64,000 nt of DNA from Methanospirillum hungatei (GTDB taxonomy: Archaea > Halobacteriota > Methanomicrobia > Methanomicrobiales > Methanospirillaceae), in assembly GCF_019263745.1 (NCBI RefSeq), contig NZ_CP077107.1:3038001-3102000 (forward strand). Direction: 5' to 3'. A program made the translations under genes and the position numbers. A model generated the notes under the pieces. It saw only the letters and a program-made list of their open reading frames with translations. It did no database searches and was not told the DNA's origin. Numbering within the stretch: the first letter of the stretch is position 1; each line of letters begins with the position of its first letter. This document shows, in pieces, positions 1 through 64,000 of the stretch.

Positions 1-1
1 T

Positions 2-394
2 GGAATGACATCACTCATTCGGGCAGGATTTGAAACCCTTGTTGAAGCTGGATATGCACCGGAAATGGCATATCTTGAGGTACTCCATGAGACAAAACTC
101 ATCGTTGACCTCATTTATGAAGGTGGATTTACTAAAATGCGTAATGCAATCTCGAACACTGCACAGTTTGGAGACCTGACCAGGGGACCCAGAGTTATTG
201 GTCAGGAGTCATATCTGGCTATGCAGGAGATTCTTGAAGAAATTCAGACAGGAGCATTTGCAAAAGAATGGATGCTTGAGAATATGGTCAATCGTCCTGT
301 ATTTACCGCACTCACCAAAGCCGATGAAGAGCACCTCATCGAAGAAGTTGGAAAAGAGATCAGGGCAACCATGCCCCAGTTTAAAAATCTCTAA
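2..394 (+). CDS. ilvC: Ketol-acid reductoisomerase, C-terminal part (5' truncated by window edge)
   Basis: This is the C-terminal knotted domain of ketol-acid reductoisomerase, the NADPH- and Mg-dependent second step of valine, leucine and isoleucine synthesis. The visible 130 codons run through the helical segment containing [16 protein letters not shown] and [14 protein letters not shown], whose acidic residues bind the metal ions in this family. They continue to the usual KARI C-terminus near residues NRPVFTAL. The reading frame is open to the first base, so the gene starts upstream of the window. Its stop codon overlaps by three bases the stop of the convergent CARF-HEPN gene. The length of the remaining segment fits a class I (short) enzyme. 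The assignment is secure from sequence alone. Confidence 0.95.
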
Positions 395-1632
395 ATATTC
401 TCAATATTATTTTTTCCTGACAGACAAAGAACCATAAAGCGTTCAATATCCGGAAGAATATCAGACGAACGCTTTCGGATAGAACGGATGCTGTCATCAC
501 GCTGGTTCATTCCACAATGAGCAAGATTATTTCGAAGATCAGATACCCGAATCCAGATCCTGACCAACTCTTTCCAGTCTGGATACAATATCAGATCATC
601 TGAATATTGGGTTTTGTCATATGATTTTTGTTGCAAATCCAAAGCTCCACCGGTCAATGTTCTGGATACCTGGTGGCGGATATCAGCATCCAACCAGTTT
701 GCATTCACATTCATCCGAATCATTAAAAGAGTTATCAGTACTTCGCGGGCAAGAGTAACTGCCTGGAGATATAATCCCTTATCAAGCTGGAATGATATCA
801 CCCGGATCTGTTTTTGAATATATTCTTCCGAGCAGTGATCAGGTTCAGGTTCTGCTGCAAGATCTGCAAGTTCCCTGGTTGCTCCAAGAACGGGAACAAG
901 GGATGGAGCATACCTGACCAGTTCTTCATTGACTTCATCCATATCACGGACTATTCCTGATGCAGCATACATCGCATCAACCGGACGAGCAAGGCGGACT
1001 GCGTCACTAAATTGCCAGAGTAGGCTTGCCCAACCAGTCAAACGAACCGGAGGATTTTGTTCTTCTCCTGACCGGTGAATGTTGCCTTGTAGATGATTGA
1101 GAAGGTTGTATATTGGCTCTGCATCAACATAGTGCGTAACTGATCTGACTCCTGCAATCCAATCCAAAATGTCCATCAAGGGTTTGAGGTCTACGAACCT
1201 GCAAAATCCATCATCACCAATAGCAGGTGCATAGATAACACCATGAATTGTTACATGTCTGACCGAGTGGAGATAAGAAGCGGCCAGGAAGGTCATGAAG
1301 GGTAACGAATGGCACCCTGCTGTGATATCGAAGAGAATTTCTTCATGATCAAGGGGGAGGGTACATAAAATACTAAAAATCTCCCACAACTGATCTTCAT
1401 CAGTTCCACATGGGATCCATACTTTGTTAACCGGAATATTACGGCTTTCTAAAGATGAAGCAATATGTGCAGCAGCCGGTTCAGAAAGGCAAAGAATAAT
1501 CTCATTTGGATGATACAAATGAAATATTGCCTCCTGAACAAGGTCTGATTCCATACAGGTTGTGTCACGACAATATCTTCTTTTTTCTAATAGGCCAGGA
1601 CCAGCAAATGAGATACATCGCATCTGATTCAT
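391..1632 (-). CDS. Stand-alone CARF-HEPN protein (Csx1/TM1812-like)
   Basis: The 413-residue product looks like a CRISPR-associated Csx1/TM1812-type protein. The N-terminal half (about 1-190) has the CARF pattern of that family: a beta strand ending in the glycine-rich motif FAGPG, WIPCG near residue 72, then [12 protein letters not shown] at 101-112, and a later segment [17 protein letters not shown]. The C-terminal domain is alpha-helical and carries RNNLAH at 367-372, an R-x4-H motif as in HEPN ribonucleases. In known relatives a cyclic oligoadenylate binds CARF and switches on HEPN RNA cleavage. No CRISPR array, cas10 or other cas gene lies in the window, so the signal source is unknown. 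The start could be Met1 or Met4 (1623). Function is inferred; the fold assignment is fairly confident. Confidence 0.75.
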
Positions 1633-1640
1633 TCATTTGT

Positions 1641-1658
1641 TTACATGCCTATATGTAA
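1641..1658. promoter_or_regulatory. Perfect inverted repeat between divergent genes
   Basis: TTACAT and ATGTAA half sites separated by six bases form a perfect 6-bp inverted repeat. It sits in the roughly 50-bp gap between the start codons of the CARF-HEPN gene and the divergent glycosyltransferase gene. The position would suit an operator for a dimeric regulator, but the region is AT-rich and chance is possible. Confidence 0.3.
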
Positions 1659-1685
1659 CTGAACGAATATCTTGTGGCTTCATCG

Positions 1686-2813
1686 ATGAAAATTGCATTT
1701 GTATATGATGTGCTCTATCCAGATACCATAGGGGGGGTAGAAAAGCGGATATATGAGATTGGCAAACGTCTTGCGAAACGAGGTCATGAAGTTCATGTAT
1801 TTCCTATGACCACAGGATCAGGGAATGAGATTATCCGCCGCGATGGACTAATTATACACCCGGTATGCCGACCAATTGGGCTTTATACAGGAGGGAGACG
1901 ATCAGTCTTTCAGGCAGTCTGGTATGCTCTGCACCTCTTTCCAGTTCTTCTCAGGATTCGGGTTGACATCATAGATTGTCAGAATTTCCCATATTTTCCC
2001 ATTGTAATATCCAGGATCATCGGATGGCTTAGACATGAAAATTATGTAATTACCTGGCATGAATGCTGGGGAGAATTTTGGTACCAATACCTTGGTCTTG
2101 GTGGATTTTTTGGGAGACTAACTGAAAAATTTTCGCTTCTTTTATCACATCATTCCATTGCAGTGTCACATCATACAGTAACTCGGATGAAAGCAGAAGA
2201 AAAAACATGTGAACCGATAATAATCCCGAATGGCATTACTCTTGATGATATCACCATAATCCAGCCATTTACAAAACAGGTGGATGTTATATTTGTTGGC
2301 CGGTTTATACCAGAAAAACATCCGGAACTCGTTATTGAGGCTATCAGGATTCTTGTACATACCTATCCTGCAATCACCTGTTCACTGATAGGAGATGGAC
2401 CGATGATGTCAGAATTACATGAAAAAATTCACGATTATAGACTTTCTGATAATATTCATCTTGAAGGGTTTATCAGCGATTATAAAGAGGTTATCGGAAG
2501 AATAAAATCTGCCCGGGTATTTGTGCTCCCCAGTGAGCGGGAGGGATTTGGAATTGTCTGTGTTGAGGCATTGGCATGTAATGTCCCCATCGTAACTACA
2601 CAATATCCCCTGAATGCAGCTTGTGACCATGTTCTGCCAGGATGTGGGTATGCTGCGATGCCAAATGCTCAGGATATTGCTAAAGGGATTCAGATGTACC
2701 TATTCAGACAACCAGATGTGTCCGTTATTCACGATTATATTAAGAAACATGACTGGGACACAATTGTCTGTTTGCTTGAACAGACATACAACAAACTGAT
2801 CTTATCCAAATGA
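1686..2813 (+). CDS. Glycosyltransferase family 4 (GT-B fold)
   Basis: A 375-residue cytosolic glycosyltransferase that would transfer a nucleotide-activated sugar to a glycan or lipid acceptor. The N-terminal Rossmann half begins with MKIAFVYDVLYPDTIGGVEK, where the GG loop is typical of GT4. The C-terminal donor-binding half has VGRFIPEKHPEL and the E-x7-E motif EREGFGIVCVE, the hallmark of retaining GT4 enzymes. The ATG at 1686 is chosen over a GTG four codons upstream because the family starts at this point. No neighbouring glycan cluster is present, so the acceptor cannot be named. A second glycosyltransferase (GT2) lies at 8222-8944 but is not adjacent. Confidence 0.85.
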   Translation: MKIAFVYDVLYPDTIGGVEKRIYEIGKRLAKRGHEVHVFPMTTGSGNEIIRRDGLIIHPVCRPIGLYTGGRRSVFQAVWYALHLFPVLLRIRVDIIDCQNFPYFPIVISRIIGWLRHENYVITWHECWGEFWYQYLGLGGFFGRLTEKFSLLLSHHSIAVSHHTVTRMKAEEKTCEPIIIPNGITLDDITIIQPFTKQVDVIFVGRFIPEKHPELVIEAIRILVHTYPAITCSLIGDGPMMSELHEKIHDYRLSDNIHLEGFISDYKEVIGRIKSARVFVLPSEREGFGIVCVEALACNVPIVTTQYPLNAACDHVLPGCGYAAMPNAQDIAKGIQMYLFRQPDVSVIHDYIKKHDWDTIVCLLEQTYNKLILSK

Positions 2814-2867
2814 GAAATTCTTCCCTGTATTGAGGAGAGGCTTAATGGATCTGAGAAGAATACTATC

Positions 2868-3170
2868 ATGGAAGAAATAAAATTTCTCCGGGATAATACT
2901 GAAGTATCAGGGTATATCATTCCTATTGGTCCAGTCAACCTCGTTTTTGCAAAAACCAATAAGGGTATTGTCGGATGCGGTGCCATTGATGTTATCGCCC
3001 TTGAGAAATTTCATATTCCGGCAGTTAAAGTCAAACCCTCCTCTGGAGATTCAATACATGACATTGATGAACTTCTGAAAGGGGTTGTGGTTGTAGTAAA
3101 TTCTGATGCAAAAGAAGCAGGTATTCATCTGGACATGACCGGAGAAGAAGCGATTTTATCACTTCTCTGA
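2868..3170 (+). CDS. DUF1805 family protein
   Basis: A 100-residue soluble protein matching the DUF1805 (YunC-like) family. The central segment TNKGIVGCGAIDVIALEKFHIPAVKV is characteristic, with a conserved glycine-cysteine-glycine turn. The family is widespread in methanogens and some Firmicutes and has no established biochemical role. The gene lies 54 bp downstream of the glycosyltransferase and 51 bp upstream of the universal stress protein gene, all on the same strand, so loose co-transcription is possible. No signal peptide or membrane segment is seen. Confidence 0.8.
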   Translation: MEEIKFLRDNTEVSGYIIPIGPVNLVFAKTNKGIVGCGAIDVIALEKFHIPAVKVKPSSGDSIHDIDELLKGVVVVVNSDAKEAGIHLDMTGEEAILSLL

Positions 3171-3221
3171 TTTTCATTTGATACAACCTGGAAAGGCACA
3201 TTTTTAAGGAAGTATGAGGTA

Positions 3222-3686
3222 ATGAAAAGTATGTTTTCCCATATTCTAGCTGGAGTAGATGGCTCAAAGGAGAGCTTTCGAGCACTTTCTTTTGCATTAA
3301 CCTTAGCAAAACAGTTTAATGGAACGGTTGACGCAATGTATTCAATCCCCCCACGGATATATGCAGAACTAGCCGAACGTGAAGTAAAAGTAGAAGAACC
3401 CACAGGTGATGTAAAATTTATAAGTATGCTTCAACAGGAAGAAAACCACATCAGAGATTTAGTTCTGAGTTATGCTGAAAAAGAAGGAATTTCAATAGGA
3501 TTTCATACCCGAGTAGGTGATCCTGTAGATTCGATGATGGAGTTTGTATCAACATCAAATATTGATCTAATTATCGTCGGATCATCAGGGAAAGGTATGG
3601 CAGACCGGTTAATCCTTGGAAGTGTCAGTACTGGGATCGTACATAAAAGTCCAGTGCCAGTGCTCGTTACGAAGCCTGAATCCTGA
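3222..3686 (+). CDS. Universal stress protein (UspA family)
   Basis: A 154-residue single-domain Usp protein. It begins with the beta strand HILAGVDGS, in which the Asp contacts nucleotide in ATP-binding members. It ends with VGSSGKGMADRLILGSVS, fitting the ATP-binding pattern G-x2-G-x9-G-(S/T). The next strand, PVPVLVTKP, is also typical. ATP binding is therefore likely and dimerisation expected for the family. The physiological signal is unknown. The gene is convergent with the DUF4013 gene, with only 19 bp between stops. Confidence 0.93.
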   Translation: MKSMFSHILAGVDGSKESFRALSFALTLAKQFNGTVDAMYSIPPRIYAELAEREVKVEEPTGDVKFISMLQQEENHIRDLVLSYAEKEGISIGFHTRVGDPVDSMMEFVSTSNIDLIIVGSSGKGMADRLILGSVSTGIVHKSPVPVLVTKPES

Positions 3687-3705
3687 AAAATTTATTTTTA
3701 TCCCT

Positions 3706-4398
3706 TCAGGGACGGTTATAATAAACATTACCGTTTATTTTAGCAAGAAATACTGACCAGAGTGGTGTTAATGCCAGTAAGGCAAGCCATCCCAGAATTG
3801 GGATCATAGTTAAGCCGGAAATTATGAAGAAAAACACTGTCGTCAGTAACCATACAATAATCCACATAACAATGTAACTTCCCCATCCAATTCCATCAGA
3901 TATATTCCGGGTTATTTCTCCAATACTAAAGGCGTCTAATAACCTGCCAGATCGTGAAAAGTGCACATATGCCATGTTCATCACAAGTGTTATGAGAAGG
4001 AATACCAGGAATGCGAGGAAGAGTCCGATACTTCCAACCATAAGTCCACCAATATGAGTCATTTTTCCTTCGGCAAACAAACCGGCTAGCGCAGAAATTA
4101 CACCAACAGCTCCAAATGCAAGTGCGATGATAATTGCTGGTATCATGTACAGAATGGTAACTATGTTCATCTTCCAGCCATCGACAAATAATTTACCATA
4201 CTCATCTATCTCTGGGGCCATATCATCCGGTTGTGCATATACCCGGACCAGGTATCCACTGACAAGGGGTATGATGTTTATAGTGAACATCTGGATGAGT
4301 GAAAGAATAATTAGAACTATCCATCGTTTCCAGTGATCTATTAGACCTGTTTTTACGTACTCTGAAGCATTTGAAATAATTGCGGAATACGATGCCAT
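3706..4398 (-). CDS. DUF4013 multi-spanning membrane protein
   Basis: A 230-residue integral membrane protein with about five hydrophobic segments: residues near 28-50, 78-105, 118-145, 170-195 and 197-220. The N-terminus YVKTGLIDHWKRWIVLIILS resembles the DUF4013 family, common in methanogenic archaea and of unknown function. It lies convergent to the universal stress gene. No transport motif or catalytic residue was recognised, so no function is proposed. Confidence 0.7.
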   Translation of the reverse strand: MASYSAIISNASEYVKTGLIDHWKRWIVLIILSLIQMFTINIIPLVSGYLVRVYAQPDDMAPEIDEYGKLFVDGWKMNIVTILYMIPAIIIALAFGAVGVISALAGLFAEGKMTHIGGLMVGSIGLFLAFLVFLLITLVMNMAYVHFSRSGRLLDAFSIGEITRNISDGIGWGSYIVMWIIVWLLTTVFFFIISGLTMIPILGWLALLALTPLWSVFLAKINGNVYYNRP

Positions 4399-4503
4399 GT
4401 ATGTTGATTGGTTTTGATATAATAATATAATTATGAAAAGATGAAATCCGGTGGGTGATTTGGATACATTTCTAAGAAAATATATTCCGGATAAACCGGA
4501 ATA

Positions 4504-4794
4504 TCAGAGGTATTCTGGATCGTAAAAGAAATTACACGTACAATGACCAGCCTGTTCAAGTTCATGTACATGATACTCACAGGGACAAATGATGGCCTTA
4601 TCTTTCTCTTTATCTCCTGAACGAATACGGCACGGACAATACCGTTCACCATGTCGGTCAGAATTCCGGGACAGCCCCTTGATCACTGCATTTCGTTGTT
4701 TTTCATCAGGATTGAGAACCCATCCTTTCGATCGGGAATACTCCAGAGCCCAACTTTTTATTTCATCTTCAGTTTCTGCCACAGGATCTCCCAT
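4504..4794 (-). CDS. Ferredoxin:thioredoxin reductase catalytic subunit
   Basis: A 96-residue protein matching the catalytic (beta) chain of ferredoxin:thioredoxin reductase, which uses a [4Fe-4S] cluster next to an active disulfide to pass electrons from ferredoxin to thioredoxin. The family cysteines are visible in order: YCPCRIRSGD, ICPCEYHV and HCTCNFFYD. These supply the CPC, CPC and CxC pairs that bind the cluster and form the redox disulfide. No variable (alpha) chain gene is adjacent, as is usual for methanogen FTR homologues. Neighbouring genes on both sides point elsewhere, so it is probably a single-gene unit. Confidence 0.92.
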   Translation of the reverse strand: MGDPVAETEDEIKSWALEYSRSKGWVLNPDEKQRNAVIKGLSRNSDRHGERYCPCRIRSGDKEKDKAIICPCEYHVHELEQAGHCTCNFFYDPEYL

Positions 4795-4798
4795 GTAA

Positions 4799-5291
4799 GT
4801 TTCAGCTCACACAGACTTCAATATAATGGACTAAAAAGTTCCACATTTTTCCACCGTGATTCTATCCAATTGATCTGAATATGTCTATCCTGCAGTATTT
4901 TTTAAAAAATGATGCTCATTTTTGCCAATTTAAACCTCTGGATCACATTATCAAGAAAGAAATTTGAACAAACCATACCCATTTATGTTTTCCATGGATT
5001 TTTCGCAAAGTTATCTGGTTTTCGTTTCCATTGGGATCACGTCTTCCTTTTATGGTAAAAGAGAGGTAATAACAGCTGTTAGTAATAATTATGTATATTT
5101 GACAGAATTTAAGGGGAGTATTTTCTCCCTGCGCTGCTTAATATATCCTTCCCTGTTGTTCAATCAGGTGCAAAATTGGAACAACATTTCGCTCACTCAT
5201 CTGACATCATATCAAAATTTGCCAAGAAAGAAGTAACCATCAACGAAATCATAAAATTTTGTGAAAAAAAGAAAATCGAAAGGGGATTTTC
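4799..5291. other. Intergenic stretch without a supported gene
   Basis: This 490-bp AT-rich stretch has short open frames but none with a good start, ribosome site or recognisable product. The most protein-like piece is a plus-strand frame from about 5113 that runs antisense into the cofG-purC 3' end. It reads like a degraded gene end but has no start codon with a ribosome site. I see no RNA gene here. Confidence 0.5.
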
Positions 5292-6989
5292 CTATATGGA
5301 AAATTCAGGAATAATTCGTTTTAACACATTCCGGTACGCGGTAATGACATCCCCTTTATCAAACCGGTATACATCTTTATCAAATGATTCGCCGGTTTCT
5401 TTATCCCACAATCGCATGGAATCCATACTAATCTCATCACCGAGGAAGATGTTCCCGCCTGCCTTTCCAAACTCAAGTTTGAAATCAACCAGACGAATGC
5501 CGCATTCATCAAAGAACCGGGTAAGAACAGTGTTTACCAGTAATGCTATCTTCTTTACCTGTGTGAGTTCATCGCCGGTCAGAATATGCAGGACCTGAAT
5601 GAGATCATCATTTATCATGGGATCTCCCCGTTCATCATCCTTGTAATCAATGGTAACTACCGGCCAATCCAGGACAGTTCCTTCAGCAACCGGATACTTT
5701 TTCGTCATCGAACCGGCAGCAACATTCCTGACAATGACTTCAAGGGGGATCATTTCCAAGCGACGGACGATCATTGTGTCAGGAGCAGACATTCGGATAT
5801 AGTGGGTTTTAATTCCCTCGGCCTCCAGCATCTTCATAAAAAAATTCGATGCAGTTGCATTCAGTCTTCCCTTGTCAGTAAACAGGTCATGCTTGACCCC
5901 ATTAAAGGCGGTCATATCATTTCGAAAGACAACAATCAGTTCATCAGGATTTTCACTGGTATAAACTGATTTTGCTTTCCCCTCATACAGGGGTTTTGCC
6001 GGTATCACGGATGAACCTCTCATAAGTATTGTGTTCTCAAGACTGATGATACGTTCCCTGATCTTGTCATGATACCAACCCTTCCGGATGTACTGCGGGT
6101 AGATACATAACCGCTCCTGTAATGTATATCCCTTTGTCAACGCTGCAAGTTCATCAAATGCCGGCCAGGGATGATCAGGATTTACATAGTCAATTGTTAC
6201 TGGAGAGATACCACCAAGATCAGTAACTCCACAAAGAAGAATTTTCTCTGCATCCGCAAGATTAGGAGGAATCTGAATAGCAATATCCGGAGGAAGAATC
6301 TCTTTTGCCATCCGGACGGTCTCTTGCATGTCACGAAGAGATGCTCCAGGAAATGCACTCATCTCTGTACCTGGTTTCGGACAGAAATTTTGAATTATTA
6401 TCTCCTGTATATGCCCGTATTTTTTATGTAAATCTGCAATGACCTGCAGGGATTGTCTTCGGTCGGACGGAGTTTCACCGATTCCAAGTAAAATGCCTGT
6501 AGTAAATGGAATTTTTAATCTTCCTGCATCCTCTATCATAGCAATCCGCCGACCGGGCTCTTTTCCCAGACAATTCCTGTGTGCAGGAATATCAGCTGTT
6601 GTCTCCAGCATCAGACCCATACTGGCATTCACATCTGACAGGTACTTCATTTCATCTGCGGTCATAACTCCGGCATTGGTATGAGGAAGAAGGCCTATTC
6701 GGAGTGCCTCTTCTGCCATAGCATGACAATATTCCAGGATTGATGAGTACCCAAATTGTTCCAGGAAGGGCAAAAATCCATCCACTTCTTCAGGGCGTTC
6801 CCCAAAGGTAAAGAGTGCCTCGGTGCATCCAGCCTCTGCCCCGCGCCTGAGTATCTGAAGAACTTCGTCAGGAGAGAGAACACATCCATCGCCGGGCGGG
6901 CGCCGGAAGATACAGTACCCACAGGAATTTCTGCAAACAAAAGTTAAAGGCAGAAAAACATTCCGCGAATATGTAATAACCGATGACAT
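5292..6989 (-). CDS. cofG-purC: Fused FO synthase subunit CofG and SAICAR synthetase PurC
   Basis: One continuous 565-codon frame joins two enzymes. Residues 1-322 are CofG, the radical SAM half of FO synthase in F420 synthesis, with the CX3CX2C cluster motif C19-C23-C26 and the segment HTNAGVMT. Residues from about 323 are PurC, which makes SAICAR in purine synthesis: KPLYEGKAKSVY at the start, then IPLEVIVRN, and near the end LVDFKLEFG and GDEISMDSMRLWD. Each half has its normal length (about 320 and 243 residues). A Met codon at 6021-6023 marks the expected PurC start but has no clear ribosome site, so a true fusion is more likely than internal initiation. It is divergent from cofC. No stop or frameshift is seen at the junction. 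Confidence 0.9.
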   Translation of the reverse strand: MSSVITYSRNVFLPLTFVCRNSCGYCIFRRPPGDGCVLSPDEVLQILRRGAEAGCTEALFTFGERPEEVDGFLPFLEQFGYSSILEYCHAMAEEALRIGLLPHTNAGVMTADEMKYLSDVNASMGLMLETTADIPAHRNCLGKEPGRRIAMIEDAGRLKIPFTTGILLGIGETPSDRRQSLQVIADLHKKYGHIQEIIIQNFCPKPGTEMSAFPGASLRDMQETVRMAKEILPPDIAIQIPPNLADAEKILLCGVTDLGGISPVTIDYVNPDHPWPAFDELAALTKGYTLQERLCIYPQYIRKGWYHDKIRERIISLENTILMRGSSVIPAKPLYEGKAKSVYTSENPDELIVVFRNDMTAFNGVKHDLFTDKGRLNATASNFFMKMLEAEGIKTHYIRMSAPDTMIVRRLEMIPLEVIVRNVAAGSMTKKYPVAEGTVLDWPVVTIDYKDDERGDPMINDDLIQVLHILTGDELTQVKKIALLVNTVLTRFFDECGIRLVDFKLEFGKAGGNIFLGDEISMDSMRLWDKETGESFDKDVYRFDKGDVITAYRNVLKRIIPEFSI

Positions 6990-7088
6990 GGTACCTGTCT
7001 GATGTGCCGGGGATCCTTATGGTGGTTTTGGGTTTTGATAAGTACTGCGATTCCTTTTTCCATCTCTGATGGCAACCATGTTTTCAAG

Positions 7089-7730
7089 ATGCGGATACCG
7101 GTTGTCATCCCCTACAAACCAATAAATCCAAAGACTCGTCTTTCATGCATTCTAACCGAGAATGAGCGGGAAAGTTTTGCTTATGCAATGCTCCGGGATG
7201 TCGTTGATGCAGTGAAAAGTGCAGGATGCTCACCTCTTATCCTTGCTACAGCACCAGTTACACTTGATGATGTTCCAGTCCAAATCCTGGAAGAAGGACT
7301 AAACGAAACAATAAATAAGTTCTGCGAGGGAAATGAAGAGCCGATGGCTATTGTTATGGCTGATCTTGCTCTTGCTGACCGGTCGTCAATTCTCTCTCTT
7401 CTCACTTCCGGTGGCGATCTCGCCATTGCTCCAGGACGAGGTGGAGGAACTAACGGAATATATGTCAGATCTGCAACATTATTTCAAGCTCAGTACTATG
7501 GAATGAGTTATGAAAAACACGTCAGGTATGGGACAGATACCGGACTTATGGTAAAAATAATCGATTCATTCAGATTATACTGTGACATTGACGAGCAGGA
7601 TGACCTAATAGAAATCTTCATCCACAATAATGGATATTCACGGGACTGGCTTATCAGACAAGGATTTGAAATTGCAATGAAAAAGAGCAGAATTGGTGTA
7701 AAAAGGCCTGATTGTGAGAGTGATCTTTAA
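7089..7730 (+). CDS. cofC: 2-phospho-L-lactate guanylyltransferase
   Basis: The 213-residue enzyme activates 2-phospho-L-lactate (or phosphoenolpyruvate in some lineages) with GTP, giving the lactyl-diphospho-guanosine donor used by CofD in F420 synthesis. The N-terminus RIPVVIPYKPINPKTRLS is the nucleotide-binding loop of the CofC family. LALADRSSI and APGRGGGTNGIY are further family motifs. The ATG at 7089 gives the normal family start; an upstream in-frame ATG at 7002 would add 29 atypical residues. It is divergent from cofG-purC, with about 100 bp between start codons that probably carry both promoters. Confidence 0.93.
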   Translation: MRIPVVIPYKPINPKTRLSCILTENERESFAYAMLRDVVDAVKSAGCSPLILATAPVTLDDVPVQILEEGLNETINKFCEGNEEPMAIVMADLALADRSSILSLLTSGGDLAIAPGRGGGTNGIYVRSATLFQAQYYGMSYEKHVRYGTDTGLMVKIIDSFRLYCDIDEQDDLIEIFIHNNGYSRDWLIRQGFEIAMKKSRIGVKRPDCESDL

Positions 7731-8168
7731 TCATTTCAGGTCAGGGAGCATTATCTGAATCTTACTGTTATATGTCATTGGTATTTCCATTCCGGCGCAT
7801 TCAATTATCATCGCTTCAACCAGAATAAAAGCCTCTGCTTCTCCACGAAGACATCCCGTAAGAGCCTCATCTCTCCTGCCTCCAGAAATATGCAGATGAA
7901 TTGCAGGACCATCAGTACCAGTTCTTATAAGTCCGATTCCTATAAGCTCATGAGCAAGGACGACTGATTCTTCATGATAAATCGGGGGTAGAATATCAAC
8001 AGCCGGTCCGGTGACAAGTTGTGCGTTTTTCACTGCACCTATGAAATGAATAACACCAGCTTTGATCTCTTTCTCCTTTACAAAGGTATTGATGGTCTTT
8101 ATTGGATCTTCACCATGCTCAATATGGAGGTAAAAAATTCGTCCGCATGTTCCGGAGGTATATTTCAT
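7731..8168 (-). CDS. PPC/DUF296 domain protein
   Basis: A 145-residue PPC (DUF296) domain protein, a trimeric fold seen in archaeal and bacterial proteins of unclear function and in plant AT-hook proteins. The metal-site histidine segment AIHLHISGGRRDEALTGCL and the glycine-aspartate loops are visible. The family is described as DNA-binding in annotation, but there is no AT-hook here and no proof of DNA binding. Its stop codon directly abuts that of cofC, with which it is convergent. Confidence 0.85.
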   Translation of the reverse strand: MKYTSGTCGRIFYLHIEHGEDPIKTINTFVKEKEIKAGVIHFIGAVKNAQLVTGPAVDILPPIYHEESVVLAHELIGIGLIRTGTDGPAIHLHISGGRRDEALTGCLRGEAEAFILVEAMIIECAGMEIPMTYNSKIQIMLPDLK

Positions 8169-8221
8169 GGAATATTGTTAGTAGTCAGATAATTTCAGAT
8201 CATTGGTTTATTGTATTCGTA

Positions 8222-8944
8222 TTAGACTTGGACATGCTCCTCATCATCTTGGTACTCACGGCGGGTATAGGAATACTTATCAGATATTCCTCCCTGGAGG
8301 ACTATGTAATACCATTCATATATGGTATTCCAGAATCCAAACTCATGATACCTTCTGAAATCAAAACCAACCTTCATATCTGGAGCGAATTGAACCTTCC
8401 CCATCTTTCGCATCCTGACTGCAATCTCAAGATCATCTCCAGCATCCATGATCCGGTACATCCCGGCTTTCAGAAGAGCATCCTTTCGAAATGCAGTATT
8501 ACATCCAAGTGTGTAATAATAAAGTCGTGAATGGGCACCGAATTTAATGAGGCCATTGAATAACAGGGAATACCGTCGGTTTACATCATTCCGTTCAATC
8601 GGTGTCACCGGTCCAAAGGATAGGACAACATCTGGATCAGAAAATGAACCAATTGCCTGTTCAATCCAGTTTGGTGCAACAATACTATCTGCATCGGTTG
8701 TTGCAACCAGCCCATGACGTGAGCGTAGAAAACCATCATTTCTCGCTCCGGCCACGCGTTCAGACTCCTGAACAAAGACGAGGTCTGCATAATCCTGAGC
8801 TATTTGACAAGTTTTGTCATGAGAACCACCATCAACAACAATCAGTTCGTACTGATCACGAGGGACGGTCTGGTTTGACAAGGCAATAAGACTTCGTTCT
8901 ATTCTTTTTTCTTCATTAAATGCTGGAATAACAACGGATATCAT
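8222..8944 (-). CDS. Glycosyltransferase family 2
   Basis: A 240-residue GT-A fold glycosyltransferase. The N-terminus ISVVIPAFNEEKRIERSL is the classic GT2 start, followed by IVVDGGSHDKT (nucleotide-binding Asp) and ATTDADSIV, the DxD-type metal motif. The closing helices contain an aromatic EWYYIVLQG segment that may be a membrane-associating helix. Many GT2 enzymes of this size act on lipid-linked sugars. It is divergent from the UPF0104 flippase-like membrane protein gene, and such pairs are common in surface-lipid pathways. The acceptor is unknown. Confidence 0.87.
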   Translation of the reverse strand: MISVVIPAFNEEKRIERSLIALSNQTVPRDQYELIVVDGGSHDKTCQIAQDYADLVFVQESERVAGARNDGFLRSRHGLVATTDADSIVAPNWIEQAIGSFSDPDVVLSFGPVTPIERNDVNRRYSLLFNGLIKFGAHSRLYYYTLGCNTAFRKDALLKAGMYRIMDAGDDLEIAVRMRKMGKVQFAPDMKVGFDFRRYHEFGFWNTIYEWYYIVLQGGISDKYSYTRREYQDDEEHVQV

Positions 8945-9067
8945 GATAATAGATAACTGCCGGGATTTCTGAATAGTACTATACCATCTTATACTGCTAC
9001 CCGCTTACATAGAAGGTTTATTCATGATGGCTCTGGGTATATTATTCCGGATTATCAGGAGACTGAA

Positions 9068-10111
9068 GTGAAACTTTCATCACGTGGGCTTTTTGCAATC
9101 TCAATGCTATTTAGTTTCTCGGTTATAATTGTGGTATTTGGAGCCACATTTACCGAAGAGACAATTGGATATATCCTCTCCTTTAACATTCTCTTTCTGA
9201 TTCTGGCCATAGGATTTCGGATCCTGGCCCTTATCCTCTGGGGTATCCGTATAGTGCTCATGTCGCGGTCACTTGGTTATCAGGTTGGATTTTTTTATTC
9301 TTTGAACATGGTTCTTGCAGGATTATTAGCTGGCACAATAACACCAGGCCAGGCAGGGGGTGAGCCGGTAAGGGTTCATGAATTGTACCGGGCAGGAGTG
9401 AAAGTGGGAGATGCAACAGCGGTTGTGATTATGGAACGGGTTCTTGATGGAATCATACTGACCGTGATGGGCATTGTCATTATGCTGATGACAAAGGAGA
9501 TCTGGAGCACCTTTAGCACAAGCCTGATCATCCTTATCATCGTCGCCTGGGTGTTTCTTCTAAGTTTTCTTTTTATTCCCTTCCTTGCGATCCGGTACCC
9601 TATTAAAATGAAGTGCCTTATACTCCGGCTCATTTCATGGATTACCAATAAACTATCAAAGACCCGTTTTTCTACCTCCCGGATATGTGCTTGTGCTGAT
9701 ACAGAAATTGACAATTTTTTTACCTGTTTTAACCGGTTTGCAGGTCCGGCACGGTGGGGTCTCATTGCAGGCGGGGTAGCAACTGGATTATTCTGGATTA
9801 CTGAATTCATTGTTGCATCAGTCATACTGATGGGACTCGGACTTGATCCATCCATCATCCTATCATTCTTATTTCAGATCCTGATCGCAATTATTATGAT
9901 GATTCCAACAACTCCAGGATCATCTGGAATAACGGAATTATCAACATCGTCACTATATGCTCTAATCGTTCCGGCTGCAATGCTTGGAATATTTGTCCTT
10001 TTATGGCGATTTGTTACATTTTACTTGAATATTATTCTCGGAACTATAGCGGGAATGTTTATCGTCCACCGGGAAATTGCAACCAGATCAGAAAATCCTG
10101 AAAAAGAATAA
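9068..10111 (+). CDS. UPF0104/LPG synthase-type membrane protein
   Basis: A 347-residue multi-pass membrane protein of the UPF0104 (lysylphosphatidylglycerol synthase transmembrane region, AglD/flippase-like) family. About seven to eight hydrophobic helices are visible. Family motifs include the segment LAGLLAGTITPGQAGGEPVR near residues 93-112 and TTPGSSGITE near 278-287. The GTG start at 9068 is supported by GGAG about eight bases upstream. In archaea the family is associated with lipid or glycan handling at the membrane. The enzymatic LPG synthase domain is absent, so lysylation activity is not implied. Confidence 0.85.
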   Translation: MKLSSRGLFAISMLFSFSVIIVVFGATFTEETIGYILSFNILFLILAIGFRILALILWGIRIVLMSRSLGYQVGFFYSLNMVLAGLLAGTITPGQAGGEPVRVHELYRAGVKVGDATAVVIMERVLDGIILTVMGIVIMLMTKEIWSTFSTSLIILIIVAWVFLLSFLFIPFLAIRYPIKMKCLILRLISWITNKLSKTRFSTSRICACADTEIDNFFTCFNRFAGPARWGLIAGGVATGLFWITEFIVASVILMGLGLDPSIILSFLFQILIAIIMMIPTTPGSSGITELSTSSLYALIVPAAMLGIFVLLWRFVTFYLNIILGTIAGMFIVHREIATRSENPEKE

Positions 10112-10154
10112 CACACGAGCAAAACAATTGTAAAAAAAGAGGTGACGATGAGGA

Positions 10155-10871
10155 TTAAATTCGGTTGGTTGCAAGTGCCTGACCTGCACAATCTCTTGCA
10201 GGGTAGGTCACATGTTCCCACTGATCAAGTACTTCTGATCCTTCAATAAATGCAAGATCATGTTGCTTTGCATAACGAATTGCATCTTCTTTGGATAAGG
10301 CATTCCCGGACTCATCATCAAGCATCTCACATATCGTGATTGTCTGAGGTATACCTGCCATTTCAGCCATAGCAACTGACAATTCGGTCTGCCCATGCCT
10401 CTGGGAAAGCAAATTTTCTGCTGCAATCAGAATTGGCATATGTCCGGGAGTCCTAAATTGTTCTTTAAAAGAAACCTGCTTTCCATTTAGAACATTCTGA
10501 ACTATTTCAGATATGGCGTTGACTGTTTTTGTCCGGTCACGGTCAGTAATGCCAGTAAATGTATCACGGTGATTGACCCAGAGTGAGAAAGAAGAGTTGT
10601 TGGATGGATCATATGGGATATCTCCAAGTTTTTCAACCATGGCACAATTTCGTAACACTTCCCGTGCAAAAGGAAGACCCAACTTTTGAGCTGCAAGATA
10701 AGGAATTGCTGTACAGATAAGTCCACCTGCTTCATTTCTCATCTGACAAATGTGCCGGGGATTCATCATATCTGAACGCATTGCAAGGTCTGTTTCACGT
10801 TCACGGTCATCAAAATCATACAGCAGGACCATCTCACCCTGCCTCAGTGCGGTAAATGCGTCTTTTGTCAT
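10155..10871 (-). CDS. ribB: 3,4-dihydroxy-2-butanone 4-phosphate synthase
   Basis: A 238-residue enzyme that converts ribulose 5-phosphate to 3,4-dihydroxy-2-butanone 4-phosphate and formate, a carbon source for the riboflavin ring. The family motif LLYDFDDRERETDLAM with its metal-binding acidic residues is present near the N-terminus. So are GGLICTAIP, DTFTGITDRDR and FRTPGHMPIL, which match the substrate-binding loops. The start codon overlaps the stop of ribK upstream by four bases, so the two riboflavin genes are translationally coupled. No GTP cyclohydrolase II domain is fused, as expected for archaea. Confidence 0.95.
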   Translation of the reverse strand: MTKDAFTALRQGEMVLLYDFDDRERETDLAMRSDMMNPRHICQMRNEAGGLICTAIPYLAAQKLGLPFAREVLRNCAMVEKLGDIPYDPSNNSSFSLWVNHRDTFTGITDRDRTKTVNAISEIVQNVLNGKQVSFKEQFRTPGHMPILIAAENLLSQRHGQTELSVAMAEMAGIPQTITICEMLDDESGNALSKEDAIRYAKQHDLAFIEGSEVLDQWEHVTYPARDCAGQALATNRI

Positions 10872-11533
10872 AATGTCACCTCTATTGCTATTTCATCGCC
10901 ATCTTTGAGAGAAAACTTTTTTCGAAGTCCTTCAGGAGCGACAACTTCGATAAGTTCTTCAGGATAATGAGTCCGGCCAGGAATGATGATTCCACAGGGA
11001 ACCTCGCTGATAAAACAAGGCAGACACCGTACATCACCAAAGGTCCGGCCTTCAGATTCAAATCCCTGTACAACCTTCCAGTCTGCACTTGAAAGACGCT
11101 TTCTCTGCCGGGCTGCACCTGGGAGAAGTCGGATATTCAGTGTTCCGGGAAATGGTGTAAATCCAAGCAGATCCTGAAACTGATCGGCATATGGACGAAG
11201 ACTCATATAGTAGGCACCTTCACCAAGTCCTGACTGAACTGTACCACCAAGCATCAGGGTTTTTTCCTGGCGTCCGAATAACCGGTAATAGTCACAATAT
11301 TCTTGCCTGAGAGCATCCTCCCCGTCATGGGTGATGGTCACCTGTTGTCCGTCGGTCCCAAGCACCCGGCTGATAAACTGTTGCTGTTCAAGCGAGCGCA
11401 ACCTTCTCGATGCCGTCTGAGGACTAAATCCCAGTTCTGAACCAAGACTAATCGTTTTTAAAAAAACCGGAGTATTCAGACCGCCCATAAGAGCAATCCG
11501 TTTGAGACATTCCAGATCCTCCGGGGTAACCAT
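10868..11533 (-). CDS. ribK: CTP-dependent riboflavin kinase with N-terminal HTH
   Basis: Archaeal riboflavin kinase, which uses CTP to phosphorylate riboflavin to FMN. The C-terminal domain (about 85-221) has GTVQSGLGEGAYYMSL and FTPFPGTLNIRL, both diagnostic, then PEGLRKKFSLKDGDEI. The N-terminal 80 residues form a winged helix-turn-helix (LGFSPQTASRRLRSLEQQQ), so the enzyme may also bind DNA and sense flavin, as proposed for this two-domain type. I chose the ATG at 11533, which gives 221 residues as in the family; the frame stays open to 11644 but the extra residues look non-homologous. It overlaps ribB by four bases. Confidence 0.92.
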   Translation of the reverse strand: MVTPEDLECLKRIALMGGLNTPVFLKTISLGSELGFSPQTASRRLRSLEQQQFISRVLGTDGQQVTITHDGEDALRQEYCDYYRLFGRQEKTLMLGGTVQSGLGEGAYYMSLRPYADQFQDLLGFTPFPGTLNIRLLPGAARQRKRLSSADWKVVQGFESEGRTFGDVRCLPCFISEVPCGIIIPGRTHYPEELIEVVAPEGLRKKFSLKDGDEIAIEVTL

Positions 11534-11739
11534 GATATCATATGTGAGATGGATCCTATTAATGTGTTTCCATATATGGTGATCATGCCAGGAGTGATAT
11601 GGACGATCAATACAATTCATCACCTCGTCTTCATCTTTCATCATGAGAAAAACATGAACGATCAGAGATCTCTCTCTCGTATTCAGAATTATTTATTTTA
11701 AAGCAAATTATTTTATATCAAAGCAATCCACATCACCAT

Positions 11740-11904
11740 ATGTCAAAATGGTACTGCCCCCGTTGTGGATTTATGTATAATGAAGCGGTCGGAGATGAAA
11801 ATCTAAAAATTCCTCCAAAAACTCTATTTTCATCATTTGATTCATCCTGGGTTTGCCCACGTTGCCAGACTCCGAAAGAATTATTTGTTGAAGTGATGGC
11901 TTAA
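11740..11904 (+). CDS. Rubredoxin
   Basis: A 54-residue rubredoxin, a small electron carrier with one iron held by four cysteines. The two ligand pairs are visible as WYCPRCGFMYNEA at residues 4-16 and WVCPRCQTPKE at 37-47. Rubredoxins in methanogens serve oxygen and peroxide defence (rubrerythrin, FprA) and other redox steps. There is no clear ribosome site. A TATA-like element (TTTTATATC at 11711-11719) ends about 21 bp before the ATG, so the transcript may be leaderless. The second pair has Gln where rubredoxins usually have Gly after CxxC. Confidence 0.9.
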   Translation: MSKWYCPRCGFMYNEAVGDENLKIPPKTLFSSFDSSWVCPRCQTPKELFVEVMA

Positions 11905-12061
11905 ATCCCTATCACCTACTCTTTACATAGAAAATATTTCATAGAAAAATCCATCTGTTCTTTTCTTCACCGAATGACTAGTGAGCTTAATCATAATGAG
12001 TGAAACATATGGTACATAGATTTCTTTGTCAGATGATCTGCATCTTATAACCGGAGAAAAA

Positions 12062-12352
12062 ATGGAAAGAACCTGTAATAGATGTGGGACCTGTTGTAGT
12101 TACATGGCCGATGTATTTGGTATCATGGAACAGACCGGCCCATTTGATTACCGGATACAATATCTGATAACAGGAGTTCAGCAGATTGTAACGATCGACC
12201 CGGACAAAAAAGAAATATTCTCGAGTAACACCATCCACGACAAACGCCCGCTTGCATGCCCGTTTCTCAGGTTAGATACAGAAGGACTGGCAATGTGCAC
12301 CGTACATGAAACCAGGCCGGACCTCTGTCGGATGTACTTTTGTGGACGATAA
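12062..12352 (+). CDS. YkgJ-type cysteine cluster protein
   Basis: A 96-residue protein of the YkgJ (Zn/Fe-S cluster chelating) family. The N-terminus carries C-x2-C-x2-CC (residues TCNRCGTCCSYM), and further cysteines lie at RPLACPFL, AMCTVHETRPDLCRMYFC. This pattern is diagnostic; the family is thought to bind a metal or Fe-S cluster, with no general function known. The ATG at 12062 has GGAG six bases upstream and is preferred to an upstream TTG. It stands alone between the rubredoxin and ABC exporter genes. Confidence 0.88.
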   Translation: MERTCNRCGTCCSYMADVFGIMEQTGPFDYRIQYLITGVQQIVTIDPDKKEIFSSNTIHDKRPLACPFLRLDTEGLAMCTVHETRPDLCRMYFCGR

Positions 12353-12466
12353 AATAGATCATTTTTTCCAATTATGCAAAGTTGGTGATACTTTCACCCT
12401 ATCATGGAATAAATCGTTACCATTAAACACATATTGAACATATCTCCATTCATTCCGGGTGATGCT

Positions 12467-14242
12467 ATGAAGAGGTCTAATTATAAGCGATTATTTAAAT
12501 TATTTTATGGATATCGGCGCTGGTTTCTTCTTTCAATTATCCTCAATATATTTTTTGCTGCTGGAGCACTAGCGATACCGGCATTAAGTGCTGCATTAAT
12601 TGATTACGGAATTCTTAAAGGTAATTTTGGGCATGTTCTGGATATCGGATTTCTCATGCTTATTGCAGCAGTCATTGCAGGAATCTGCCAGATTGCAAAT
12701 GCAGCAATTGCAGTCTGGGCCTCTGAATACTGTACCCATGTTCTTCGAAAAAAAACGTTTGAAAAAATCCAGACACTCTCTTTCGGAAATATTGACCGAT
12801 TCAGATCCAGTGATCTTTTAGTCAGGCTGACAACTGACATCATGAATGTCAAAACCGCTGTTATGCAGACAATCATGAACCTGATGCAGGCACCACTTCT
12901 TCTTATTGGTGCGATTATTATTCTCCATTTTACTGCTCAAAGTCTCATGTGGATTATTGTATCACTTCTGATAATTTTCACCATAAGCCTCATCATTTAT
13001 TTTGTCATTGTTGAACCAGCCTTTAGTCGGAAACAAAAGAAAATTGACGGAGTAAATAAGGCACTTCGAGAAACTCTGACTGGAATCAGGGTAGTCAAGG
13101 CGTTTGTAAGACAGCAATATGAAATCGATAAGTATCAGGGTGCTATAAACGAATTAAAAATCGCTGCTCTTCGCCCACAACATGTTATGGCATACCTCAT
13201 GCCCACCGTTATCGCAATTTCATTTCTAGGTTTTGGGGCGGTGTATTATTTCGGTGGGGTGAATGTCCTGTCTGGAGAAGGGCTGCTCATTGGGAATGTA
13301 ACATCAGCAGTTCAGTACATCCTCATCCTGATGATGCCGCTTATGATCATTGCAATTGTACTCCCATTCATAACCCAGGCAAATGCCTCGCTAACCCGGA
13401 TATTTGAGATTATGGATGCAATACCGGAAATATCTGATCCAATCAACCCAATCCAGGTAAATCCGGACACGGTGAAAGGAAGAGTCATATTTGAACACGT
13501 GGATTTTGCATACCGGAATGAAAATGGAGAACCAGAAGGCGAAGTCCTCAAAGACATAAATCTTATTGCAGAACCTGGAGAAACTATCGGATTTCTTGGA
13601 TCCACAGGGTGCGGAAAATCCTCTCTAATCTCACTCATTCCCCGGTTTTACGATGTAACAAGAGGAAAAGTGACCATAGACGGTGTGGATGTCAGGGACA
13701 TGAAACAAAGTACACTCCGTTCAATCATCGGAATCTGTCTGCAGGAACCAGTACTCTTTTCCGGTAATATTCGGGATGCCATAACATTCGGAAGGTCTGA
13801 CATGACCGATGATGAGATGATTGTTGCATCCAAAGCTGCAGATGTTGACGGATTTGTTAAGAACATCCCTGAAACATATGATGGAAAAGTTGCCAGAAGA
13901 GGGGCCAACTTCTCCGGAGGACAACGGCAAAGACTTTCAATCGCACGAGCTCTTGCAACAAAGCCCAGGATCCTCATTCTGGATGATAGTACCAGTGCCT
14001 GTGATGTAGCCACTGAAGCACGAATTCAGGATGCCATCACAGATATGATGAAAAACGTCACGAAATTCATTGTTGCACAACGGATAAGTTCTGTTATCAC
14101 TGCAGATAGGATTGTTCTGATGGAACACGGGAGAATTGTTGCAAGTGGAACCCATACAGAACTGCTTGCAGAAAATGCTCTTTACCAGGAGATCTATGAA
14201 TCACAACTTGGCAGTGGTCTTCATCCAGGAGGAGCATCATGA
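12467..14242 (+). CDS. ABC exporter half-transporter with degenerate ATP site
   Basis: A 591-residue type IV ABC exporter subunit: six transmembrane helices (about 15-310) followed by an ATPase domain. Walker A is GSTGCGKSSL, the signature is FSGGQ, and Walker B is ILILDDSTS with Asp where the catalytic Glu normally sits. The H-loop also has Gln (VAQRISS) in place of His. These changes mark a non-hydrolysing site, as in heterodimeric exporters such as TmrAB or TM287/288. The next gene overlaps by four bases and supplies the complementary half. The ATG at 12467 has GGTGAT upstream. Substrate is unknown; lipids or drugs are typical. Confidence 0.93.
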   Translation: MKRSNYKRLFKLFYGYRRWFLLSIILNIFFAAGALAIPALSAALIDYGILKGNFGHVLDIGFLMLIAAVIAGICQIANAAIAVWASEYCTHVLRKKTFEKIQTLSFGNIDRFRSSDLLVRLTTDIMNVKTAVMQTIMNLMQAPLLLIGAIIILHFTAQSLMWIIVSLLIIFTISLIIYFVIVEPAFSRKQKKIDGVNKALRETLTGIRVVKAFVRQQYEIDKYQGAINELKIAALRPQHVMAYLMPTVIAISFLGFGAVYYFGGVNVLSGEGLLIGNVTSAVQYILILMMPLMIIAIVLPFITQANASLTRIFEIMDAIPEISDPINPIQVNPDTVKGRVIFEHVDFAYRNENGEPEGEVLKDINLIAEPGETIGFLGSTGCGKSSLISLIPRFYDVTRGKVTIDGVDVRDMKQSTLRSIIGICLQEPVLFSGNIRDAITFGRSDMTDDEMIVASKAADVDGFVKNIPETYDGKVARRGANFSGGQRQRLSIARALATKPRILILDDSTSACDVATEARIQDAITDMMKNVTKFIVAQRISSVITADRIVLMEHGRIVASGTHTELLAENALYQEIYESQLGSGLHPGGAS

Positions 14243-16044
14243 TCAGAACGAATAAGTCAGATCCCATGACAAATGCAGGTGATCTGAAAGCCATGAAGGA
14301 AAATATCAAACGTTTGTTCTCTTACATGGCAACGTACCGGTACCGGCTTTCCTGTGCAATAATCCTCATGATTGGATTCTCGATTGCTATGGGAATCCTT
14401 CCAACCCTAATGGGAACCGCTACAGATATCATTACCGGGAAAGGAAGTCTGGAACAATTGCAATATGTTCTGATATTTTTCATTCTGGATGCAGCAGCAT
14501 TATGGGTATGTGGTCATTTTTCTCAGCGACTTCTCTCAGATATTTCCCAGGATGCCCTCTATACCTTAAGAAACGATCTCTTTACCCATATGCAGACTTT
14601 ATCACTTGGATTCTTTGATCGCCAGCCAATTGGAGAATTGATGAGCAGGCTCTCAAACGACACTGATGTGATTGATCAATTCTTCTCGAATGGTATCCAG
14701 CAGGTTCTTCAATCGGTGACAACCGTCATCATTCTGACAATAATTATGATCATTATTGATCCATTCCTGACCCTTTTAGTATACCTGGCTGTAATTGGGC
14801 TACTCTGGATCTCCACCACTATAGCAAGAATATCCGGACCAGCATTTGATAACATGCAGGAAGAGCTGGGTGAACTGAATGGGTATGCAGAAGAACGACT
14901 TGCAGGACAAAAAATCACTATTGCTTACCAACAGGAAGAATCAACAGCAAAAGGATTTTTATCCGTATCCGAACATGTCGCAAGAATCGGGGCAAAGGCA
15001 GAATTTGTTGCTCTCTCATCTGTTCCTGCCACGACCATCATGGCAAATCTTCAGATGATCCTGCTCTTGGTAGTCGGAGGAGCCATGATCATTGATGGAG
15101 ACATTCAGCTTGGAGAACTGGTTGCATTTCTCGGTCTTTCATCAAGCATTTCAACACCCCTGTCCCAGATATTCTCTGAATATGCTTTGATAATGAATGC
15201 AATTGCTGGAGCATCCCGGGTTTTTCGTATACTTGATGAAAGACCAGCCGTTGCAGATGGAGAAAACGCAATACCTATGCCAACGATATCAGGTGATGTA
15301 ATTTTTGACCATGTTGATTTTGCATATGTTCCCGGGAGAACTGTGCTCAAAGACAATACATTTCATGCAAATCCGGGACAGATATTTGGATTATGTGGGC
15401 CGACTGGTGCTGGAAAAAGTACAATAATCAATATTCTTACCAGGTATTATGACATCATGTCTGGATCAATTCAGGTTGATAATGTCAGGATAGATTCTGT
15501 TAAACAGGATAGTCTGCGGGCACAGATCGCTCAGGTGTTGCAGGAACCATTTTTATTTTCCGGAACAATCATGGACAACCTTCGGTATGCACGTGAAGAT
15601 GCAACAGATGAGGAATGTGTTGATGCTGCAAAACAGGCAGGTGCCTATGAATTTATTATGGCACAACCAGAGGGATTTGATACATTTCTCATGGATGGCG
15701 GTGCCAATCTATCCCAGGGACAAAGGCAGATGCTTACAATTGCACGGGCGATGGTGGCACATCCAAGACTTCTCATCCTGGATGAAGCGACCAGTAATGT
15801 GGATACGAGGACTGAAAAACTTATTCAAAATGGCCTTTTGCATCTACAGGAGGGGAAGACATCATTCATTATTGCACACAGGCTCTCAACCATCAGGCAT
15901 GCAGATTGTATTCTCGTCATCAACGAGGGTGAAATTGTAGAGAGAGGGACTCATAACGAACTAATCAGGAAAAAAGGATTCTACTTTAACCTATATATGA
16001 GTCAGTTCAGGGGAAAACTTAGTGCAGTTACTGGAGTATCATAA
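14239..16044 (+). CDS. ABC exporter half-transporter with intact Walker B
   Basis: A 601-residue partner of the preceding ABC gene, translated from an overlapping ATGA with GGAGG upstream. Six transmembrane helices occupy about residues 25-310. The ATPase domain has Walker A GPTGAGKSTI, Walker B LLILDEATS with the catalytic Glu, and H-loop IAHRLST. The signature is LSQGQ instead of LSGGQ. In a heterodimer this altered signature faces the partner's Asp-type Walker B, so both changes fall in the same degenerate site, while the other site is fully canonical. This pairing strongly supports an obligate heterodimer. Confidence 0.94.
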   Translation: MIRTNKSDPMTNAGDLKAMKENIKRLFSYMATYRYRLSCAIILMIGFSIAMGILPTLMGTATDIITGKGSLEQLQYVLIFFILDAAALWVCGHFSQRLLSDISQDALYTLRNDLFTHMQTLSLGFFDRQPIGELMSRLSNDTDVIDQFFSNGIQQVLQSVTTVIILTIIMIIIDPFLTLLVYLAVIGLLWISTTIARISGPAFDNMQEELGELNGYAEERLAGQKITIAYQQEESTAKGFLSVSEHVARIGAKAEFVALSSVPATTIMANLQMILLLVVGGAMIIDGDIQLGELVAFLGLSSSISTPLSQIFSEYALIMNAIAGASRVFRILDERPAVADGENAIPMPTISGDVIFDHVDFAYVPGRTVLKDNTFHANPGQIFGLCGPTGAGKSTIINILTRYYDIMSGSIQVDNVRIDSVKQDSLRAQIAQVLQEPFLFSGTIMDNLRYAREDATDEECVDAAKQAGAYEFIMAQPEGFDTFLMDGGANLSQGQRQMLTIARAMVAHPRLLILDEATSNVDTRTEKLIQNGLLHLQEGKTSFIIAHRLSTIRHADCILVINEGEIVERGTHNELIRKKGFYFNLYMSQFRGKLSAVTGVS

Positions 16045-16179
16045 TTTATTTTTTGAATCAATTTAAAACCTGGAATTGTCTGCAATTTCCTTTACAAAAA
16101 ATTCTCCCGTACAGGGATCATTCTATTCATTAATTTGATATATACTCACGTTCACTAACTGATATACCCAGGTCTAATC

Positions 16180-17853
16180 ATGATATCAGTTCTGTACGTT
16201 GATGATGAACCTGACCTCCTCGATATTACCAAACTCTTTCTCGAAAGGACTGGGGAATTTACTGTATATACCGCACTTTCTGTAAACGAAGGTTTTCAGA
16301 TCCTCAATTCTCATCCAATCGATGCAATAATATCAGATTATCAGATGCCGGAAAAAGATGGTATAGAATTTTTAAAATCGTTTAGATCTCTTCAGGATAA
16401 ACGCCCGTTTATTCTTTTTACCGGACGAGGAAGGGAAGAGATTGTAATTGAAGCCATTAATAGTGGTGCAGACTTCTATCTGCAAAAAGGAGGAGATGTA
16501 AAAGCTCAGTTTGCAGAACTTGCCCTCAAAGTAAGACAAGGCGTTTCACGATATCAGGCAGAAGAACTTCTCAGAAGAAATCATGAAGAGTTACAGGCCA
16601 CAAACCAGGAACTCGCTGCATCTGAAGAGGAACTAAAAGCAAATTTTGAAGAGTTGTCAACCAGCAGAGAAGCACTGTGGGAGAGTGAACACAGACTCTC
16701 TGATATCATCAATTTCCTTCCTGATGCAACCTTTGCCATTGATGCACAGGGAACAATTCTCATCTGGAACAAGGCCATTGAAGAAATGACCGGATTTAAA
16801 TCTCATGATATGATAGGAAAAACTAATTATGAATATGCCATTCCTTTTTACGGAGAGCGAATTCCAATCCTGATAGACTACATACTATCTGGTCTTCCAC
16901 ATGTAGAGCATCGGTATTTTCATATACAGTCCGATGGCCTTCGAATATCTGCAGAAACTAACTATCCAAAGCATCAGGGTGTTCCTATGACTGCCTGGTG
17001 TATTGCTTCACCCCTATTTAATGAGAAAAGTGAAATTATCGGTGCAATTGAGTCGATACGGGATATCACAGTTCAGAAAGAGAACGAAGAAAAATTGAAA
17101 AAAAGTGAGGAATTATACCGCAGTGTCATAGAAAATATCCAGGATGGATATTATCGCAGTGATGCTGAGGGCAATCTCATCCTTGCAAGTCCTAGTTTTA
17201 TTCGTCTTTTTGGATATGATTCCCTTGATGAGGTGATTCATCAATCAATAGCTGACACATTTTACCATGAACCATCGCATAGAAAAATATTTCTTAAAAA
17301 AATGGAGAATATTGGATATCTCGAGAACGAAGAGATAATGGTAAGAAAAAAAGATGGAACACCATTTTTGGTTGGTGTTTCTAGCCATTTTTACTATGAC
17401 CAGAATGGGAAAATTGCAGGTGTTGAAGGGATTTTTCGGAATATCTCAACTCAGAAGCAGGCTGAAAAAGAATTAAAAGAAAAAGAAGAACATCTTGAAG
17501 CAATAATCCAGAACTCACCTTTTGGTATTTTTACCTATCAGCTTCTAGATGATAATCGGTTAGTGTTGACCGGGCATAACAAGGCAGCGGATATCATTCT
17601 TGGTATTAAGAGTGATTCTTATTTAGGAAAAACAATTGAAGATGCATTTCCACACCTTCTGAAGTCTGATCTACCCAATATTTATAAAAAAGTTGCACAA
17701 ACCGGCGAAGTGATTACAAAAACCGAAATGGAATATTCACCAGATGGTAAATTACATAGGATTTTTGAAGTTATTGTCTTCCAAATTTCGAAAAATCGGA
17801 TTGCTGCATTTTTTCATGATATTACAGGCACCTATACACATGATACTCATTGA
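16180..17853 (+). CDS. Response regulator with three PAS domains, no output domain
   Basis: A 557-residue soluble protein. Residues 1-125 are a receiver domain with acidic pocket VDDEPD, phospho-acceptor Asp53 in ISDYQMPEKDG, and conserved Thr and Lys (LFTGRG, LQKGGD). A coiled-coil linker rich in Glu follows (about 128-175). Three PAS/PAC repeats occupy roughly 178-300, 305-430 and 435-550. The chain ends about seven residues after the last PAS with no histidine kinase, HTH or cyclase domain. It probably relays phosphorylation to a partner through its PAS domains. Receiver-PAS modules of the same kind begin the large kinase at 59688-63620. Confidence 0.9.
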   Translation: MISVLYVDDEPDLLDITKLFLERTGEFTVYTALSVNEGFQILNSHPIDAIISDYQMPEKDGIEFLKSFRSLQDKRPFILFTGRGREEIVIEAINSGADFYLQKGGDVKAQFAELALKVRQGVSRYQAEELLRRNHEELQATNQELAASEEELKANFEELSTSREALWESEHRLSDIINFLPDATFAIDAQGTILIWNKAIEEMTGFKSHDMIGKTNYEYAIPFYGERIPILIDYILSGLPHVEHRYFHIQSDGLRISAETNYPKHQGVPMTAWCIASPLFNEKSEIIGAIESIRDITVQKENEEKLKKSEELYRSVIENIQDGYYRSDAEGNLILASPSFIRLFGYDSLDEVIHQSIADTFYHEPSHRKIFLKKMENIGYLENEEIMVRKKDGTPFLVGVSSHFYYDQNGKIAGVEGIFRNISTQKQAEKELKEKEEHLEAIIQNSPFGIFTYQLLDDNRLVLTGHNKAADIILGIKSDSYLGKTIEDAFPHLLKSDLPNIYKKVAQTGEVITKTEMEYSPDGKLHRIFEVIVFQISKNRIAAFFHDITGTYTHDTH

Positions 17854-17897
17854 AAAAAAAATGAAAATTCGCTTTTATTCATCATCTACATTCATCC

Positions 17898-18500
17898 ATG
17901 TTTAAGCGAACAATATCAAAGGGTGAAGAAGAGTTTCGTGAAACACTATTTCTTGAATGGACCAGGGGATTATCTCCACGAGAACAGAGAATCAGCATTT
18001 TTTCCCATATCAGAAATATTCCATATGCAATCATACCAGATTGGGAAGGATCATCAGACCTTGTGAAAATGATGATTACACATAATAGAGGGTGGTGTGG
18101 ACCAAAACACATACTTCTTATCTGGATGTTTCAAAAACTCAACATCCATATAGAATATGTAATAATTCCATTCAGGTGGAAAGACCAGCAGGTAAAATAT
18201 CCTCCATCGTTGCAGAACATTGTGTCTTATCTCCCTGCAGTATATCATTTATGTTCTAAAGCATTTTTAGACGACAAATGGTGTCTTCTTGATGTTACAT
18301 GGGATCCTCTCTTAAGAAAAGCGGGATTTCCAATCAATGATCCCTGGGATGGCATATCTGAAACCCTCCCTGCAGTTATCTCAACAAATTCCGTGAAAGA
18401 AAAACCAAAGAGTAACTCCACTTCACAAAAACTGATAAAAACAGTTGAATTTACCCATTACCTAAATAAATGGCTTGAAGAGGTTCGCATTTCAGAATAG
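17898..18500 (+). CDS. Transglutaminase-like protein
   Basis: A 200-residue soluble protein resembling the transglutaminase/arylamine acetyltransferase fold. The catalytic Cys is in HNRGWCGPKHILLIWMF (tandem of Cys followed by a helix), a candidate His in PAVYHLCSKAF, and the Asp in WCLLDVTWDPLL. This order of Cys-His-Asp fits the papain-like triad of the family. It may cleave or link amides, but the substrate is unknown. It is convergent with the methyltransferase gene, with 15 bp between stops, and lies 45 bp downstream of the receiver-PAS gene. Confidence 0.6.
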   Translation: MFKRTISKGEEEFRETLFLEWTRGLSPREQRISIFSHIRNIPYAIIPDWEGSSDLVKMMITHNRGWCGPKHILLIWMFQKLNIHIEYVIIPFRWKDQQVKYPPSLQNIVSYLPAVYHLCSKAFLDDKWCLLDVTWDPLLRKAGFPINDPWDGISETLPAVISTNSVKEKPKSNSTSQKLIKTVEFTHYLNKWLEEVRISE

Positions 18501-18515
18501 TCAGAAAGGATTTTC

Positions 18516-19580
18516 CTACCCCCTGCCGTAATGGAGAGTAAAAAGTCCGAGATATTCATCAGCATAGCAGGTACAATCAGACCGGAGCGTAAACTCAGAG
18601 CCCAGAGATTTTTTAAATAAATCATGCCATTGAGATCGGAGCATGTGATAATCTGTCCTGACACCACGTGGTTCAGACATGAGTGAAACAAGTTCAGTCA
18701 TCAGAAACGAATCAATGCAACTGATCACGACCTCAACTGGAGCGTCATATGAAAATACAAAATCCATTATGCGACCATATGACTGATATACAGATAATGC
18801 AAGTTCCGGTGAGTTCATGTCAGGTGTATCGTTATTTGCATCCATCTCAAAGAGAAGGAAATGATCAATCCATGGTTTGAGCTTGGATAAATGAACTTGT
18901 TTATCCTCAACCGGCATATGATGATAGGCAAGTGAACTCATCGCAATATCATAATGTTGATGGAGATATATTGAAAAATTCTGGATTTTTGCATGGTCTG
19001 CTTTTATCAGAACATCAGGAAATGCTTTGGAAACCTTTTCTTCCGCTATGGAGATCATTGCTGGTGAGGAGTCAATTAACAAAATCTCTGATAAACCAGG
19101 AATTTTTTTTGAATTTACTAAATGCTCTAAGAACCTGACAGTTAATGCCCCATCCCCGCATCCAATATCCATAAACCGAATTGGTTTATCATATTCTGGC
19201 AATGAATCAGCAAAAAACCTGATCAGATGCGTTCTGGCCTGTTCCATTATGGGCACCGTTGAAAAATGGATAAATGGACGGGGATCCTCGAATGCTACAG
19301 CGGGTTTTATCATCATTCCATTATGCCTTTTTAAAAATCCAAGCAAATAGGTTGATGAATACAAACCTGCTTCTTCACATAATGTTCCTGCATGTAGCCA
19401 TTCACTCGTACGGTCATACTGCCCGGATTTTGCGAGGAGAGTCCCAATATAATAATAAAATGCTGACAAAAGGCTGGATCGTATTTTTGTCCGATATTTA
19501 TCAGGAAATTCATCGTTCGTTAGTATATTTTGTCCGTAATTCTTCCAAAGGTTTTTTTCCAGGTCTGATAAAAACAACAT
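18516..19580 (-). CDS. SAM-dependent methyltransferase
   Basis: A 354-residue protein with a class I SAM-binding core. Motif I is FMDIGCGDGALTVRFLEHL at about residues 135-153, and later the strand LLIDSSPAMISIAEEKV supplies the acidic ribose-binding position. About 120 residues N-terminal to the core are helical with an NLWKNYGQN start, and look like a substrate-recognition or TPR-like region. The substrate cannot be named. It is transcribed convergently to the transglutaminase-like gene. Confidence 0.8.
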   Translation of the reverse strand: MLFLSDLEKNLWKNYGQNILTNDEFPDKYRTKIRSSLLSAFYYYIGTLLAKSGQYDRTSEWLHAGTLCEEAGLYSSTYLLGFLKRHNGMMIKPAVAFEDPRPFIHFSTVPIMEQARTHLIRFFADSLPEYDKPIRFMDIGCGDGALTVRFLEHLVNSKKIPGLSEILLIDSSPAMISIAEEKVSKAFPDVLIKADHAKIQNFSIYLHQHYDIAMSSLAYHHMPVEDKQVHLSKLKPWIDHFLLFEMDANNDTPDMNSPELALSVYQSYGRIMDFVFSYDAPVEVVISCIDSFLMTELVSLMSEPRGVRTDYHMLRSQWHDLFKKSLGSEFTLRSDCTCYADEYLGLFTLHYGRG

Positions 19581-19755
19581 AATGGTTATTCCGGTTTCAG
19601 AAATATTGGTGATCCATTCCTCTGAAAAAAATGGAAGGCCAAATCTCTAGTATCTTTTCAGATACTTGGGGATATAAATGTCATCATAGAAAAATGTATT
19701 CGCATTCGTGTGATGTAAGAATTATATCTCCACAAATCCGAACGACGGTACTATT

Positions 19756-20427
19756 ATGACTGGTTTTTTGTCATCAAATAAAAGAACACCTACGGGGAAT
19801 AAGAGTATCTCTACTGTTTGTACAGAACTTGCAGAAATCCAGGTACGAGGAGAATTAGGACACGCTATCGCGGACATTGTTCTTACTTATTCACCAAAAG
19901 ATCTGCAGAAGATGAAAGTGAACTTCTCAAATAAGGTTGATTCTCTTTCTCCAGATTATAAAAATGAACTTGAAAAATCCATTGCCATTTATCTAGACGG
20001 TACATATCAGACGATACGGCTTATGAATCAACAAGGATCATTTGCCACGCTTCAGGGACCAGTTTTTAAGCAAGCACCCGAATACTGGATGATGGTAGCA
20101 GATAACTGTTCAGATTCAGATAATCCAACAACCAGATTACGTATTTTAAAATTTCTTTTATCAGGATTTTGCATGTTTGTTCAGGAGATTCCCGGACATC
20201 CGGTTGGTATGCCATTTCCGGGTGGGGATAAGGTAGAGATCATCGATGGAGTGTATTACTGCCCTGTCCGGACGAAAACACATGATGTAGATGCTGCCCT
20301 CTGTCCTTTTTGTCCGGCAGAACAAACACCCGAGATTGGATACTTAAAACCTCCAATAAAAGGAAGCAAACATCGAAAACAGGAATATATCAAAAACATA
20401 TATGATTATCACCATTTTAATGGATGA
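19756..20427 (+). CDS. DUF2115 (UPF0305) family protein
   Basis: A 223-residue protein of the DUF2115/UPF0305 family, restricted mostly to methanogens and of unknown function. The conserved C-terminal part is clear: GHPVGMPFPGGDKVEIIDGV, then YYCPVRTKTHDVDAALCPFCP with three cysteines that could bind a metal or Fe-S centre. The N-terminal 100 residues are helical. Unusually the first 25 residues are low-complexity Ser/Thr/Lys. It is followed after 67 bp by the HdeD-like gene on the same strand. Confidence 0.8.
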   Translation: MTGFLSSNKRTPTGNKSISTVCTELAEIQVRGELGHAIADIVLTYSPKDLQKMKVNFSNKVDSLSPDYKNELEKSIAIYLDGTYQTIRLMNQQGSFATLQGPVFKQAPEYWMMVADNCSDSDNPTTRLRILKFLLSGFCMFVQEIPGHPVGMPFPGGDKVEIIDGVYYCPVRTKTHDVDAALCPFCPAEQTPEIGYLKPPIKGSKHRKQEYIKNIYDYHHFNG

Positions 20428-20494
20428 TAGTCAAATCTGCAAAAATTGAAAGAAAAGACTTATCCGGTACCTCTGTCCATATACCGGTGATAAT

Positions 20495-21052
20495 ATGGAT
20501 GATGAAGTACCAACAAACGAAGAAATTGACGCGGTTGTCCGAAGTATGCCCTGGTGGCTGGTCCTTGTATGGGGACTTCTCGCGATCATTATCGGACTGA
20601 TGTTTATAACAACTCCGCTGATTACAACGTATTATCTGGTTTTGTTTATGGGAGTATACTGGTTTGTCGGTGGAATATTCACCCTTGTTAGTTTGTTCAG
20701 TGACAAATCCAACATAGGATGGAAGATATTCCTTTCAGTAATCAGTATGCTTGCCGGAATCGCAATTATGGCACAACCTTTATTTGGTTCAATTATTGTG
20801 TTGACAATGCTGGTATTTTTCATTGGATTCTGGGGTATCTTAATTGGTGGAACAAAACTCTACGAAGCATATAGATCGAAGGACGCTGGAGCTGGAATTC
20901 TTGGTGTTTTAAGTATTATCTTTGGTATCATTCTGCTGGTTTTCCCTTGGGGAGCAGCATTAGCCCTGCCATTGATTGCCGGAGCGTTCGCTCTACTGGC
21001 AGGTATTTGTTCAGTTGTAGTTGCTTTCCAGGTAAAAAAAGCCCAGGCTTGA
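20495..21052 (+). CDS. HdeD-like membrane protein (DUF308)
   Basis: A 185-residue inner-membrane protein with six hydrophobic helices in three pairs, the repeat structure of the HdeD/DUF308 family. The first helix pair starts at WWLVLVWGLLAIIIGLMF and each repeat has a conserved glycine-rich turn followed by acidic or aromatic residues. In E. coli HdeD is linked to acid resistance, but the archaeal role is unknown. The acidic N-terminus (MDDEVPTNEEID) is cytoplasmic by the positive-inside rule. Confidence 0.85.
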   Translation: MDDEVPTNEEIDAVVRSMPWWLVLVWGLLAIIIGLMFITTPLITTYYLVLFMGVYWFVGGIFTLVSLFSDKSNIGWKIFLSVISMLAGIAIMAQPLFGSIIVLTMLVFFIGFWGILIGGTKLYEAYRSKDAGAGILGVLSIIFGIILLVFPWGAALALPLIAGAFALLAGICSVVVAFQVKKAQA

Positions 21053-21151
21053 AATTTCCCAGTTCAATCTTTTTTATAATGCCTTCCCTCTTTTTATAAG
21101 ATTTCACGGAAAAAAGTAATTATATCGTGTTAGATGGGTAAAGAGGGATTT

Positions 21152-21454
21152 TTATAGGACCCAGATCCAGATTCCTCCTACCACAACCGAGTTATCATCG
21201 GTAATATGACCATAGATAACATGTATGAAATCGTCAGACATTATTTCACATATAGGGAAACCATCCATAGCAGCGAAATGAACCGTCTTATTATCAAGTT
21301 CAATTACCCATATACGTATTTCATTCATTCCTTTGTCCGATGAAAATTCACAATATTGAACCCATCCTTCCTGTTCAGTGATTTCTACATGAGCTGTAAT
21401 AGAACTAATTTTTCCTTCATGATGAGTATACTCTCCACTTTTCTCATCTTTCAT
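21152..21454 (-). CDS. Hypothetical protein, 100 residues
   Basis: A 100-residue soluble, acidic protein that I do not recognise. It has alternating beta strands (EGWVQYCEF, IRIWVIELDNKTVHFAAM, VVVGGIWIWVL) and is likely a small beta-barrel or sandwich. The ATG at 21454 has GGTG about ten bases upstream. The open frame extends further upstream to 21958 but that part is antisense to the alkylsulfatase gene and is rejected. It is convergent with the HdeD-like gene and divergent from the alkylsulfatase gene. Confidence 0.6.
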   Translation of the reverse strand: MKDEKSGEYTHHEGKISSITAHVEITEQEGWVQYCEFSSDKGMNEIRIWVIELDNKTVHFAAMDGFPICEIMSDDFIHVIYGHITDDNSVVVGGIWIWVL

Positions 21455-21614
21455 TAAAATAACACCTTTTGTTCGACAATCCAACGGCCAGTCAGATTCT
21501 GGATATAAAAAAATGATTACTGAACCTATCGGGAAAAATCTAAAAATAATAATATTTTCAGAGAGAAAAACAATCTTTTTATATCTAAATAAATTAATTC
21601 TCCTATGTTCATAT

Positions 21615-23564
21615 ATGAGGATTTTTGGGATATTTTTAACTCTTTTCTGTCTCGTTTTGATATGCGGGACCGGGTTTGCGGATAATAGGAATGATGCATC
21701 GGAGTATACCATTGCTATCCATGAAAAAATGAATGATACACCTGCCTGGGATAACAATGAAGAAGATTTTGATTTTGCAACCAGAGGATTTATTGCGACG
21801 GATGATCCGCTGACCATTCCTTCAGTATATCCAGGATATACTTCGTGGGACATGGAGGCGTACAAATTCCTAAATAACGAAACTCGTCCGGAAACGATAA
21901 ACCCGCTTTTATACAGACAGTCCCAGTTAAATAACATCAATGGTCTGTTTGAAGTCACCGATGGGATCTATCAGGTACGGGGATATGATGTCACCAGTAT
22001 GAGTCTCATCAAAGGAGAAACCGGTTGGATTGTCATTGATCCGATGACTTCTGTAGAAACAGCAAAAGCTGCAATGGAACTGGTAAATAAAACACTCGGA
22101 GATTTTCCTGTCAAAGCAGTCGTTTATTCTCACCCCCATGCTGACCATTACCAGGGAGTAAAAGGAGTTGTCACTGAAGATGAAGTTGATACTGGGGATG
22201 TTCAGATCATCGCTCCGGAGCATTTCATGGAACATGCTCTCAGTGAAAATGTATATGCAGGAAATGCAATGCAACGGAGAGCAACGTACCAGTATGGTAT
22301 CCAGCTTCCAAAAGATGCAAAAGGGAATGTTGACATAGGCCTTGGAAAAAGCCCATCGGTTGGGGTGGCCTCACTCATAGCCCCGACCATTGATATCACC
22401 CATACCGGACAGAAGGTATCTATTGATGGCATAGACATGGAATTTCATCTGACTGCAAATACTGAAGCCCCGGTTGAACTTGATATATGGTTCCCACAGA
22501 AAAAAGCTCTCCTGATGGCAGAGGACTGCACGGCCACGCTTCATAACGTGCTCACCCTCCGAGGTGCACAAGTCAGGGATCCTCTTGCCTGGGCAAATGC
22601 CCTGGATGAAGCGAGACAATTATACGGAGATCAGGCAGAGGTTGTCTTCTGTTCCCATCACTGGCCAAGGTTTGGAAATGATAAAGTGATCGAACTTCTG
22701 GAAAACCAGAGAGATTTGTACAAATATATCAATGATCAAACCCTGAATCTCATCAACAAAGGGTATACTATGGATGAGATCGCGAGTATGATTGAACCAC
22801 CGGAATCTCTCAGGGAATTCTGGTATACATACGGATTTTATGGCCAGATCTACATGGGAGTCAAAGCAACCTACCAGAAATATCTGGGATTTTATGATGG
22901 GAATCCAATTAACTTAAAACGCCTTCCACCAGAAGAATTTGCCACTTATATGACCGAATACATGGGAGGGGCCGATTCAACCATGAACCGTCTTCAGGAG
23001 CATTATGATGCCGGGGAATATGAACTGGTCGCCTCTATTGCACATTATCTTGTCTTTGCTGATCCGACAAACATGGCTGCACGGGAGATGGAAGCAGCTG
23101 CTCTTGAACAACTTGGATATCAGACAGAATCAGGAACTGCACGAAATGCATACCTCTCAGCGGCCCAGGATCTCAGGCGGGAAGAACCAGTCAATGAAAT
23201 GAGCGGGATTTCCGAAGATATTATGAAAGCCATGTCTCTGAGTCAGTTACTTGATTACATCTCTGTACGGGTAAATAAGGAAAAGGTCACCGGAGAAGAT
23301 TACCAGATGAATTTGTTCCTCTCGGATTCTGGTGACAAAGCTTTGATACAGGTCAAAAATGATGTGATAGTCTATTGGGTTGATGTAATCTCATCCGAAG
23401 CAGATGTGACCGTTACCATGGCAAGAAAGACCCTTGAAAATATTGCCCTCAATCCAACAGTTACACTGGAAGATGTTACTGTAACTGGAGATTCAGGATT
23501 ATTTGACCGATTTGTCGGTATGCTTGATGTATTTGATCCAGGATTTAATATTGTTCTACCATAA
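21615..23564 (+). CDS. Secreted alkylsulfatase-like metallo-beta-lactamase
   Basis: A 649-residue protein related to the type III alkylsulfatases (SdsA1, BDS1, YjcS). A Sec signal peptide is seen at residues 1-20 (MRIFGIFLTLFCLVLICGTG). The metallo-beta-lactamase core has the zinc motif SHPHADHYQG near residue 173 and a second metal segment EDCTATLHNV. Typical family sections include QAEVVFCSHHWPRFG, KATYQKYLGFYDGNP and a C-terminal SCP2-like domain (about 520-649). Such enzymes hydrolyse alkyl sulfates such as SDS. The ATG at 21615 is chosen as it starts the signal peptide. It is an uncommon gene in a methanogen. Confidence 0.88.
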   Translation: MRIFGIFLTLFCLVLICGTGFADNRNDASEYTIAIHEKMNDTPAWDNNEEDFDFATRGFIATDDPLTIPSVYPGYTSWDMEAYKFLNNETRPETINPLLYRQSQLNNINGLFEVTDGIYQVRGYDVTSMSLIKGETGWIVIDPMTSVETAKAAMELVNKTLGDFPVKAVVYSHPHADHYQGVKGVVTEDEVDTGDVQIIAPEHFMEHALSENVYAGNAMQRRATYQYGIQLPKDAKGNVDIGLGKSPSVGVASLIAPTIDITHTGQKVSIDGIDMEFHLTANTEAPVELDIWFPQKKALLMAEDCTATLHNVLTLRGAQVRDPLAWANALDEARQLYGDQAEVVFCSHHWPRFGNDKVIELLENQRDLYKYINDQTLNLINKGYTMDEIASMIEPPESLREFWYTYGFYGQIYMGVKATYQKYLGFYDGNPINLKRLPPEEFATYMTEYMGGADSTMNRLQEHYDAGEYELVASIAHYLVFADPTNMAAREMEAAALEQLGYQTESGTARNAYLSAAQDLRREEPVNEMSGISEDIMKAMSLSQLLDYISVRVNKEKVTGEDYQMNLFLSDSGDKALIQVKNDVIVYWVDVISSEADVTVTMARKTLENIALNPTVTLEDVTVTGDSGLFDRFVGMLDVFDPGFNIVLP

Positions 23565-23597
23565 CTTATTTTCCATTTTTTCTGATTGATAATAACC

Positions 23598-23603
23598 TTT
23601 ATA
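23598..23603 (+). promoter_or_regulatory. Likely TATA box of the CO dehydrogenase operon
   Basis: TTTATA preceded by ACC lies 90 bp before the cooF start. An archaeal start site would fall about 25 bp downstream, near 23627, giving a 5' leader of roughly 65 bases. The leader contains an AAAAAGGTGGAAGG purine stretch near 23670-23680 that may act as the ribosome site together with GAGGT at 23682. Confidence 0.4.
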
Positions 23604-23693
23604 CCCGCTCATAACAGATTCACAGTAATTATCTCAAGCAAAGCAGTATTTTGAAATTTTGAAAAAAGGTGGAAGGTTAACGAGGTACCATGC

Positions 23694-24299
23694 ATGAAAA
23701 CCGTCTTTGTCAGGCAGGAGCGATGTGTCGGATGCAGGCATTGTGAGGTTGCCTGCGCCATAGAACACTCGAAGGGTAAGGGTTTACTCTCGACGATCCA
23801 GGAGGAAACAAAATCGTACCCACGCATCTTTGTTGAGGTCATTGACAATTACTTAAAATTCCCGAACCGTTGCAGACATTGTGATCCTGCTCCCTGTATG
23901 CAGGTCTGTCCAACCGGATCACTGTATCGGGATGAACAAACCGGCTCTGTTCTCATTGATTATCTAAAATGTATTGGATGTGCGGTCTGTGCAATGGCAT
24001 GTCCCTTCGGTATTATTCAGTTTCAGAAGATCCAGAAATATGAAATGAACCGTGAAGTTAATGCAAAATGCGACAATTGTATCGGAAGACTTGAGGAAGG
24101 AAGGATTCCAGCATGTGCTGAAGCGTGTAAAACATCTGCATTAGAATTTGGAGAGGCAAATGATCTTATCCGGATTGCGAGGACGGATTTTACCAGTCGG
24201 ATGATTACATCACGGGGATCAGAGACCGAAGTTCCCGTCATTCCAGAGAACATCAGGGCATTTCAGAAAGTAATGGAGAAACTTGCATCGTTATCATAA
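23694..24299 (+). CDS. cooF: CooF-like polyferredoxin for CO dehydrogenase
   Basis: A 201-residue iron-sulfur protein that would pass electrons from CooS to an acceptor. Four [4Fe-4S] cluster motifs are visible: CVGCRHCEVAC, CRHCDPAPCMQVCP, CIGCAVCAMACP and the split CDNCIGR with CAEACKT. This matches the CooF/DmsB/HycB family. It heads a co-directional cluster and lies 15 bp before cooS, with good ribosome sites, so it is the expected direct partner of CooS. There is no twin-arginine signal, so the protein is cytoplasmic. Electrons would flow on to the NuoEF-like genes downstream, which is an inference. Confidence 0.92.
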   Translation: MKTVFVRQERCVGCRHCEVACAIEHSKGKGLLSTIQEETKSYPRIFVEVIDNYLKFPNRCRHCDPAPCMQVCPTGSLYRDEQTGSVLIDYLKCIGCAVCAMACPFGIIQFQKIQKYEMNREVNAKCDNCIGRLEEGRIPACAEACKTSALEFGEANDLIRIARTDFTSRMITSRGSETEVPVIPENIRAFQKVMEKLASLS

Positions 24300-24314
24300 G
24301 AGGAGGGTGGAGAC

Positions 24315-26201
24315 ATGACAGATCAAGAGATAAGAGCAGAAGCAGAGAGAAGAGCATCTGACCGAACTGACCAGGAGATAATCAGGAAAACACTGGATGA
24401 AGGAGTACAGACCGTCTGGGATAGGTTTGCCTTGCAACAGCCCCAGTGCGGATTCGGTCAACTTGGAGTTTGCTGTAATAATTGTGCTATGGGCCCTTGT
24501 AGAATCGATCCTTTCGGAGGAAAGACTTCCCTTGGCGTATGCGGTGCAAATGTGGATACCATTGTTGCCAGAAATCTTCTCGATGATTTGAGTGTGGGGG
24601 CTGCTGCCCATTCAGATCATGGGCGGGAGGTTGTCCAGGTTCTGCTTGAAACTGCTGAAGGTCATGGGCAAGGATACCAAATCAAGGATGTAGAAAAGCT
24701 TCACCGGCTCGCAACCGAATACGGAATTCAGACAGATGGGCGGGCTACAAATGATATTGCAAAAGATCTTGCTCTAGGTATCCTTGAAGAATATGGCACC
24801 ATTAAAAACAGGATCCAGTTAGCGGAACGGGCCCCTGAACAGACGAAAGAGATCTGGAGAAAAACCGGAATCATGCCCAGAAGCATTGATCGTGAAATCG
24901 TAGAGGCAATGCACCGGATTCACATGGGGGTTGATGCAGATTATGTAAATCTGCTCCTGCATGCGATGAGAACTTCACTCTCTGACGGGTGGGGAGGTTC
25001 TATGGCTGCCACGGAATGTTCTGACATCTTGTTTGGCACTCCGACTCCGCTCACATCCATCACGAACCTTGCAACACTCAGCAGGGAAAAAGTCAACATT
25101 GTCCTTCACGGCCATAATCCACTTCTCTCTCAGATGATAGTCAATGTCGCCGAAGATCCTGATCTGAAACGAATGGCTGAGGAAAAGGGAGCAAAAGGTA
25201 TCAATCTTGTTGGTATGTGCTGTACCGGGAATGAACTCCTCATGAGAAGTGGCATCCCCCTGGCTGGTTCATTTTTTGACCAGGAACTTGCTATTGCAAC
25301 CGGAGCGGTCGAGGCAATGGTTGTTGATTATCAATGTATATATCACTCCATTCCACTAACTGCCGGTTGTTATCATACGAAGGTTTTTACGACTAGTACC
25401 AAGGGGAAGATTTCAGGAACAATTTATAAAGAGTTCAAACCAGAAAATGCCCGGGATACCGCTCATGAGATAATTAAACTGGCTATTGAGAACTTCCCGA
25501 ACAGAAATCCGGACCGGGTCAGAATTCCTGAACGACCCATGAAGGTCATGGCAGGATTCTCAGAAGAGACTATCAGAAAAGCTCTTGGTGGAACATACAA
25601 ACCCCTTATCGATGCCATCGTTGCCGGAACAATCAGAGGGTGTGTCGGAATTGTCGGATGCAATAATCCCAGGATTAAGCAGGATTATGGACATATAACT
25701 CTTGCAAAAGAACTCATTAAACGCAATATCCTGGTTGTCGAGACTGGATGCTCTGCAATAGCCTGTGGGAAAGCCGGTCTTTTAGTTCCTGAAGCCGCAG
25801 ATCTTGCCGGAGAAGGACTTGCTTCAGTCTGCAGATTGCTTGGTATTCCGCCAGTCCTCCATATGGGATCCTGTGTTGACTGCTCGAGAATTCTCGTATT
25901 AGCAGCAAACATCGCCAAAGAACTCGGTGTAGGTATCGGGGATCTCCCAATCGGTGGAGCCGCTCCTGAATGGTACTCCCAGAAAGCCATCTCCATCGGT
26001 ACCTACTTTGTCTCATCCGGTGTCTACACAGTCCTCGGTATCCCACCGAAAATCTTTGGCAGCAGTAATGTTCTGAATCTACTCGCCGACGGTGTGAAGG
26101 GAATTACAAATTCTGCCTTTGCAGTTGAGCCGGATCCCCTGAAAACCGCCGATCTCCTTGAAGCAGAGATCAACCGGAAGAGAAAAGCACTGAACATCTA
26201 A
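24315..26201 (+). CDS. cooS: Ni-Fe carbon monoxide dehydrogenase catalytic subunit
   Basis: A 628-residue monofunctional CODH, which oxidises CO to CO2 (or the reverse) at a [Ni-4Fe-4S] C-cluster. Cys45 and Cys53 fit the D-cluster bridging two subunits. Cys54, Cys57, Cys62 and Cys76 fit the B-cluster, with exactly the spacing of Carboxydothermus CooSII. C-cluster candidates are His267, Cys303, Cys341, Cys449, Cys479 and Cys520, all present, and the acid/base Lys and His regions are conserved (HMGSCVDCSR). No acetyl-CoA synthase (cdhC) is nearby, so this is a stand-alone CODH. GAGGAGGGTGG is a strong ribosome site. Confidence 0.97.
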   Translation: MTDQEIRAEAERRASDRTDQEIIRKTLDEGVQTVWDRFALQQPQCGFGQLGVCCNNCAMGPCRIDPFGGKTSLGVCGANVDTIVARNLLDDLSVGAAAHSDHGREVVQVLLETAEGHGQGYQIKDVEKLHRLATEYGIQTDGRATNDIAKDLALGILEEYGTIKNRIQLAERAPEQTKEIWRKTGIMPRSIDREIVEAMHRIHMGVDADYVNLLLHAMRTSLSDGWGGSMAATECSDILFGTPTPLTSITNLATLSREKVNIVLHGHNPLLSQMIVNVAEDPDLKRMAEEKGAKGINLVGMCCTGNELLMRSGIPLAGSFFDQELAIATGAVEAMVVDYQCIYHSIPLTAGCYHTKVFTTSTKGKISGTIYKEFKPENARDTAHEIIKLAIENFPNRNPDRVRIPERPMKVMAGFSEETIRKALGGTYKPLIDAIVAGTIRGCVGIVGCNNPRIKQDYGHITLAKELIKRNILVVETGCSAIACGKAGLLVPEAADLAGEGLASVCRLLGIPPVLHMGSCVDCSRILVLAANIAKELGVGIGDLPIGGAAPEWYSQKAISIGTYFVSSGVYTVLGIPPKIFGSSNVLNLLADGVKGITNSAFAVEPDPLKTADLLEAEINRKRKALNI

Positions 26202-26222
26202 CCTTCCTTTTTGGAGAACATA

Positions 26223-26705
26223 ATGGATGAAAAGACGCTTGACGGAATTATTGACAAATATCCCTATCCTTCTGGCAGAACTTTGGGAATTTTGCGGGAA
26301 ATTCAGATACATGAACGACATATCCCCATGGATACCCTGAAGCAGGTCTCAGAAAAATTACAGGTTCCTCTTTCTGAACTCTTTGCTCTTGTTACTTTTT
26401 ACTCATTTTTCAGTCTGAAACCAGTTGGAGAGCACCTGATTACCGTCTGTATGGGGACCCCCTGCCATGTAAAAGGAGCAGAGATAATTTTAAAGACCAT
26501 TGAAGAACATCTCGGGTTGTCAGGAGATACACAAGATGGCAAATATCTTCAGACGACACCGGATAACAAATTCACGGTTGAGATTGCACGGTGTTTTGGA
26601 GCATGCAGTATGGCTCCCGTGCTCCATGTTGACGGAGACCTGCATGGATACGTAACTCCTGAAAGAATACCTGATATATTAGAGATGTACGGGTGGACGC
26701 GATGA
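26223..26705 (+). CDS. NuoE/HndA-like thioredoxin-fold [2Fe-2S] subunit
   Basis: A 160-residue homologue of the 24-kDa subunit of complex I and of HndA in NADP-reducing or bifurcating hydrogenases. The [2Fe-2S] ligands are all present: VCMGTPCHVKG (C-x4-C) and ARCFGACSMAP (C-x3-C). It would accept electrons from or give them to the flavin subunit. The ATG at 26223 has GGAG six bases upstream; an upstream TTG is less likely. The stop overlaps the next start by four bases (ATGA), so NuoE-like and NuoF-like subunits are translationally coupled. Confidence 0.95.
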   Translation: MDEKTLDGIIDKYPYPSGRTLGILREIQIHERHIPMDTLKQVSEKLQVPLSELFALVTFYSFFSLKPVGEHLITVCMGTPCHVKGAEIILKTIEEHLGLSGDTQDGKYLQTTPDNKFTVEIARCFGACSMAPVLHVDGDLHGYVTPERIPDILEMYGWTR

Positions 26706-28390
26706 GGATTCAAACACCCGAAGATCTTGACTCAGTTCGAAAAAATGGGCTGAAAAAAATCCAGCCAGGAAGACCCAGGATCGGGATTGGAACATCATCA
26801 TGCGGGATAGCTGTCGGAGGCATAGCTCTGTATGACAGGATCAATGAGATAGTTCAAAATGAAAACCACGACATCTCACTTGTGAAGACCGGATGTATCG
26901 GGTTTTGCAAAGAGGAACCAATTGTATCGGTCAGCATCCCGGGTAAAGCCCTTGTTTTACTTCGAAAGGTGCACCAGGAAGATGCAGAGAAGGTTATATC
27001 CCTCGCTCTTCAAGGTGATGTTCCCTCTGATCGGGTGCTCTGTAAAATTTCCGACTGGGACCATATCACAGGCAACCTTGTGTATGGGAACGGATTCGAT
27101 AGTATTCCTGAATATGAAGAGATACCATTTTTCGCCCATCAGAAAAAAGTAATCCTTCGGGACAGCGGCCTTATTAATCCAGAAGACATTGACGAGTACA
27201 TTGGCATTGGTGGATACTTTGCATCATTTAAGGCACTTACGAGCATGGAACCTGATGCTATCATCGATGAGGTGAAGCGATCAGGTCTTCGGGGACGGGG
27301 AGGTGCCGGATTTCCTGCTGGCCTGAAATGGGAGATCACGAAAAAAGCACCCGGCGAAGAGAAATATATCGTCTGTAATGCCGATGAAGGAGACCCTGGT
27401 GCGTACATGAACCGGAACGAGATGGAAAGTGATCCCCATATGCTTCTTGAGGGGATGCTCATCGGGGCATTTGCCATGGGAGTTCATGAGGGGCTGATTT
27501 ACATCAGGGCCGAGTATCCACTCGCTATCGAACGTCTCATGCTTGCCCTGGAACAGGCACGGTTATATGGATTGCTCGGGAAAAATATCTTTAATACTGG
27601 ATTTGATTTTGATATCCGGATAGCAACCGGTGCAGGAGCATTTGTTTGTGGAGAATCAACCGCACTTGCAGCATCCATCGAAGGAAAAACCGGCAGACCA
27701 CGTCTCAGGCCCCCACGACTAACCGAAAAAGGAGTCTTTGGAAAGCCAACTGATCTGAATAATGTTGAAACCTGGTGTAATGTCCCGGTTATCATTGCCA
27801 AAGGAGCTTCCTGGTATTCATCAATTGGTGCAAAGGGAAACACCGGTACCAAGGTCTTTTCACTGGTTGGAAAGGTTGATAATGTCGGAATGGTCGAAGT
27901 GCCTCTGGGAACATCCCTGCATTCGATCATCTATGATATCGGAAATGGTGGAGCACTGGGAAGAGAGGTGAAGGCAGTCCAGACCGGGGGTCCGTCAGGA
28001 GGGTGTATCCCGGTCAGACTCTTTGATACTCCGGTTGATTTTGAAAACCTGAATAAAGTTGGTACCATGATGGGATCAGGAGGGCTTGTGGTGATGGATG
28101 AGGATACCAACATGGTTGACATTGCCCGGTATTTCATTAATTTTGCATCAGGCGAATCATGCGGAAAATGTGTCCCCTGCCGGGAAGGTCTCAAACATAT
28201 GCTCCTTATTCTGAACCGGATTGTCGCTGGGAAGGGCACTCATGAGGATATCAACCTGCTCAAAGAATTGTCAGAAACGGTTCAGAAGACATCCTTGTGT
28301 GGCCTTGGGCAGACTGCACCGAATCCGGTTCTGACCACGATGCAGTATTTTCTCGAGGAATATGATGACCTCATCTCACCGGAGGCCTGA
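26702..28390 (+). CDS. NuoF/HndC-like NAD(P)H and FMN-binding subunit
   Basis: A 562-residue homologue of the 51-kDa NADH-binding subunit. It has an N-terminal thioredoxin-like extension (1-100), as in HndC. The FMN/NADH core shows LRGRGGAGFPAGLKWE, CNADEGDPGAYMNRNEM and GAGAFVCGESTALAASIEG, and a C-terminal [4Fe-4S] site ESCGKCVPCREG with a distal Cys in TSLCGLGQ. The two C-terminal ferredoxin modules found in many HndC proteins are absent. In the N-terminal domain only TSSC and TGCIGFC supply cysteines, one fewer than in the usual [2Fe-2S] pattern. It is the flavin and pyridine nucleotide site of the predicted complex. Ribosome site GGGTGG precedes the ATG at 26702. Confidence 0.95.
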   Translation: MRIQTPEDLDSVRKNGLKKIQPGRPRIGIGTSSCGIAVGGIALYDRINEIVQNENHDISLVKTGCIGFCKEEPIVSVSIPGKALVLLRKVHQEDAEKVISLALQGDVPSDRVLCKISDWDHITGNLVYGNGFDSIPEYEEIPFFAHQKKVILRDSGLINPEDIDEYIGIGGYFASFKALTSMEPDAIIDEVKRSGLRGRGGAGFPAGLKWEITKKAPGEEKYIVCNADEGDPGAYMNRNEMESDPHMLLEGMLIGAFAMGVHEGLIYIRAEYPLAIERLMLALEQARLYGLLGKNIFNTGFDFDIRIATGAGAFVCGESTALAASIEGKTGRPRLRPPRLTEKGVFGKPTDLNNVETWCNVPVIIAKGASWYSSIGAKGNTGTKVFSLVGKVDNVGMVEVPLGTSLHSIIYDIGNGGALGREVKAVQTGGPSGGCIPVRLFDTPVDFENLNKVGTMMGSGGLVVMDEDTNMVDIARYFINFASGESCGKCVPCREGLKHMLLILNRIVAGKGTHEDINLLKELSETVQKTSLCGLGQTAPNPVLTTMQYFLEEYDDLISPEA

Positions 28391-28391
28391 T

Positions 28392-29204
28392 ATGTCACTA
28401 TTCGGCTCCATGAACCGGATGGTTACCATCACCATCAACAAAAATCAATACCTGGCTGAGGAGGGAGAAATATTCCTATTAACCGCTATGAGGCTGAATA
28501 TTGACATTCCTCATCTCTGCTATGAAAAAGCCCTTGAACCGTATGGAGCCTGCCGTCTTTGCATGGTTGATGTGGTCACCTGTGGAAAGACAACGATGAC
28601 TCCTGCTTGTACCATCAAAGTCCACAATGGTCTTGAAATCCTGACCGATACCCCGGAGATCATAAAACACCGAAGCCTGCTCTTTGAACTCTACCTGGCT
28701 GAAGCACCAAAATCAGAAGTAGTCCGTGAGATGGCTGCAAAATACGGAGTCACAAAGACCAGGTTTCTTAAGAAGATCGTTCATGATGACCCGCTTCTTG
28801 GAAAATGTATTCTCTGCGGATTATGTGTCAGGGTATGTAATGAGATCATGGGTACATGTGCAATCAATTTCATCAACCGGGGGCCATATACTGTTATCAA
28901 TACACCTTTTTTTGAACAGAATCCAGACTGTGCAGGATGTGCTGCCTGTGCCCAGGTTTGTCCGACGAATGCTATCGTATTTGATGATCGGGGTTCGAAC
29001 CGGATCATGCAATCATGGTCCCATACAACAGTTCCTCTTGCAACATGCTCATCATGTAGGAAGTCATTTGCTCCGGAGAAACTTATGCAAAAGGTGCTGA
29101 ACAACCTTGAACCTGAAATCATCGAAGAGATCAGAACCCTGTGCCCTGAATGCAGGAGAAAATTAATCACCCGAAAAGAGGTAGGGAAAATCCCAAAATC
29201 CTGA
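28392..29204 (+). CDS. HndD/NuoG-like Fe-S subunit lacking the hydrogenase domain
   Basis: A 270-residue iron-sulfur protein equivalent to the N-terminal part of HndD (or NuoG). It has a [2Fe-2S] plant-type domain with CYEKALEPYGACRLCMV and PACTIKV (residues about 35-75), then two [4Fe-4S] motifs CILCGLCVRVC and CAGCAACAQVCP. The His-Cys3 cluster (H-x3-C-x2-C-x5-C) is not conserved. The active-site H-cluster domain of [FeFe]-hydrogenase is missing. After the clusters is a new C-terminal pair of motifs CSSC and CPEC, which could bind zinc or iron. Start at 28392 has GGAGG eight bases upstream. It is probably the electron-transfer bridge between CooF and NuoEF. Position within one transcript supports this. 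Confidence 0.9.
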   Translation: MSLFGSMNRMVTITINKNQYLAEEGEIFLLTAMRLNIDIPHLCYEKALEPYGACRLCMVDVVTCGKTTMTPACTIKVHNGLEILTDTPEIIKHRSLLFELYLAEAPKSEVVREMAAKYGVTKTRFLKKIVHDDPLLGKCILCGLCVRVCNEIMGTCAINFINRGPYTVINTPFFEQNPDCAGCAACAQVCPTNAIVFDDRGSNRIMQSWSHTTVPLATCSSCRKSFAPEKLMQKVLNNLEPEIIEEIRTLCPECRRKLITRKEVGKIPKS

Positions 29205-29244
29205 TATTATTCTTAAAAACCGTATTGAGGAGTAAAATAAAACA

Positions 29245-30063
29245 ATGAGCACTCATGGATTCCGGGTAGTCATTACCGGGAAAGGGGGCGTTGGAAAGAC
29301 AACGATAACCTCACTCCTCTCTCATCTTTTTGCAGCAAGAGGATATTCCGTCCTGGCAGTTGATGAAGATCCCCAGATGAACCTTCCCTATGCTATCGGT
29401 GTCTCTCCCGAAGATGCTGAATCGATTGTCCCGCTCTCAAAAAACCTGGATTATATTGAGGAAAAGACCGGAGCCAGACCTGATTCCGGATATGGTCTCA
29501 TGCTCTCCCTTAATCCGGATGTATCAGATGTAGTTGAGCGATTTGGCATGAAAGGGCCGGATCGTGTCAACATCCTGGTTATGGGAACCGTAGTAAAAGC
29601 TGCTACCGGATGTCTTTGTCCGGAGAACACCCTGCTTGACGCAGTCATGAGACATATCAACCTGCGGGAAGGGGAGATAATTCTCATGGACACCCAGGCC
29701 GGAGTTGAGCATTTTGGACGGGCACTTGCGAAAGGCTTTAATCAAGCGGTTCTGGTTGCAGATCCGACATATAACGCAGTTCAGGTTGTTAAACATGCAG
29801 CAGAACTTGCCAGGGAACTGGAGATACCAGACATTCACCTGGTCGTCAACCGGGTCAGATCGCCCGGAGATATATCACGGGTTGACAGATTACTTGCCGA
29901 TTATGATGGGTATTTTTCGGGGAAATTTTACATTCCGTATGATGAGATGATGCTCCTCTATGATCCGGATGTACGACCAATGCTTGAGGAACAGTCAGAA
30001 TTTGTGGATGGTGTCAGGGAACTTTTGATATCTCTTGAGATGCATGGGCTTATGAGAACGTGA
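29245..30063 (+). CDS. cooC: CO dehydrogenase nickel-insertion ATPase
   Basis: A 272-residue P-loop ATPase of the CooC/MinD family that inserts nickel into the CODH C-cluster. The deviant Walker A motif is KGGVGKTT at residues 13-20, and the switch has VLAVDEDPQMN. The metal-binding Cys pair is C123-x-C125 in TGCLCPENTLL, matching the Ni/Zn-binding CxC of characterised CooC dimers. Later DTQAGVEHF is the Walker B-like segment. It is the last gene of the coo cluster, 40 bp after the HndD-like gene, with GGAG upstream. Confidence 0.96.
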   Translation: MSTHGFRVVITGKGGVGKTTITSLLSHLFAARGYSVLAVDEDPQMNLPYAIGVSPEDAESIVPLSKNLDYIEEKTGARPDSGYGLMLSLNPDVSDVVERFGMKGPDRVNILVMGTVVKAATGCLCPENTLLDAVMRHINLREGEIILMDTQAGVEHFGRALAKGFNQAVLVADPTYNAVQVVKHAAELARELEIPDIHLVVNRVRSPGDISRVDRLLADYDGYFSGKFYIPYDEMMLLYDPDVRPMLEEQSEFVDGVRELLISLEMHGLMRT

Positions 30064-30151
30064 AAAACGACCGATGAGTGAGTTCATATTTTTATTTTTA
30101 TCCCTATGACATCAAATTTAATCTCTAATAATACACTCTATTTCACATCAT

Positions 30152-30433
30152 ATGTCTACTCTCTCTCCTTCTGAAGATATTCGATCAGTAACTGATCTCA
30201 AGCGTCACACCCGGGAGATCCTAAATCATATTCATACAACTGGTCGCCCGGTTTTCCTTACCGTCAATGGCCGTGCAGTTTCTGTATTGCTTGATGTAAA
30301 AGAGTATGAAAAATAGATTCATGCCGGGAATATTGCCTGATTACTTACATCTGCAGAACCGGATATAGAACAAGGAAAAACCAGAATGTTTAGTTCCTTT
30401 ATCCAAGAGTTCAAGCTTGATAACGCCATTTGA
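30152..30433 (+). pseudogene. Broken Phd/YefM-type antitoxin gene
   Basis: Translation from 30152 gives 54 residues resembling the N-terminal DNA-binding part of Phd/YefM antitoxins: IRSVTDLKRHTREILNHIH, then GRPVFLTVNGRAV and VLLDVKEYEK. A TAG stop follows at 30314. The same frame continues with a second stop (TGA at 30338) and then reads SAEPDIEQGKTRMFSS, the usual acidic toxin-binding tail, up to 30433. The total length of about 93 codons matches the family. Two in-frame stops separate the DNA-binding and toxin-binding halves, so the gene appears decayed. No toxin gene follows. The first half could still be made as a short DNA-binding peptide. Confidence 0.75.
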
Positions 30434-30444
30434 GATTGTATATT

Positions 30445-31086
30445 TTAATCAATAAGCAGAAGAGCCATTAATTCAGGATGTCCGATAACAGGAAAACGGA
30501 TTGGCATTCCTGCTGCCTCTGCTGTCTTTTTCATATTTATTCCAACCGCATGTTCAGTCATACGTGCCTGTGTCGGATGAAGACAGAGCCCTTTTTCAAC
30601 ATTGCATGTTTCACATAATCTGCAGGATCCGTTCATAAACGCCAGTGCAAACGTATATCCTGCATTAAAGGCCAGCCGTTCCAGTTCTAACATCATGGGA
30701 GAGAGGTTCTTTGTGCCATTAAAGTGATTAGTCCAGAAATCCTGTGCCTTCCTTTTTTTATCCTCCGGAGCTTTTGGGTCAAGCCAATATCGGTATATTG
30801 AACAGATAATATCAGGCTCGGCTACTGCTGGTGAGAGATATTTTACTAAAAGTGCATATTGGTATTCACTGACTATCTTTCGGAACTGGTCAGGTGTGGG
30901 AACATATGGAGGACAAGTGAGTTTTTTACCATACGATATACAGCCACTTTTGCACTTCAGGGCTACTCGGTCTTCCACACAGATATGGGATGCTGGAATT
31001 ATTTTCGCGTCGGCTGCACCCATTTCAAGGGCTTTTTTCACAAGAAATGAAAAATCATCTTCGTCATTCATATGTGAATCAGACAT
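30445..31086 (-). CDS. DUF2284 predicted metal-binding protein
   Basis: A 213-residue DUF2284 protein. The family's many conserved cysteines are seen: KCKSGCISYGKKLTCPPYVP in the first half and GSCRLCETCNVEKGLCLHP near residue 160. They could hold an Fe-S cluster or metal. Found in methanogens and anaerobes, with no proven function. The start could be at Met1 or Met6. It is convergent with the broken antitoxin gene and divergent from the GH3 gene. Confidence 0.85.
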   Translation of the reverse strand: MSDSHMNDEDDFSFLVKKALEMGAADAKIIPASHICVEDRVALKCKSGCISYGKKLTCPPYVPTPDQFRKIVSEYQYALLVKYLSPAVAEPDIICSIYRYWLDPKAPEDKKRKAQDFWTNHFNGTKNLSPMMLELERLAFNAGYTFALAFMNGSCRLCETCNVEKGLCLHPTQARMTEHAVGINMKKTAEAAGMPIRFPVIGHPELMALLLID

Positions 31087-31204
31087 AAAAATCCAGTAAG
31101 AATATATGGGTTTATGGTATGAGAATCCTTCTCAACCCTATTGTTAATAGAAATTAATTTGGCGAACACAAATGATTATCCATCTCAGCGATTTAATTTC
31201 TGTC

Positions 31205-33046
31205 ATGAGAAGGCACATAACGATTCTGATATTGTCACTTATTTTTATTGCAATCAATATCTCTTCAGTATGGAGTGATTCTCCAGAGTCCCAGTATGTC
31301 AATCTGGTTTTTTCGAATATGACGGATGAAGAGCGGGTCGGACAGATCTTCATGCCTGCAATCTCCTCATTATCAGGAAATGGGACACAGGAGATGACAC
31401 CAGAACTTCAATCAATGCTAAAGAGAATTCATCCAGGCGGTATTATCCTGTTTGCACGGGATCTCTCATCAGTTGAACAGATAGTGACACTCACCAATGC
31501 CCTGCAAATTGAAGGGCCAGTGCTTGAACATGGTGGCAAAATCCCATTTTTTATATCAATAGACCAGGAAGGAGGATTAATTAACAGAATTCCCTTTGGT
31601 CCCAGGATGCCGGGAAACATGGCTCTTGGTGCTAGCAGGTCCGCAGAAACCACCAGGCATGTAGCAAAGACAATAGGAGATGAACTTTCTTCCCTTGGAA
31701 TTCATATGAATTTTGCACCGGTCCTCGATGTGGAAACAAACCAGAATAACCCGGTGATTGGAATCCGGTCATTTGGAGCCGACCCGAATCTGGTTGCAGA
31801 GCTTGGAGATGCCTATATTGCCGGAATACATGATGCAGGAATTATATGCAGCGGGAAACATTTCCCTGGCCATGGAGATGTGGACATCGACAGCCATCTC
31901 GGACTTCCACTTGAAAACCATACCAAAGCTAGGATGAATGAGGTAGAACTGGTGCCCTTCAGATCAGCTATTGCATCAGGAGTAGATGCCATAATGACTG
32001 CTCATATCATCTTCCCTGCATATGATAATTCTACAAACCTCCTTGATGACGGAACAGAAGTTGCAACGCCGGCAACACTTTCAAAACCTATCCTGACCGG
32101 GCTGCTTCGTGAGGAACTCTCCTTTGATGGCCTCATTATCACGGATGCCATGATGATGAAAGCAATTATTGATAATTTTAAGACCGGAGATGCAGCGGTG
32201 AGAGCTGTCAAGGCTGGAGCAGACATCATCCTCTATCCTGACCCGGTAGATGAAGCATATGAAGCCGTTCTAACAGCATACCAATCTGATCCGGAGGTGA
32301 AGACCAGGGTCGATGAATCAGTGAAACGAATCCTTGCCATGAAAGAAAAGTATGGGATAATCAATCCTCTCGTATCGGAAAATAATTTAAACCTTGATAT
32401 AGCATCTCGAATTGCTTATGCACAGGAAGTTTGTCTTGGAGAAAAAACCTATACAATTGAACGGGAAGCATCAGAGAAAACAGTCACCCTTCTATCAGAT
32501 CGGAATATGCTTGTTCCTTTTTCATGCTCTGAAATGAAAAGCATTGCGATATTCACCCCGACATTGCTCTTTACCAATGAAACATCTCTGGCGGTTGAGG
32601 AGATATGCAATGGGCAAAGATACTCTCCGGAAATATTAACTTATACCTATCAAAATGAAACGGAGTTATCCGAGGAGCAGCAACAGGCGGTGATGAATAC
32701 TTCTCTGGTAATCCTTGGAACAAGTTCATCTAATGCAACACAGCGGACTGATGAATACTACATCCCACAGTTTTCACGGTGTCTTTTGGATTTTGCCAAT
32801 GAGTATGAGATCCCGGTCGCAGGTTTAGCGTTAAACCAACCGTATGATATCATGTTCATGCAGGATGTTCCGATATATGTTGCGACATATGCCGGAAGGG
32901 CCGGAGGACAGAATATCCACTCTGCAATTCGTGCACTTTTTGGGGAAATTCCGATAACAGGAACCCTTCCGGTGAATATTGAGGACGAGAACGGGACTAT
33001 TATTTTTCCCATGAATTCCGGGATCATCCGGGATTTTCATATCTGA
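31205..33046 (+). CDS. Secreted GH3 beta-N-acetylhexosaminidase
   Basis: A 613-residue family 3 glycoside hydrolase with an N-terminal signal peptide (hydrophobic ITILILSLIFIAINIS, residues 5-20). The NagZ-type motif GKHFPGHGDVDIDSH lies near residues 217-231 and provides the His-Asp acid/base; the nucleophile Asp is in GLIITDAMMMKAI (about 314). Residues 140-160 (DQEGGLINR) are the substrate loop. A C-terminal sandwich domain (about 400-613) is present. This enzyme would cleave terminal N-acetylglucosamine from glycans. As methanogens have no murein, the substrate would be foreign peptidoglycan fragments or cell-surface glycans. An upstream ATG at 31172 is less likely. Confidence 0.9.
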   Translation: MRRHITILILSLIFIAINISSVWSDSPESQYVNLVFSNMTDEERVGQIFMPAISSLSGNGTQEMTPELQSMLKRIHPGGIILFARDLSSVEQIVTLTNALQIEGPVLEHGGKIPFFISIDQEGGLINRIPFGPRMPGNMALGASRSAETTRHVAKTIGDELSSLGIHMNFAPVLDVETNQNNPVIGIRSFGADPNLVAELGDAYIAGIHDAGIICSGKHFPGHGDVDIDSHLGLPLENHTKARMNEVELVPFRSAIASGVDAIMTAHIIFPAYDNSTNLLDDGTEVATPATLSKPILTGLLREELSFDGLIITDAMMMKAIIDNFKTGDAAVRAVKAGADIILYPDPVDEAYEAVLTAYQSDPEVKTRVDESVKRILAMKEKYGIINPLVSENNLNLDIASRIAYAQEVCLGEKTYTIEREASEKTVTLLSDRNMLVPFSCSEMKSIAIFTPTLLFTNETSLAVEEICNGQRYSPEILTYTYQNETELSEEQQQAVMNTSLVILGTSSSNATQRTDEYYIPQFSRCLLDFANEYEIPVAGLALNQPYDIMFMQDVPIYVATYAGRAGGQNIHSAIRALFGEIPITGTLPVNIEDENGTIIFPMNSGIIRDFHI

Positions 33047-33184
33047 TTCGATTATAAACACTCCTGTTTTACGCTCAAATTTTTTCTTCAAAATGGTGTA
33101 AATCTTCCATAATTTCAAATAAATCACTTTATATAGTTCCATACAAAGTGTGTATTATCCTGTTTTTACAGGGAGTGCGAAAAA

Positions 33185-34033
33185 ATGATTCGAAAATTTG
33201 TTATTCTTATATGCGGGATTGTCCTGCTGACCTGTTTTTTCTCATGTGCAATGGCTGAATTAACCGGAGAACGGATAACACAGGCCCTCTCAGATAAAGA
33301 GATTACTGTCCCGGTTGTATGTGATCAGCCCTATGTATTATGTGATACAGCATATTGTGTCCCGGCACAGGATGATCCATCAAAAGTCCTCTGTTCCTGT
33401 TACATGGTTGACGGACCGTCTTTAGGTGGCAATAATTGTTCAGTTTTAGCTCCAATTGGGATGTATGTTAATGAATATGGGGACTGGATGATTAAAGCGG
33501 GTTATCCAGTCGGTCAGATAACATCTACGTACTCATTTTACCACGCAGCCCCGATCGAAGGTAATGAAATTGATCCAAATAACACCTCACCTGATTATTC
33601 AGGAGATATTTATCTGAAACAATGTATGAATGGAGACTGGGCTGACTGTTGGAATAAACCATGTTCTGTTCTTCCCCAGGACATCCATGCAGACATAAAT
33701 ACTGACAGATTAGCGTCAGAATATGCGGTATGTGACTGTGGTCTCGTGGTGAACTCATCCGAATGGTTCATCGGAGTATATGGAACTGAGCAATGTGAGG
33801 ATGAGACACTGTGTAATGATTACATAATCTCTGGGGCGAATGTAAAGAGTATGGATCCGGGTATTGTGATATTGAAGAGATATTTACAGGAAAACCCTGA
33901 TCCCAATCAACAGTACACGATGGGATACTGTGAAGGGTGTGTCGGGTGTGATGATGAATCATCTGATGAACCAGTTGAGGAGACACCTGATGAAGGGGTA
34001 AATGAAACTTCAGATGAATCAGTACCCATTTAA
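33185..34033 (+). CDS. Secreted cysteine-rich protein, unknown function
   Basis: A 282-residue exported protein that I do not recognise. Residues 1-24 form a Sec signal peptide (FVILICGIVLLTCFFSCAMA). The mature part has about 16 cysteines. They fall in a repeated layout: C-x6-C-x4-C ... C-x-C near residues 46-72, then C-x7-C-x4-C ... C-x-C near 147-186, so the protein is probably an internal duplication held by disulfides or metals. A third group, YCEGCVGC, lies near residue 255. The tail is a low-complexity acidic stretch of Asp/Glu/Thr/Pro/Val, possibly a wall or surface linker. It is preceded by a TATA-like sequence at 33131. Confidence 0.7.
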   Translation: MIRKFVILICGIVLLTCFFSCAMAELTGERITQALSDKEITVPVVCDQPYVLCDTAYCVPAQDDPSKVLCSCYMVDGPSLGGNNCSVLAPIGMYVNEYGDWMIKAGYPVGQITSTYSFYHAAPIEGNEIDPNNTSPDYSGDIYLKQCMNGDWADCWNKPCSVLPQDIHADINTDRLASEYAVCDCGLVVNSSEWFIGVYGTEQCEDETLCNDYIISGANVKSMDPGIVILKRYLQENPDPNQQYTMGYCEGCVGCDDESSDEPVEETPDEGVNETSDESVPI

Positions 34034-34101
34034 TCCCTTTTTTACCCTTCAATTTAAAAAAATCTATATTTTTGCCTGAAACATATAAGATCAGGCGGAT
34101 T

Positions 34102-34386
34102 TCAATCTTCATTTGAAAGGCCTAATCCCTCTTCCTCCAGCCATTCCAGAGCTCTGTTTCGTGACCGGTGATCTTTCCATGTGTGCCACAGATCTTGTAG
34201 GTCAGGATAAGTCTGGATAAAATCTTTAAATCTCCGAAAAGGTTTAGGGCCCCTGATGGCCTGATAGGCGAGTTCATGGACTTCCGGGTCATTTATTGTC
34301 TGGATACCCATCCCGTGACCCTTTACGGATTGGAAACCGGACATATCTTCCGGTTTCATCGTTATCAATCTTATCAAATATTTCAT
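34102..34386 (-). CDS. UPF0158-like protein
   Basis: A 94-residue protein resembling the C-terminal part of UPF0158 proteins. The segment AIRGPKPFRRFKDFIQTYPD followed by LWHTWKDHRSRNRALEWLEEEGL is typical. No function is known for the family. It lies three bases downstream of the next gene on the same strand, so the two form an operon. Members of UPF0158 are usually 140-200 residues, so this is a short version. Confidence 0.65.
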   Translation of the reverse strand: MKYLIRLITMKPEDMSGFQSVKGHGMGIQTINDPEVHELAYQAIRGPKPFRRFKDFIQTYPDLQDLWHTWKDHRSRNRALEWLEEEGLGLSNED

Positions 34387-34389
34387 GGA

Positions 34390-34923
34390 TTAAATCTTTA
34401 GACATTCATTTCGCCATGCTTCCAGGTCTGCAATTATTTCTGGTTTTTTATTTTTCAATTTCCATCTCTCGATAACATCATATGTCAGACCATCATCATT
34501 GTCGACAGCCCAGTCAGCAAATTCTCCGGCTTCTTCTGACATGTAAACACAGATTCCCCGGATTATCCCCCTGCAGTATGCATGAGCATCATCAACCATT
34601 TTTCGATCTAAATATCGTTCCATCTCGTCTAAAAATGGTTCGATTTTTTCTTCCATCATTTCGTATGAATGTTCGCAGGGTTCTACATACCCATACCGTG
34701 TTCTCCCTGATTGTTCCCAGAGGTCATGGACATCCAGTTCTGATAACGCATCACAAACATCCTTACAAATTTCTTCCTCATCTACATCGGACAATAGAGT
34801 TTTTGCAATTGAAGCAGCTTTAGAAATCAGTTCCGGGTTTTCATTAAGTAAATGTGTAAGAACTCTCGAAGCCTGGTCATCAGTTATGGTAGAGAGAAAT
34901 GAGAGATCATGCTTTTTTGTCAT
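34390..34923 (-). CDS. Conserved hypothetical protein, operon partner of the UPF0158 gene
   Basis: A 177-residue, acidic, all-helical protein of a hypothetical family found sporadically in bacteria and archaea. The N-terminus (SFLSTITDDQASRVLTHLL) and the block ALSELDVHDLWEQSGRTRYG are the features I associate with it. No catalytic motif is visible. The gene is transcribed just before the UPF0158-like gene, with three bases between them, so the products may work together. Confidence 0.6.
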   Translation of the reverse strand: MTKKHDLSFLSTITDDQASRVLTHLLNENPELISKAASIAKTLLSDVDEEEICKDVCDALSELDVHDLWEQSGRTRYGYVEPCEHSYEMMEEKIEPFLDEMERYLDRKMVDDAHAYCRGIIRGICVYMSEEAGEFADWAVDNDDGLTYDVIERWKLKNKKPEIIADLEAWRNECLKI

Positions 34924-35040
34924 AAAAAAATATACGTTTTTCTGGATATTGAATAGCCCGTATAATTCCGAAATAATATGAATGACCGTATCAGAACCTA
35001 TTCCCTCAAACCAAGTAAAAAATAAAAATATGAAAGGTTT

Positions 35041-35889
35041 TTATTTAATAAACGTCCCATTCCGGTATTCTGCAAATGCCTGATCCACTTCTTCCTGGGT
35101 GTTCATGACTATCGGCCCACCCCAGGCAATCGGCTCTCTGATAGGTCTTCCGGAGATCCATAAAAACCGGCAGCCATCTTCCCCGGTTGTAAGATCAAGG
35201 ACCGCTCCCGGAGCCAGGTGTGCCAAACTACGATTTTTCAAAAAAACAGGTTCTCCCATCCCAACCGTGCATCGTCCTTCAAAAACATACATGATCCCGG
35301 TAAAACCAGGCCGGACCTGGTGATAGAATTTTGAATTTGCAGGAACAGACACGTCGAGATATTCTGGATCAACAATGATCTCACGAACCGGCCCTGTTAA
35401 TCGCCCATATGTTCCTGCTATCACCCGGACTTTCGAACCATTCTCAAGAGTATCTACTGGAATCATATCAGAAGAAATCTCCTGGTACCGGGGAACATGA
35501 TATTTTTCTGACCGGGGAAGGTTAACCCAGAGTTGAAATCCGCCCATCTTTCCATTAACCGGTTTTGGCATCTCCTGGTGAATAATTCCTGAACCTGCTG
35601 TCATCCATTGAACTGCTCCGGTTCCCACAATTCCGGCATTTCCCATGCTATCACCGTGCTCAATCAGTCCATCAAGCATGTACGTAACCGTTTCAATGCC
35701 CCGGTGTGGATGCCAGGGAAACCCTTTCACATAATCAGCCGGAGAATCTCCCCTGAAATCATCAAGCATCAGAAATGGATCAAACCGGGGGATCTCATGG
35801 TATCCGAAGGCACGATGTAGCCTGACTCCGGCTCCTTCGATTGTTTCACGAGCAATAAGAATTTCCCATACCGGCTGATTTAACCCCAT
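35041..35889 (-). CDS. Pirin family protein
   Basis: A 282-residue bicupin of the pirin family. The N-terminal cupin has the metal motif FPWHPHRGIETVTYMLDG (two His plus the Glu), and EHGDSMGN and MTAGSGIIHQEMP complete the iron-binding His/His/His/Glu set. The C-terminal cupin begins near residue 170. Some pirins show quercetinase activity and others are regulators in eukaryotes; the role in methanogens is unknown. It is a single-gene unit, with about 117 bp on its upstream side before the QueG-like gene is reached. Confidence 0.93.
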   Translation of the reverse strand: MGLNQPVWEILIARETIEGAGVRLHRAFGYHEIPRFDPFLMLDDFRGDSPADYVKGFPWHPHRGIETVTYMLDGLIEHGDSMGNAGIVGTGAVQWMTAGSGIIHQEMPKPVNGKMGGFQLWVNLPRSEKYHVPRYQEISSDMIPVDTLENGSKVRVIAGTYGRLTGPVREIIVDPEYLDVSVPANSKFYHQVRPGFTGIMYVFEGRCTVGMGEPVFLKNRSLAHLAPGAVLDLTTGEDGCRFLWISGRPIREPIAWGGPIVMNTQEEVDQAFAEYRNGTFIK

Positions 35890-35961
35890 AAAACATAATC
35901 AACGTGAGACATATAATAAATATGGTCTAAAAAAACCTGACGTACGTATGTCCACTAAAAA

Positions 35962-36666
35962 TTACCGTTTTCGCCCATAGGGACACACATACAGACACAG
36001 TCCACAAACTGGTTCTTCATTCCTCTTTTTCATCTCAAGAAAATACCCGTCGCATCGTTCAACAGCAAATCTGGCTTCCCGTGGTTCTTCTTCTCGAAAA
36101 GATGCTCCAGTATATGCTTTCACCGGACAGATATCAACACAAGCCTGGCAGGATCCACATCGGTCCTCCATGGGTGCAGACACTGCCTGTAGGGGGGCAT
36201 CGGTCAGAACGCTCCCCCATCGGACCCGTGGTCCGTGATCTGGGGTGATAAGCATGCAGCTCTTGCCAATCCATCCAAATCCAGCCTGTCGGGCAGCCAG
36301 TTTATGAGAGAATACTGAGCAGATTTGTTCATCATCCACCCGAACAGAAGCCGGAACAGGAAGAGCGGAGAATCCGGTCTTTTGAATAAGATTAGCCACA
36401 CCGGATGAGATAATATCGAGCTGAGTATTGATTACCTGGTACGCATGATGATGATAGAGAATCTTTGCAGCCCGACTCCCTTGTCCGAGAAGATCTACAA
36501 TTGAATGCTGCAGTTTAATCCCAAACACCACGGCGTAAGGAAACCGGGTCATTTCACCTCCCTGTCTTATGACCTCATCCTGCACAGATGTGAGATCTGC
36601 AATCCCGAAATATGATGTCCCCTGCATCGTGCAGAAAGAGGAGAGTGAATCATACAGATCAGTCAT
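35962..36666 (-). CDS. QueG-like 4Fe-4S double cluster protein
   Basis: A 234-residue relative of epoxyqueuosine reductase (QueG) with a cobalamin-binding-like N-terminal domain and a double [4Fe-4S] C-terminal domain. Cluster motifs are CGSCQACVDICPVKA and, near the end, CDGYF plus CGLCLYVCPYGRK. GFGWIGKSCMLITPDHGPRV is the conserved central loop of the family. It is shorter than QueG (about 350-380 residues) and lacks the HEAT-like C-terminus, so tRNA modification should not be assumed. The start overlaps the upstream DUF1703 gene stop by four bases. Confidence 0.8.
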   Translation of the reverse strand: MTDLYDSLSSFCTMQGTSYFGIADLTSVQDEVIRQGGEMTRFPYAVVFGIKLQHSIVDLLGQGSRAAKILYHHHAYQVINTQLDIISSGVANLIQKTGFSALPVPASVRVDDEQICSVFSHKLAARQAGFGWIGKSCMLITPDHGPRVRWGSVLTDAPLQAVSAPMEDRCGSCQACVDICPVKAYTGASFREEEPREARFAVERCDGYFLEMKKRNEEPVCGLCLYVCPYGRKR

Positions 36667-38384
36667 AATACCTCAATAACCTTAAAACCCTGATTTCCAA
36701 TGCAATATATGACGAACATCTGTATATGTGCCTGCGGGTATTCATACCTGAGCCCCTCTTTATATCCCAAAATCTGCTTCGTATCTTCGTCTCTGACAGT
36801 AAAAACCTCTATCGACGTATTCATCCTGGACCATTCAGTGTTTGAAAAATATTTAAACTCAATAACCCACCGGATGCCGGCAAATTTTTCATGATATTTC
36901 CCGACAAATTCAAGATCACTACGACCTTTCGGGTATGATCGTTCAAGATTCCAGGTAAACCAGGTAGAAAGATACCTGCTGCAGAGTTCATAAAATGTCG
37001 TCCGGTAAAAATTCTCATTCACTCTGTTAAACACTGCTTCCGGAAGCTGCCCAACATAGAGTTGCCAGTAATCAGCAAAGAGCTTCTTTAAATCAGGATT
37101 ATTAAGAAAACCCTGCATCATTTCAGCATACCGGGTAGAGACATCGATGTTATAGAGTTCATTAAAATATTCTGCAAATATCTTTTGCATGTTCACATTT
37201 GGAAGTTTAAGGAAAAATTGATCCTTTTTTGTCAGCATACCAAGATAAAAGAATGAAATGGGATAGTAATGTTTGTCAAAAAACTGGGATCTGTTAAATT
37301 TCGAGACCAGATATTCTTCATCATACGGGATGGATTCAGTCTGTAAAAGTTCACTGACAATATCCCGGGTGTTCTCCGTGCTGCTGGTTATCCGTTTCAC
37401 CCAAGAGAGATCAGTCCTCAGGTTTAAATCGGTCAGTTGTTTAGGAATTTTTTTCTTATCGCAGAAATCCTGCAAGAAATACATCAGCATGGTAGAATTA
37501 TATATTGCATCACCATCAGGATCCACGAAATGGTATCCGTTATACTGCGTTTTTATTATCTCTTGAATTACCGGGCGAATGATTGGATCAATCTGATATT
37601 CATCAAATATCATATCCAGAAGGGCATTTACTTCTCCCTGTGTAAACCCAAGCATAGATTCAAAAGATGAATCAAGGGTAAGAAATGATGCAATATTATA
37701 ACTTGACGTCAGATCATCAATTGTAATGGGGAGGACTCCGGTGATGAAAATATTTGCAATAATTCCCATTTGTCTTCCCTCTTTGAGTGTCTTAAAAAAT
37801 GTTCTGAGAAAACTATCACCGGAGGTTACTTCCTGATACAGGTGATCCTGGTGACTGGTAATATACTGATTGACAAAATTATCATATTCATCAATAATGA
37901 CATATACCTGTGGAGCATCAGATTTTTGCAGATATCCAAGCCATAATGAAAAAGCAGTTGAGGCATCAGTATCCGGAGAAAAATCAGGGAAATCATACAT
38001 CAGGTTAGGATAGGCATATTTCAATTGAGATATCCGCCCTACACAAATTTGGTTAAAGGCCGATTCAGTTTTTTTTATATCTTCAGAAACTGAAATCACG
38101 GAAAAATCAAATTTTAAGACAATATATTGATTATGAGTATCAGTAGGGTTATTTCCTATCCAGGTATTCCCAAAAAGTTCATGAAACCGTGATGCTTCTT
38201 TCAGGTCATAGTAATACTGAAGCATTGAACAGAAGAGAGATTTCCCAAAACGCCTTGGGCGAAGAAAAACCGGGTTTTGATATTTTTCTAATTTTTCTAT
38301 ATATTGGGATTTATCAACGAAATAACTGTTTTTTTCGATAAGCTCAGCGAAATTCATAATCCCATACGGGACTCGGCGGTTCAT
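36663..38384 (-). CDS. AAA-like ATPase with DUF1703 nuclease-fold C-terminus
   Basis: A 573-residue protein of the AAA-ATPase_like (DUF1703) family, which expands in methanogens and Bacteroidetes. The N-terminus NRRVPYGIMNFAELIEKNSYFVDKS is the family start. The P-loop is atypical, RPRRFGKSLFCSML near residue 42. VYVIIDEYDN gives the Walker B. The C-terminal PD-(D/E)XK-like part has GRSDLEF and WVIEFKYF, consistent with D...E-x-K. The family may be mobile or defence related, but function is not established. Its stop overlaps the QueG-like start by four bases. Confidence 0.9.
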   Translation of the reverse strand: MNRRVPYGIMNFAELIEKNSYFVDKSQYIEKLEKYQNPVFLRPRRFGKSLFCSMLQYYYDLKEASRFHELFGNTWIGNNPTDTHNQYIVLKFDFSVISVSEDIKKTESAFNQICVGRISQLKYAYPNLMYDFPDFSPDTDASTAFSLWLGYLQKSDAPQVYVIIDEYDNFVNQYITSHQDHLYQEVTSGDSFLRTFFKTLKEGRQMGIIANIFITGVLPITIDDLTSSYNIASFLTLDSSFESMLGFTQGEVNALLDMIFDEYQIDPIIRPVIQEIIKTQYNGYHFVDPDGDAIYNSTMLMYFLQDFCDKKKIPKQLTDLNLRTDLSWVKRITSSTENTRDIVSELLQTESIPYDEEYLVSKFNRSQFFDKHYYPISFFYLGMLTKKDQFFLKLPNVNMQKIFAEYFNELYNIDVSTRYAEMMQGFLNNPDLKKLFADYWQLYVGQLPEAVFNRVNENFYRTTFYELCSRYLSTWFTWNLERSYPKGRSDLEFVGKYHEKFAGIRWVIEFKYFSNTEWSRMNTSIEVFTVRDEDTKQILGYKEGLRYEYPQAHIQMFVIYCIGNQGFKVIEVL

Positions 38385-38559
38385 AGTTATTTCACCCTGG
38401 TTCTGTGGTTACACGTTATGTAATATGGATATTTATATGTCATGATATCATTGAAATTAAGAATAGTAATCAAAATTAATACAATAAATGAAAGAGGTAT
38501 CTTTTGTAATTTTTTATAAAATGAGTCTCAAATTTTAGTCGATTTATAATTTAAACATA

Positions 38560-39360
38560 TTATAAGTTTTTTTGCCCTATCATATCCCTGACCGTTACCT
38601 CCGGATAATGATACCTGCCCCTTCCTTTCGTTCCCCTCATGAGATTCAGATCAATAGCCTGAACCGGACAAAAATTCAAACAGGCACAACAGAGTTCGCA
38701 CTGATGATGATAAACAGGCTTTCCGTCTTCAAGCGAAATGTTTTCAGTCGGACAGACAGAGACACAAATCCCACAGGAGGTACAGGTATCTGAAACTGAG
38801 AATTTTTCATCGGCCTTATGAACTCCTCTGACAAATCCGCCATATAATACAGTCTGCATGAGAGAAGAGATGGGGTACATCCCAATTTTCTGATTTTTAC
38901 ATTCCCTGATTATTTCTGTGATCCGGTTTATTTCAACATCCGCAGATGACAGAATGGACATAATTTTTTCTCCTGAAGGGGGAGTAGAAACAGGAGGGAA
39001 ATTATTGGGCATTCTGATTAAAAATCCGGCATTAAGTCCGGTCGGATTTTTCTCGAGAAGAGTAACATCCATCATCTTCAAGGCAGAACCACCTGTCCCT
39101 CCCAGGGTCACAATACCAAAAACATATGCTGTATTACCTGTGTTTAGCCGCTTGAGAAAATTTCGGACGATGACGGGAACTCCAGCATCATATACCGGAC
39201 AGATGATACCAACTCTTCCCTCAGGGCTGATAATTTCTTCTTCAGACTGCATCAGAGGGCAAATAGGAACGAGATCAGTATCACTTAGGATGTCTCTAAT
39301 CTTTCTGGCTACCGATAGAGAATTTCCAGTTCCAGTAAAATAATATATTGTTGTATGCAT
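38560..39360 (-). CDS. EFR1 family flavodoxin-ferredoxin fusion
   Basis: A 266-residue protein with an N-terminal flavodoxin domain (FMN loop YFTGTGNSLSVARKIRD at residues 7-23) and a C-terminal double [4Fe-4S] ferredoxin domain, CTSCGICVSVCPTEN and CELCCACLNFCPVQA. This is the EFR1 layout common in anaerobes. It would act in intracellular electron transfer between ferredoxin-like and FMN centres. It lies nine bases downstream of a flavodoxin gene on the same strand, so the two are co-transcribed and probably work together. Confidence 0.92.
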   Translation of the reverse strand: MHTTIYYFTGTGNSLSVARKIRDILSDTDLVPICPLMQSEEEIISPEGRVGIICPVYDAGVPVIVRNFLKRLNTGNTAYVFGIVTLGGTGGSALKMMDVTLLEKNPTGLNAGFLIRMPNNFPPVSTPPSGEKIMSILSSADVEINRITEIIRECKNQKIGMYPISSLMQTVLYGGFVRGVHKADEKFSVSDTCTSCGICVSVCPTENISLEDGKPVYHHQCELCCACLNFCPVQAIDLNLMRGTKGRGRYHYPEVTVRDMIGQKNL

Positions 39361-39369
39361 GATCCCTCC

Positions 39370-39849
39370 TCACAGAGATGAGATATCGCGGATGACAGTT
39401 TGAATGGTTTCAATCTCTATTGATCCTGCCTGATCAAGCACCACAGTGCCGGATATGGAGATTCCTTTTGCTTTCAGCCGTTCTACCATCGATATAAGTG
39501 CTTGCTCACCACTCTCTGTACTTTTACAAGTCAGTAATACAAAGGCATGTTTACCCTGGCATCCTGTGAGACCTTCAATTCCTCCATTAATTACAGGTGT
39601 TGGTTTTCCTGCCCAAACCGGTGAGGCAATAATAAGGAGGTCATAAGCAGATACTTCAATTTTTTCTGGGAGAACAGAATCATGTAATCCTCTTAAAGCC
39701 CGGTAGCATCCTTTTGGAATTACCATGAGAGATGAATACGGATGTATTGGGGTTACTTCAATAATATCGGCAGATATCTCATCATGTATCTTCTGAATTA
39801 CATTTTTGGTTATCCCGGAATGGGAATGATAAATAATTGCAGTTTTCAT
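39370..39849 (-). CDS. Flavodoxin-like FMN protein
   Basis: A 159-residue flavodoxin-fold protein. The FMN phosphate loop is YHSHSGITKNVIQKI, and the aromatic stacking loops are SPVWAGKPTP and LLTCKSTESGEQA. It is shaped as a flavodoxin or NADPH-type flavoprotein and probably binds FMN. It precedes the EFR1 gene in a two-gene unit. The exact redox partner is not known. Confidence 0.85.
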   Translation of the reverse strand: MKTAIIYHSHSGITKNVIQKIHDEISADIIEVTPIHPYSSLMVIPKGCYRALRGLHDSVLPEKIEVSAYDLLIIASPVWAGKPTPVINGGIEGLTGCQGKHAFVLLTCKSTESGEQALISMVERLKAKGISISGTVVLDQAGSIEIETIQTVIRDISSL

Positions 39850-40205
39850 CTTCTTCCCTCACACGAAAGTAAATTTTGCCAGTCAGTCAAAACGTTTTTC
39901 ATCTGATGATTATACTGGAAATAATAAATCATATGTCCGGAAATAATGTATTGAACATATGAGATACTCGATTACCATCAGATTATGAAATCACCAGGAA
40001 TTATCTGTAATAGATAAAGATCCAGATGGTTCAAATTAGATCTTTCAAACCTGAACCATATAATTAATTGCTTATATTCTTATAATATTCTTTCTTAAGA
40101 TCCTGACTTGTGGAGATGGATGGTAGAAATTATAATCCTAAACAATTCAAACCCCGGGCATTACAATTGAAAAATCTGTTATAGTATTCCTTATCAAACT
40201 TCTCA
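39850..40205. other. Intergenic stretch between divergent units
   Basis: This 356-bp AT-rich stretch lies between the flavodoxin and rsgA start codons. TATA-like sequences are present near 40065-40090. No open frame or RNA gene could be supported. Confidence 0.5.
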
Positions 40206-41306
40206 ATGCAGAATAATTCTGATTGTGATCAACCACAAATTACCTCTCTTGAAGAAATTGGATGGGATAAAGAATGGGATTTAATTTTTTCCCCATATAA
40301 AGGCCCGTATATATCTGGCAGAGTAGCAACTGCTCATAAAACGAAATATGATGTACTCATACCTGGAGAGATCATCTCATTACCTATTTCTGGAGTAATG
40401 AGATCTAAAAACCTCCACCCGGTAGTGGGAGATTTTGTTGTTATTTTAAATCAGGATCCAACATCCCGGATGATTGTATCAATATTAGACAGAAGAACCT
40501 GTCTGTCACGTGGAGGAGCCGGAGAATCAACCGGAGAACAAATATTAGCGGCAAATATTGACACGGCTTTTATTGTCACTGATCCAGGAATGGATTTTAA
40601 TATCTCGCGGATTGAGAGATATCTCCTCATTGTAAGATCATCTGGAGCTGAGCCGGTAATCATCCTGAACAAAACCGATACATGTGATGATACCACATCC
40701 AAAATAAATGAAATTCATACAGAACTTGGACACATTCCGGTTGTTGCCATCAGTGCCCTTCAGAAAAACGGCCTCGATCAATTAAAAGAGTATCTGAAAC
40801 CAGGAAAAACAATAATCTTTCTTGGATCATCAGGAGTAGGAAAATCAACACTGATGAATGCCCTTTCAGGATTTAATCTTCAACAAACGGGGAGTATCAG
40901 GGAGGATGATGGAAAAGGCCGGCACACCACTACTGTCCGTCACCTAATCGTACTTCCATCCAAGTGTTCACTGATTGATACTCCTGGGCTTCGGGAAATC
41001 CGGATCTGGACCGCTGAAGATCAGGTTGAGGAATTATTTCAGGATATTATCCGGATTGCCAGAGGATGCAGATTCTCTGATTGTTCTCACCAGCAGGAAC
41101 CGGGTTGTGCTGTTAGACAGGCAATAGATAATGGTGAACTATTAGAGAGCCGATTAGAGCGATATCGAAAAATTCTGAAAGAAATGTCATTTGAAAGAGA
41201 AAAAGCTGAAATTGGATTAAAACGATTTGAAAAGAAAAAGTTCAAAGGGATAAGTCAGCTTGCTCATGAGCTTCATGAGAGTCCCAAGTGGAAAGCACAA
41301 CGGTAA
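40206..41306 (+). CDS. rsgA: Ribosome small subunit-dependent GTPase A
   Basis: A 366-residue RsgA/YjeQ protein, a circularly permuted GTPase that matures the small ribosomal subunit. An OB-fold covers about residues 30-105. The permuted GTPase order is G4 NKTD, G5 SAL, then G1 GSSGVGKST and G3 DTPGLRE. A zinc-binding tail CRFSDCSHQQEPGC is present with a C-H-C pattern. RsgA is mainly bacterial, though some methanogens carry a copy. A single gene, 98 bp before an unrelated secreted protein gene. Its presence in an archaeon suggests transfer from bacteria. Confidence 0.95.
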   Translation: MQNNSDCDQPQITSLEEIGWDKEWDLIFSPYKGPYISGRVATAHKTKYDVLIPGEIISLPISGVMRSKNLHPVVGDFVVILNQDPTSRMIVSILDRRTCLSRGGAGESTGEQILAANIDTAFIVTDPGMDFNISRIERYLLIVRSSGAEPVIILNKTDTCDDTTSKINEIHTELGHIPVVAISALQKNGLDQLKEYLKPGKTIIFLGSSGVGKSTLMNALSGFNLQQTGSIREDDGKGRHTTTVRHLIVLPSKCSLIDTPGLREIRIWTAEDQVEELFQDIIRIARGCRFSDCSHQQEPGCAVRQAIDNGELLESRLERYRKILKEMSFEREKAEIGLKRFEKKKFKGISQLAHELHESPKWKAQR

Positions 41307-41423
41307 AGGTACTTCTCCGTAAAAAGATTCATTGTTATAGAAAGAAATACGCTGATTTCTTCCTATAAAAAGAGAAAATCTTTAGGTTTTAAATGAGTAT
41401 AACAGATTACAGGAGGTTAAAAA

Positions 41424-42119
41424 ATGAGATCATACATGTTTACAGGAGGCATGGTTATCCTTATTCTGATAAGCATGAACTTTGTCCTCGCAGAAACTCC
41501 TCAGGTTTCATCATCTGATAATTGGTGGAATGGGTCATGGATGTCTGATGATTATACTGTACTCATCCTTCAAAATGATGCGAATATTGCCGGAAGTTAT
41601 GACCCCGAAGACATCTCAGTCTTGGATTCTGGTCTACTTAAAGGAACATTATCAAAAGACAAAAAAACATTTTCAGGAATATGGTCAGAATCAGGAACGA
41701 TTACATATATTCTGTCAGATGATCTCATGTCATTTTCAGGAGTAGGAACAGTCAATCAGGAAGGAAATATTGGAGATCCCTTCACGTATTTAAGTAACGC
41801 CACACGAGAAGGAGAAGTGAAAGACCTGAATAATACCTGGACAGGAACCTGGAAATCAGCCAGCAATATCTACACATTTACTCAGAATGGATCGGTAGTT
41901 TTTGGTTCTTACTCTCCATTCCATAGTGAAGAAGATGAACCAGGTCACATAGATGGAGTAGTTTCAGAGGATGGGAAAAAATTTACTGGCTCCTGGGTTG
42001 AAACAGGAAATTTCACATTTGTTCTTTCAGAAGATAAGAAGAGTTATACTGGGACATATACAACTTCATTTTCTGATTCCGGATCTCTTGAATTCTGGAA
42101 TGGTACAAAAATGGAATAA
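41424..42119 (+). CDS. Secreted protein with two tandem beta-repeats
   Basis: A 231-residue exported protein of unknown function. A signal peptide covers residues 1-23. The mature part has two copies of an about 80-residue repeat: the first has WWNGSWMSDDYTVLILQND and LSKDKKTFSGIWSESGTITY, the second WTGTWKSASNIYTFTQNG and VSEDGKKFTGSWVETGNFTF. Each ends in a third similar strand (LSDDLMSFSGVGTV, LSEDKKSYTGTYTT). The fold is probably a beta barrel of the lipocalin or avidin-like kind, but this is not proven. AGGAGG eleven bases upstream is the ribosome site. Confidence 0.75.
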   Translation: MRSYMFTGGMVILILISMNFVLAETPQVSSSDNWWNGSWMSDDYTVLILQNDANIAGSYDPEDISVLDSGLLKGTLSKDKKTFSGIWSESGTITYILSDDLMSFSGVGTVNQEGNIGDPFTYLSNATREGEVKDLNNTWTGTWKSASNIYTFTQNGSVVFGSYSPFHSEEDEPGHIDGVVSEDGKKFTGSWVETGNFTFVLSEDKKSYTGTYTTSFSDSGSLEFWNGTKME

Positions 42120-42279
42120 TCATTTTTTAAACAGGCACACAATATACCACAGACTACAAAGTTCAATTTGACCTAATACTTCCCATCAGAATTTACCAAA
42201 AATTAATTTCAAATAACTGTTATTATCATCTCTATTATCAGACAGCCGTTCTGCAAACCTATGAAAAAAAGGAATTCTG

Positions 42280-45081
42280 TTAAGACTGTTCATCAATGTG
42301 GTATTTTCCTTTTGGAACATCTATTACAAACAGACATCCATCTCCAAATGATCCTTGTTCAGAGATAGTAATAGAGGAGATGGATAGGATTTCCCGGGTT
42401 AAAAAGAGTCCATACCCGGTATTTTTGCCAAACCCTCTCTCGAAGATTAATTTTTTCTGATCATCAGGTATCCCTACACCATCGTCTTTGATCTTTATCA
42501 GAAGACCTGTGTTGGCCTCATATGATGTAATATCAATCCGAGTCAGTTTTTCCCCATGCCTGATAGCATTTTCAATGAGATTATAACACACTTTTTCAAA
42601 TAACGGATCAACAAGAATGAAAATTCCAGATATAGCAATATTGACCGTAATATTTCCGGTATCAATTTCTTTCTCTGCTCGGCGGAATATTTCACCTACA
42701 TCCTGCCACTCCGGAACCTTCATCCCCAGTTCCTGGTAGGTTTTGGAAAATGAGACAAAATGCTCAATTTCACTCAAAGAACGTTTTATGGCGTCCATAT
42801 ACGTTTTTTGATCAGGGTTCAGATCAATTTCTTCTATAAATGAAAGATACGCTTTAGAAATCATGATTTTATTCAGTATATCATGTCTGGTAATACTGGA
42901 TAACAAGTTCAATTTATTATTTGCAACAAGCAATGCCTCTTCAGCTTGTTTCAGAGTAGTAATATCACGAATTGTTTCGATGGCACCGATAATGGTTCCA
43001 GTCGAATCATAAAGACACGCAGCGATTGCAGATATATATTTCATCTCTCCGGAGATATCAACCCAGAAACTGGATTTTATAATGTCTCCTTCTTGTTCAA
43101 TTCGGTCATATAAGTTATCAGATGAAATTTCCGGATGAAGTACAAGGTCAATGAGAACTGGTCTTTTTATTCCATGAATGGGAACAGAATATTCATAATC
43201 TCCCTTTCCAATCATTGAGGCCGATGAATATCCAGTCAGTTTCTCAAATGCTCTGTTCCAGAAGAGAACATATCCATCAGCATCTATTACAAAAGTCGGA
43301 TCAGGGAGAAGCTGCAGGATCATTTGAATTTGAGAGAAAGATTTCTGAAGTGCTTCCTGTTCGGCGAATGAAATTATTGCCTGACGCTCTTTTGTAATAT
43401 CTCTGATATGAACAAGACTTAATATCCTGTTGTCTTCTGGGATCTTGGTTATCTGAATATTGAGGTACTGCTCTCCGTCATTATTGATCCTGGAGATGGT
43501 TTTAGACAGATATTCATTATTTTCCAATCGGTATGAATTAATCATTTCACAAATTACCGGACCGATCTCATCAAAAAGCGATGAAGCCTCTTTTCCACAT
43601 GCATCCACAGCAGAAATCTGAAACATCTCTTCAGCAGCCCGGTTCATCTCAAGCAAGGTACATGTATCAAGAAGGAAAATAGCATCTGCTGATGACTGAA
43701 AAAGGCTCAGATATCGTTCTTCACTCGCTTTAAGTGATGAGAACATGGTCCGAAGTTGAACTGCCATTTGACTAAATGAATGTGATAGTTCTCCAAGTTC
43801 ATCATCCCTATCAAGATCAGTCCACAATGAGAAATCTCCGCGTGCAAGAGCTTTTGCAGCCCTATTCATGGATAAAACTGGTTTTGTGATATATCTCGCC
43901 AGAAATATACAAAGTATAATTGTCCCAATAATCGCACAAATTAAAAATATAAACGTTATCTGATTATGAGCATAAATACTACCCATAATATCAGATTCAG
44001 GAATGACAACCACAATGAGCCAGTCAAGTCCATATTGATCCTGGTATGGAGAGATTTGAACAAGTTGTCTGGTTCCCCCATAATCACACTGGAACTGTTT
44101 TGAGCTTATAATTGTTTGATTGCCTAAATGTTCTAATAAGTAATGAGATGTTCTCTGAATTACTGGATCTTTACAGGCTGAAGCAGATAGGCGAACAAGC
44201 GTCCCATTTTCATTAACATATGGTTCCCGGACCGTTGAAGAAGCGACAAGTACACCCGATTTTTCAATGATAAAAGCCTGACCGTGTGGTGATATCTCGA
44301 TTTTTTGTAAAAAGTCACTAATACCAGATAAAGTCAGAGCAGTATCCATAACCCCAAGTAATTCACCAGTATCAGAATAGACAGGACGAACTGCATCTAT
44401 ACTGACTATTCCCTCAAGCCACATATAAATCGGTGTCCAGACAGGTTCTTTTGCCTGAACTGCTTCCTGGTACCAGGGTCTGGTACGGGGATCGTAATCT
44501 GGAATGGTGATTGTTTTTTCTCCAGTCCGACCATCCGGAAATAAATGGTATTCTACAAAGGAAAAATTTGTGTTCTGATTTGAAATTCCATAATATCGTT
44601 CTTTTCCTGTTGCAAGACCTGGTGATCCAACTTTTGAAATAATGGTATAATTACCCTCTTTCTCATGTCCATAACAAATAGCTTCTACAGTATCAAATTG
44701 GTGTGATAATTCCAGAAAGTATTCTTTTAAATCTTCTGTATCATGAACAGACACACGATTATGTTTAAATGAGTCAATGCTGAGTTGGTTAACAAAGTGG
44801 GGAACCTGCAGGTAAGAATCGAGCTGATCTGATATTCTGTTCGCTACTTCATGTTGTAGCTGACCTGCAAGTTCATTTGCACTATATTGGCTGTTTTGAA
44901 ATGCTAACAATCCAGTAATACAAATTGCAAGAACTACAACCAATCCAAAAAGAAGGGTAAGCACGGTCCTTAATTTCAACCGGCCAAAAAAGCGATGAAT
45001 CTGATGAAGGGGCCCTTTATCTTTCTTTTTATTTGGGGCAGATGAGTCATTTGAAACCGATACGTATTCATCATCTTTCAT
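42280..45081 (-). CDS. Membrane sensor histidine kinase (Cache-HAMP-PAS-PAS-HK)
   Basis: A 933-residue membrane-bound sensor kinase. Two transmembrane helices flank a large extracellular dCache domain (about 60-370). A HAMP domain follows (about 400-455, EDELGELSHSF-type pattern), then PAS domains near 465-580 and 605-720. The phospho-acceptor is His733 in SSITRHDILNKIM. The ATPase has N-box NLIENAIRHGE and G-box DDGVGIPDDQ and GYGLFLTREIL. It would sense a small external ligand. It is next to another kinase (45204-47660) that has a receiver domain. No separate regulator gene is adjacent. Confidence 0.95.
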   Translation of the reverse strand: MKDDEYVSVSNDSSAPNKKKDKGPLHQIHRFFGRLKLRTVLTLLFGLVVVLAICITGLLAFQNSQYSANELAGQLQHEVANRISDQLDSYLQVPHFVNQLSIDSFKHNRVSVHDTEDLKEYFLELSHQFDTVEAICYGHEKEGNYTIISKVGSPGLATGKERYYGISNQNTNFSFVEYHLFPDGRTGEKTITIPDYDPRTRPWYQEAVQAKEPVWTPIYMWLEGIVSIDAVRPVYSDTGELLGVMDTALTLSGISDFLQKIEISPHGQAFIIEKSGVLVASSTVREPYVNENGTLVRLSASACKDPVIQRTSHYLLEHLGNQTIISSKQFQCDYGGTRQLVQISPYQDQYGLDWLIVVVIPESDIMGSIYAHNQITFIFLICAIIGTIILCIFLARYITKPVLSMNRAAKALARGDFSLWTDLDRDDELGELSHSFSQMAVQLRTMFSSLKASEERYLSLFQSSADAIFLLDTCTLLEMNRAAEEMFQISAVDACGKEASSLFDEIGPVICEMINSYRLENNEYLSKTISRINNDGEQYLNIQITKIPEDNRILSLVHIRDITKERQAIISFAEQEALQKSFSQIQMILQLLPDPTFVIDADGYVLFWNRAFEKLTGYSSASMIGKGDYEYSVPIHGIKRPVLIDLVLHPEISSDNLYDRIEQEGDIIKSSFWVDISGEMKYISAIAACLYDSTGTIIGAIETIRDITTLKQAEEALLVANNKLNLLSSITRHDILNKIMISKAYLSFIEEIDLNPDQKTYMDAIKRSLSEIEHFVSFSKTYQELGMKVPEWQDVGEIFRRAEKEIDTGNITVNIAISGIFILVDPLFEKVCYNLIENAIRHGEKLTRIDITSYEANTGLLIKIKDDGVGIPDDQKKLIFERGFGKNTGYGLFLTREILSISSITISEQGSFGDGCLFVIDVPKGKYHIDEQS

Positions 45082-45203
45082 GCATAACTAAAGAGACCGA
45101 TATAGTATCATTCAAATCCATTGACGATAAACGTATCCCTTTGATATTCCCTTACCCAGGTTAACAGAGAAAAAACTTGTGTACATAAATCAATTTTACT
45201 CAA

Positions 45204-47660
45204 TCATATGACCGGATCTAAAGTTTTTTCCGGACCAAGAGTAAAATAAAAAACAGACCCTTTTCCAGGAGAAGATTCAGCCCAGATTTTTCCGCCATGT
45301 CGATCAATAATCTGTTTTACAATTGCCAGACCAATTCCTGATCCTTCGTACTCATTCCCGAAATGAACTCGTTCAAATAATTTGAAGATACGATCTCCAT
45401 AATTCATATCAAATCCAATTCCATTATCCCGAATAAAATATGCAAATTCTCCACTTGAGGGCCCAAATCCTATTTCGATGATTGTTTGAGGTTTTAAACG
45501 GGTAAATTTTAGTGCATTCGAAAAAAGGTTTACAAACACCTGTCGAATGAGAACTTTATCTGCATACCCGTTAGGAATAGGTCCAATAATGGTAATTATA
45601 TCTCTTTTTTTATTGTCTATCAGTAATTCCTCAAGAACTTCCCTGACAAGTTGTTCCATATGAATCATGTCTTTTTGAAGGATATGATGTGTGGATTTTG
45701 AAAGAAAAAAAAGCGAATCGATCAACTGATTCATTTTCGCTACGTTTTTCCGAATTATTTCTAGAAGACGAATCGACTCTGAAGGAAGATCCTTTGTATA
45801 TTTTTCTAAAAAAATAGCAGTAAATCCATCTATCGCACGAAGAGGTGCCCGTAGATCATGGGTGACAGAATAGGTATACATAGAAAGATCATTATTCACT
45901 GCTGAGAGTTCACGTGTCCTCTCTTTGACTTTCTCTTCCAGCTCAGCATATAATGTAACCAGTTCATCTTCAGCACATTTTCGCTGGGTAATATCACGAC
46001 CAACAGCCTGATATTCTATCAATTCTCCATCAGGGGTGAAAATAGCCCTGATATTCAATTGTTGCCATCTGATAGAACCATCATTCAGGATCAGACGTAT
46101 CTCTATGGTTGAGATTGGATCAGAAGCGGTGAGTTTAGTGAGGTGTTTTTTTAATAATTCAAAATCTTCATTAAAAATAAACGGGATAATTGTTCGTTCG
46201 GCCAATTCTTCAGGTGTGATATCAAAATATGTAAAAAATGCATCATTAGCAAAGATATGAGTACCATCGGGTCTGAAGCGTAAGATAACATCCGTCTGAC
46301 TTTCAACAACCGCTTTATATCGTTCCTCACTTTCAATAAGTTCCTGCAGGGTGTGTAGCCGGAGACATGCAACTGAAGCCTGTGATACAAATGCTTCTAA
46401 TAATTCACGATTTTCCAGTTCATGTCCCTTTTTCAGAGTTATTGCTACATGACCAAATGCTTCTCCCTGACTTGAAAATCCCAGAATATAACTATCCCCA
46501 AGTGATAACATCTCTTCTATTCTCTTGCATTTTTCTTCAGGAACCATGTGAAAGAGTAAATAATAGAGTGATGGGGCTCTTACGGGTCCTTTTTTTAAAA
46601 ATACTACTTCAGCAGAGGGATCTAATGAAAGTGGATACGCATAACCGGTAATATTACTTCCAAGTTCCTTTCTGACAATTGGAAGGATATCCTCCGAAGC
46701 AACCACGGTTTTTAAAATAAGTGTGTGATTTTTCTTATCTATTGCTCCAACGGTAATATATGAATCAGGAACGATTTCAAGTATAGTATCGCCGATAAAT
46801 TGGTACAAAGTCTGTTGATCTTCAATATCAAGTAGTTTCATGGCAGTCCTGGATAAAAACTCCAGATTGGTAAAATACTGTTCTTCCCTCCTTGATGTTT
46901 CCAAATTTTTCTCTAAATCTATTCCTATCCCCTGAATAAAGTTACAACTACCATCGTTATCAAAAAATGCAGTCCATATCCATTCAGTCCATATTTTTTG
47001 GGTTTTATTATCTGCAGGAAAGAGACGAAACTTAAATGAAATATTCGGTGATTCTGAAGAAAGTTTCATTATTGCATCTACAAAAGGCCCTCTATCGGAT
47101 TTAATAATGTAATTTAAAAAATTCTCCCCGATAATGTCTTTAGAAGAAATATGAATAGTGGCTAATAACACAGGATTGCAAAATAATACAACCATATTCA
47201 GGTTAATCCGAAGAAGAAACGATTGTTGTATATTCAGAATGCTTCGAGAAGGTAACTCTTGTAATTTATGCGACTCGCGTTTTTCCTTGCGCACCATTTC
47301 AATCCGGACAATACCATAGATTTCATTTAATTGTGCAATAATATCTCCGGTTTTTCGAAAATATCCTGTTGCTCCATACCGTGAGGCTTCAATGGCTACA
47401 TCTTCATTACCATGCCCTGTTAGTAATAAAAAAGGGAGTTCCCCATATCTTGATTTGATATGTCGAAGAAGATCGATACCACTTTTTTCAGGGAGTAAAT
47501 ACTCAGATATCACCATATCAATCCTGTTCTTTGCCAGGATCTTCTCAGCTTCCTCCTCGTTCAAAACAGTTTTTACTTGAATATGGGCCCACATTTTTGT
47601 CTCTGCGATGACGAGTGAAAGGAAGAGTATGTCATCATCCACCCAGAGCAGAGAGAACAT
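45204..47660 (-). CDS. Hybrid kinase with receiver, PAS, GAF, PAS and histidine kinase domains
   Basis: An 818-residue soluble protein. The N-terminal receiver (1-125) has VDDD and a conserved Thr and Lys, but residue 53 is Glu in the phospho-site segment ISEYLLPEKSG, where other receivers have Asp (codon GAG at 47502-47504). A PAS domain (about 150-260), a GAF domain (275-440), another PAS (450-570) and then a HisKA domain with His601 in VTHDLRAPLRAI follow. The ATPase has N-box NLFSNALKFT and GSGIGLAIVK. Glu often mimics phospho-Asp, so the receiver may be locked or serve only as a fold. Confidence 0.94.
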   Translation of the reverse strand: MFSLLWVDDDILFLSLVIAETKMWAHIQVKTVLNEEEAEKILAKNRIDMVISEYLLPEKSGIDLLRHIKSRYGELPFLLLTGHGNEDVAIEASRYGATGYFRKTGDIIAQLNEIYGIVRIEMVRKEKRESHKLQELPSRSILNIQQSFLLRINLNMVVLFCNPVLLATIHISSKDIIGENFLNYIIKSDRGPFVDAIMKLSSESPNISFKFRLFPADNKTQKIWTEWIWTAFFDNDGSCNFIQGIGIDLEKNLETSRREEQYFTNLEFLSRTAMKLLDIEDQQTLYQFIGDTILEIVPDSYITVGAIDKKNHTLILKTVVASEDILPIVRKELGSNITGYAYPLSLDPSAEVVFLKKGPVRAPSLYYLLFHMVPEEKCKRIEEMLSLGDSYILGFSSQGEAFGHVAITLKKGHELENRELLEAFVSQASVACLRLHTLQELIESEERYKAVVESQTDVILRFRPDGTHIFANDAFFTYFDITPEELAERTIIPFIFNEDFELLKKHLTKLTASDPISTIEIRLILNDGSIRWQQLNIRAIFTPDGELIEYQAVGRDITQRKCAEDELVTLYAELEEKVKERTRELSAVNNDLSMYTYSVTHDLRAPLRAIDGFTAIFLEKYTKDLPSESIRLLEIIRKNVAKMNQLIDSLFFLSKSTHHILQKDMIHMEQLVREVLEELLIDNKKRDIITIIGPIPNGYADKVLIRQVFVNLFSNALKFTRLKPQTIIEIGFGPSSGEFAYFIRDNGIGFDMNYGDRIFKLFERVHFGNEYEGSGIGLAIVKQIIDRHGGKIWAESSPGKGSVFYFTLGPEKTLDPVI

Positions 47661-47798
47661 AAAACTTGGATTATCCTATGAGATGATAAAACTCATGACG
47701 GTATTGTAAGTGTAGAGGTATGCAGAAATTAATGTAATAATAGCAGGCATTCATTTGACCAGAATTCATATATACAATCGATTGAGACGTACTTCCCC

Positions 47799-48014
47799 AT
47801 GCCATCACCACTCATCGCTTTGATTCTCTCGTTCTTTATCCCAGGACTTGGTCAGTTTTATACCGGCCAGTTACTAAAAGCAATTCTGCTGTTCGTAGCA
47901 GCAGCAATATTTGCTGGTCTATCGACTATTCTGATAGGAATTCCTTTCTATCTTATCGTATGGATATACAGCATGTTTGATGCATACACGAAAGCAAAGG
48001 AGATGAATACCTGA
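47799..48014 (+). CDS. Small two-helix membrane protein (TM2-like)
   Basis: A 71-residue protein with two hydrophobic helices (about 5-22 and 28-58), joined by FYTGQ. The start SPLIALILSFFIPGLGQFYTG resembles TM2-domain and archaeal small membrane proteins. The second helix ends in a DAYTKAKEM tail predicted to be cytoplasmic. No function is known. A TATA-like motif at 47767 precedes the start by about 30 bp. Confidence 0.75.
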   Translation: MPSPLIALILSFFIPGLGQFYTGQLLKAILLFVAAAIFAGLSTILIGIPFYLIVWIYSMFDAYTKAKEMNT

Positions 48015-48070
48015 TCATTTATTTTTCGGCCGTTTTATGTGAACCTACGGCTAACGTCACTTAAGTAACC

Positions 48071-48140
48071 TGTAATTGCTGAATATTACATACTTTCATA
48101 TTTGGTCTACACATAAATGTGATGTAAATGAACATTACAT
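48071..48140. promoter_or_regulatory. Two nearby inverted repeats upstream of the broken ferredoxin gene
   Basis: TGTAAT-N8-ATTACA at 48071-48090 and ATGTAA-N7-TTACAT at 48122-48140 are perfect six-base inverted repeats sharing the TGTAA/TTACA half site. They lie upstream of the decayed NapH-like gene and could be operators. AT-richness makes chance possible. Confidence 0.3.
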
Positions 48141-48183
48141 TGCGAAAATGGTAGAAATGGAACCAAAAAGGTGATCCGATATT

Positions 48184-48573
48184 ATGAACAGACAACAGAT
48201 AAGGAGAGTTATTCTCTTCTGGATGTTTATCACCCTCCCGATAATTCTTGTGTATATTTCCCCAATTATTCTGCTCAGAGGAGTGTCAGAAGGCATAATA
48301 ACCGGAATCATGGTGCTTATTAACATAACCTTTATAGCATCGCTCTTTTTTGGTCGATTCTGGTGTGGCTGGTTCTGTCCTATGGGAGCAGAGCAGGAAA
48401 TATGTGGAGAAATTCAAAAAAGTCCAGTCTCTGGAGAAAAACTAAGCTTTATAAAATACGGAATCTAGTTGGTCTGGATTCTAAACACTGGTGAGATAGA
48501 AAATTATGAGTGTATACTCTGTGCATCATGTGCAGATATCTGTCCACAAAATGATATCTCCTACACGTTTTAA
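48184..48573 (+). pseudogene. Degenerate NapH-like 4Fe-4S membrane protein gene
   Basis: The gene starts like a polyferredoxin membrane protein (NapH-like). An N-terminal membrane helix is followed by FFGRFWCGWFCPMGAEQEICG near residue 60, where two cysteines in CGWFC typify the family. The frame stops with TAG at 48466, at KYGI, where relatives continue with Trp (TGG). In the same frame after the stop come LVWILN and then CILCASCADICPQND, a [4Fe-4S] motif, and TAA at 48571. The total of about 129 codons is far shorter than the roughly 250-300 of intact relatives, so the central part is deleted as well. Decay is the simplest reading. Confidence 0.7.
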
Positions 48574-48718
48574 TCCCCTTTTTTCATGACAATAACAGAA
48601 AACCACATGAACCACTTCATTTCTCACCTGTAACTATGAAAATTGCATCAGTAACAAATGATGAAAGTTAATAGATCAGAAACTATTTTCATCGTAAATT
48701 ATTTTAAAAAAAGGAGTT

Positions 48719-49096
48719 TCATCCTAAAGGTGGAACAAACATCGCCAATAAAACAATATCTCTATTCCCTGCACGAATAATATGTGATACTCCTGGAGGT
48801 GTAACAAATGTCTGGCCTTTTGATACCGAAATTTCTTTTTTATTGAGAATAAAAGTACCATTACCTCCAAGAATTGCGTTCCACTCCCATTGTGTATCAT
48901 GGCTGTGTAATGGGACTTCACAATTTTCCTGAACCCGGACAAGATGATAACTAAATTTCCCATATGTCTGGTTTTCTCCGATTAAGTCTTTTAGGAATAC
49001 TCCTTTCCACCCAGGTGGAGAATACCAGGGCATATCATCAGCATGTACTACCTGCTCAGGAAAAAAAATAGTAGTTTTTTCTAATGTACTCGACAT
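48719..49096 (-). CDS. Cupin domain protein
   Basis: A 125-residue single cupin. Metal motif 1 is VPLHSHDTQWEWNAILGGNG (two His and a Glu), and motif 2 PPGVSHIIRAG (His). It should bind a metal ion; many such proteins act as small-molecule sensors or isomerases. The ATG at 49096 is chosen because GAGG lies about eight bases upstream. It is downstream of adf, with a 47-bp gap on the same strand, so the two could be co-transcribed. Its substrate is unknown. Confidence 0.85.
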   Translation of the reverse strand: MSSTLEKTTIFFPEQVVHADDMPWYSPPGWKGVFLKDLIGENQTYGKFSYHLVRVQENCEVPLHSHDTQWEWNAILGGNGTFILNKKEISVSKGQTFVTPPGVSHIIRAGNRDIVLLAMFVPPLG

Positions 49097-49143
49097 ATCA
49101 TCGTTCCTCATTATTAATCAATATGGGAGTCATGAAATCTAGA

Positions 49144-50136
49144 TCAATCCTTTACAGCAGGAATGACATCTTTGAATATATCAATTCCATAATTGACATT
49201 TGGACTTGAGTTACCAAGGCAGAAATGAGTTATACCTGCATTCTTAAACCGCTCGATCTCATGAATTAGACCTTCTGCATCGGTTGCACATAAGAAGTTT
49301 TTCTTAATCATTTCAGATCCGACTGCATTTGCATGAAGTTCTACTTCGGGTGGATCACTGACACGGTACTTAAACATAGCAGGAACTAAACACCCAGCCC
49401 AGAACCGGTTCCCTTCGACCGCCTTTTCGAAATCCGGATCCACGGAATACCATATTAACATGGCTTTCTCCATTTTTTTTGGATCTTTCCCAGCTTCTTT
49501 TGCACCTTCTTCAAATTTTGGAATGGTAACGTTTTTTAAGGTTTCTGTATCGGCAGAAACGGTCATTAAATGGTCGCCGTGTATTCCGGCGAGCTTTGCT
49601 CCCTTAGGGCCCATACCACTAAAATAGAGGGGTACTTCATCTTCTGGCTTTGTATACATAAACGCTTTTTCGAGGGTGTAATATTTTCCTTTAAATGTAA
49701 CGGGTGTTTTACTCTCCCAAAGTTTTCTCATAACCTCTATGGCTTCAATCGTCATCTCTTGACGTTCAGGAACACTCGGCCATTGCCCAGTTACCGGAAC
49801 TTCATTAAGTGCTTCACCTGCTCCAACTGCAACTCCAACTCGTTTTGGGTACATTTGACGAAGTGTTGCAAACGTCTGGGCAACAACACCAGGATTATAT
49901 CTTAAAATTGGGCATGTAATACATGTAGAGACAAATACTTTTTTGGTCGCCTGTAATGTTGCACCCATCCATGCCCAAGCTTGACCTGACTGGGCATCTG
50001 AGTGGTACCACGGGTGAAAATGATCATCAACCCAGATAGAATCAAAACCTACTTTTTCTGCTCTGACTGATTGTTCAAGAGCATCCATTGGTTTATACTG
50101 CTCAATAGACGCAAAATAGCCTACTTTTGTTTCCAT
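49144..50136 (-). CDS. adf: F420-dependent secondary alcohol dehydrogenase
   Basis: A 330-residue luciferase-like F420 enzyme close to the Adf of Methanoculleus, which oxidises 2-propanol to acetone with F420. Catalytic residues align at the same positions: His39, Trp43 and Glu108. The cis-peptide region at Cys72-Ile73 (STCITCP) is also conserved. Other matches include RAEKVGFDSIWVDDHFHPWY, TLRQMYPKRVGVAVGAGEAL, and YFSGMGPKGAKLAGIHGDHL. This gives the organism a route to use secondary alcohols as hydrogen donors. GAGG precedes the ATG. It is followed by a cupin gene. Confidence 0.93.
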   Translation of the reverse strand: METKVGYFASIEQYKPMDALEQSVRAEKVGFDSIWVDDHFHPWYHSDAQSGQAWAWMGATLQATKKVFVSTCITCPILRYNPGVVAQTFATLRQMYPKRVGVAVGAGEALNEVPVTGQWPSVPERQEMTIEAIEVMRKLWESKTPVTFKGKYYTLEKAFMYTKPEDEVPLYFSGMGPKGAKLAGIHGDHLMTVSADTETLKNVTIPKFEEGAKEAGKDPKKMEKAMLIWYSVDPDFEKAVEGNRFWAGCLVPAMFKYRVSDPPEVELHANAVGSEMIKKNFLCATDAEGLIHEIERFKNAGITHFCLGNSSPNVNYGIDIFKDVIPAVKD

Positions 50137-50582
50137 GATAATTCCTCATTCCGATAATAAGGACCAAAAATGGCGCAATCTTTCGTGACCGGAATATTGA
50201 TACCTATCAGTATCCAATAATCATGGGTAACGAGCGAACCAACCTGGATTCATAGGATGATTGTGAGTCAATTGAATCCGGCTGGTCATCGCCATTAATG
50301 GTACAGTTTATCTCTTGTCGGTATTCTGTGGACGGTTGTCCACATAGATTCTTTCATCTTTATGATAATAAACTTGATTTTTATTGCTCAGCAATAAATC
50401 TGATTTCCGGAAGGATTAATAAATACTCAAATATCAAAAGACCTGTTAAACATAGATTTTCTCGTAAGAAATACCAAAAATACTATCGGGTTACAGATCA
50501 GCATTAAAAGTCATCGAAACCTAATTATTTGTATTGATGATCAATAACAAACAGAATTATGCAAAATTCAGACAGTACATTT
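50137..50582. other. Intergenic stretch upstream of adf
   Basis: This 446-bp stretch separates adf from the convergent-side HTH-PAS gene. It includes a 69-codon open frame (50298-50507) that lacks a ribosome site and resembles nothing known. It would hold the adf promoter and the HTH-PAS terminator. I see no RNA gene. Confidence 0.5.
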
Positions 50583-52751
50583 TCAATCCAGAGGCAATTC
50601 GCAGAATTGTCCAATCATCTCATGTTCTTTTTGCACTTCATCAGAAACATCAACCATGAATGAAGCGATTTCTCCAGAAGGCAATTTAAACACATAATGT
50701 GAAATCCAGGGAAAGTCATCCCGTTTCCGGTATTTCAACGGAGCAACAAATTCAGGTTTTTCTGACATGAGGACACGTCGTAAAAGGTCTCTGATTTCCG
50801 GATTTGGAAGATCAGGAAATTCTTCAAATAACTTTTTCCCGATGAGATCTTCCTTATTCATACGAAGCAGGTTAGCCGTTGCTTTATTGACATCCTTAAG
50901 GATATATTCGTTTCCATCGTTAATGGGTTCGTAAATTAACACCCCGTTACAGGTATTCTCAAAAAAAGAATGATATCTGATTTCATTAAAGAGACTTTTC
51001 CGAAGTGCTTCCTCTGCTTTCCAATACTCTGTGATATCAAGAATCAGACCGTTCCATATTGTTTCTTCTGGCAATATAATTGGTTGTGAAATTACCCTTA
51101 TATATCGTTCCTCATTTTGGGAAAAAATATATTGTCCTTCAAATTCCCAAGGTGCATTTCTACGAATAACATATTCTATTGAATCAGTCCATCGTTTCTG
51201 ATCAGAAGGTGCAATATGTGAACCAAAACGATTGATCCAGGAATCAAGGGGATTAGGAGAGATGCCATATAATTCCTCTGATCGTTCATCTACAAAGTAC
51301 ATTCCAGATTCCCCTGTATTTCGTACATAAAACTGATATACAATACCTGGAAGGTTTCTGGCAATCCCAAAAAACCGTTGCTCGCTGATTCGCAATTCCT
51401 CTTCTGCTTTTTTTCTATCAGTAATATCAAGGAAAAGCCCATTCCAGATGGTTTCGTTTTTCAGGCGTATCGGTTGAGATACTCCTCGTATATACATCCT
51501 TTTTCCATCTGGATGGATAAAGATCCCTTCAAAATCCCAAGGGACTATCCGTAAAATTACATCTTGAATTGAGGCAGTCCACCGCTCCTTATCTTCTTCT
51601 GCGATACAAGCAGTGAACCGATCAAACCAGTTGTAAAGAGGTTCAGGAGACAGTCCATAAATTTTGTCAGAGCGTTCATCAACATAATAAACTCCCCATT
51701 CACCTGAATCACGGGCAAAAAATTGGTATGCAATACCAGGGAGATTACTCGTGATTCCTCTAAAACGTTCTTTTAATTCTTTTTCAGCTCTTTTCTGTTG
51801 GGTAATATCGAGGAATAGAATAAAAAACTCACGAGGATTATTTGCTCGTCTATCTATTATTGGTGCAAACACCACTTGAAAATATGCAACGCCACTTTTG
51901 CTAGTTGGAACAAGGGTAGTTCTTTTTACACGATCAAAATTACAGGTAAGTGTTATCTCTGCATTTTTTCCTTCTTTTATTAGGCGTTCAATAGGTTCAC
52001 GAGAACACATGATATCAAAAAGATTGATGTGAGCAATATCAGTAAATCGAGTCAGACCAAGTATTTCAAGTGATGCCCGATTCGCATTCAAAATCGTACC
52101 ATCCTCCTGAAACATAAAGATACCACTTGGTACTTCTTCAAATAGGGTCCGGATCTTCCGTTCACTGCTTTTTAATTCATCTTCAGTTTTTTTCCAGGTT
52201 GTGATGTCCCGAAAACTGATCATAATTCCCGTTTTTCCAGTAAATGAAAGAGAAGGAACAGTTGTCTGAATGAACTCGGTAAGAAAAATTCGGTTTTTTA
52301 CAGGTTCAATGAGCAACATCTCGTTCACATACGTTTTTGACAATAAAATTCGATCTATATTATCACGAACCGAGGGATCTCTGAAGAGAGATAAATCTAA
52401 TTTTTCGAGAGAGAAACCAGTAATCTGCTGGTGTTTCCCGATATCAAAAGTTTTTATAAAACTTTTATTGACCATAAGAATACGAAGATCCTCATCAAGT
52501 ATTAAAATTGCATCAGGAAGATAATCAAAAAGATCATCAAATGGAATTTTCTGTGATGATGAGTAGAGTTTTGCTTTCCCATATGGTTTCATGATCACAT
52601 GTCCTTGGGTTAGCAGTACTTCCATGTATTTTGAAACCGAGCCCCGGTTTATTTTTAAATCTCTTGCTATTCTCGAAATTGAAACTGACTCAGGAAAACG
52701 TTCTTGGAGATATTCACGTATCTGGGAATACCTATCCTTTGTCTCATTCAT
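50583..52751 (-). CDS. HTH-PAS regulator with five PAS domains
   Basis: A 722-residue soluble protein. A winged helix-turn-helix (about 1-70, SISRIARDLKINRGSVSKYM) begins the chain, so it probably binds DNA. Five PAS/PAC domains follow: about 72-195, 200-325, 330-450, 455-580 and 590-715. The third and fourth are close copies (both have a VDERS turn after a Tyr-rich strand), a recent duplication. No kinase or ATPase domain is present, unlike the three histidine kinases in this window. It may be a ligand- or redox-sensing transcription regulator. The start at 52751 gives a family-like HTH. Confidence 0.87.
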   Translation of the reverse strand: MNETKDRYSQIREYLQERFPESVSISRIARDLKINRGSVSKYMEVLLTQGHVIMKPYGKAKLYSSSQKIPFDDLFDYLPDAILILDEDLRILMVNKSFIKTFDIGKHQQITGFSLEKLDLSLFRDPSVRDNIDRILLSKTYVNEMLLIEPVKNRIFLTEFIQTTVPSLSFTGKTGIMISFRDITTWKKTEDELKSSERKIRTLFEEVPSGIFMFQEDGTILNANRASLEILGLTRFTDIAHINLFDIMCSREPIERLIKEGKNAEITLTCNFDRVKRTTLVPTSKSGVAYFQVVFAPIIDRRANNPREFFILFLDITQQKRAEKELKERFRGITSNLPGIAYQFFARDSGEWGVYYVDERSDKIYGLSPEPLYNWFDRFTACIAEEDKERWTASIQDVILRIVPWDFEGIFIHPDGKRMYIRGVSQPIRLKNETIWNGLFLDITDRKKAEEELRISEQRFFGIARNLPGIVYQFYVRNTGESGMYFVDERSEELYGISPNPLDSWINRFGSHIAPSDQKRWTDSIEYVIRRNAPWEFEGQYIFSQNEERYIRVISQPIILPEETIWNGLILDITEYWKAEEALRKSLFNEIRYHSFFENTCNGVLIYEPINDGNEYILKDVNKATANLLRMNKEDLIGKKLFEEFPDLPNPEIRDLLRRVLMSEKPEFVAPLKYRKRDDFPWISHYVFKLPSGEIASFMVDVSDEVQKEHEMIGQFCELPLD

Positions 52752-53335
52752 TAAAATAACCTAATTATTAAAGCAGAGGAGAATTATCATAGGATTTAGA
52801 GATGATAGATTATCATTACATTATCATAACATTTTTGGAAAATCCTTTTCATATATCATTGTGAAAAAATATAGCCACAATAAAGATTGGAATTTATAAC
52901 CAGGATATCTTCTTTAACGATTTCGTAAATGTATTGTGTTACATTGGGATGAATTTGAAAATTAATTCGGTGTTGATATTTTAGAACAAAAAATCTACCA
53001 GTTATCAATATCCTTAAAGCAGTAATTATATAATCCAGATGAATAAAAAACCTATGCTTCCAACCAATAAAATTATTTCAGTTACTCTATGGTGAATTCA
53101 ATTTTTTCAGGAAATTTGAGATTTTATTTTTTTAATCCTCTGATAATAATAACATTCAATAATCATAAAGAAATGATGGTTGAAATAAAAATGAATCCAG
53201 GAAAACCACCATTTTGCAGATTATTACCCTCCCTTTTCTCTCATGTAATGAAATCCACTATGGTTTTATTCATGAAATTGTCTAGGTTCACACTTTATAC
53301 TTCTAAAAAAGAATAGAAATGAAATAATTTTAACT
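52752..53335. other. AT-rich intergenic stretch
   Basis: This 584-bp stretch between the HTH-PAS start and the clpB stop is strongly AT-rich. A 75-codon open frame at 53089-53316 lacks a ribosome site and has a random composition. No promoter, RNA gene or repeat could be supported. Confidence 0.5.
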
Positions 53336-55927
53336 TTATTTATTTCGGAAAAGTAAATTTCCACCCTGTTCATCAATCACAATCTCCTGCTCCTTTGTTA
53401 CTGTACCGGCCAGGATCATTTTCGATAATTCATTGAGAAGATTCTTCTGAATAACTCGCTTGATTGGCCGTGCTCCAAACTGGGGATCAAACCCGAGATG
53501 AGCAATGTGACTGATTGCATTATCAGTTACAGTAAACCTAACATCATTCTTTTCAAGCATTCTGCGAACAATATCCAGTTGCAATCTGACGACAGTCCGA
53601 ATCTCATCCATGGACAGCGGCCGGAACATGATAACTTCATCTATACGGTTCAGGAACTCTGGACGAATCGTCTTTTTCAGGAGGTCGAAAACCAACTCTT
53701 TGGTTCGATCAAATACTTCATCACGGTTCGTATCTGTAACATGTTCCAGATTTTCCTGGATGATATGTGACCCAATATTCGAGGTCATGATGATAATGGT
53801 ATTTTTAAAGTCCACCGTGCGACCCTTATTATCAGTCAGACGACCATCATCAAGTACCTGAAGTAGTATATTAAAGACATCCGGATGAGCCTTTTCAATT
53901 TCATCCAATAATACAACTGAATATGGTTTTCTCCTGACTGCTTCAGTTAATTGTCCTGATTCTTCATATCCAATATAACCCGGAGGAGCACCGACAAGTC
54001 TGGAGACCGTGTGTCGCTCCTGGTATTCAGACATGTCAATTCTGACCATGTTGTTCTCATTGTTGAACAAGAACTCTGCAAGAGCTTTTGCGAGTTCGGT
54101 CTTCCCTACCCCCGTGGTTCCCAGAAATATAAATGAACCAATCGGACGCTTTGAGTCTGAAAGCCCAGCTCGGCTCCGGCGGATAGCATCAGAGACTGCA
54201 TGAATTGCCTCATCCTGCCCAACGACTCTCTTGTGAAGTTCCTCTTCAAGGCTTAGGAGTTTTTGTTTTTCGCTTTGAAGCATTCTGCTTACTGGAATTC
54301 CTGTCCATCGGGATACAACTTCAGCGATCTCTTCTGCATCCACCTCCTCGTTTACCATGGCAGAATCTTTTTGCAGGTCGGTGAGTTGATTTTTTAATCC
54401 CTCAATGTTCTTTTCTTTTTCCGGGATCCTACCATACCTGATCTCCGCTACTTTTCCCAAATCGCCAGTTCGATTTGCACTGTCTGCTTCAAACTTTAAG
54501 TCTTCAATCTCGTTCTTACTAAGTTGTATCTGCTCAACAATGTCTTTTTCAGATTGCCATTTTGCTTTCAGCCGGTTTCGTTCTTCGGTGAGGTTTCCTA
54601 TCTCCTCGTTCAGGGAATCCAGCTTGACCTGATCCTTCTCCCGTTTTATTGCTTCCCGTTCAATTTCCAGTTGACGAATCCGACGCTCAATAATCTCAAG
54701 TTCCTCTGGAACAGAGTTAATTTCAAGCCGAAGTTTCGAAGCTGCTTCATCAATCAGATCTATCGCCTTATCTGGTAGAAACCGGTCAGAAATGTATCGT
54801 TGGGATAATTCAACAGCGGCAATGATAGCTTCATCCTTAATTCTGACATGGTGATGAGTTTCATACTTCTCCTTGATACCTCGAAGGATAGAAATCGCAT
54901 CAAGAGTGTCAGGTTCATTCACCATAACCGGCTGGAACCGTCGTTCAAGAGCTTTATCTTTCTCGAAATATTTCTGGTATTCCTTTAAAGTTGTTGCACC
55001 GATAACATGCAATTCTCCCCTGGAAAGAGCTGGCTTTAAGATATTTGCTGCATCCATCGCTCCTTCACTTGCCCCAGCCCCGACAAGGGTATGAATTTCA
55101 TCTATGAAGAGTATGATCTCCCCGTCCGATGAGACAACTTCTTTTACAACACTTTTCAGGCGTTCTTCAAATTCCCCTTTGTATTTTGCTCCTGCTATAA
55201 GAGCACCCATGTCTAGCGAAAAGATCTGTTTGGTTTTGAGATTGTCTGGAACATCTCCATCGATTATACGATGTGCAAGACCTTCTGCTATAGCAGTTTT
55301 TCCAACTCCTGGTTCTCCGATCAGAATCGGATTATTCTTTGTCCTGCGGGAAAGAATCTGTAAAACCCTCCGGATCTCATCATCCCTGCCAATGACCGGA
55401 TCTAACTTGCCGGAGAATGCTAGTTCATTCAGATTTCTGGCAAACTGGTTTAAAGCATTATATGTCTCTTCAGCAGTCTGACTGCTCACTGTGGAACCTT
55501 TCCGGAGTTGTCTAATTGCGGTTTTCAGATCTTTTTCAGATACTCCGTTTTCTTTGAGAAGTCGGGCAGTAGATTCATTTACAGAGAGAATTCCAAGTAG
55601 TAGATGCTCGATTGATACAAATTCATCTTTAAATTCCTGGGCAATAGCACTTGCCTTTTGGAGAACTTTTGTCATATCATGAGACAGATATGGCTCACCC
55701 CCTGTGATCTTTGGCAATGCATCGATATTTCGGTCCAGAACCTGACTAAACCGATCCAGATTTACATTGAGTTTTTTAAGCAGGTATGGGATGACATTTT
55801 CATCCACGATTAGCATCCCCTTAAGCAGATGCCCAGGCTCGATAGCTTGGTTCTGTTTTCCTGCGGCAATTTCCATTGCTTTCTGGATTGCTTCCTGCGA
55901 TTTAAGGGTAAAATTGTTGAAATTCAT
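53336..55927 (-). CDS. clpB: ATP-dependent disaggregase ClpB
   Basis: An 863-residue Hsp100 chaperone that threads aggregated proteins through a hexamer. An N-terminal Clp domain (1-145) precedes AAA1 with GEPGVGKTA, then a coiled-coil M-domain (about 400-525, rich in Glu/Arg/Lys), and AAA2 with [10 protein letters not shown]. The pore loop of AAA1 is KYKGEFE, and AAA2 has [11 protein letters not shown] 55927 is preferred because a GTGAT ribosome site lies 9 bases upstream. Typical of bacteria and a minority of archaea. No dnaK or grpE is adjacent. Confidence 0.97.
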
Positions 55928-56243
55928 AATAATGATCACTTTGTTATTGATTTGTAATTCTATATATATTTATCGTATGGTATGAGGAAAATAAATTCGT
56001 TGATTATTGGTGTATTTGTGTGATAATTACTATTTTGTGAGGAATATGCCATATTTTAGAAGTAAGCAGAGATACTGTCCTTCTGGAAAATATGATACAT
56101 AAATTTGCCAGAGTTTTTTTCGGTGAATATACCAAATTGGAAGTCATATTTCAAAGATGAGATAATGACCCAACAATATATTTCAAATTGACTTGAACAT
56201 ATCAATTCAGAAATTATAAGGGCTTATATTATAATCACTCTAT
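55928..56243. promoter_or_regulatory. Divergent promoter region of clpB and a binding-protein gene
   Basis: About 316 bp between clpB and the plus-strand binding-protein gene. A TATA-like CTTATATTATA at about 56222-56232 lies close to the 56244 ATG, so that transcript may be nearly leaderless. For clpB, TATATATATTTA (55963-55973 as read on the plus strand) is a candidate TATA box. No heat-shock operator was recognised. Confidence 0.4.
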
Positions 56244-57524
56244 ATGATCCATGCGAGAAAAGCCATCCTCATTTCCGGAGTATTCTATATTCTGATATGC
56301 TTCATAATTATGACAACCTCTGTTTATGCAGAAAATTCTCATATCGGGGGTAACAGACAGATCACCCTCTATGGGATGTACCCAACATCAGGAGATCTCA
56401 AAACAACTGGTGATGGATCTCTTGCTGCCTTTGACCTTGCAGTCTCTGATTTCAATACATACCTCAAATCAATCGGATCAGATATCCAAATTGTTCCAAA
56501 TGTTCTCGAAATCACCTCTGAAACGGATTCTGCTGTTGAAAAAGTAATAAAACTTGGTGATTCCAGGGCAACAGCAATATTAACGTATTTATCGGATGAC
56601 CAGGCTGATGCAATAAAAGAATATTGTATATCTCATGGCATTTTACTCCTTGCAACCGGCGTTACCTCTCCCATCCATGCAGATCCACATGATAATCTCA
56701 TTCGATTTAATCCTGATGACACGCTGCAGGGAAAAGTTACATCACAATTTTTTTCGGATAAAGGATTTACACGAATTGTGCCTATTGTCCGGGATGATCA
56801 CCACGGAGGGAGTCTCATGAATGCTGTATCCCAAAGTCTGGGAGAAGATGTTTCAATAGAGAAAGAGATTTGGTATAGCCCGGATACGACAGACTTTACC
56901 CCGGTTATCTCACAACTTGACCAAAAAATTGGAACTCTGCTAAAAACATTAAAACCTGAAAAAATTGCGATATATGCTGTCACCTCCCGTGAACTGCAGG
57001 ATATCATGGCTGGAGCTGACACCCTTCAGTATATGAATCTGACAAAAGTGTCATGGATTGGATGCGATTCTAACGCCGTGCTTCCGGAGCTTACTGGCCT
57101 GTCAAAGCCTGCAGAATATGCATATGCCAGAAATTTTACTGCAATTGACTTTGGATCTGACATTTATGCAAAACAAAATCCAACGTACCTGACCCTTGTT
57201 TCCAGAACTGCAGGGAAGAATCCTGATGGATTTGCTCTTGCAACATATGACTCAGTCTGGATAGTTCTGAAAACCCTAGTAATGGGTGGTGCATCAGACA
57301 GCCATTCGACAGAGACAGCAGTTCTTCCTATTGCTGAGCAGCACTATGGCCTTTCTGGTTTATACCAGATGAATAAAAACGGAGACCGGATAACCGGAAC
57401 ATATGATATCATGACTCTGGTGAAGGATCAAAACGGGATTAGATGGGAAGTAACATCCTATGCTGAAGTAGGGAAGAGAAGTATAGGTACCAATTCTATA
57501 ACTATGATACCCGTTTTGCGATAA
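56244..57524 (+). CDS. LivK-like periplasmic binding protein
   Basis: A 426-residue exported protein of the branched amino acid/amide (LivK, type 1 periplasmic) binding family. A signal peptide is seen at about residues 1-29. The first lobe starts with LYGMYPTSGDLKTTGDGSLAAFDLAVSDFN, as in family members, and the ligand loop has LLLATGVTSP. No permease or ATPase gene is adjacent, so it probably works with a sensor or distant transporter. It lies 35 bp from an NTF2-like gene. A paralogue is at 58160-59476. Confidence 0.85.
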   Translation: MIHARKAILISGVFYILICFIIMTTSVYAENSHIGGNRQITLYGMYPTSGDLKTTGDGSLAAFDLAVSDFNTYLKSIGSDIQIVPNVLEITSETDSAVEKVIKLGDSRATAILTYLSDDQADAIKEYCISHGILLLATGVTSPIHADPHDNLIRFNPDDTLQGKVTSQFFSDKGFTRIVPIVRDDHHGGSLMNAVSQSLGEDVSIEKEIWYSPDTTDFTPVISQLDQKIGTLLKTLKPEKIAIYAVTSRELQDIMAGADTLQYMNLTKVSWIGCDSNAVLPELTGLSKPAEYAYARNFTAIDFGSDIYAKQNPTYLTLVSRTAGKNPDGFALATYDSVWIVLKTLVMGGASDSHSTETAVLPIAEQHYGLSGLYQMNKNGDRITGTYDIMTLVKDQNGIRWEVTSYAEVGKRSIGTNSITMIPVLR

Positions 57525-57559
57525 AAAAATCCATTACTCATGGCTGCCAATCAGAGTAT

Positions 57560-58036
57560 ATGGCACTCACAATCGAAGATAAAGCAGGAATAATAAGGAC
57601 CATGGACCAATATGCTCATTCTTACAAAAATAAGGATATTGAAACATTATCTGCGATTTTTTCTCAGAATATATCTGGATTTGGCAGCGGACCAGATGAG
57701 ATAATCAGGACGCATGATGATTTTATCCAGCACATAAAGCGTGATATGACCCAGGCGACAATACATTCGGTTGAATTTACAGATCGCAGGATTTTTGGTG
57801 ATGGTATGATTGCATGGGTTACTTCACAATCTACGATGACATACACAACAGATGGTACAACAACACAGACAATCCATGGAAGGTCAACGATGGTTCTTCG
57901 GAACACAGGGAACGGCTTTATTATCGAACAGCTCCATTTCTCCTTGCCCTGCGGAGAGCAATCTAATGGGCAGTCGTTTCCGAATTCAACACTCTCTAAA
58001 TTTGGTACGGTTGAACAGCAGTGCACAGAGAATTAA
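57560..58036 (+). CDS. NTF2-like (SnoaL) protein
   Basis: A 158-residue protein with a cone-shaped NTF2-like fold. The first helix has AGIIRTMDQYAHSYKNKDIETLSAIF and later strands GMIAWVTSQSTMTYTT and STMVLRNTGNGFIIEQLHFS fit the SnoaL-like pattern (about 120-135 residues). The sequence is soluble and without a signal peptide. Role is unknown; such proteins can bind small ligands or act as isomerases. It follows the binding protein by 35 bp. Confidence 0.8.
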   Translation: MALTIEDKAGIIRTMDQYAHSYKNKDIETLSAIFSQNISGFGSGPDEIIRTHDDFIQHIKRDMTQATIHSVEFTDRRIFGDGMIAWVTSQSTMTYTTDGTTTQTIHGRSTMVLRNTGNGFIIEQLHFSLPCGEQSNGQSFPNSTLSKFGTVEQQCTEN

Positions 58037-58159
58037 ACGATAAAACTATAGAATATTCCTGGTGACATGTAAAATTCATTAAAAAATAGTCATAATGTAT
58101 TCTGGATCCTGTCATGATTGAATCCCTATTACATGCCTTACTTCTAAAAATAATAATTA

Positions 58160-59476
58160 TTAGGTAACTTTTATATCCCCATATTGTTTCATAAAGATAT
58201 TATCAGTATCAGTAAGGGGGACAAGGGTATTTGACTCATCCAGAAACATTGATACAGGGATCCAAGAATATGTTCCATCTGTTTTTTTCATGATCTGGTA
58301 AAAGAAATAATCCCCGAATTGTCTGTCTCCCCGAGTGTTTAACTTCAACCATCCAGTTGCCCCATAAGATAATTTCCCATAACTATCAGCAATAAAAAGC
58401 ATTTCGTCAAGTGTTGAAGGTTTACTCTGCATGATCCATGCTGCCATCAATGTCTGATCATACGGGAGTATCTCATAGATACTTGGTTTATGCCCATCCC
58501 CTGCCTCTTTTACGACATCATACACTCGCCAGTAATCAGTTCCATCAGGTTGAATAATATTAAAGGAAAGGGCGGTGAATCCGGTATCCGCTGCAAATCT
58601 GGCTGCCGTTTCATTCATTAGAATTGCAGGATTTAATGCGATAGAATCCGTTCCTTGCCAACGAACTTTATACAAATTCGGATACTGTGAAGCTTGGGCC
58701 AGGATATCAGAAATTTCATCAAAAGATATCGTAAGGATTACAACATTTTTCTCACCATATTCTTCAATAAGCGGAGTTACCAAAGTGTCAAGTTCATTAA
58801 GGATTTTTGAAAAATCACGGGTTTGTGGAGAGTACAATAACGTTTCAGTGACATTTCCATTCAATGAGTTCGTTTCCACATTATTGTCTTGGAGTGGTGC
58901 AACAAAAGATTTTGACTTCATCAAATCTGAAAGGGTTCCACCATAAACATCATTTCTCGCCAGGATAATCCCTTTCATTGGATAACTATCAGACGTGAGT
59001 GTATTAAAGGCAACCAGACTTTTATAAAGATGAGCATCACTTGGTGCGAGTCTGATGACTGGATCTCCTGGTTTTGAAAGTTCTACAGATGTCGAGGAAC
59101 TAACAGAAAGGATATTCTTTTCGTTCAACACCGGGAGAATTCCGACAACTTCTTCTGAAGTATATGGTCCAACAATTACCTCTACTCCCTGAGCTGACAG
59201 TTCTTCTGCTCCGTTGAAAGCACCCTCTTTTGTTCCGTTAACAAAGACTTTTGTAACAATTGTCGTTGTATTTATCCCGGCATTTTTAAAACTGTCATTT
59301 AAATCGCTGATAGCCAGATCAATCGCTGCCTCTATCCCTTTAGCATACGAGGCACTCTCTCCATTATCAGCAATAATTGCCCCGATATGGATCTCATTTT
59401 CTCCGGAGACCAATCCGAAACATGATAAAAGAATAATAACCAATAGGATGATTGAAAATTTGCTCATAAAATACAC
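58160..59476 (-). CDS. LivK-like periplasmic binding protein (paralogue)
   Basis: A 438-residue exported binding protein of the same family as the gene at 56244. Signal peptide residues 1-25 (SIILLVIILLSCFGLVSG). IHIGAIIADNGESASYAKGIEAAIDLAISDLN is the first lobe, and VEVIVGPYTSEEVVGILP is the hinge. Shared features with the paralogue include the YSPxTxDFxxI segment. Orphan, no transporter nearby. It is directly upstream of the large sensor kinase at 59688 on the opposite side, and may present a ligand to a membrane sensor. That is an inference. Confidence 0.85.
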   Translation of the reverse strand: MYFMSKFSIILLVIILLSCFGLVSGENEIHIGAIIADNGESASYAKGIEAAIDLAISDLNDSFKNAGINTTTIVTKVFVNGTKEGAFNGAEELSAQGVEVIVGPYTSEEVVGILPVLNEKNILSVSSSTSVELSKPGDPVIRLAPSDAHLYKSLVAFNTLTSDSYPMKGIILARNDVYGGTLSDLMKSKSFVAPLQDNNVETNSLNGNVTETLLYSPQTRDFSKILNELDTLVTPLIEEYGEKNVVILTISFDEISDILAQASQYPNLYKVRWQGTDSIALNPAILMNETAARFAADTGFTALSFNIIQPDGTDYWRVYDVVKEAGDGHKPSIYEILPYDQTLMAAWIMQSKPSTLDEMLFIADSYGKLSYGATGWLKLNTRGDRQFGDYFFYQIMKKTDGTYSWIPVSMFLDESNTLVPLTDTDNIFMKQYGDIKVT

Positions 59477-59687
59477 CTAAAATATAATCCATGTACGAGT
59501 GATCCCGGCAGATAAGAATTTGTTTCTCCCAATCCTTCTCGAAGGTACATGATATGGTATGTGTTTGTGTTATGTGATTAGTATTGTTATATTAGATTTT
59601 CTCTATTGATCCAATATAAAGAAATATGCCATAAAAAAGCACGATTTCTGAAATTTGACAAATATTGGCATTTTTATTCGTTCAAGA

Positions 59688-62600
59688 TCATCGGTTTATC
59701 CTATACGAACCAGAAGGTACGATGATTTCAAATCTGGCCCCTTTTCCAGGTACACCTGATTCCTGTATTGTAATTCCAGTCAATGAAAGAATTTCCCTGA
59801 CCAGAAACAGACCATGCCCGGTATTTTTACCAAATCCTCTCTCGAAAATCTGATTTTTATCTATTATAGGAACTCCGACACCATCATCTTCAAAAACTAT
59901 CATCAAGGAACGCTCTGATTCATATGCTGAAACGAATACTGTTGTTAGATTATCACCGTGCCTGATGGAATTATCCAGCAAATTATAGAATACTCTTTCA
60001 AGCATTGGATCAGCAAAAATAAAAATTCCGGATACATTGGCCGTAAAATGAATGGTATCCGGTGGGGATAAGTTTGACAGAATGGTATCAAGAGATATCC
60101 ACATAGGTTTTTGTGAACCAAGATCCTGATAAATCCGTGAAAATTCTATTTGTGACTGAATTTTCTGAATTCCTTCGGACATTTTTTGAATATATACAGA
60201 TGTACCTGAATTTTCTGATTCCATCTCTAAAAGTTCAAGATATCCATAAAAAACAGAAATATTGTTAAGAATATCATGACGTGTAATGCTTGAGAGAAGA
60301 TTTAATTGCCTGTTGGCCTTCAAAATAGCTTCTTCGATCAGTTTTCGTTCAGTAATATCCTGGTTGGCTCCATGAGTTTTAATAAGGGTTCCATGTTCAT
60401 CAAAAATCGCTCTTACCTGCACAGATACATGGCGGATTTCACCATCCCTTCGAATGAACCGGTGTTCAAAAACAGAAATAAAATTTGGATCAATAGCATT
60501 CGAACTCTTGCTCGCTTCTTCAATTACTTTAGGTATATCAGCAGGATAAACAAATTCACGAATGTATGTTTCAGCATCCATGTGATAGCCTCCCTCCCTC
60601 TCTGCTGTTGTTCCATACATGGCATAAAACCGGTCATTAAAAACAAATGTCTGTGATGAAAAAATATATTCCCAACTAACGAGATTGGCCATATCCATAG
60701 TTTCGGCTAGCATTCGCTGGTTTTCCAGCAGGACTTGTTCAATATGTGCAAGTTCAATATCTGCACCTGCCTTTCCTGCAATAATATCAATAATTTCCTT
60801 AACCGAAATACCAGGATTTATAGGATTATTTGAGACGATGCACATAAGCCCCGTGATTTCCCCGTTCGAGTTTTTTAACTGGGATCCAATATATCCCTGG
60901 AAATCCCGTCCAGTAATTTTCTTAGTTTCTGGATAAATTGTCGAAAGACTGTCAGGAAAAAAAGTAAATCCATGTTTTAATGTTTTTTCACAGGGTGTAC
61001 CTTTAATAGGAAATGAAAATTCAGCAACTCTTTTCCCATCAAAAACCATCGAAAGGGCCTGTACGTATTCTTTATCTGGACTTATCTCACCAATCATGAC
61101 ACAATCTGCAAAAAGCCATTCGCTGATACTATCTGTGATTCGATCAAGGGAGTCCTTACCAGATATACCTACCATACTGGTAACCATAGCATTCAATGCT
61201 GATTCTGCAGCCTTCTGGTTAGTAATGTCTCGAATAATCGAAAGCATCGTGGGTTTCTTGTTGAGGGTAAACAAAGAAACACTTATGTCGATAAACTTTT
61301 CCTGGTTATCAGGGGAAATATAATTTGTTTGAAAGGAAGCATGCCCGTTTTTTAAAATTTCTTTCATGATTGCAGGTGCTCTAACTTTCATATCCGGAGT
61401 GTCCAGATCGATCAATTTTTTGCTCTGTAACTCCTCTCGTGGCATGCCAAGGATATTACAGGCAGATTCATTCGCATCAACAAAAGTTCCAGGTCCATTG
61501 GGAGTTAGGTCGTTTACTAAAATTCCCTCATATGCATTTTGCATAATGAGCCGGTATCTCTCCTCCCTTTCACGTACTGTATTCTCGTTCTGTTTATATT
61601 GCGTAATGTCTTCAATGGAAGAAAGGATTTGAGGTACACCCCTGATTATTACAATGCTTGATGTAAACCTGCATACTCGAATATCACCGGATTTTGTGCG
61701 ACACTGTAATTCCAAACCATTAACCGCGTGGTTTTCCCTGATCTCTTTAGAGAATTTTAGATACTCAGAATCATTTAAAAAAATACCTATATCATGCGCT
61801 TTTTTTCCGATAATGTCATCCCGACTGAAACCTGTATTGAGTACAAAATTATCATTCACATCTACAAAACTACCATCAGCTGCTGATACCAGCGTAAGAG
61901 GCACCGGATTTTTTTTGAACAACGTTACAAATTTTTCTTCTGATTCTCGAAGTATTTGTTCGGTATTTTTCTTTTGGGTAATGTCCCGCATGGAAATCTG
62001 AACACCAGATAAGATTTCTGCATTCATTACCGGTATTGCATAGAAATTAACAAAAACTCCTGTTCCGTCATATTTTTGTAAGAGGAGTTCTTCATTTTCG
62101 ATAGCTTCCCCTCGTTTTACTTTACTGATAATCTCCTGAAGATTCAATGAACTTCGTGAAAAAATAGGTGCACAAGCAGAGTCTACAGGATGTTTTATCA
62201 GTTCATCTGGCTTATATCCAAGAATATTTCTTACAGAAGGCGAAACATAAGAGATATTCATCTCCTTATCAAGGATAATAATTAGGTCAGGTGATCGTTC
62301 TGCCATCCCACGAAACCTTTCTTCACTTTCCCTGAGTGCTTCGGCCATATACCGTTCTTCAGTAATATCCTGTGATATCGAACCAAATCGATATCCGATT
62401 TCTGTTTTTATTGGAAAAACAGTTTGTCTCGTAAATATTCGTTTTCCATCCGGACGAATTGCCTCAAATATCCTGGGTTCTCGAAAAACAGGAATACCTG
62501 TTTTAAGTGAGGTTTGGATTGATTGTACTATTTGTGTCTGACTTATTTCATTCCGATGTTCCGGTGGGACAAGACGATACATCAGGTTCCAAAGATACAT

Positions 62601-63620
62601 GCCAAGAGCTTCATCCTTTCGAATACCTGATATCCTTTCAGCGCTTGAATTCCATTCAATGATTCTCCCATCTTCGTCGATTAGAAAAACCGCTTCGTTT
62701 GTCGCTTCAAAGAAAGATCGAAGGCGGAGTTCGCTTTCGTGGAGTGCATTTACAAATTCTGTCTTCTTGGTCACATCAGTCGTAATACCCCGAAATCCGA
62801 TGATTGCCCCGTTTGAATGGATCAAGGGATGTGATCGACAATTGAGTATAACGATATGTCCATTTTTATGAATTGCTGGGATATCAAATGAGGTAAGTCC
62901 AGGGTTTCGATTATTAATATTATCAAAGAGCTTTTTAAGTGATTTTTGTCCATCTGGATGAAGAATTGAATTGTATGATTTTCCGATCACTTCATCAGGA
63001 GTATACCCAATAATATCCTCACTTCTTGGACTAATATAGGTAAAAATCCCGTCCAGGTCTATTTCCCAGATAACATCAGGAGTAGTTTCAACAATTGCTC
63101 GAAATTTGGATTCACTCTCCTGAAGAGCTTCTTTCGTCTCTATTAGTTCTTCGAATTGTTTTTGCCGGTCATTTTCTGCTCGCCTTCTTCTGACTGCTTG
63201 TTTTATTTTATGAGACAACTCAGCAAACTGTGACTTGGTTTCCCCCCCTTTCTGAAGATAAAAATCTGCACCATTATTGATAGCCTCAATAACGACTTCT
63301 TCCCGACCACGGCCAGTAAAAAGGATGAATGGGACATCACCATATGAATTCCTCACGACTTTTAAGAATTCTATCCCATCCATTCCAGGCATCTGGTAAT
63401 CAGACACTATAGCATCATAGGTCTGGTTGAGTTGGATTTTTATTGCCTCTTCGGCAGATGTCATGGTATCTACTTGAAATCCACCGGTTCGCTCCAGAAA
63501 TATCTTCCCAATCATGAGAAGATCCGGTTCGTCATCTACATAGAGCAGAGTAATCAAGTCATTTTGATTGAAGGGTTGGTCTGTGTCCATTTCGATCACA
63601 TCAGGAGGAATAAAAAACAC
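59688..63620 (-). CDS. Large receiver-multi-PAS-GAF histidine kinase
   Basis: A 1310-residue soluble hybrid kinase. The receiver (about 22-145) has Asp74 in VSDYQMPGMDG and a normal Thr/Lys set. At least six PAS/PAC units follow between about 165 and 840, then a GAF domain (about 855-1000), a PAS (about 1010-1100), and a HisKA with His1115 in SSITRHDILNNIS. The ATPase has N-box NLLDNSIRHGD and G-boxes DDGVGVP and GHGLFLVREIL. The kinase half is close to that of the membrane kinase at 42280-45081. Start may be Met1 or Met11. Confidence 0.94.
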   Translation of the reverse strand: MFFIPPDVIEMDTDQPFNQNDLITLLYVDDEPDLLMIGKIFLERTGGFQVDTMTSAEEAIKIQLNQTYDAIVSDYQMPGMDGIEFLKVVRNSYGDVPFILFTGRGREEVVIEAINNGADFYLQKGGETKSQFAELSHKIKQAVRRRRAENDRQKQFEELIETKEALQESESKFRAIVETTPDVIWEIDLDGIFTYISPRSEDIIGYTPDEVIGKSYNSILHPDGQKSLKKLFDNINNRNPGLTSFDIPAIHKNGHIVILNCRSHPLIHSNGAIIGFRGITTDVTKKTEFVNALHESELRLRSFFEATNEAVFLIDEDGRIIEWNSSAERISGIRKDEALGMYLWNLMYRLVPPEHRNEISQTQIVQSIQTSLKTGIPVFREPRIFEAIRPDGKRIFTRQTVFPIKTEIGYRFGSISQDITEERYMAEALRESEERFRGMAERSPDLIIILDKEMNISYVSPSVRNILGYKPDELIKHPVDSACAPIFSRSSLNLQEIISKVKRGEAIENEELLLQKYDGTGVFVNFYAIPVMNAEILSGVQISMRDITQKKNTEQILRESEEKFVTLFKKNPVPLTLVSAADGSFVDVNDNFVLNTGFSRDDIIGKKAHDIGIFLNDSEYLKFSKEIRENHAVNGLELQCRTKSGDIRVCRFTSSIVIIRGVPQILSSIEDITQYKQNENTVREREERYRLIMQNAYEGILVNDLTPNGPGTFVDANESACNILGMPREELQSKKLIDLDTPDMKVRAPAIMKEILKNGHASFQTNYISPDNQEKFIDISVSLFTLNKKPTMLSIIRDITNQKAAESALNAMVTSMVGISGKDSLDRITDSISEWLFADCVMIGEISPDKEYVQALSMVFDGKRVAEFSFPIKGTPCEKTLKHGFTFFPDSLSTIYPETKKITGRDFQGYIGSQLKNSNGEITGLMCIVSNNPINPGISVKEIIDIIAGKAGADIELAHIEQVLLENQRMLAETMDMANLVSWEYIFSSQTFVFNDRFYAMYGTTAEREGGYHMDAETYIREFVYPADIPKVIEEASKSSNAIDPNFISVFEHRFIRRDGEIRHVSVQVRAIFDEHGTLIKTHGANQDITERKLIEEAILKANRQLNLLSSITRHDILNNISVFYGYLELLEMESENSGTSVYIQKMSEGIQKIQSQIEFSRIYQDLGSQKPMWISLDTILSNLSPPDTIHFTANVSGIFIFADPMLERVFYNLLDNSIRHGDNLTTVFVSAYESERSLMIVFEDDGVGVPIIDKNQIFERGFGKNTGHGLFLVREILSLTGITIQESGVPGKGARFEIIVPSGSYRINR

Positions 63621-63844
63621 TGAACTCTATTCCAGTACCCAGTCCCTCATGGACGAAGCGATAAAAGGATAAATAGTGATAGGGGTAGAACGTAATTAAT
63701 CTTATTGATGGTGACAATAAAAATGCAGGATAATCTATAGTGATGTCTTTTAGTAATTGTAAAAAACCGAAGAACAGACATTAAATGACGATTATCTTTA
63801 TTTTTATCCGAATTATAGGAAACGCCAGTACATAACAGAGTGGT

Positions 63845-63994
63845 ATGTCTGGACGAAGGAATACTGAATATACATCACGAGGTTCCAGGTATATCGATGT
63901 TTTGATTGAATTTACTGGATGTTGTCAGGAGCCATATACCGGTTACAAGGTCAGAGAGAGCACGCCGGTTTTTGATCTGGTATCCGGACAATAA
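63845..63994 (+). CDS. Small hypothetical protein, 49 residues
   Basis: A 49-codon open frame that starts with ATG and ends with TAA. It reads as a basic and then polar peptide with two adjacent cysteines (FTGCCQEPYTGY). A TATA-like TTTATTTTTATCC lies about 45 bp upstream. I do not recognise a family, and no good ribosome site is seen. It may be a real small gene or a chance frame at the window edge. Confidence 0.35.
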   Translation: MSGRRNTEYTSRGSRYIDVLIEFTGCCQEPYTGYKVRESTPVFDLVSGQ

Positions 63995-64000
63995 TTATGA

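Follow-up and report, generated by a model that had tools for sequence, protein, structure and literature searches.

A cofG-purC fusion in Methanospirillum, its likely origin from overlapping genes, and a candidate internal start for free PurC

The region analyzed here, referred to as the window, is a 64,000-nucleotide stretch of a Methanospirillum hungatei genome (contig NZ_CP077107.1, positions 3,038,001 to 3,102,000) in which CofG, an enzyme of F420 precursor synthesis, and PurC, an enzyme of purine synthesis, are encoded by one frame. The locus raises the questions of how the two came to be joined and whether the frame yields one protein or two. Brown et al. described a CofG-PurC fusion, Mhun_1253, from M. 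hungatei in 2011 (PMC3261824, section 12). They found no further example, pointed out that purC follows a radical SAM gene in several relatives, and offered two possible roles for the fusion, namely regulating PurC or serving co-regulation in the synthesis of a cofactor. A literature search for a CofG-PurC fusion found nothing beyond this paper.

The fused frame and its two domains

The cofG-purC open reading frame lies on the minus strand at 5292..6989 and runs for 565 codons without a stop; the plus strand over the same stretch contains many stops. The initial annotation had described this single frame without naming its strand and had credited both halves with full catalytic motifs, and both descriptions hold. 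The CofG part comprises codons 1–327 (6009..6989, minus strand), with a domain at residues 6–314 that matches TIGR03550 with 450.9 bits (equivalog cut-off 213.35; model positions 1–321 of 322) and a radical SAM CxxxCxxC motif formed by C19, C23, and C26, identified by inspection of the translation. The PurC part comprises codons 328–565 (5292..6008, minus strand), with a domain at residues 333–558. It matches TIGR00081 with 236.5 bits (cut-off 189.9; residues 333–541) and Pfam SAICAR_synt (PF01259) with 258.3 bits (cut-off 20; residues 334–558; model positions 2–232 of 233), and its best relative in the PDB is 2yzl, aligned over residues 327–559. The PurC motifs YEGKAK, VRNVAAGS, LVDFKLEFG, and MRLWD were found by inspection of the translation. 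By inspection alone, YEGKAK, VRNVAAGS, LVDFKLE, and MRLWD appear to carry the substrate-contacting residues given in PMC3261824 (Lys11, Lys13, Arg94, Ser100, Asp175, Glu179, and Arg199). Both the CofG and the PurC domain would be expected to be active.

AlphaFold predicts the protein as two domains of high confidence (mean pLDDT 91), with helix 308–325 closing CofG and a single stretch with pLDDT below 50, residues 326–328, located exactly at the junction. The predicted structure would look like two independent enzymes with a short hinge between them, and the pTM of 0.65 lends no support to a fixed inter-domain arrangement.

The genome containing the window is a single contig of 3.39 Mb. Family searches returned one cofG and one purC per genome and no second CofG or PurC locus in the genome of the window, indicating that the fused frame is the sole source of both. 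Being encoded by the sole cofG of a methanogen, the CofG half is a putative FO synthase. Because the sole cofG and the sole purC share a frame with no in-frame stop after CofG, CofG would form the N-terminal portion of a CofG-PurC protein, and since CofG is obtainable only from this frame, barring a frameshift, production of the fused chain is very likely.

Divergent from cofG-purC lies cofC (7089–7730, plus strand; TIGR03552, 172.9 bits against a cut-off of 105), which likely starts at the ATG at 7089 and not as the longer frame from 7002. Flavin genes are also found near the F420 genes: a CTP-dependent riboflavin kinase whose N-terminal part is of the winged-helix (MarR-like) type (10155–11644, minus strand) is followed, with a 4-base overlap, by a gene for 3,4-dihydroxy-2-butanone 4-phosphate synthase. 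Elsewhere in the window, a 96-residue protein resembling the ferredoxin-thioredoxin reductase catalytic beta chain is encoded at 4504–4794 (minus strand), and a 413-residue protein at 391–1632 (minus strand) matches CARF-HEPN Csx1 models (PADLOC E value 4e-78; TIGR02221 just under the cut-off), pointing to a CRISPR type III associated effector.

Distribution and origin of the fusion

Related genomes had been suggested as the place to look for the same fusion, and it was found there. Among 12 Methanospirillum genomes, seven have the fused, uninterrupted frame (G000, G156, G178, G149, G512, G197, and G172), four sister genomes have two separate genes with a 4-base ATGA overlap (G168, G164, G509, and G510), and in one (G511) the contig ends inside cofG, giving 7 fused of 11 assessable genomes. 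The length through the junction is identical in all seven fused frames, and the junction sequence is shared as well. A frameshift in this assembly had been named as the finding that would undo the fusion, and one base would indeed be enough for an assembly or sequencing error to remove a stop codon. The seven separate assemblies agree, two of them being single-contig, and have the same junction length; the uninterrupted frame that they share is thus no frameshift of this assembly, and error as the source of the joined frame is ruled out, its chance being practically nil.

Trees of CofG, of PurC, and of both combined split the seven fused sequences from the unfused sisters and outgroups with bootstrap values of 96, 100, and 100%, respectively, and a single fusion event therefore suffices. 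The fused Methanospirillum species form one clade, and the fusion was fixed once in this subclade. Pairwise DNA identity among the seven species is 76–94%, and the fused protein of the window shares 88% identity with its G156 relative. A second unbroken cofG-purC frame occurs in a metagenome-assembled genome (MAG) from the same family but a different genus (G191, L015 = L040, from Lake Pavin sediment) and groups in the trees with unfused relatives. This apparently independent fusion, known from a single MAG, is either a separate event or an error in that MAG. A phylum-wide search of 393 genomes gave no extra fusion among the matches listed, in which the fused matches rank first. At one locus (L020, G069) the purC frame after cofG seemed broken past about 100 codons, which may reflect a pseudogene, an assembly error, or an extraction fault.

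cofG and purC are adjacent in nearly all related loci examined, an arrangement that holds across the order, and the fusion is therefore most simply understood as a one-base change between overlapping operon genes. In most of the unfused loci examined, purC starts exactly 21 nt ahead of the first YxGK codon, and its start codon commonly overlaps the cofG stop as ATGA or GTGA. The fused species have a GTG at this ancestral position, likewise 21 nt before the YxGK codon (codon 328; 6006..6008, minus strand, in the window), and ahead of it an AGAGGT that is invariant in all seven and matches the purC ribosome-binding site, retained inside the cofG frame (6015..6020, minus strand). The spacer between the two measures 6 nt in the window (6009..6014, minus strand) versus 5 nt in the unfused sisters, the junction sequences being AGAGGTTCATCCGTGA and AGAGGTATGCTATGA, respectively; in the alignment behind this comparison, G000 alone represents the fused side. 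A net gain of one base in this spacer is the simplest path from two overlapping genes to one frame. In the ancestor, cofG and purC would have shared a four-base overlap (ATGA or GTGA), and one added base between the purC ribosome-binding site and start codon would have joined the frames and pushed the cofG stop out of frame. The out-of-frame TGA at 6005..6007 (minus strand), conserved in all seven fused species, appears to be the remnant of that overlapping stop (GTGA).

Nucleotide constraint at the ancestral purC start

Separate PurC synthesis had been suggested in the initial annotation, with the Met codon at 6021–6023 as its start. The idea itself is well supported, whereas the start would be the GTG at codon 328 with its ribosome-binding site. 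The ATG is present in frame, has weaker 16S pairing, and reads ACG or AGG in two fused relatives; not being conserved, it is ruled out as the PurC start. The AGAGGT pairs with the 16S tail of the genome, GATCACCTCCT, at −7.2 to −7.6 kcal/mol, similar to the −6.3 to −7.7 kcal/mol of the unfused sisters. This pairing alone is not exceptional, as 3–9% of positions in the same genes pair equally well or better, and the strength of the site is moderate.

Synonymous constraint was expressed as the share of same codons among pairs of identical residues in the seven fused species, which is 57% overall. Codons 321–330 show 100% identical codons compared with the gene-wide 57%, codons 317–331 have a synonymous identity of 0.96 compared with 0.57, and the peak over the 563 codons falls at about 317–341 (5967..6041, minus strand). 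The top windows of the whole frame fall at the junction at every size tested. Family-wise permutation P values for the peak are 0.016 (7-codon windows), 0.0002 (11 codons), and 0/5000 (15 and 25 codons), and after correction for amino-acid type they are 0.0002 (7 codons) and 0/5000 (15 and 25 codons). Successive bins across codons 311–350 give 0.91, 1.00, 0.85, and 0.71, and the first 30 codons of the frame itself carry a milder mark (0.66, 0.66, and 0.79). At the true purC start of the unfused sisters, the values are 0.85 at the cofG end and 0.93 and 0.88 in the first 20 purC codons. Amino-acid changes are frequent within the constrained stretch (codons 320–323, 326, 327, 331, 332, and 336), indicating that the constraint acts on the nucleotides and not on the protein and making gene conversion unlikely. 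A synonymous freeze at the ribosome-binding site and GTG, as at unfused purC starts, suggests that free PurC is probably still made.

The constraint could instead mark another nucleotide-level element. Only the fusion protein would then be made, with the junction nucleotides having some other role, such as that of an RNA element or a promoter of purC inside the frame, or persisting as an undecayed remnant. Internal promoters can occur in archaeal operons, and initiation at the GTG is a prediction from the sequence. We nevertheless regard this explanation as unlikely, since elsewhere all seven species agree at only 9% of fourfold sites, so that a mere remnant would have decayed, and since the constraint is centred on the ribosome-binding site and start at their ancestral spacing, matching the starts of unfused purC genes.

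The conserved out-of-frame TGA could also be read as functional, with a programmed +1 frameshift just before the GTG giving access to it and releasing free CofG; a Shine-Dalgarno-like sequence stands just upstream, as in prfB. Such a frameshift is very improbable, as there is no in-frame stop or clear slippery codon to hold the ribosome and the GTG is preceded by a variable codon (TCC or TTC). Use of the GTG as a start codon explains its invariance, and the TGA is conserved because GTG ATA is invariant.

The best explanation, which we consider probable, is that a single fusion event by gain of one base created the frame and that the cell makes both the fusion and free PurC from the retained GTG. 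Selection would have kept the old ribosome-binding site and GTG, so that ribosomes also start within the message. That one frame gives two products in this way, a CofG-PurC fusion and free PurC from the conserved start signals of the ancestral operon, seems rather likely from the sequence comparisons. Two proteins would then exist, the fusion at about 62 kDa and, from the GTG, a 238-residue free PurC at about 27 kDa, the masses being estimates from length. Ribosomes may initiate only weakly within a frame that is itself being actively translated. The cell would hold a CofG-bearing PurC and a plain PurC, able to mix in oligomers.

Significance and relation to known fusions

The initial annotation had offered linkage of purine and deazaflavin supply as the reason for the fusion, for which nothing was found beyond the general neighborhood of cofG and purC. 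More broadly, the linkage might be adaptive, coordinating or channeling purine and deazaflavin synthesis or, as one option in PMC3261824, letting CofG regulate PurC. Adjacency of cofG and purC across the order is in keeping with this, as are the facts that purines feed both routes, FO being derived from GTP, that the frame is still joined in all seven species, and that an apparently independent fusion occurs in the Lake Pavin MAG. However, the substrate of CofG comes from CofH and the product of PurC lies several reactions away from GTP, which leaves no direct channel, and the AlphaFold model lacks a confident arrangement of the domains. A test for avoided stops in the linker, underpowered because of its few stop-accessible sites, was not significant (P 0.06–0.28 for the codons before the GTG), reaching P 0.02 only when codons 328–333, inside PurC, were counted. 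An adaptive role for the linkage seems improbable, and we favor a one-base joining of overlapping genes with retention of the internal start.

Read as such a joining, the one-species curiosity of 2011 becomes a fusion shared by a clade, with an origin that can be traced to a single base and old start signals that would still be under selection. It would represent a case of overlapping operon genes fusing while the downstream enzyme keeps an independent dosage. For annotators it is a caution that PurC may exist in two forms and that a fusion by itself does little to establish a metabolic link.

Mhun_1253 has the same architecture as the window gene, an N-terminal CofG-like radical SAM domain and a C-terminal PurC, and in the window, too, an unbroken frame runs from CofG into PurC, as part of the same event across the seven fused genomes. 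The window gene is counted as that of a different species, with 81% DNA identity over the gene. The earlier paper covers one species only and is silent on overlapping genes as the source of the fusion and on any start within the frame (PMC3261824); the distribution, the proposed gain of one base, and the conserved candidate start inside the frame are new here. The separate, adjacent cofG and purC genes of other Methanomicrobiales share order, strand, ribosome-binding site, and start position with the window gene and often overlap as ATGA or GTGA, but, unlike it, lie in separate reading frames, cofG having its own stop. FbiC of Actinobacteria, a CofG-CofH fusion, likewise joins CofG to another enzyme in one chain, and even in FbiC the two domains reportedly work independently of each other, by diffusion (review PMC8498797). 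There CofG is joined to CofH, the enzyme that comes before it in their common pathway, whereas the partner in the window is PurC. PurC is likewise joined to another enzyme in PurC-PurE (PAICS), one of several purine enzyme fusions. In contrast to PAICS and similar proteins, which unite consecutive purine enzymes, the window protein joins PurC to CofG, an enzyme of a different pathway.
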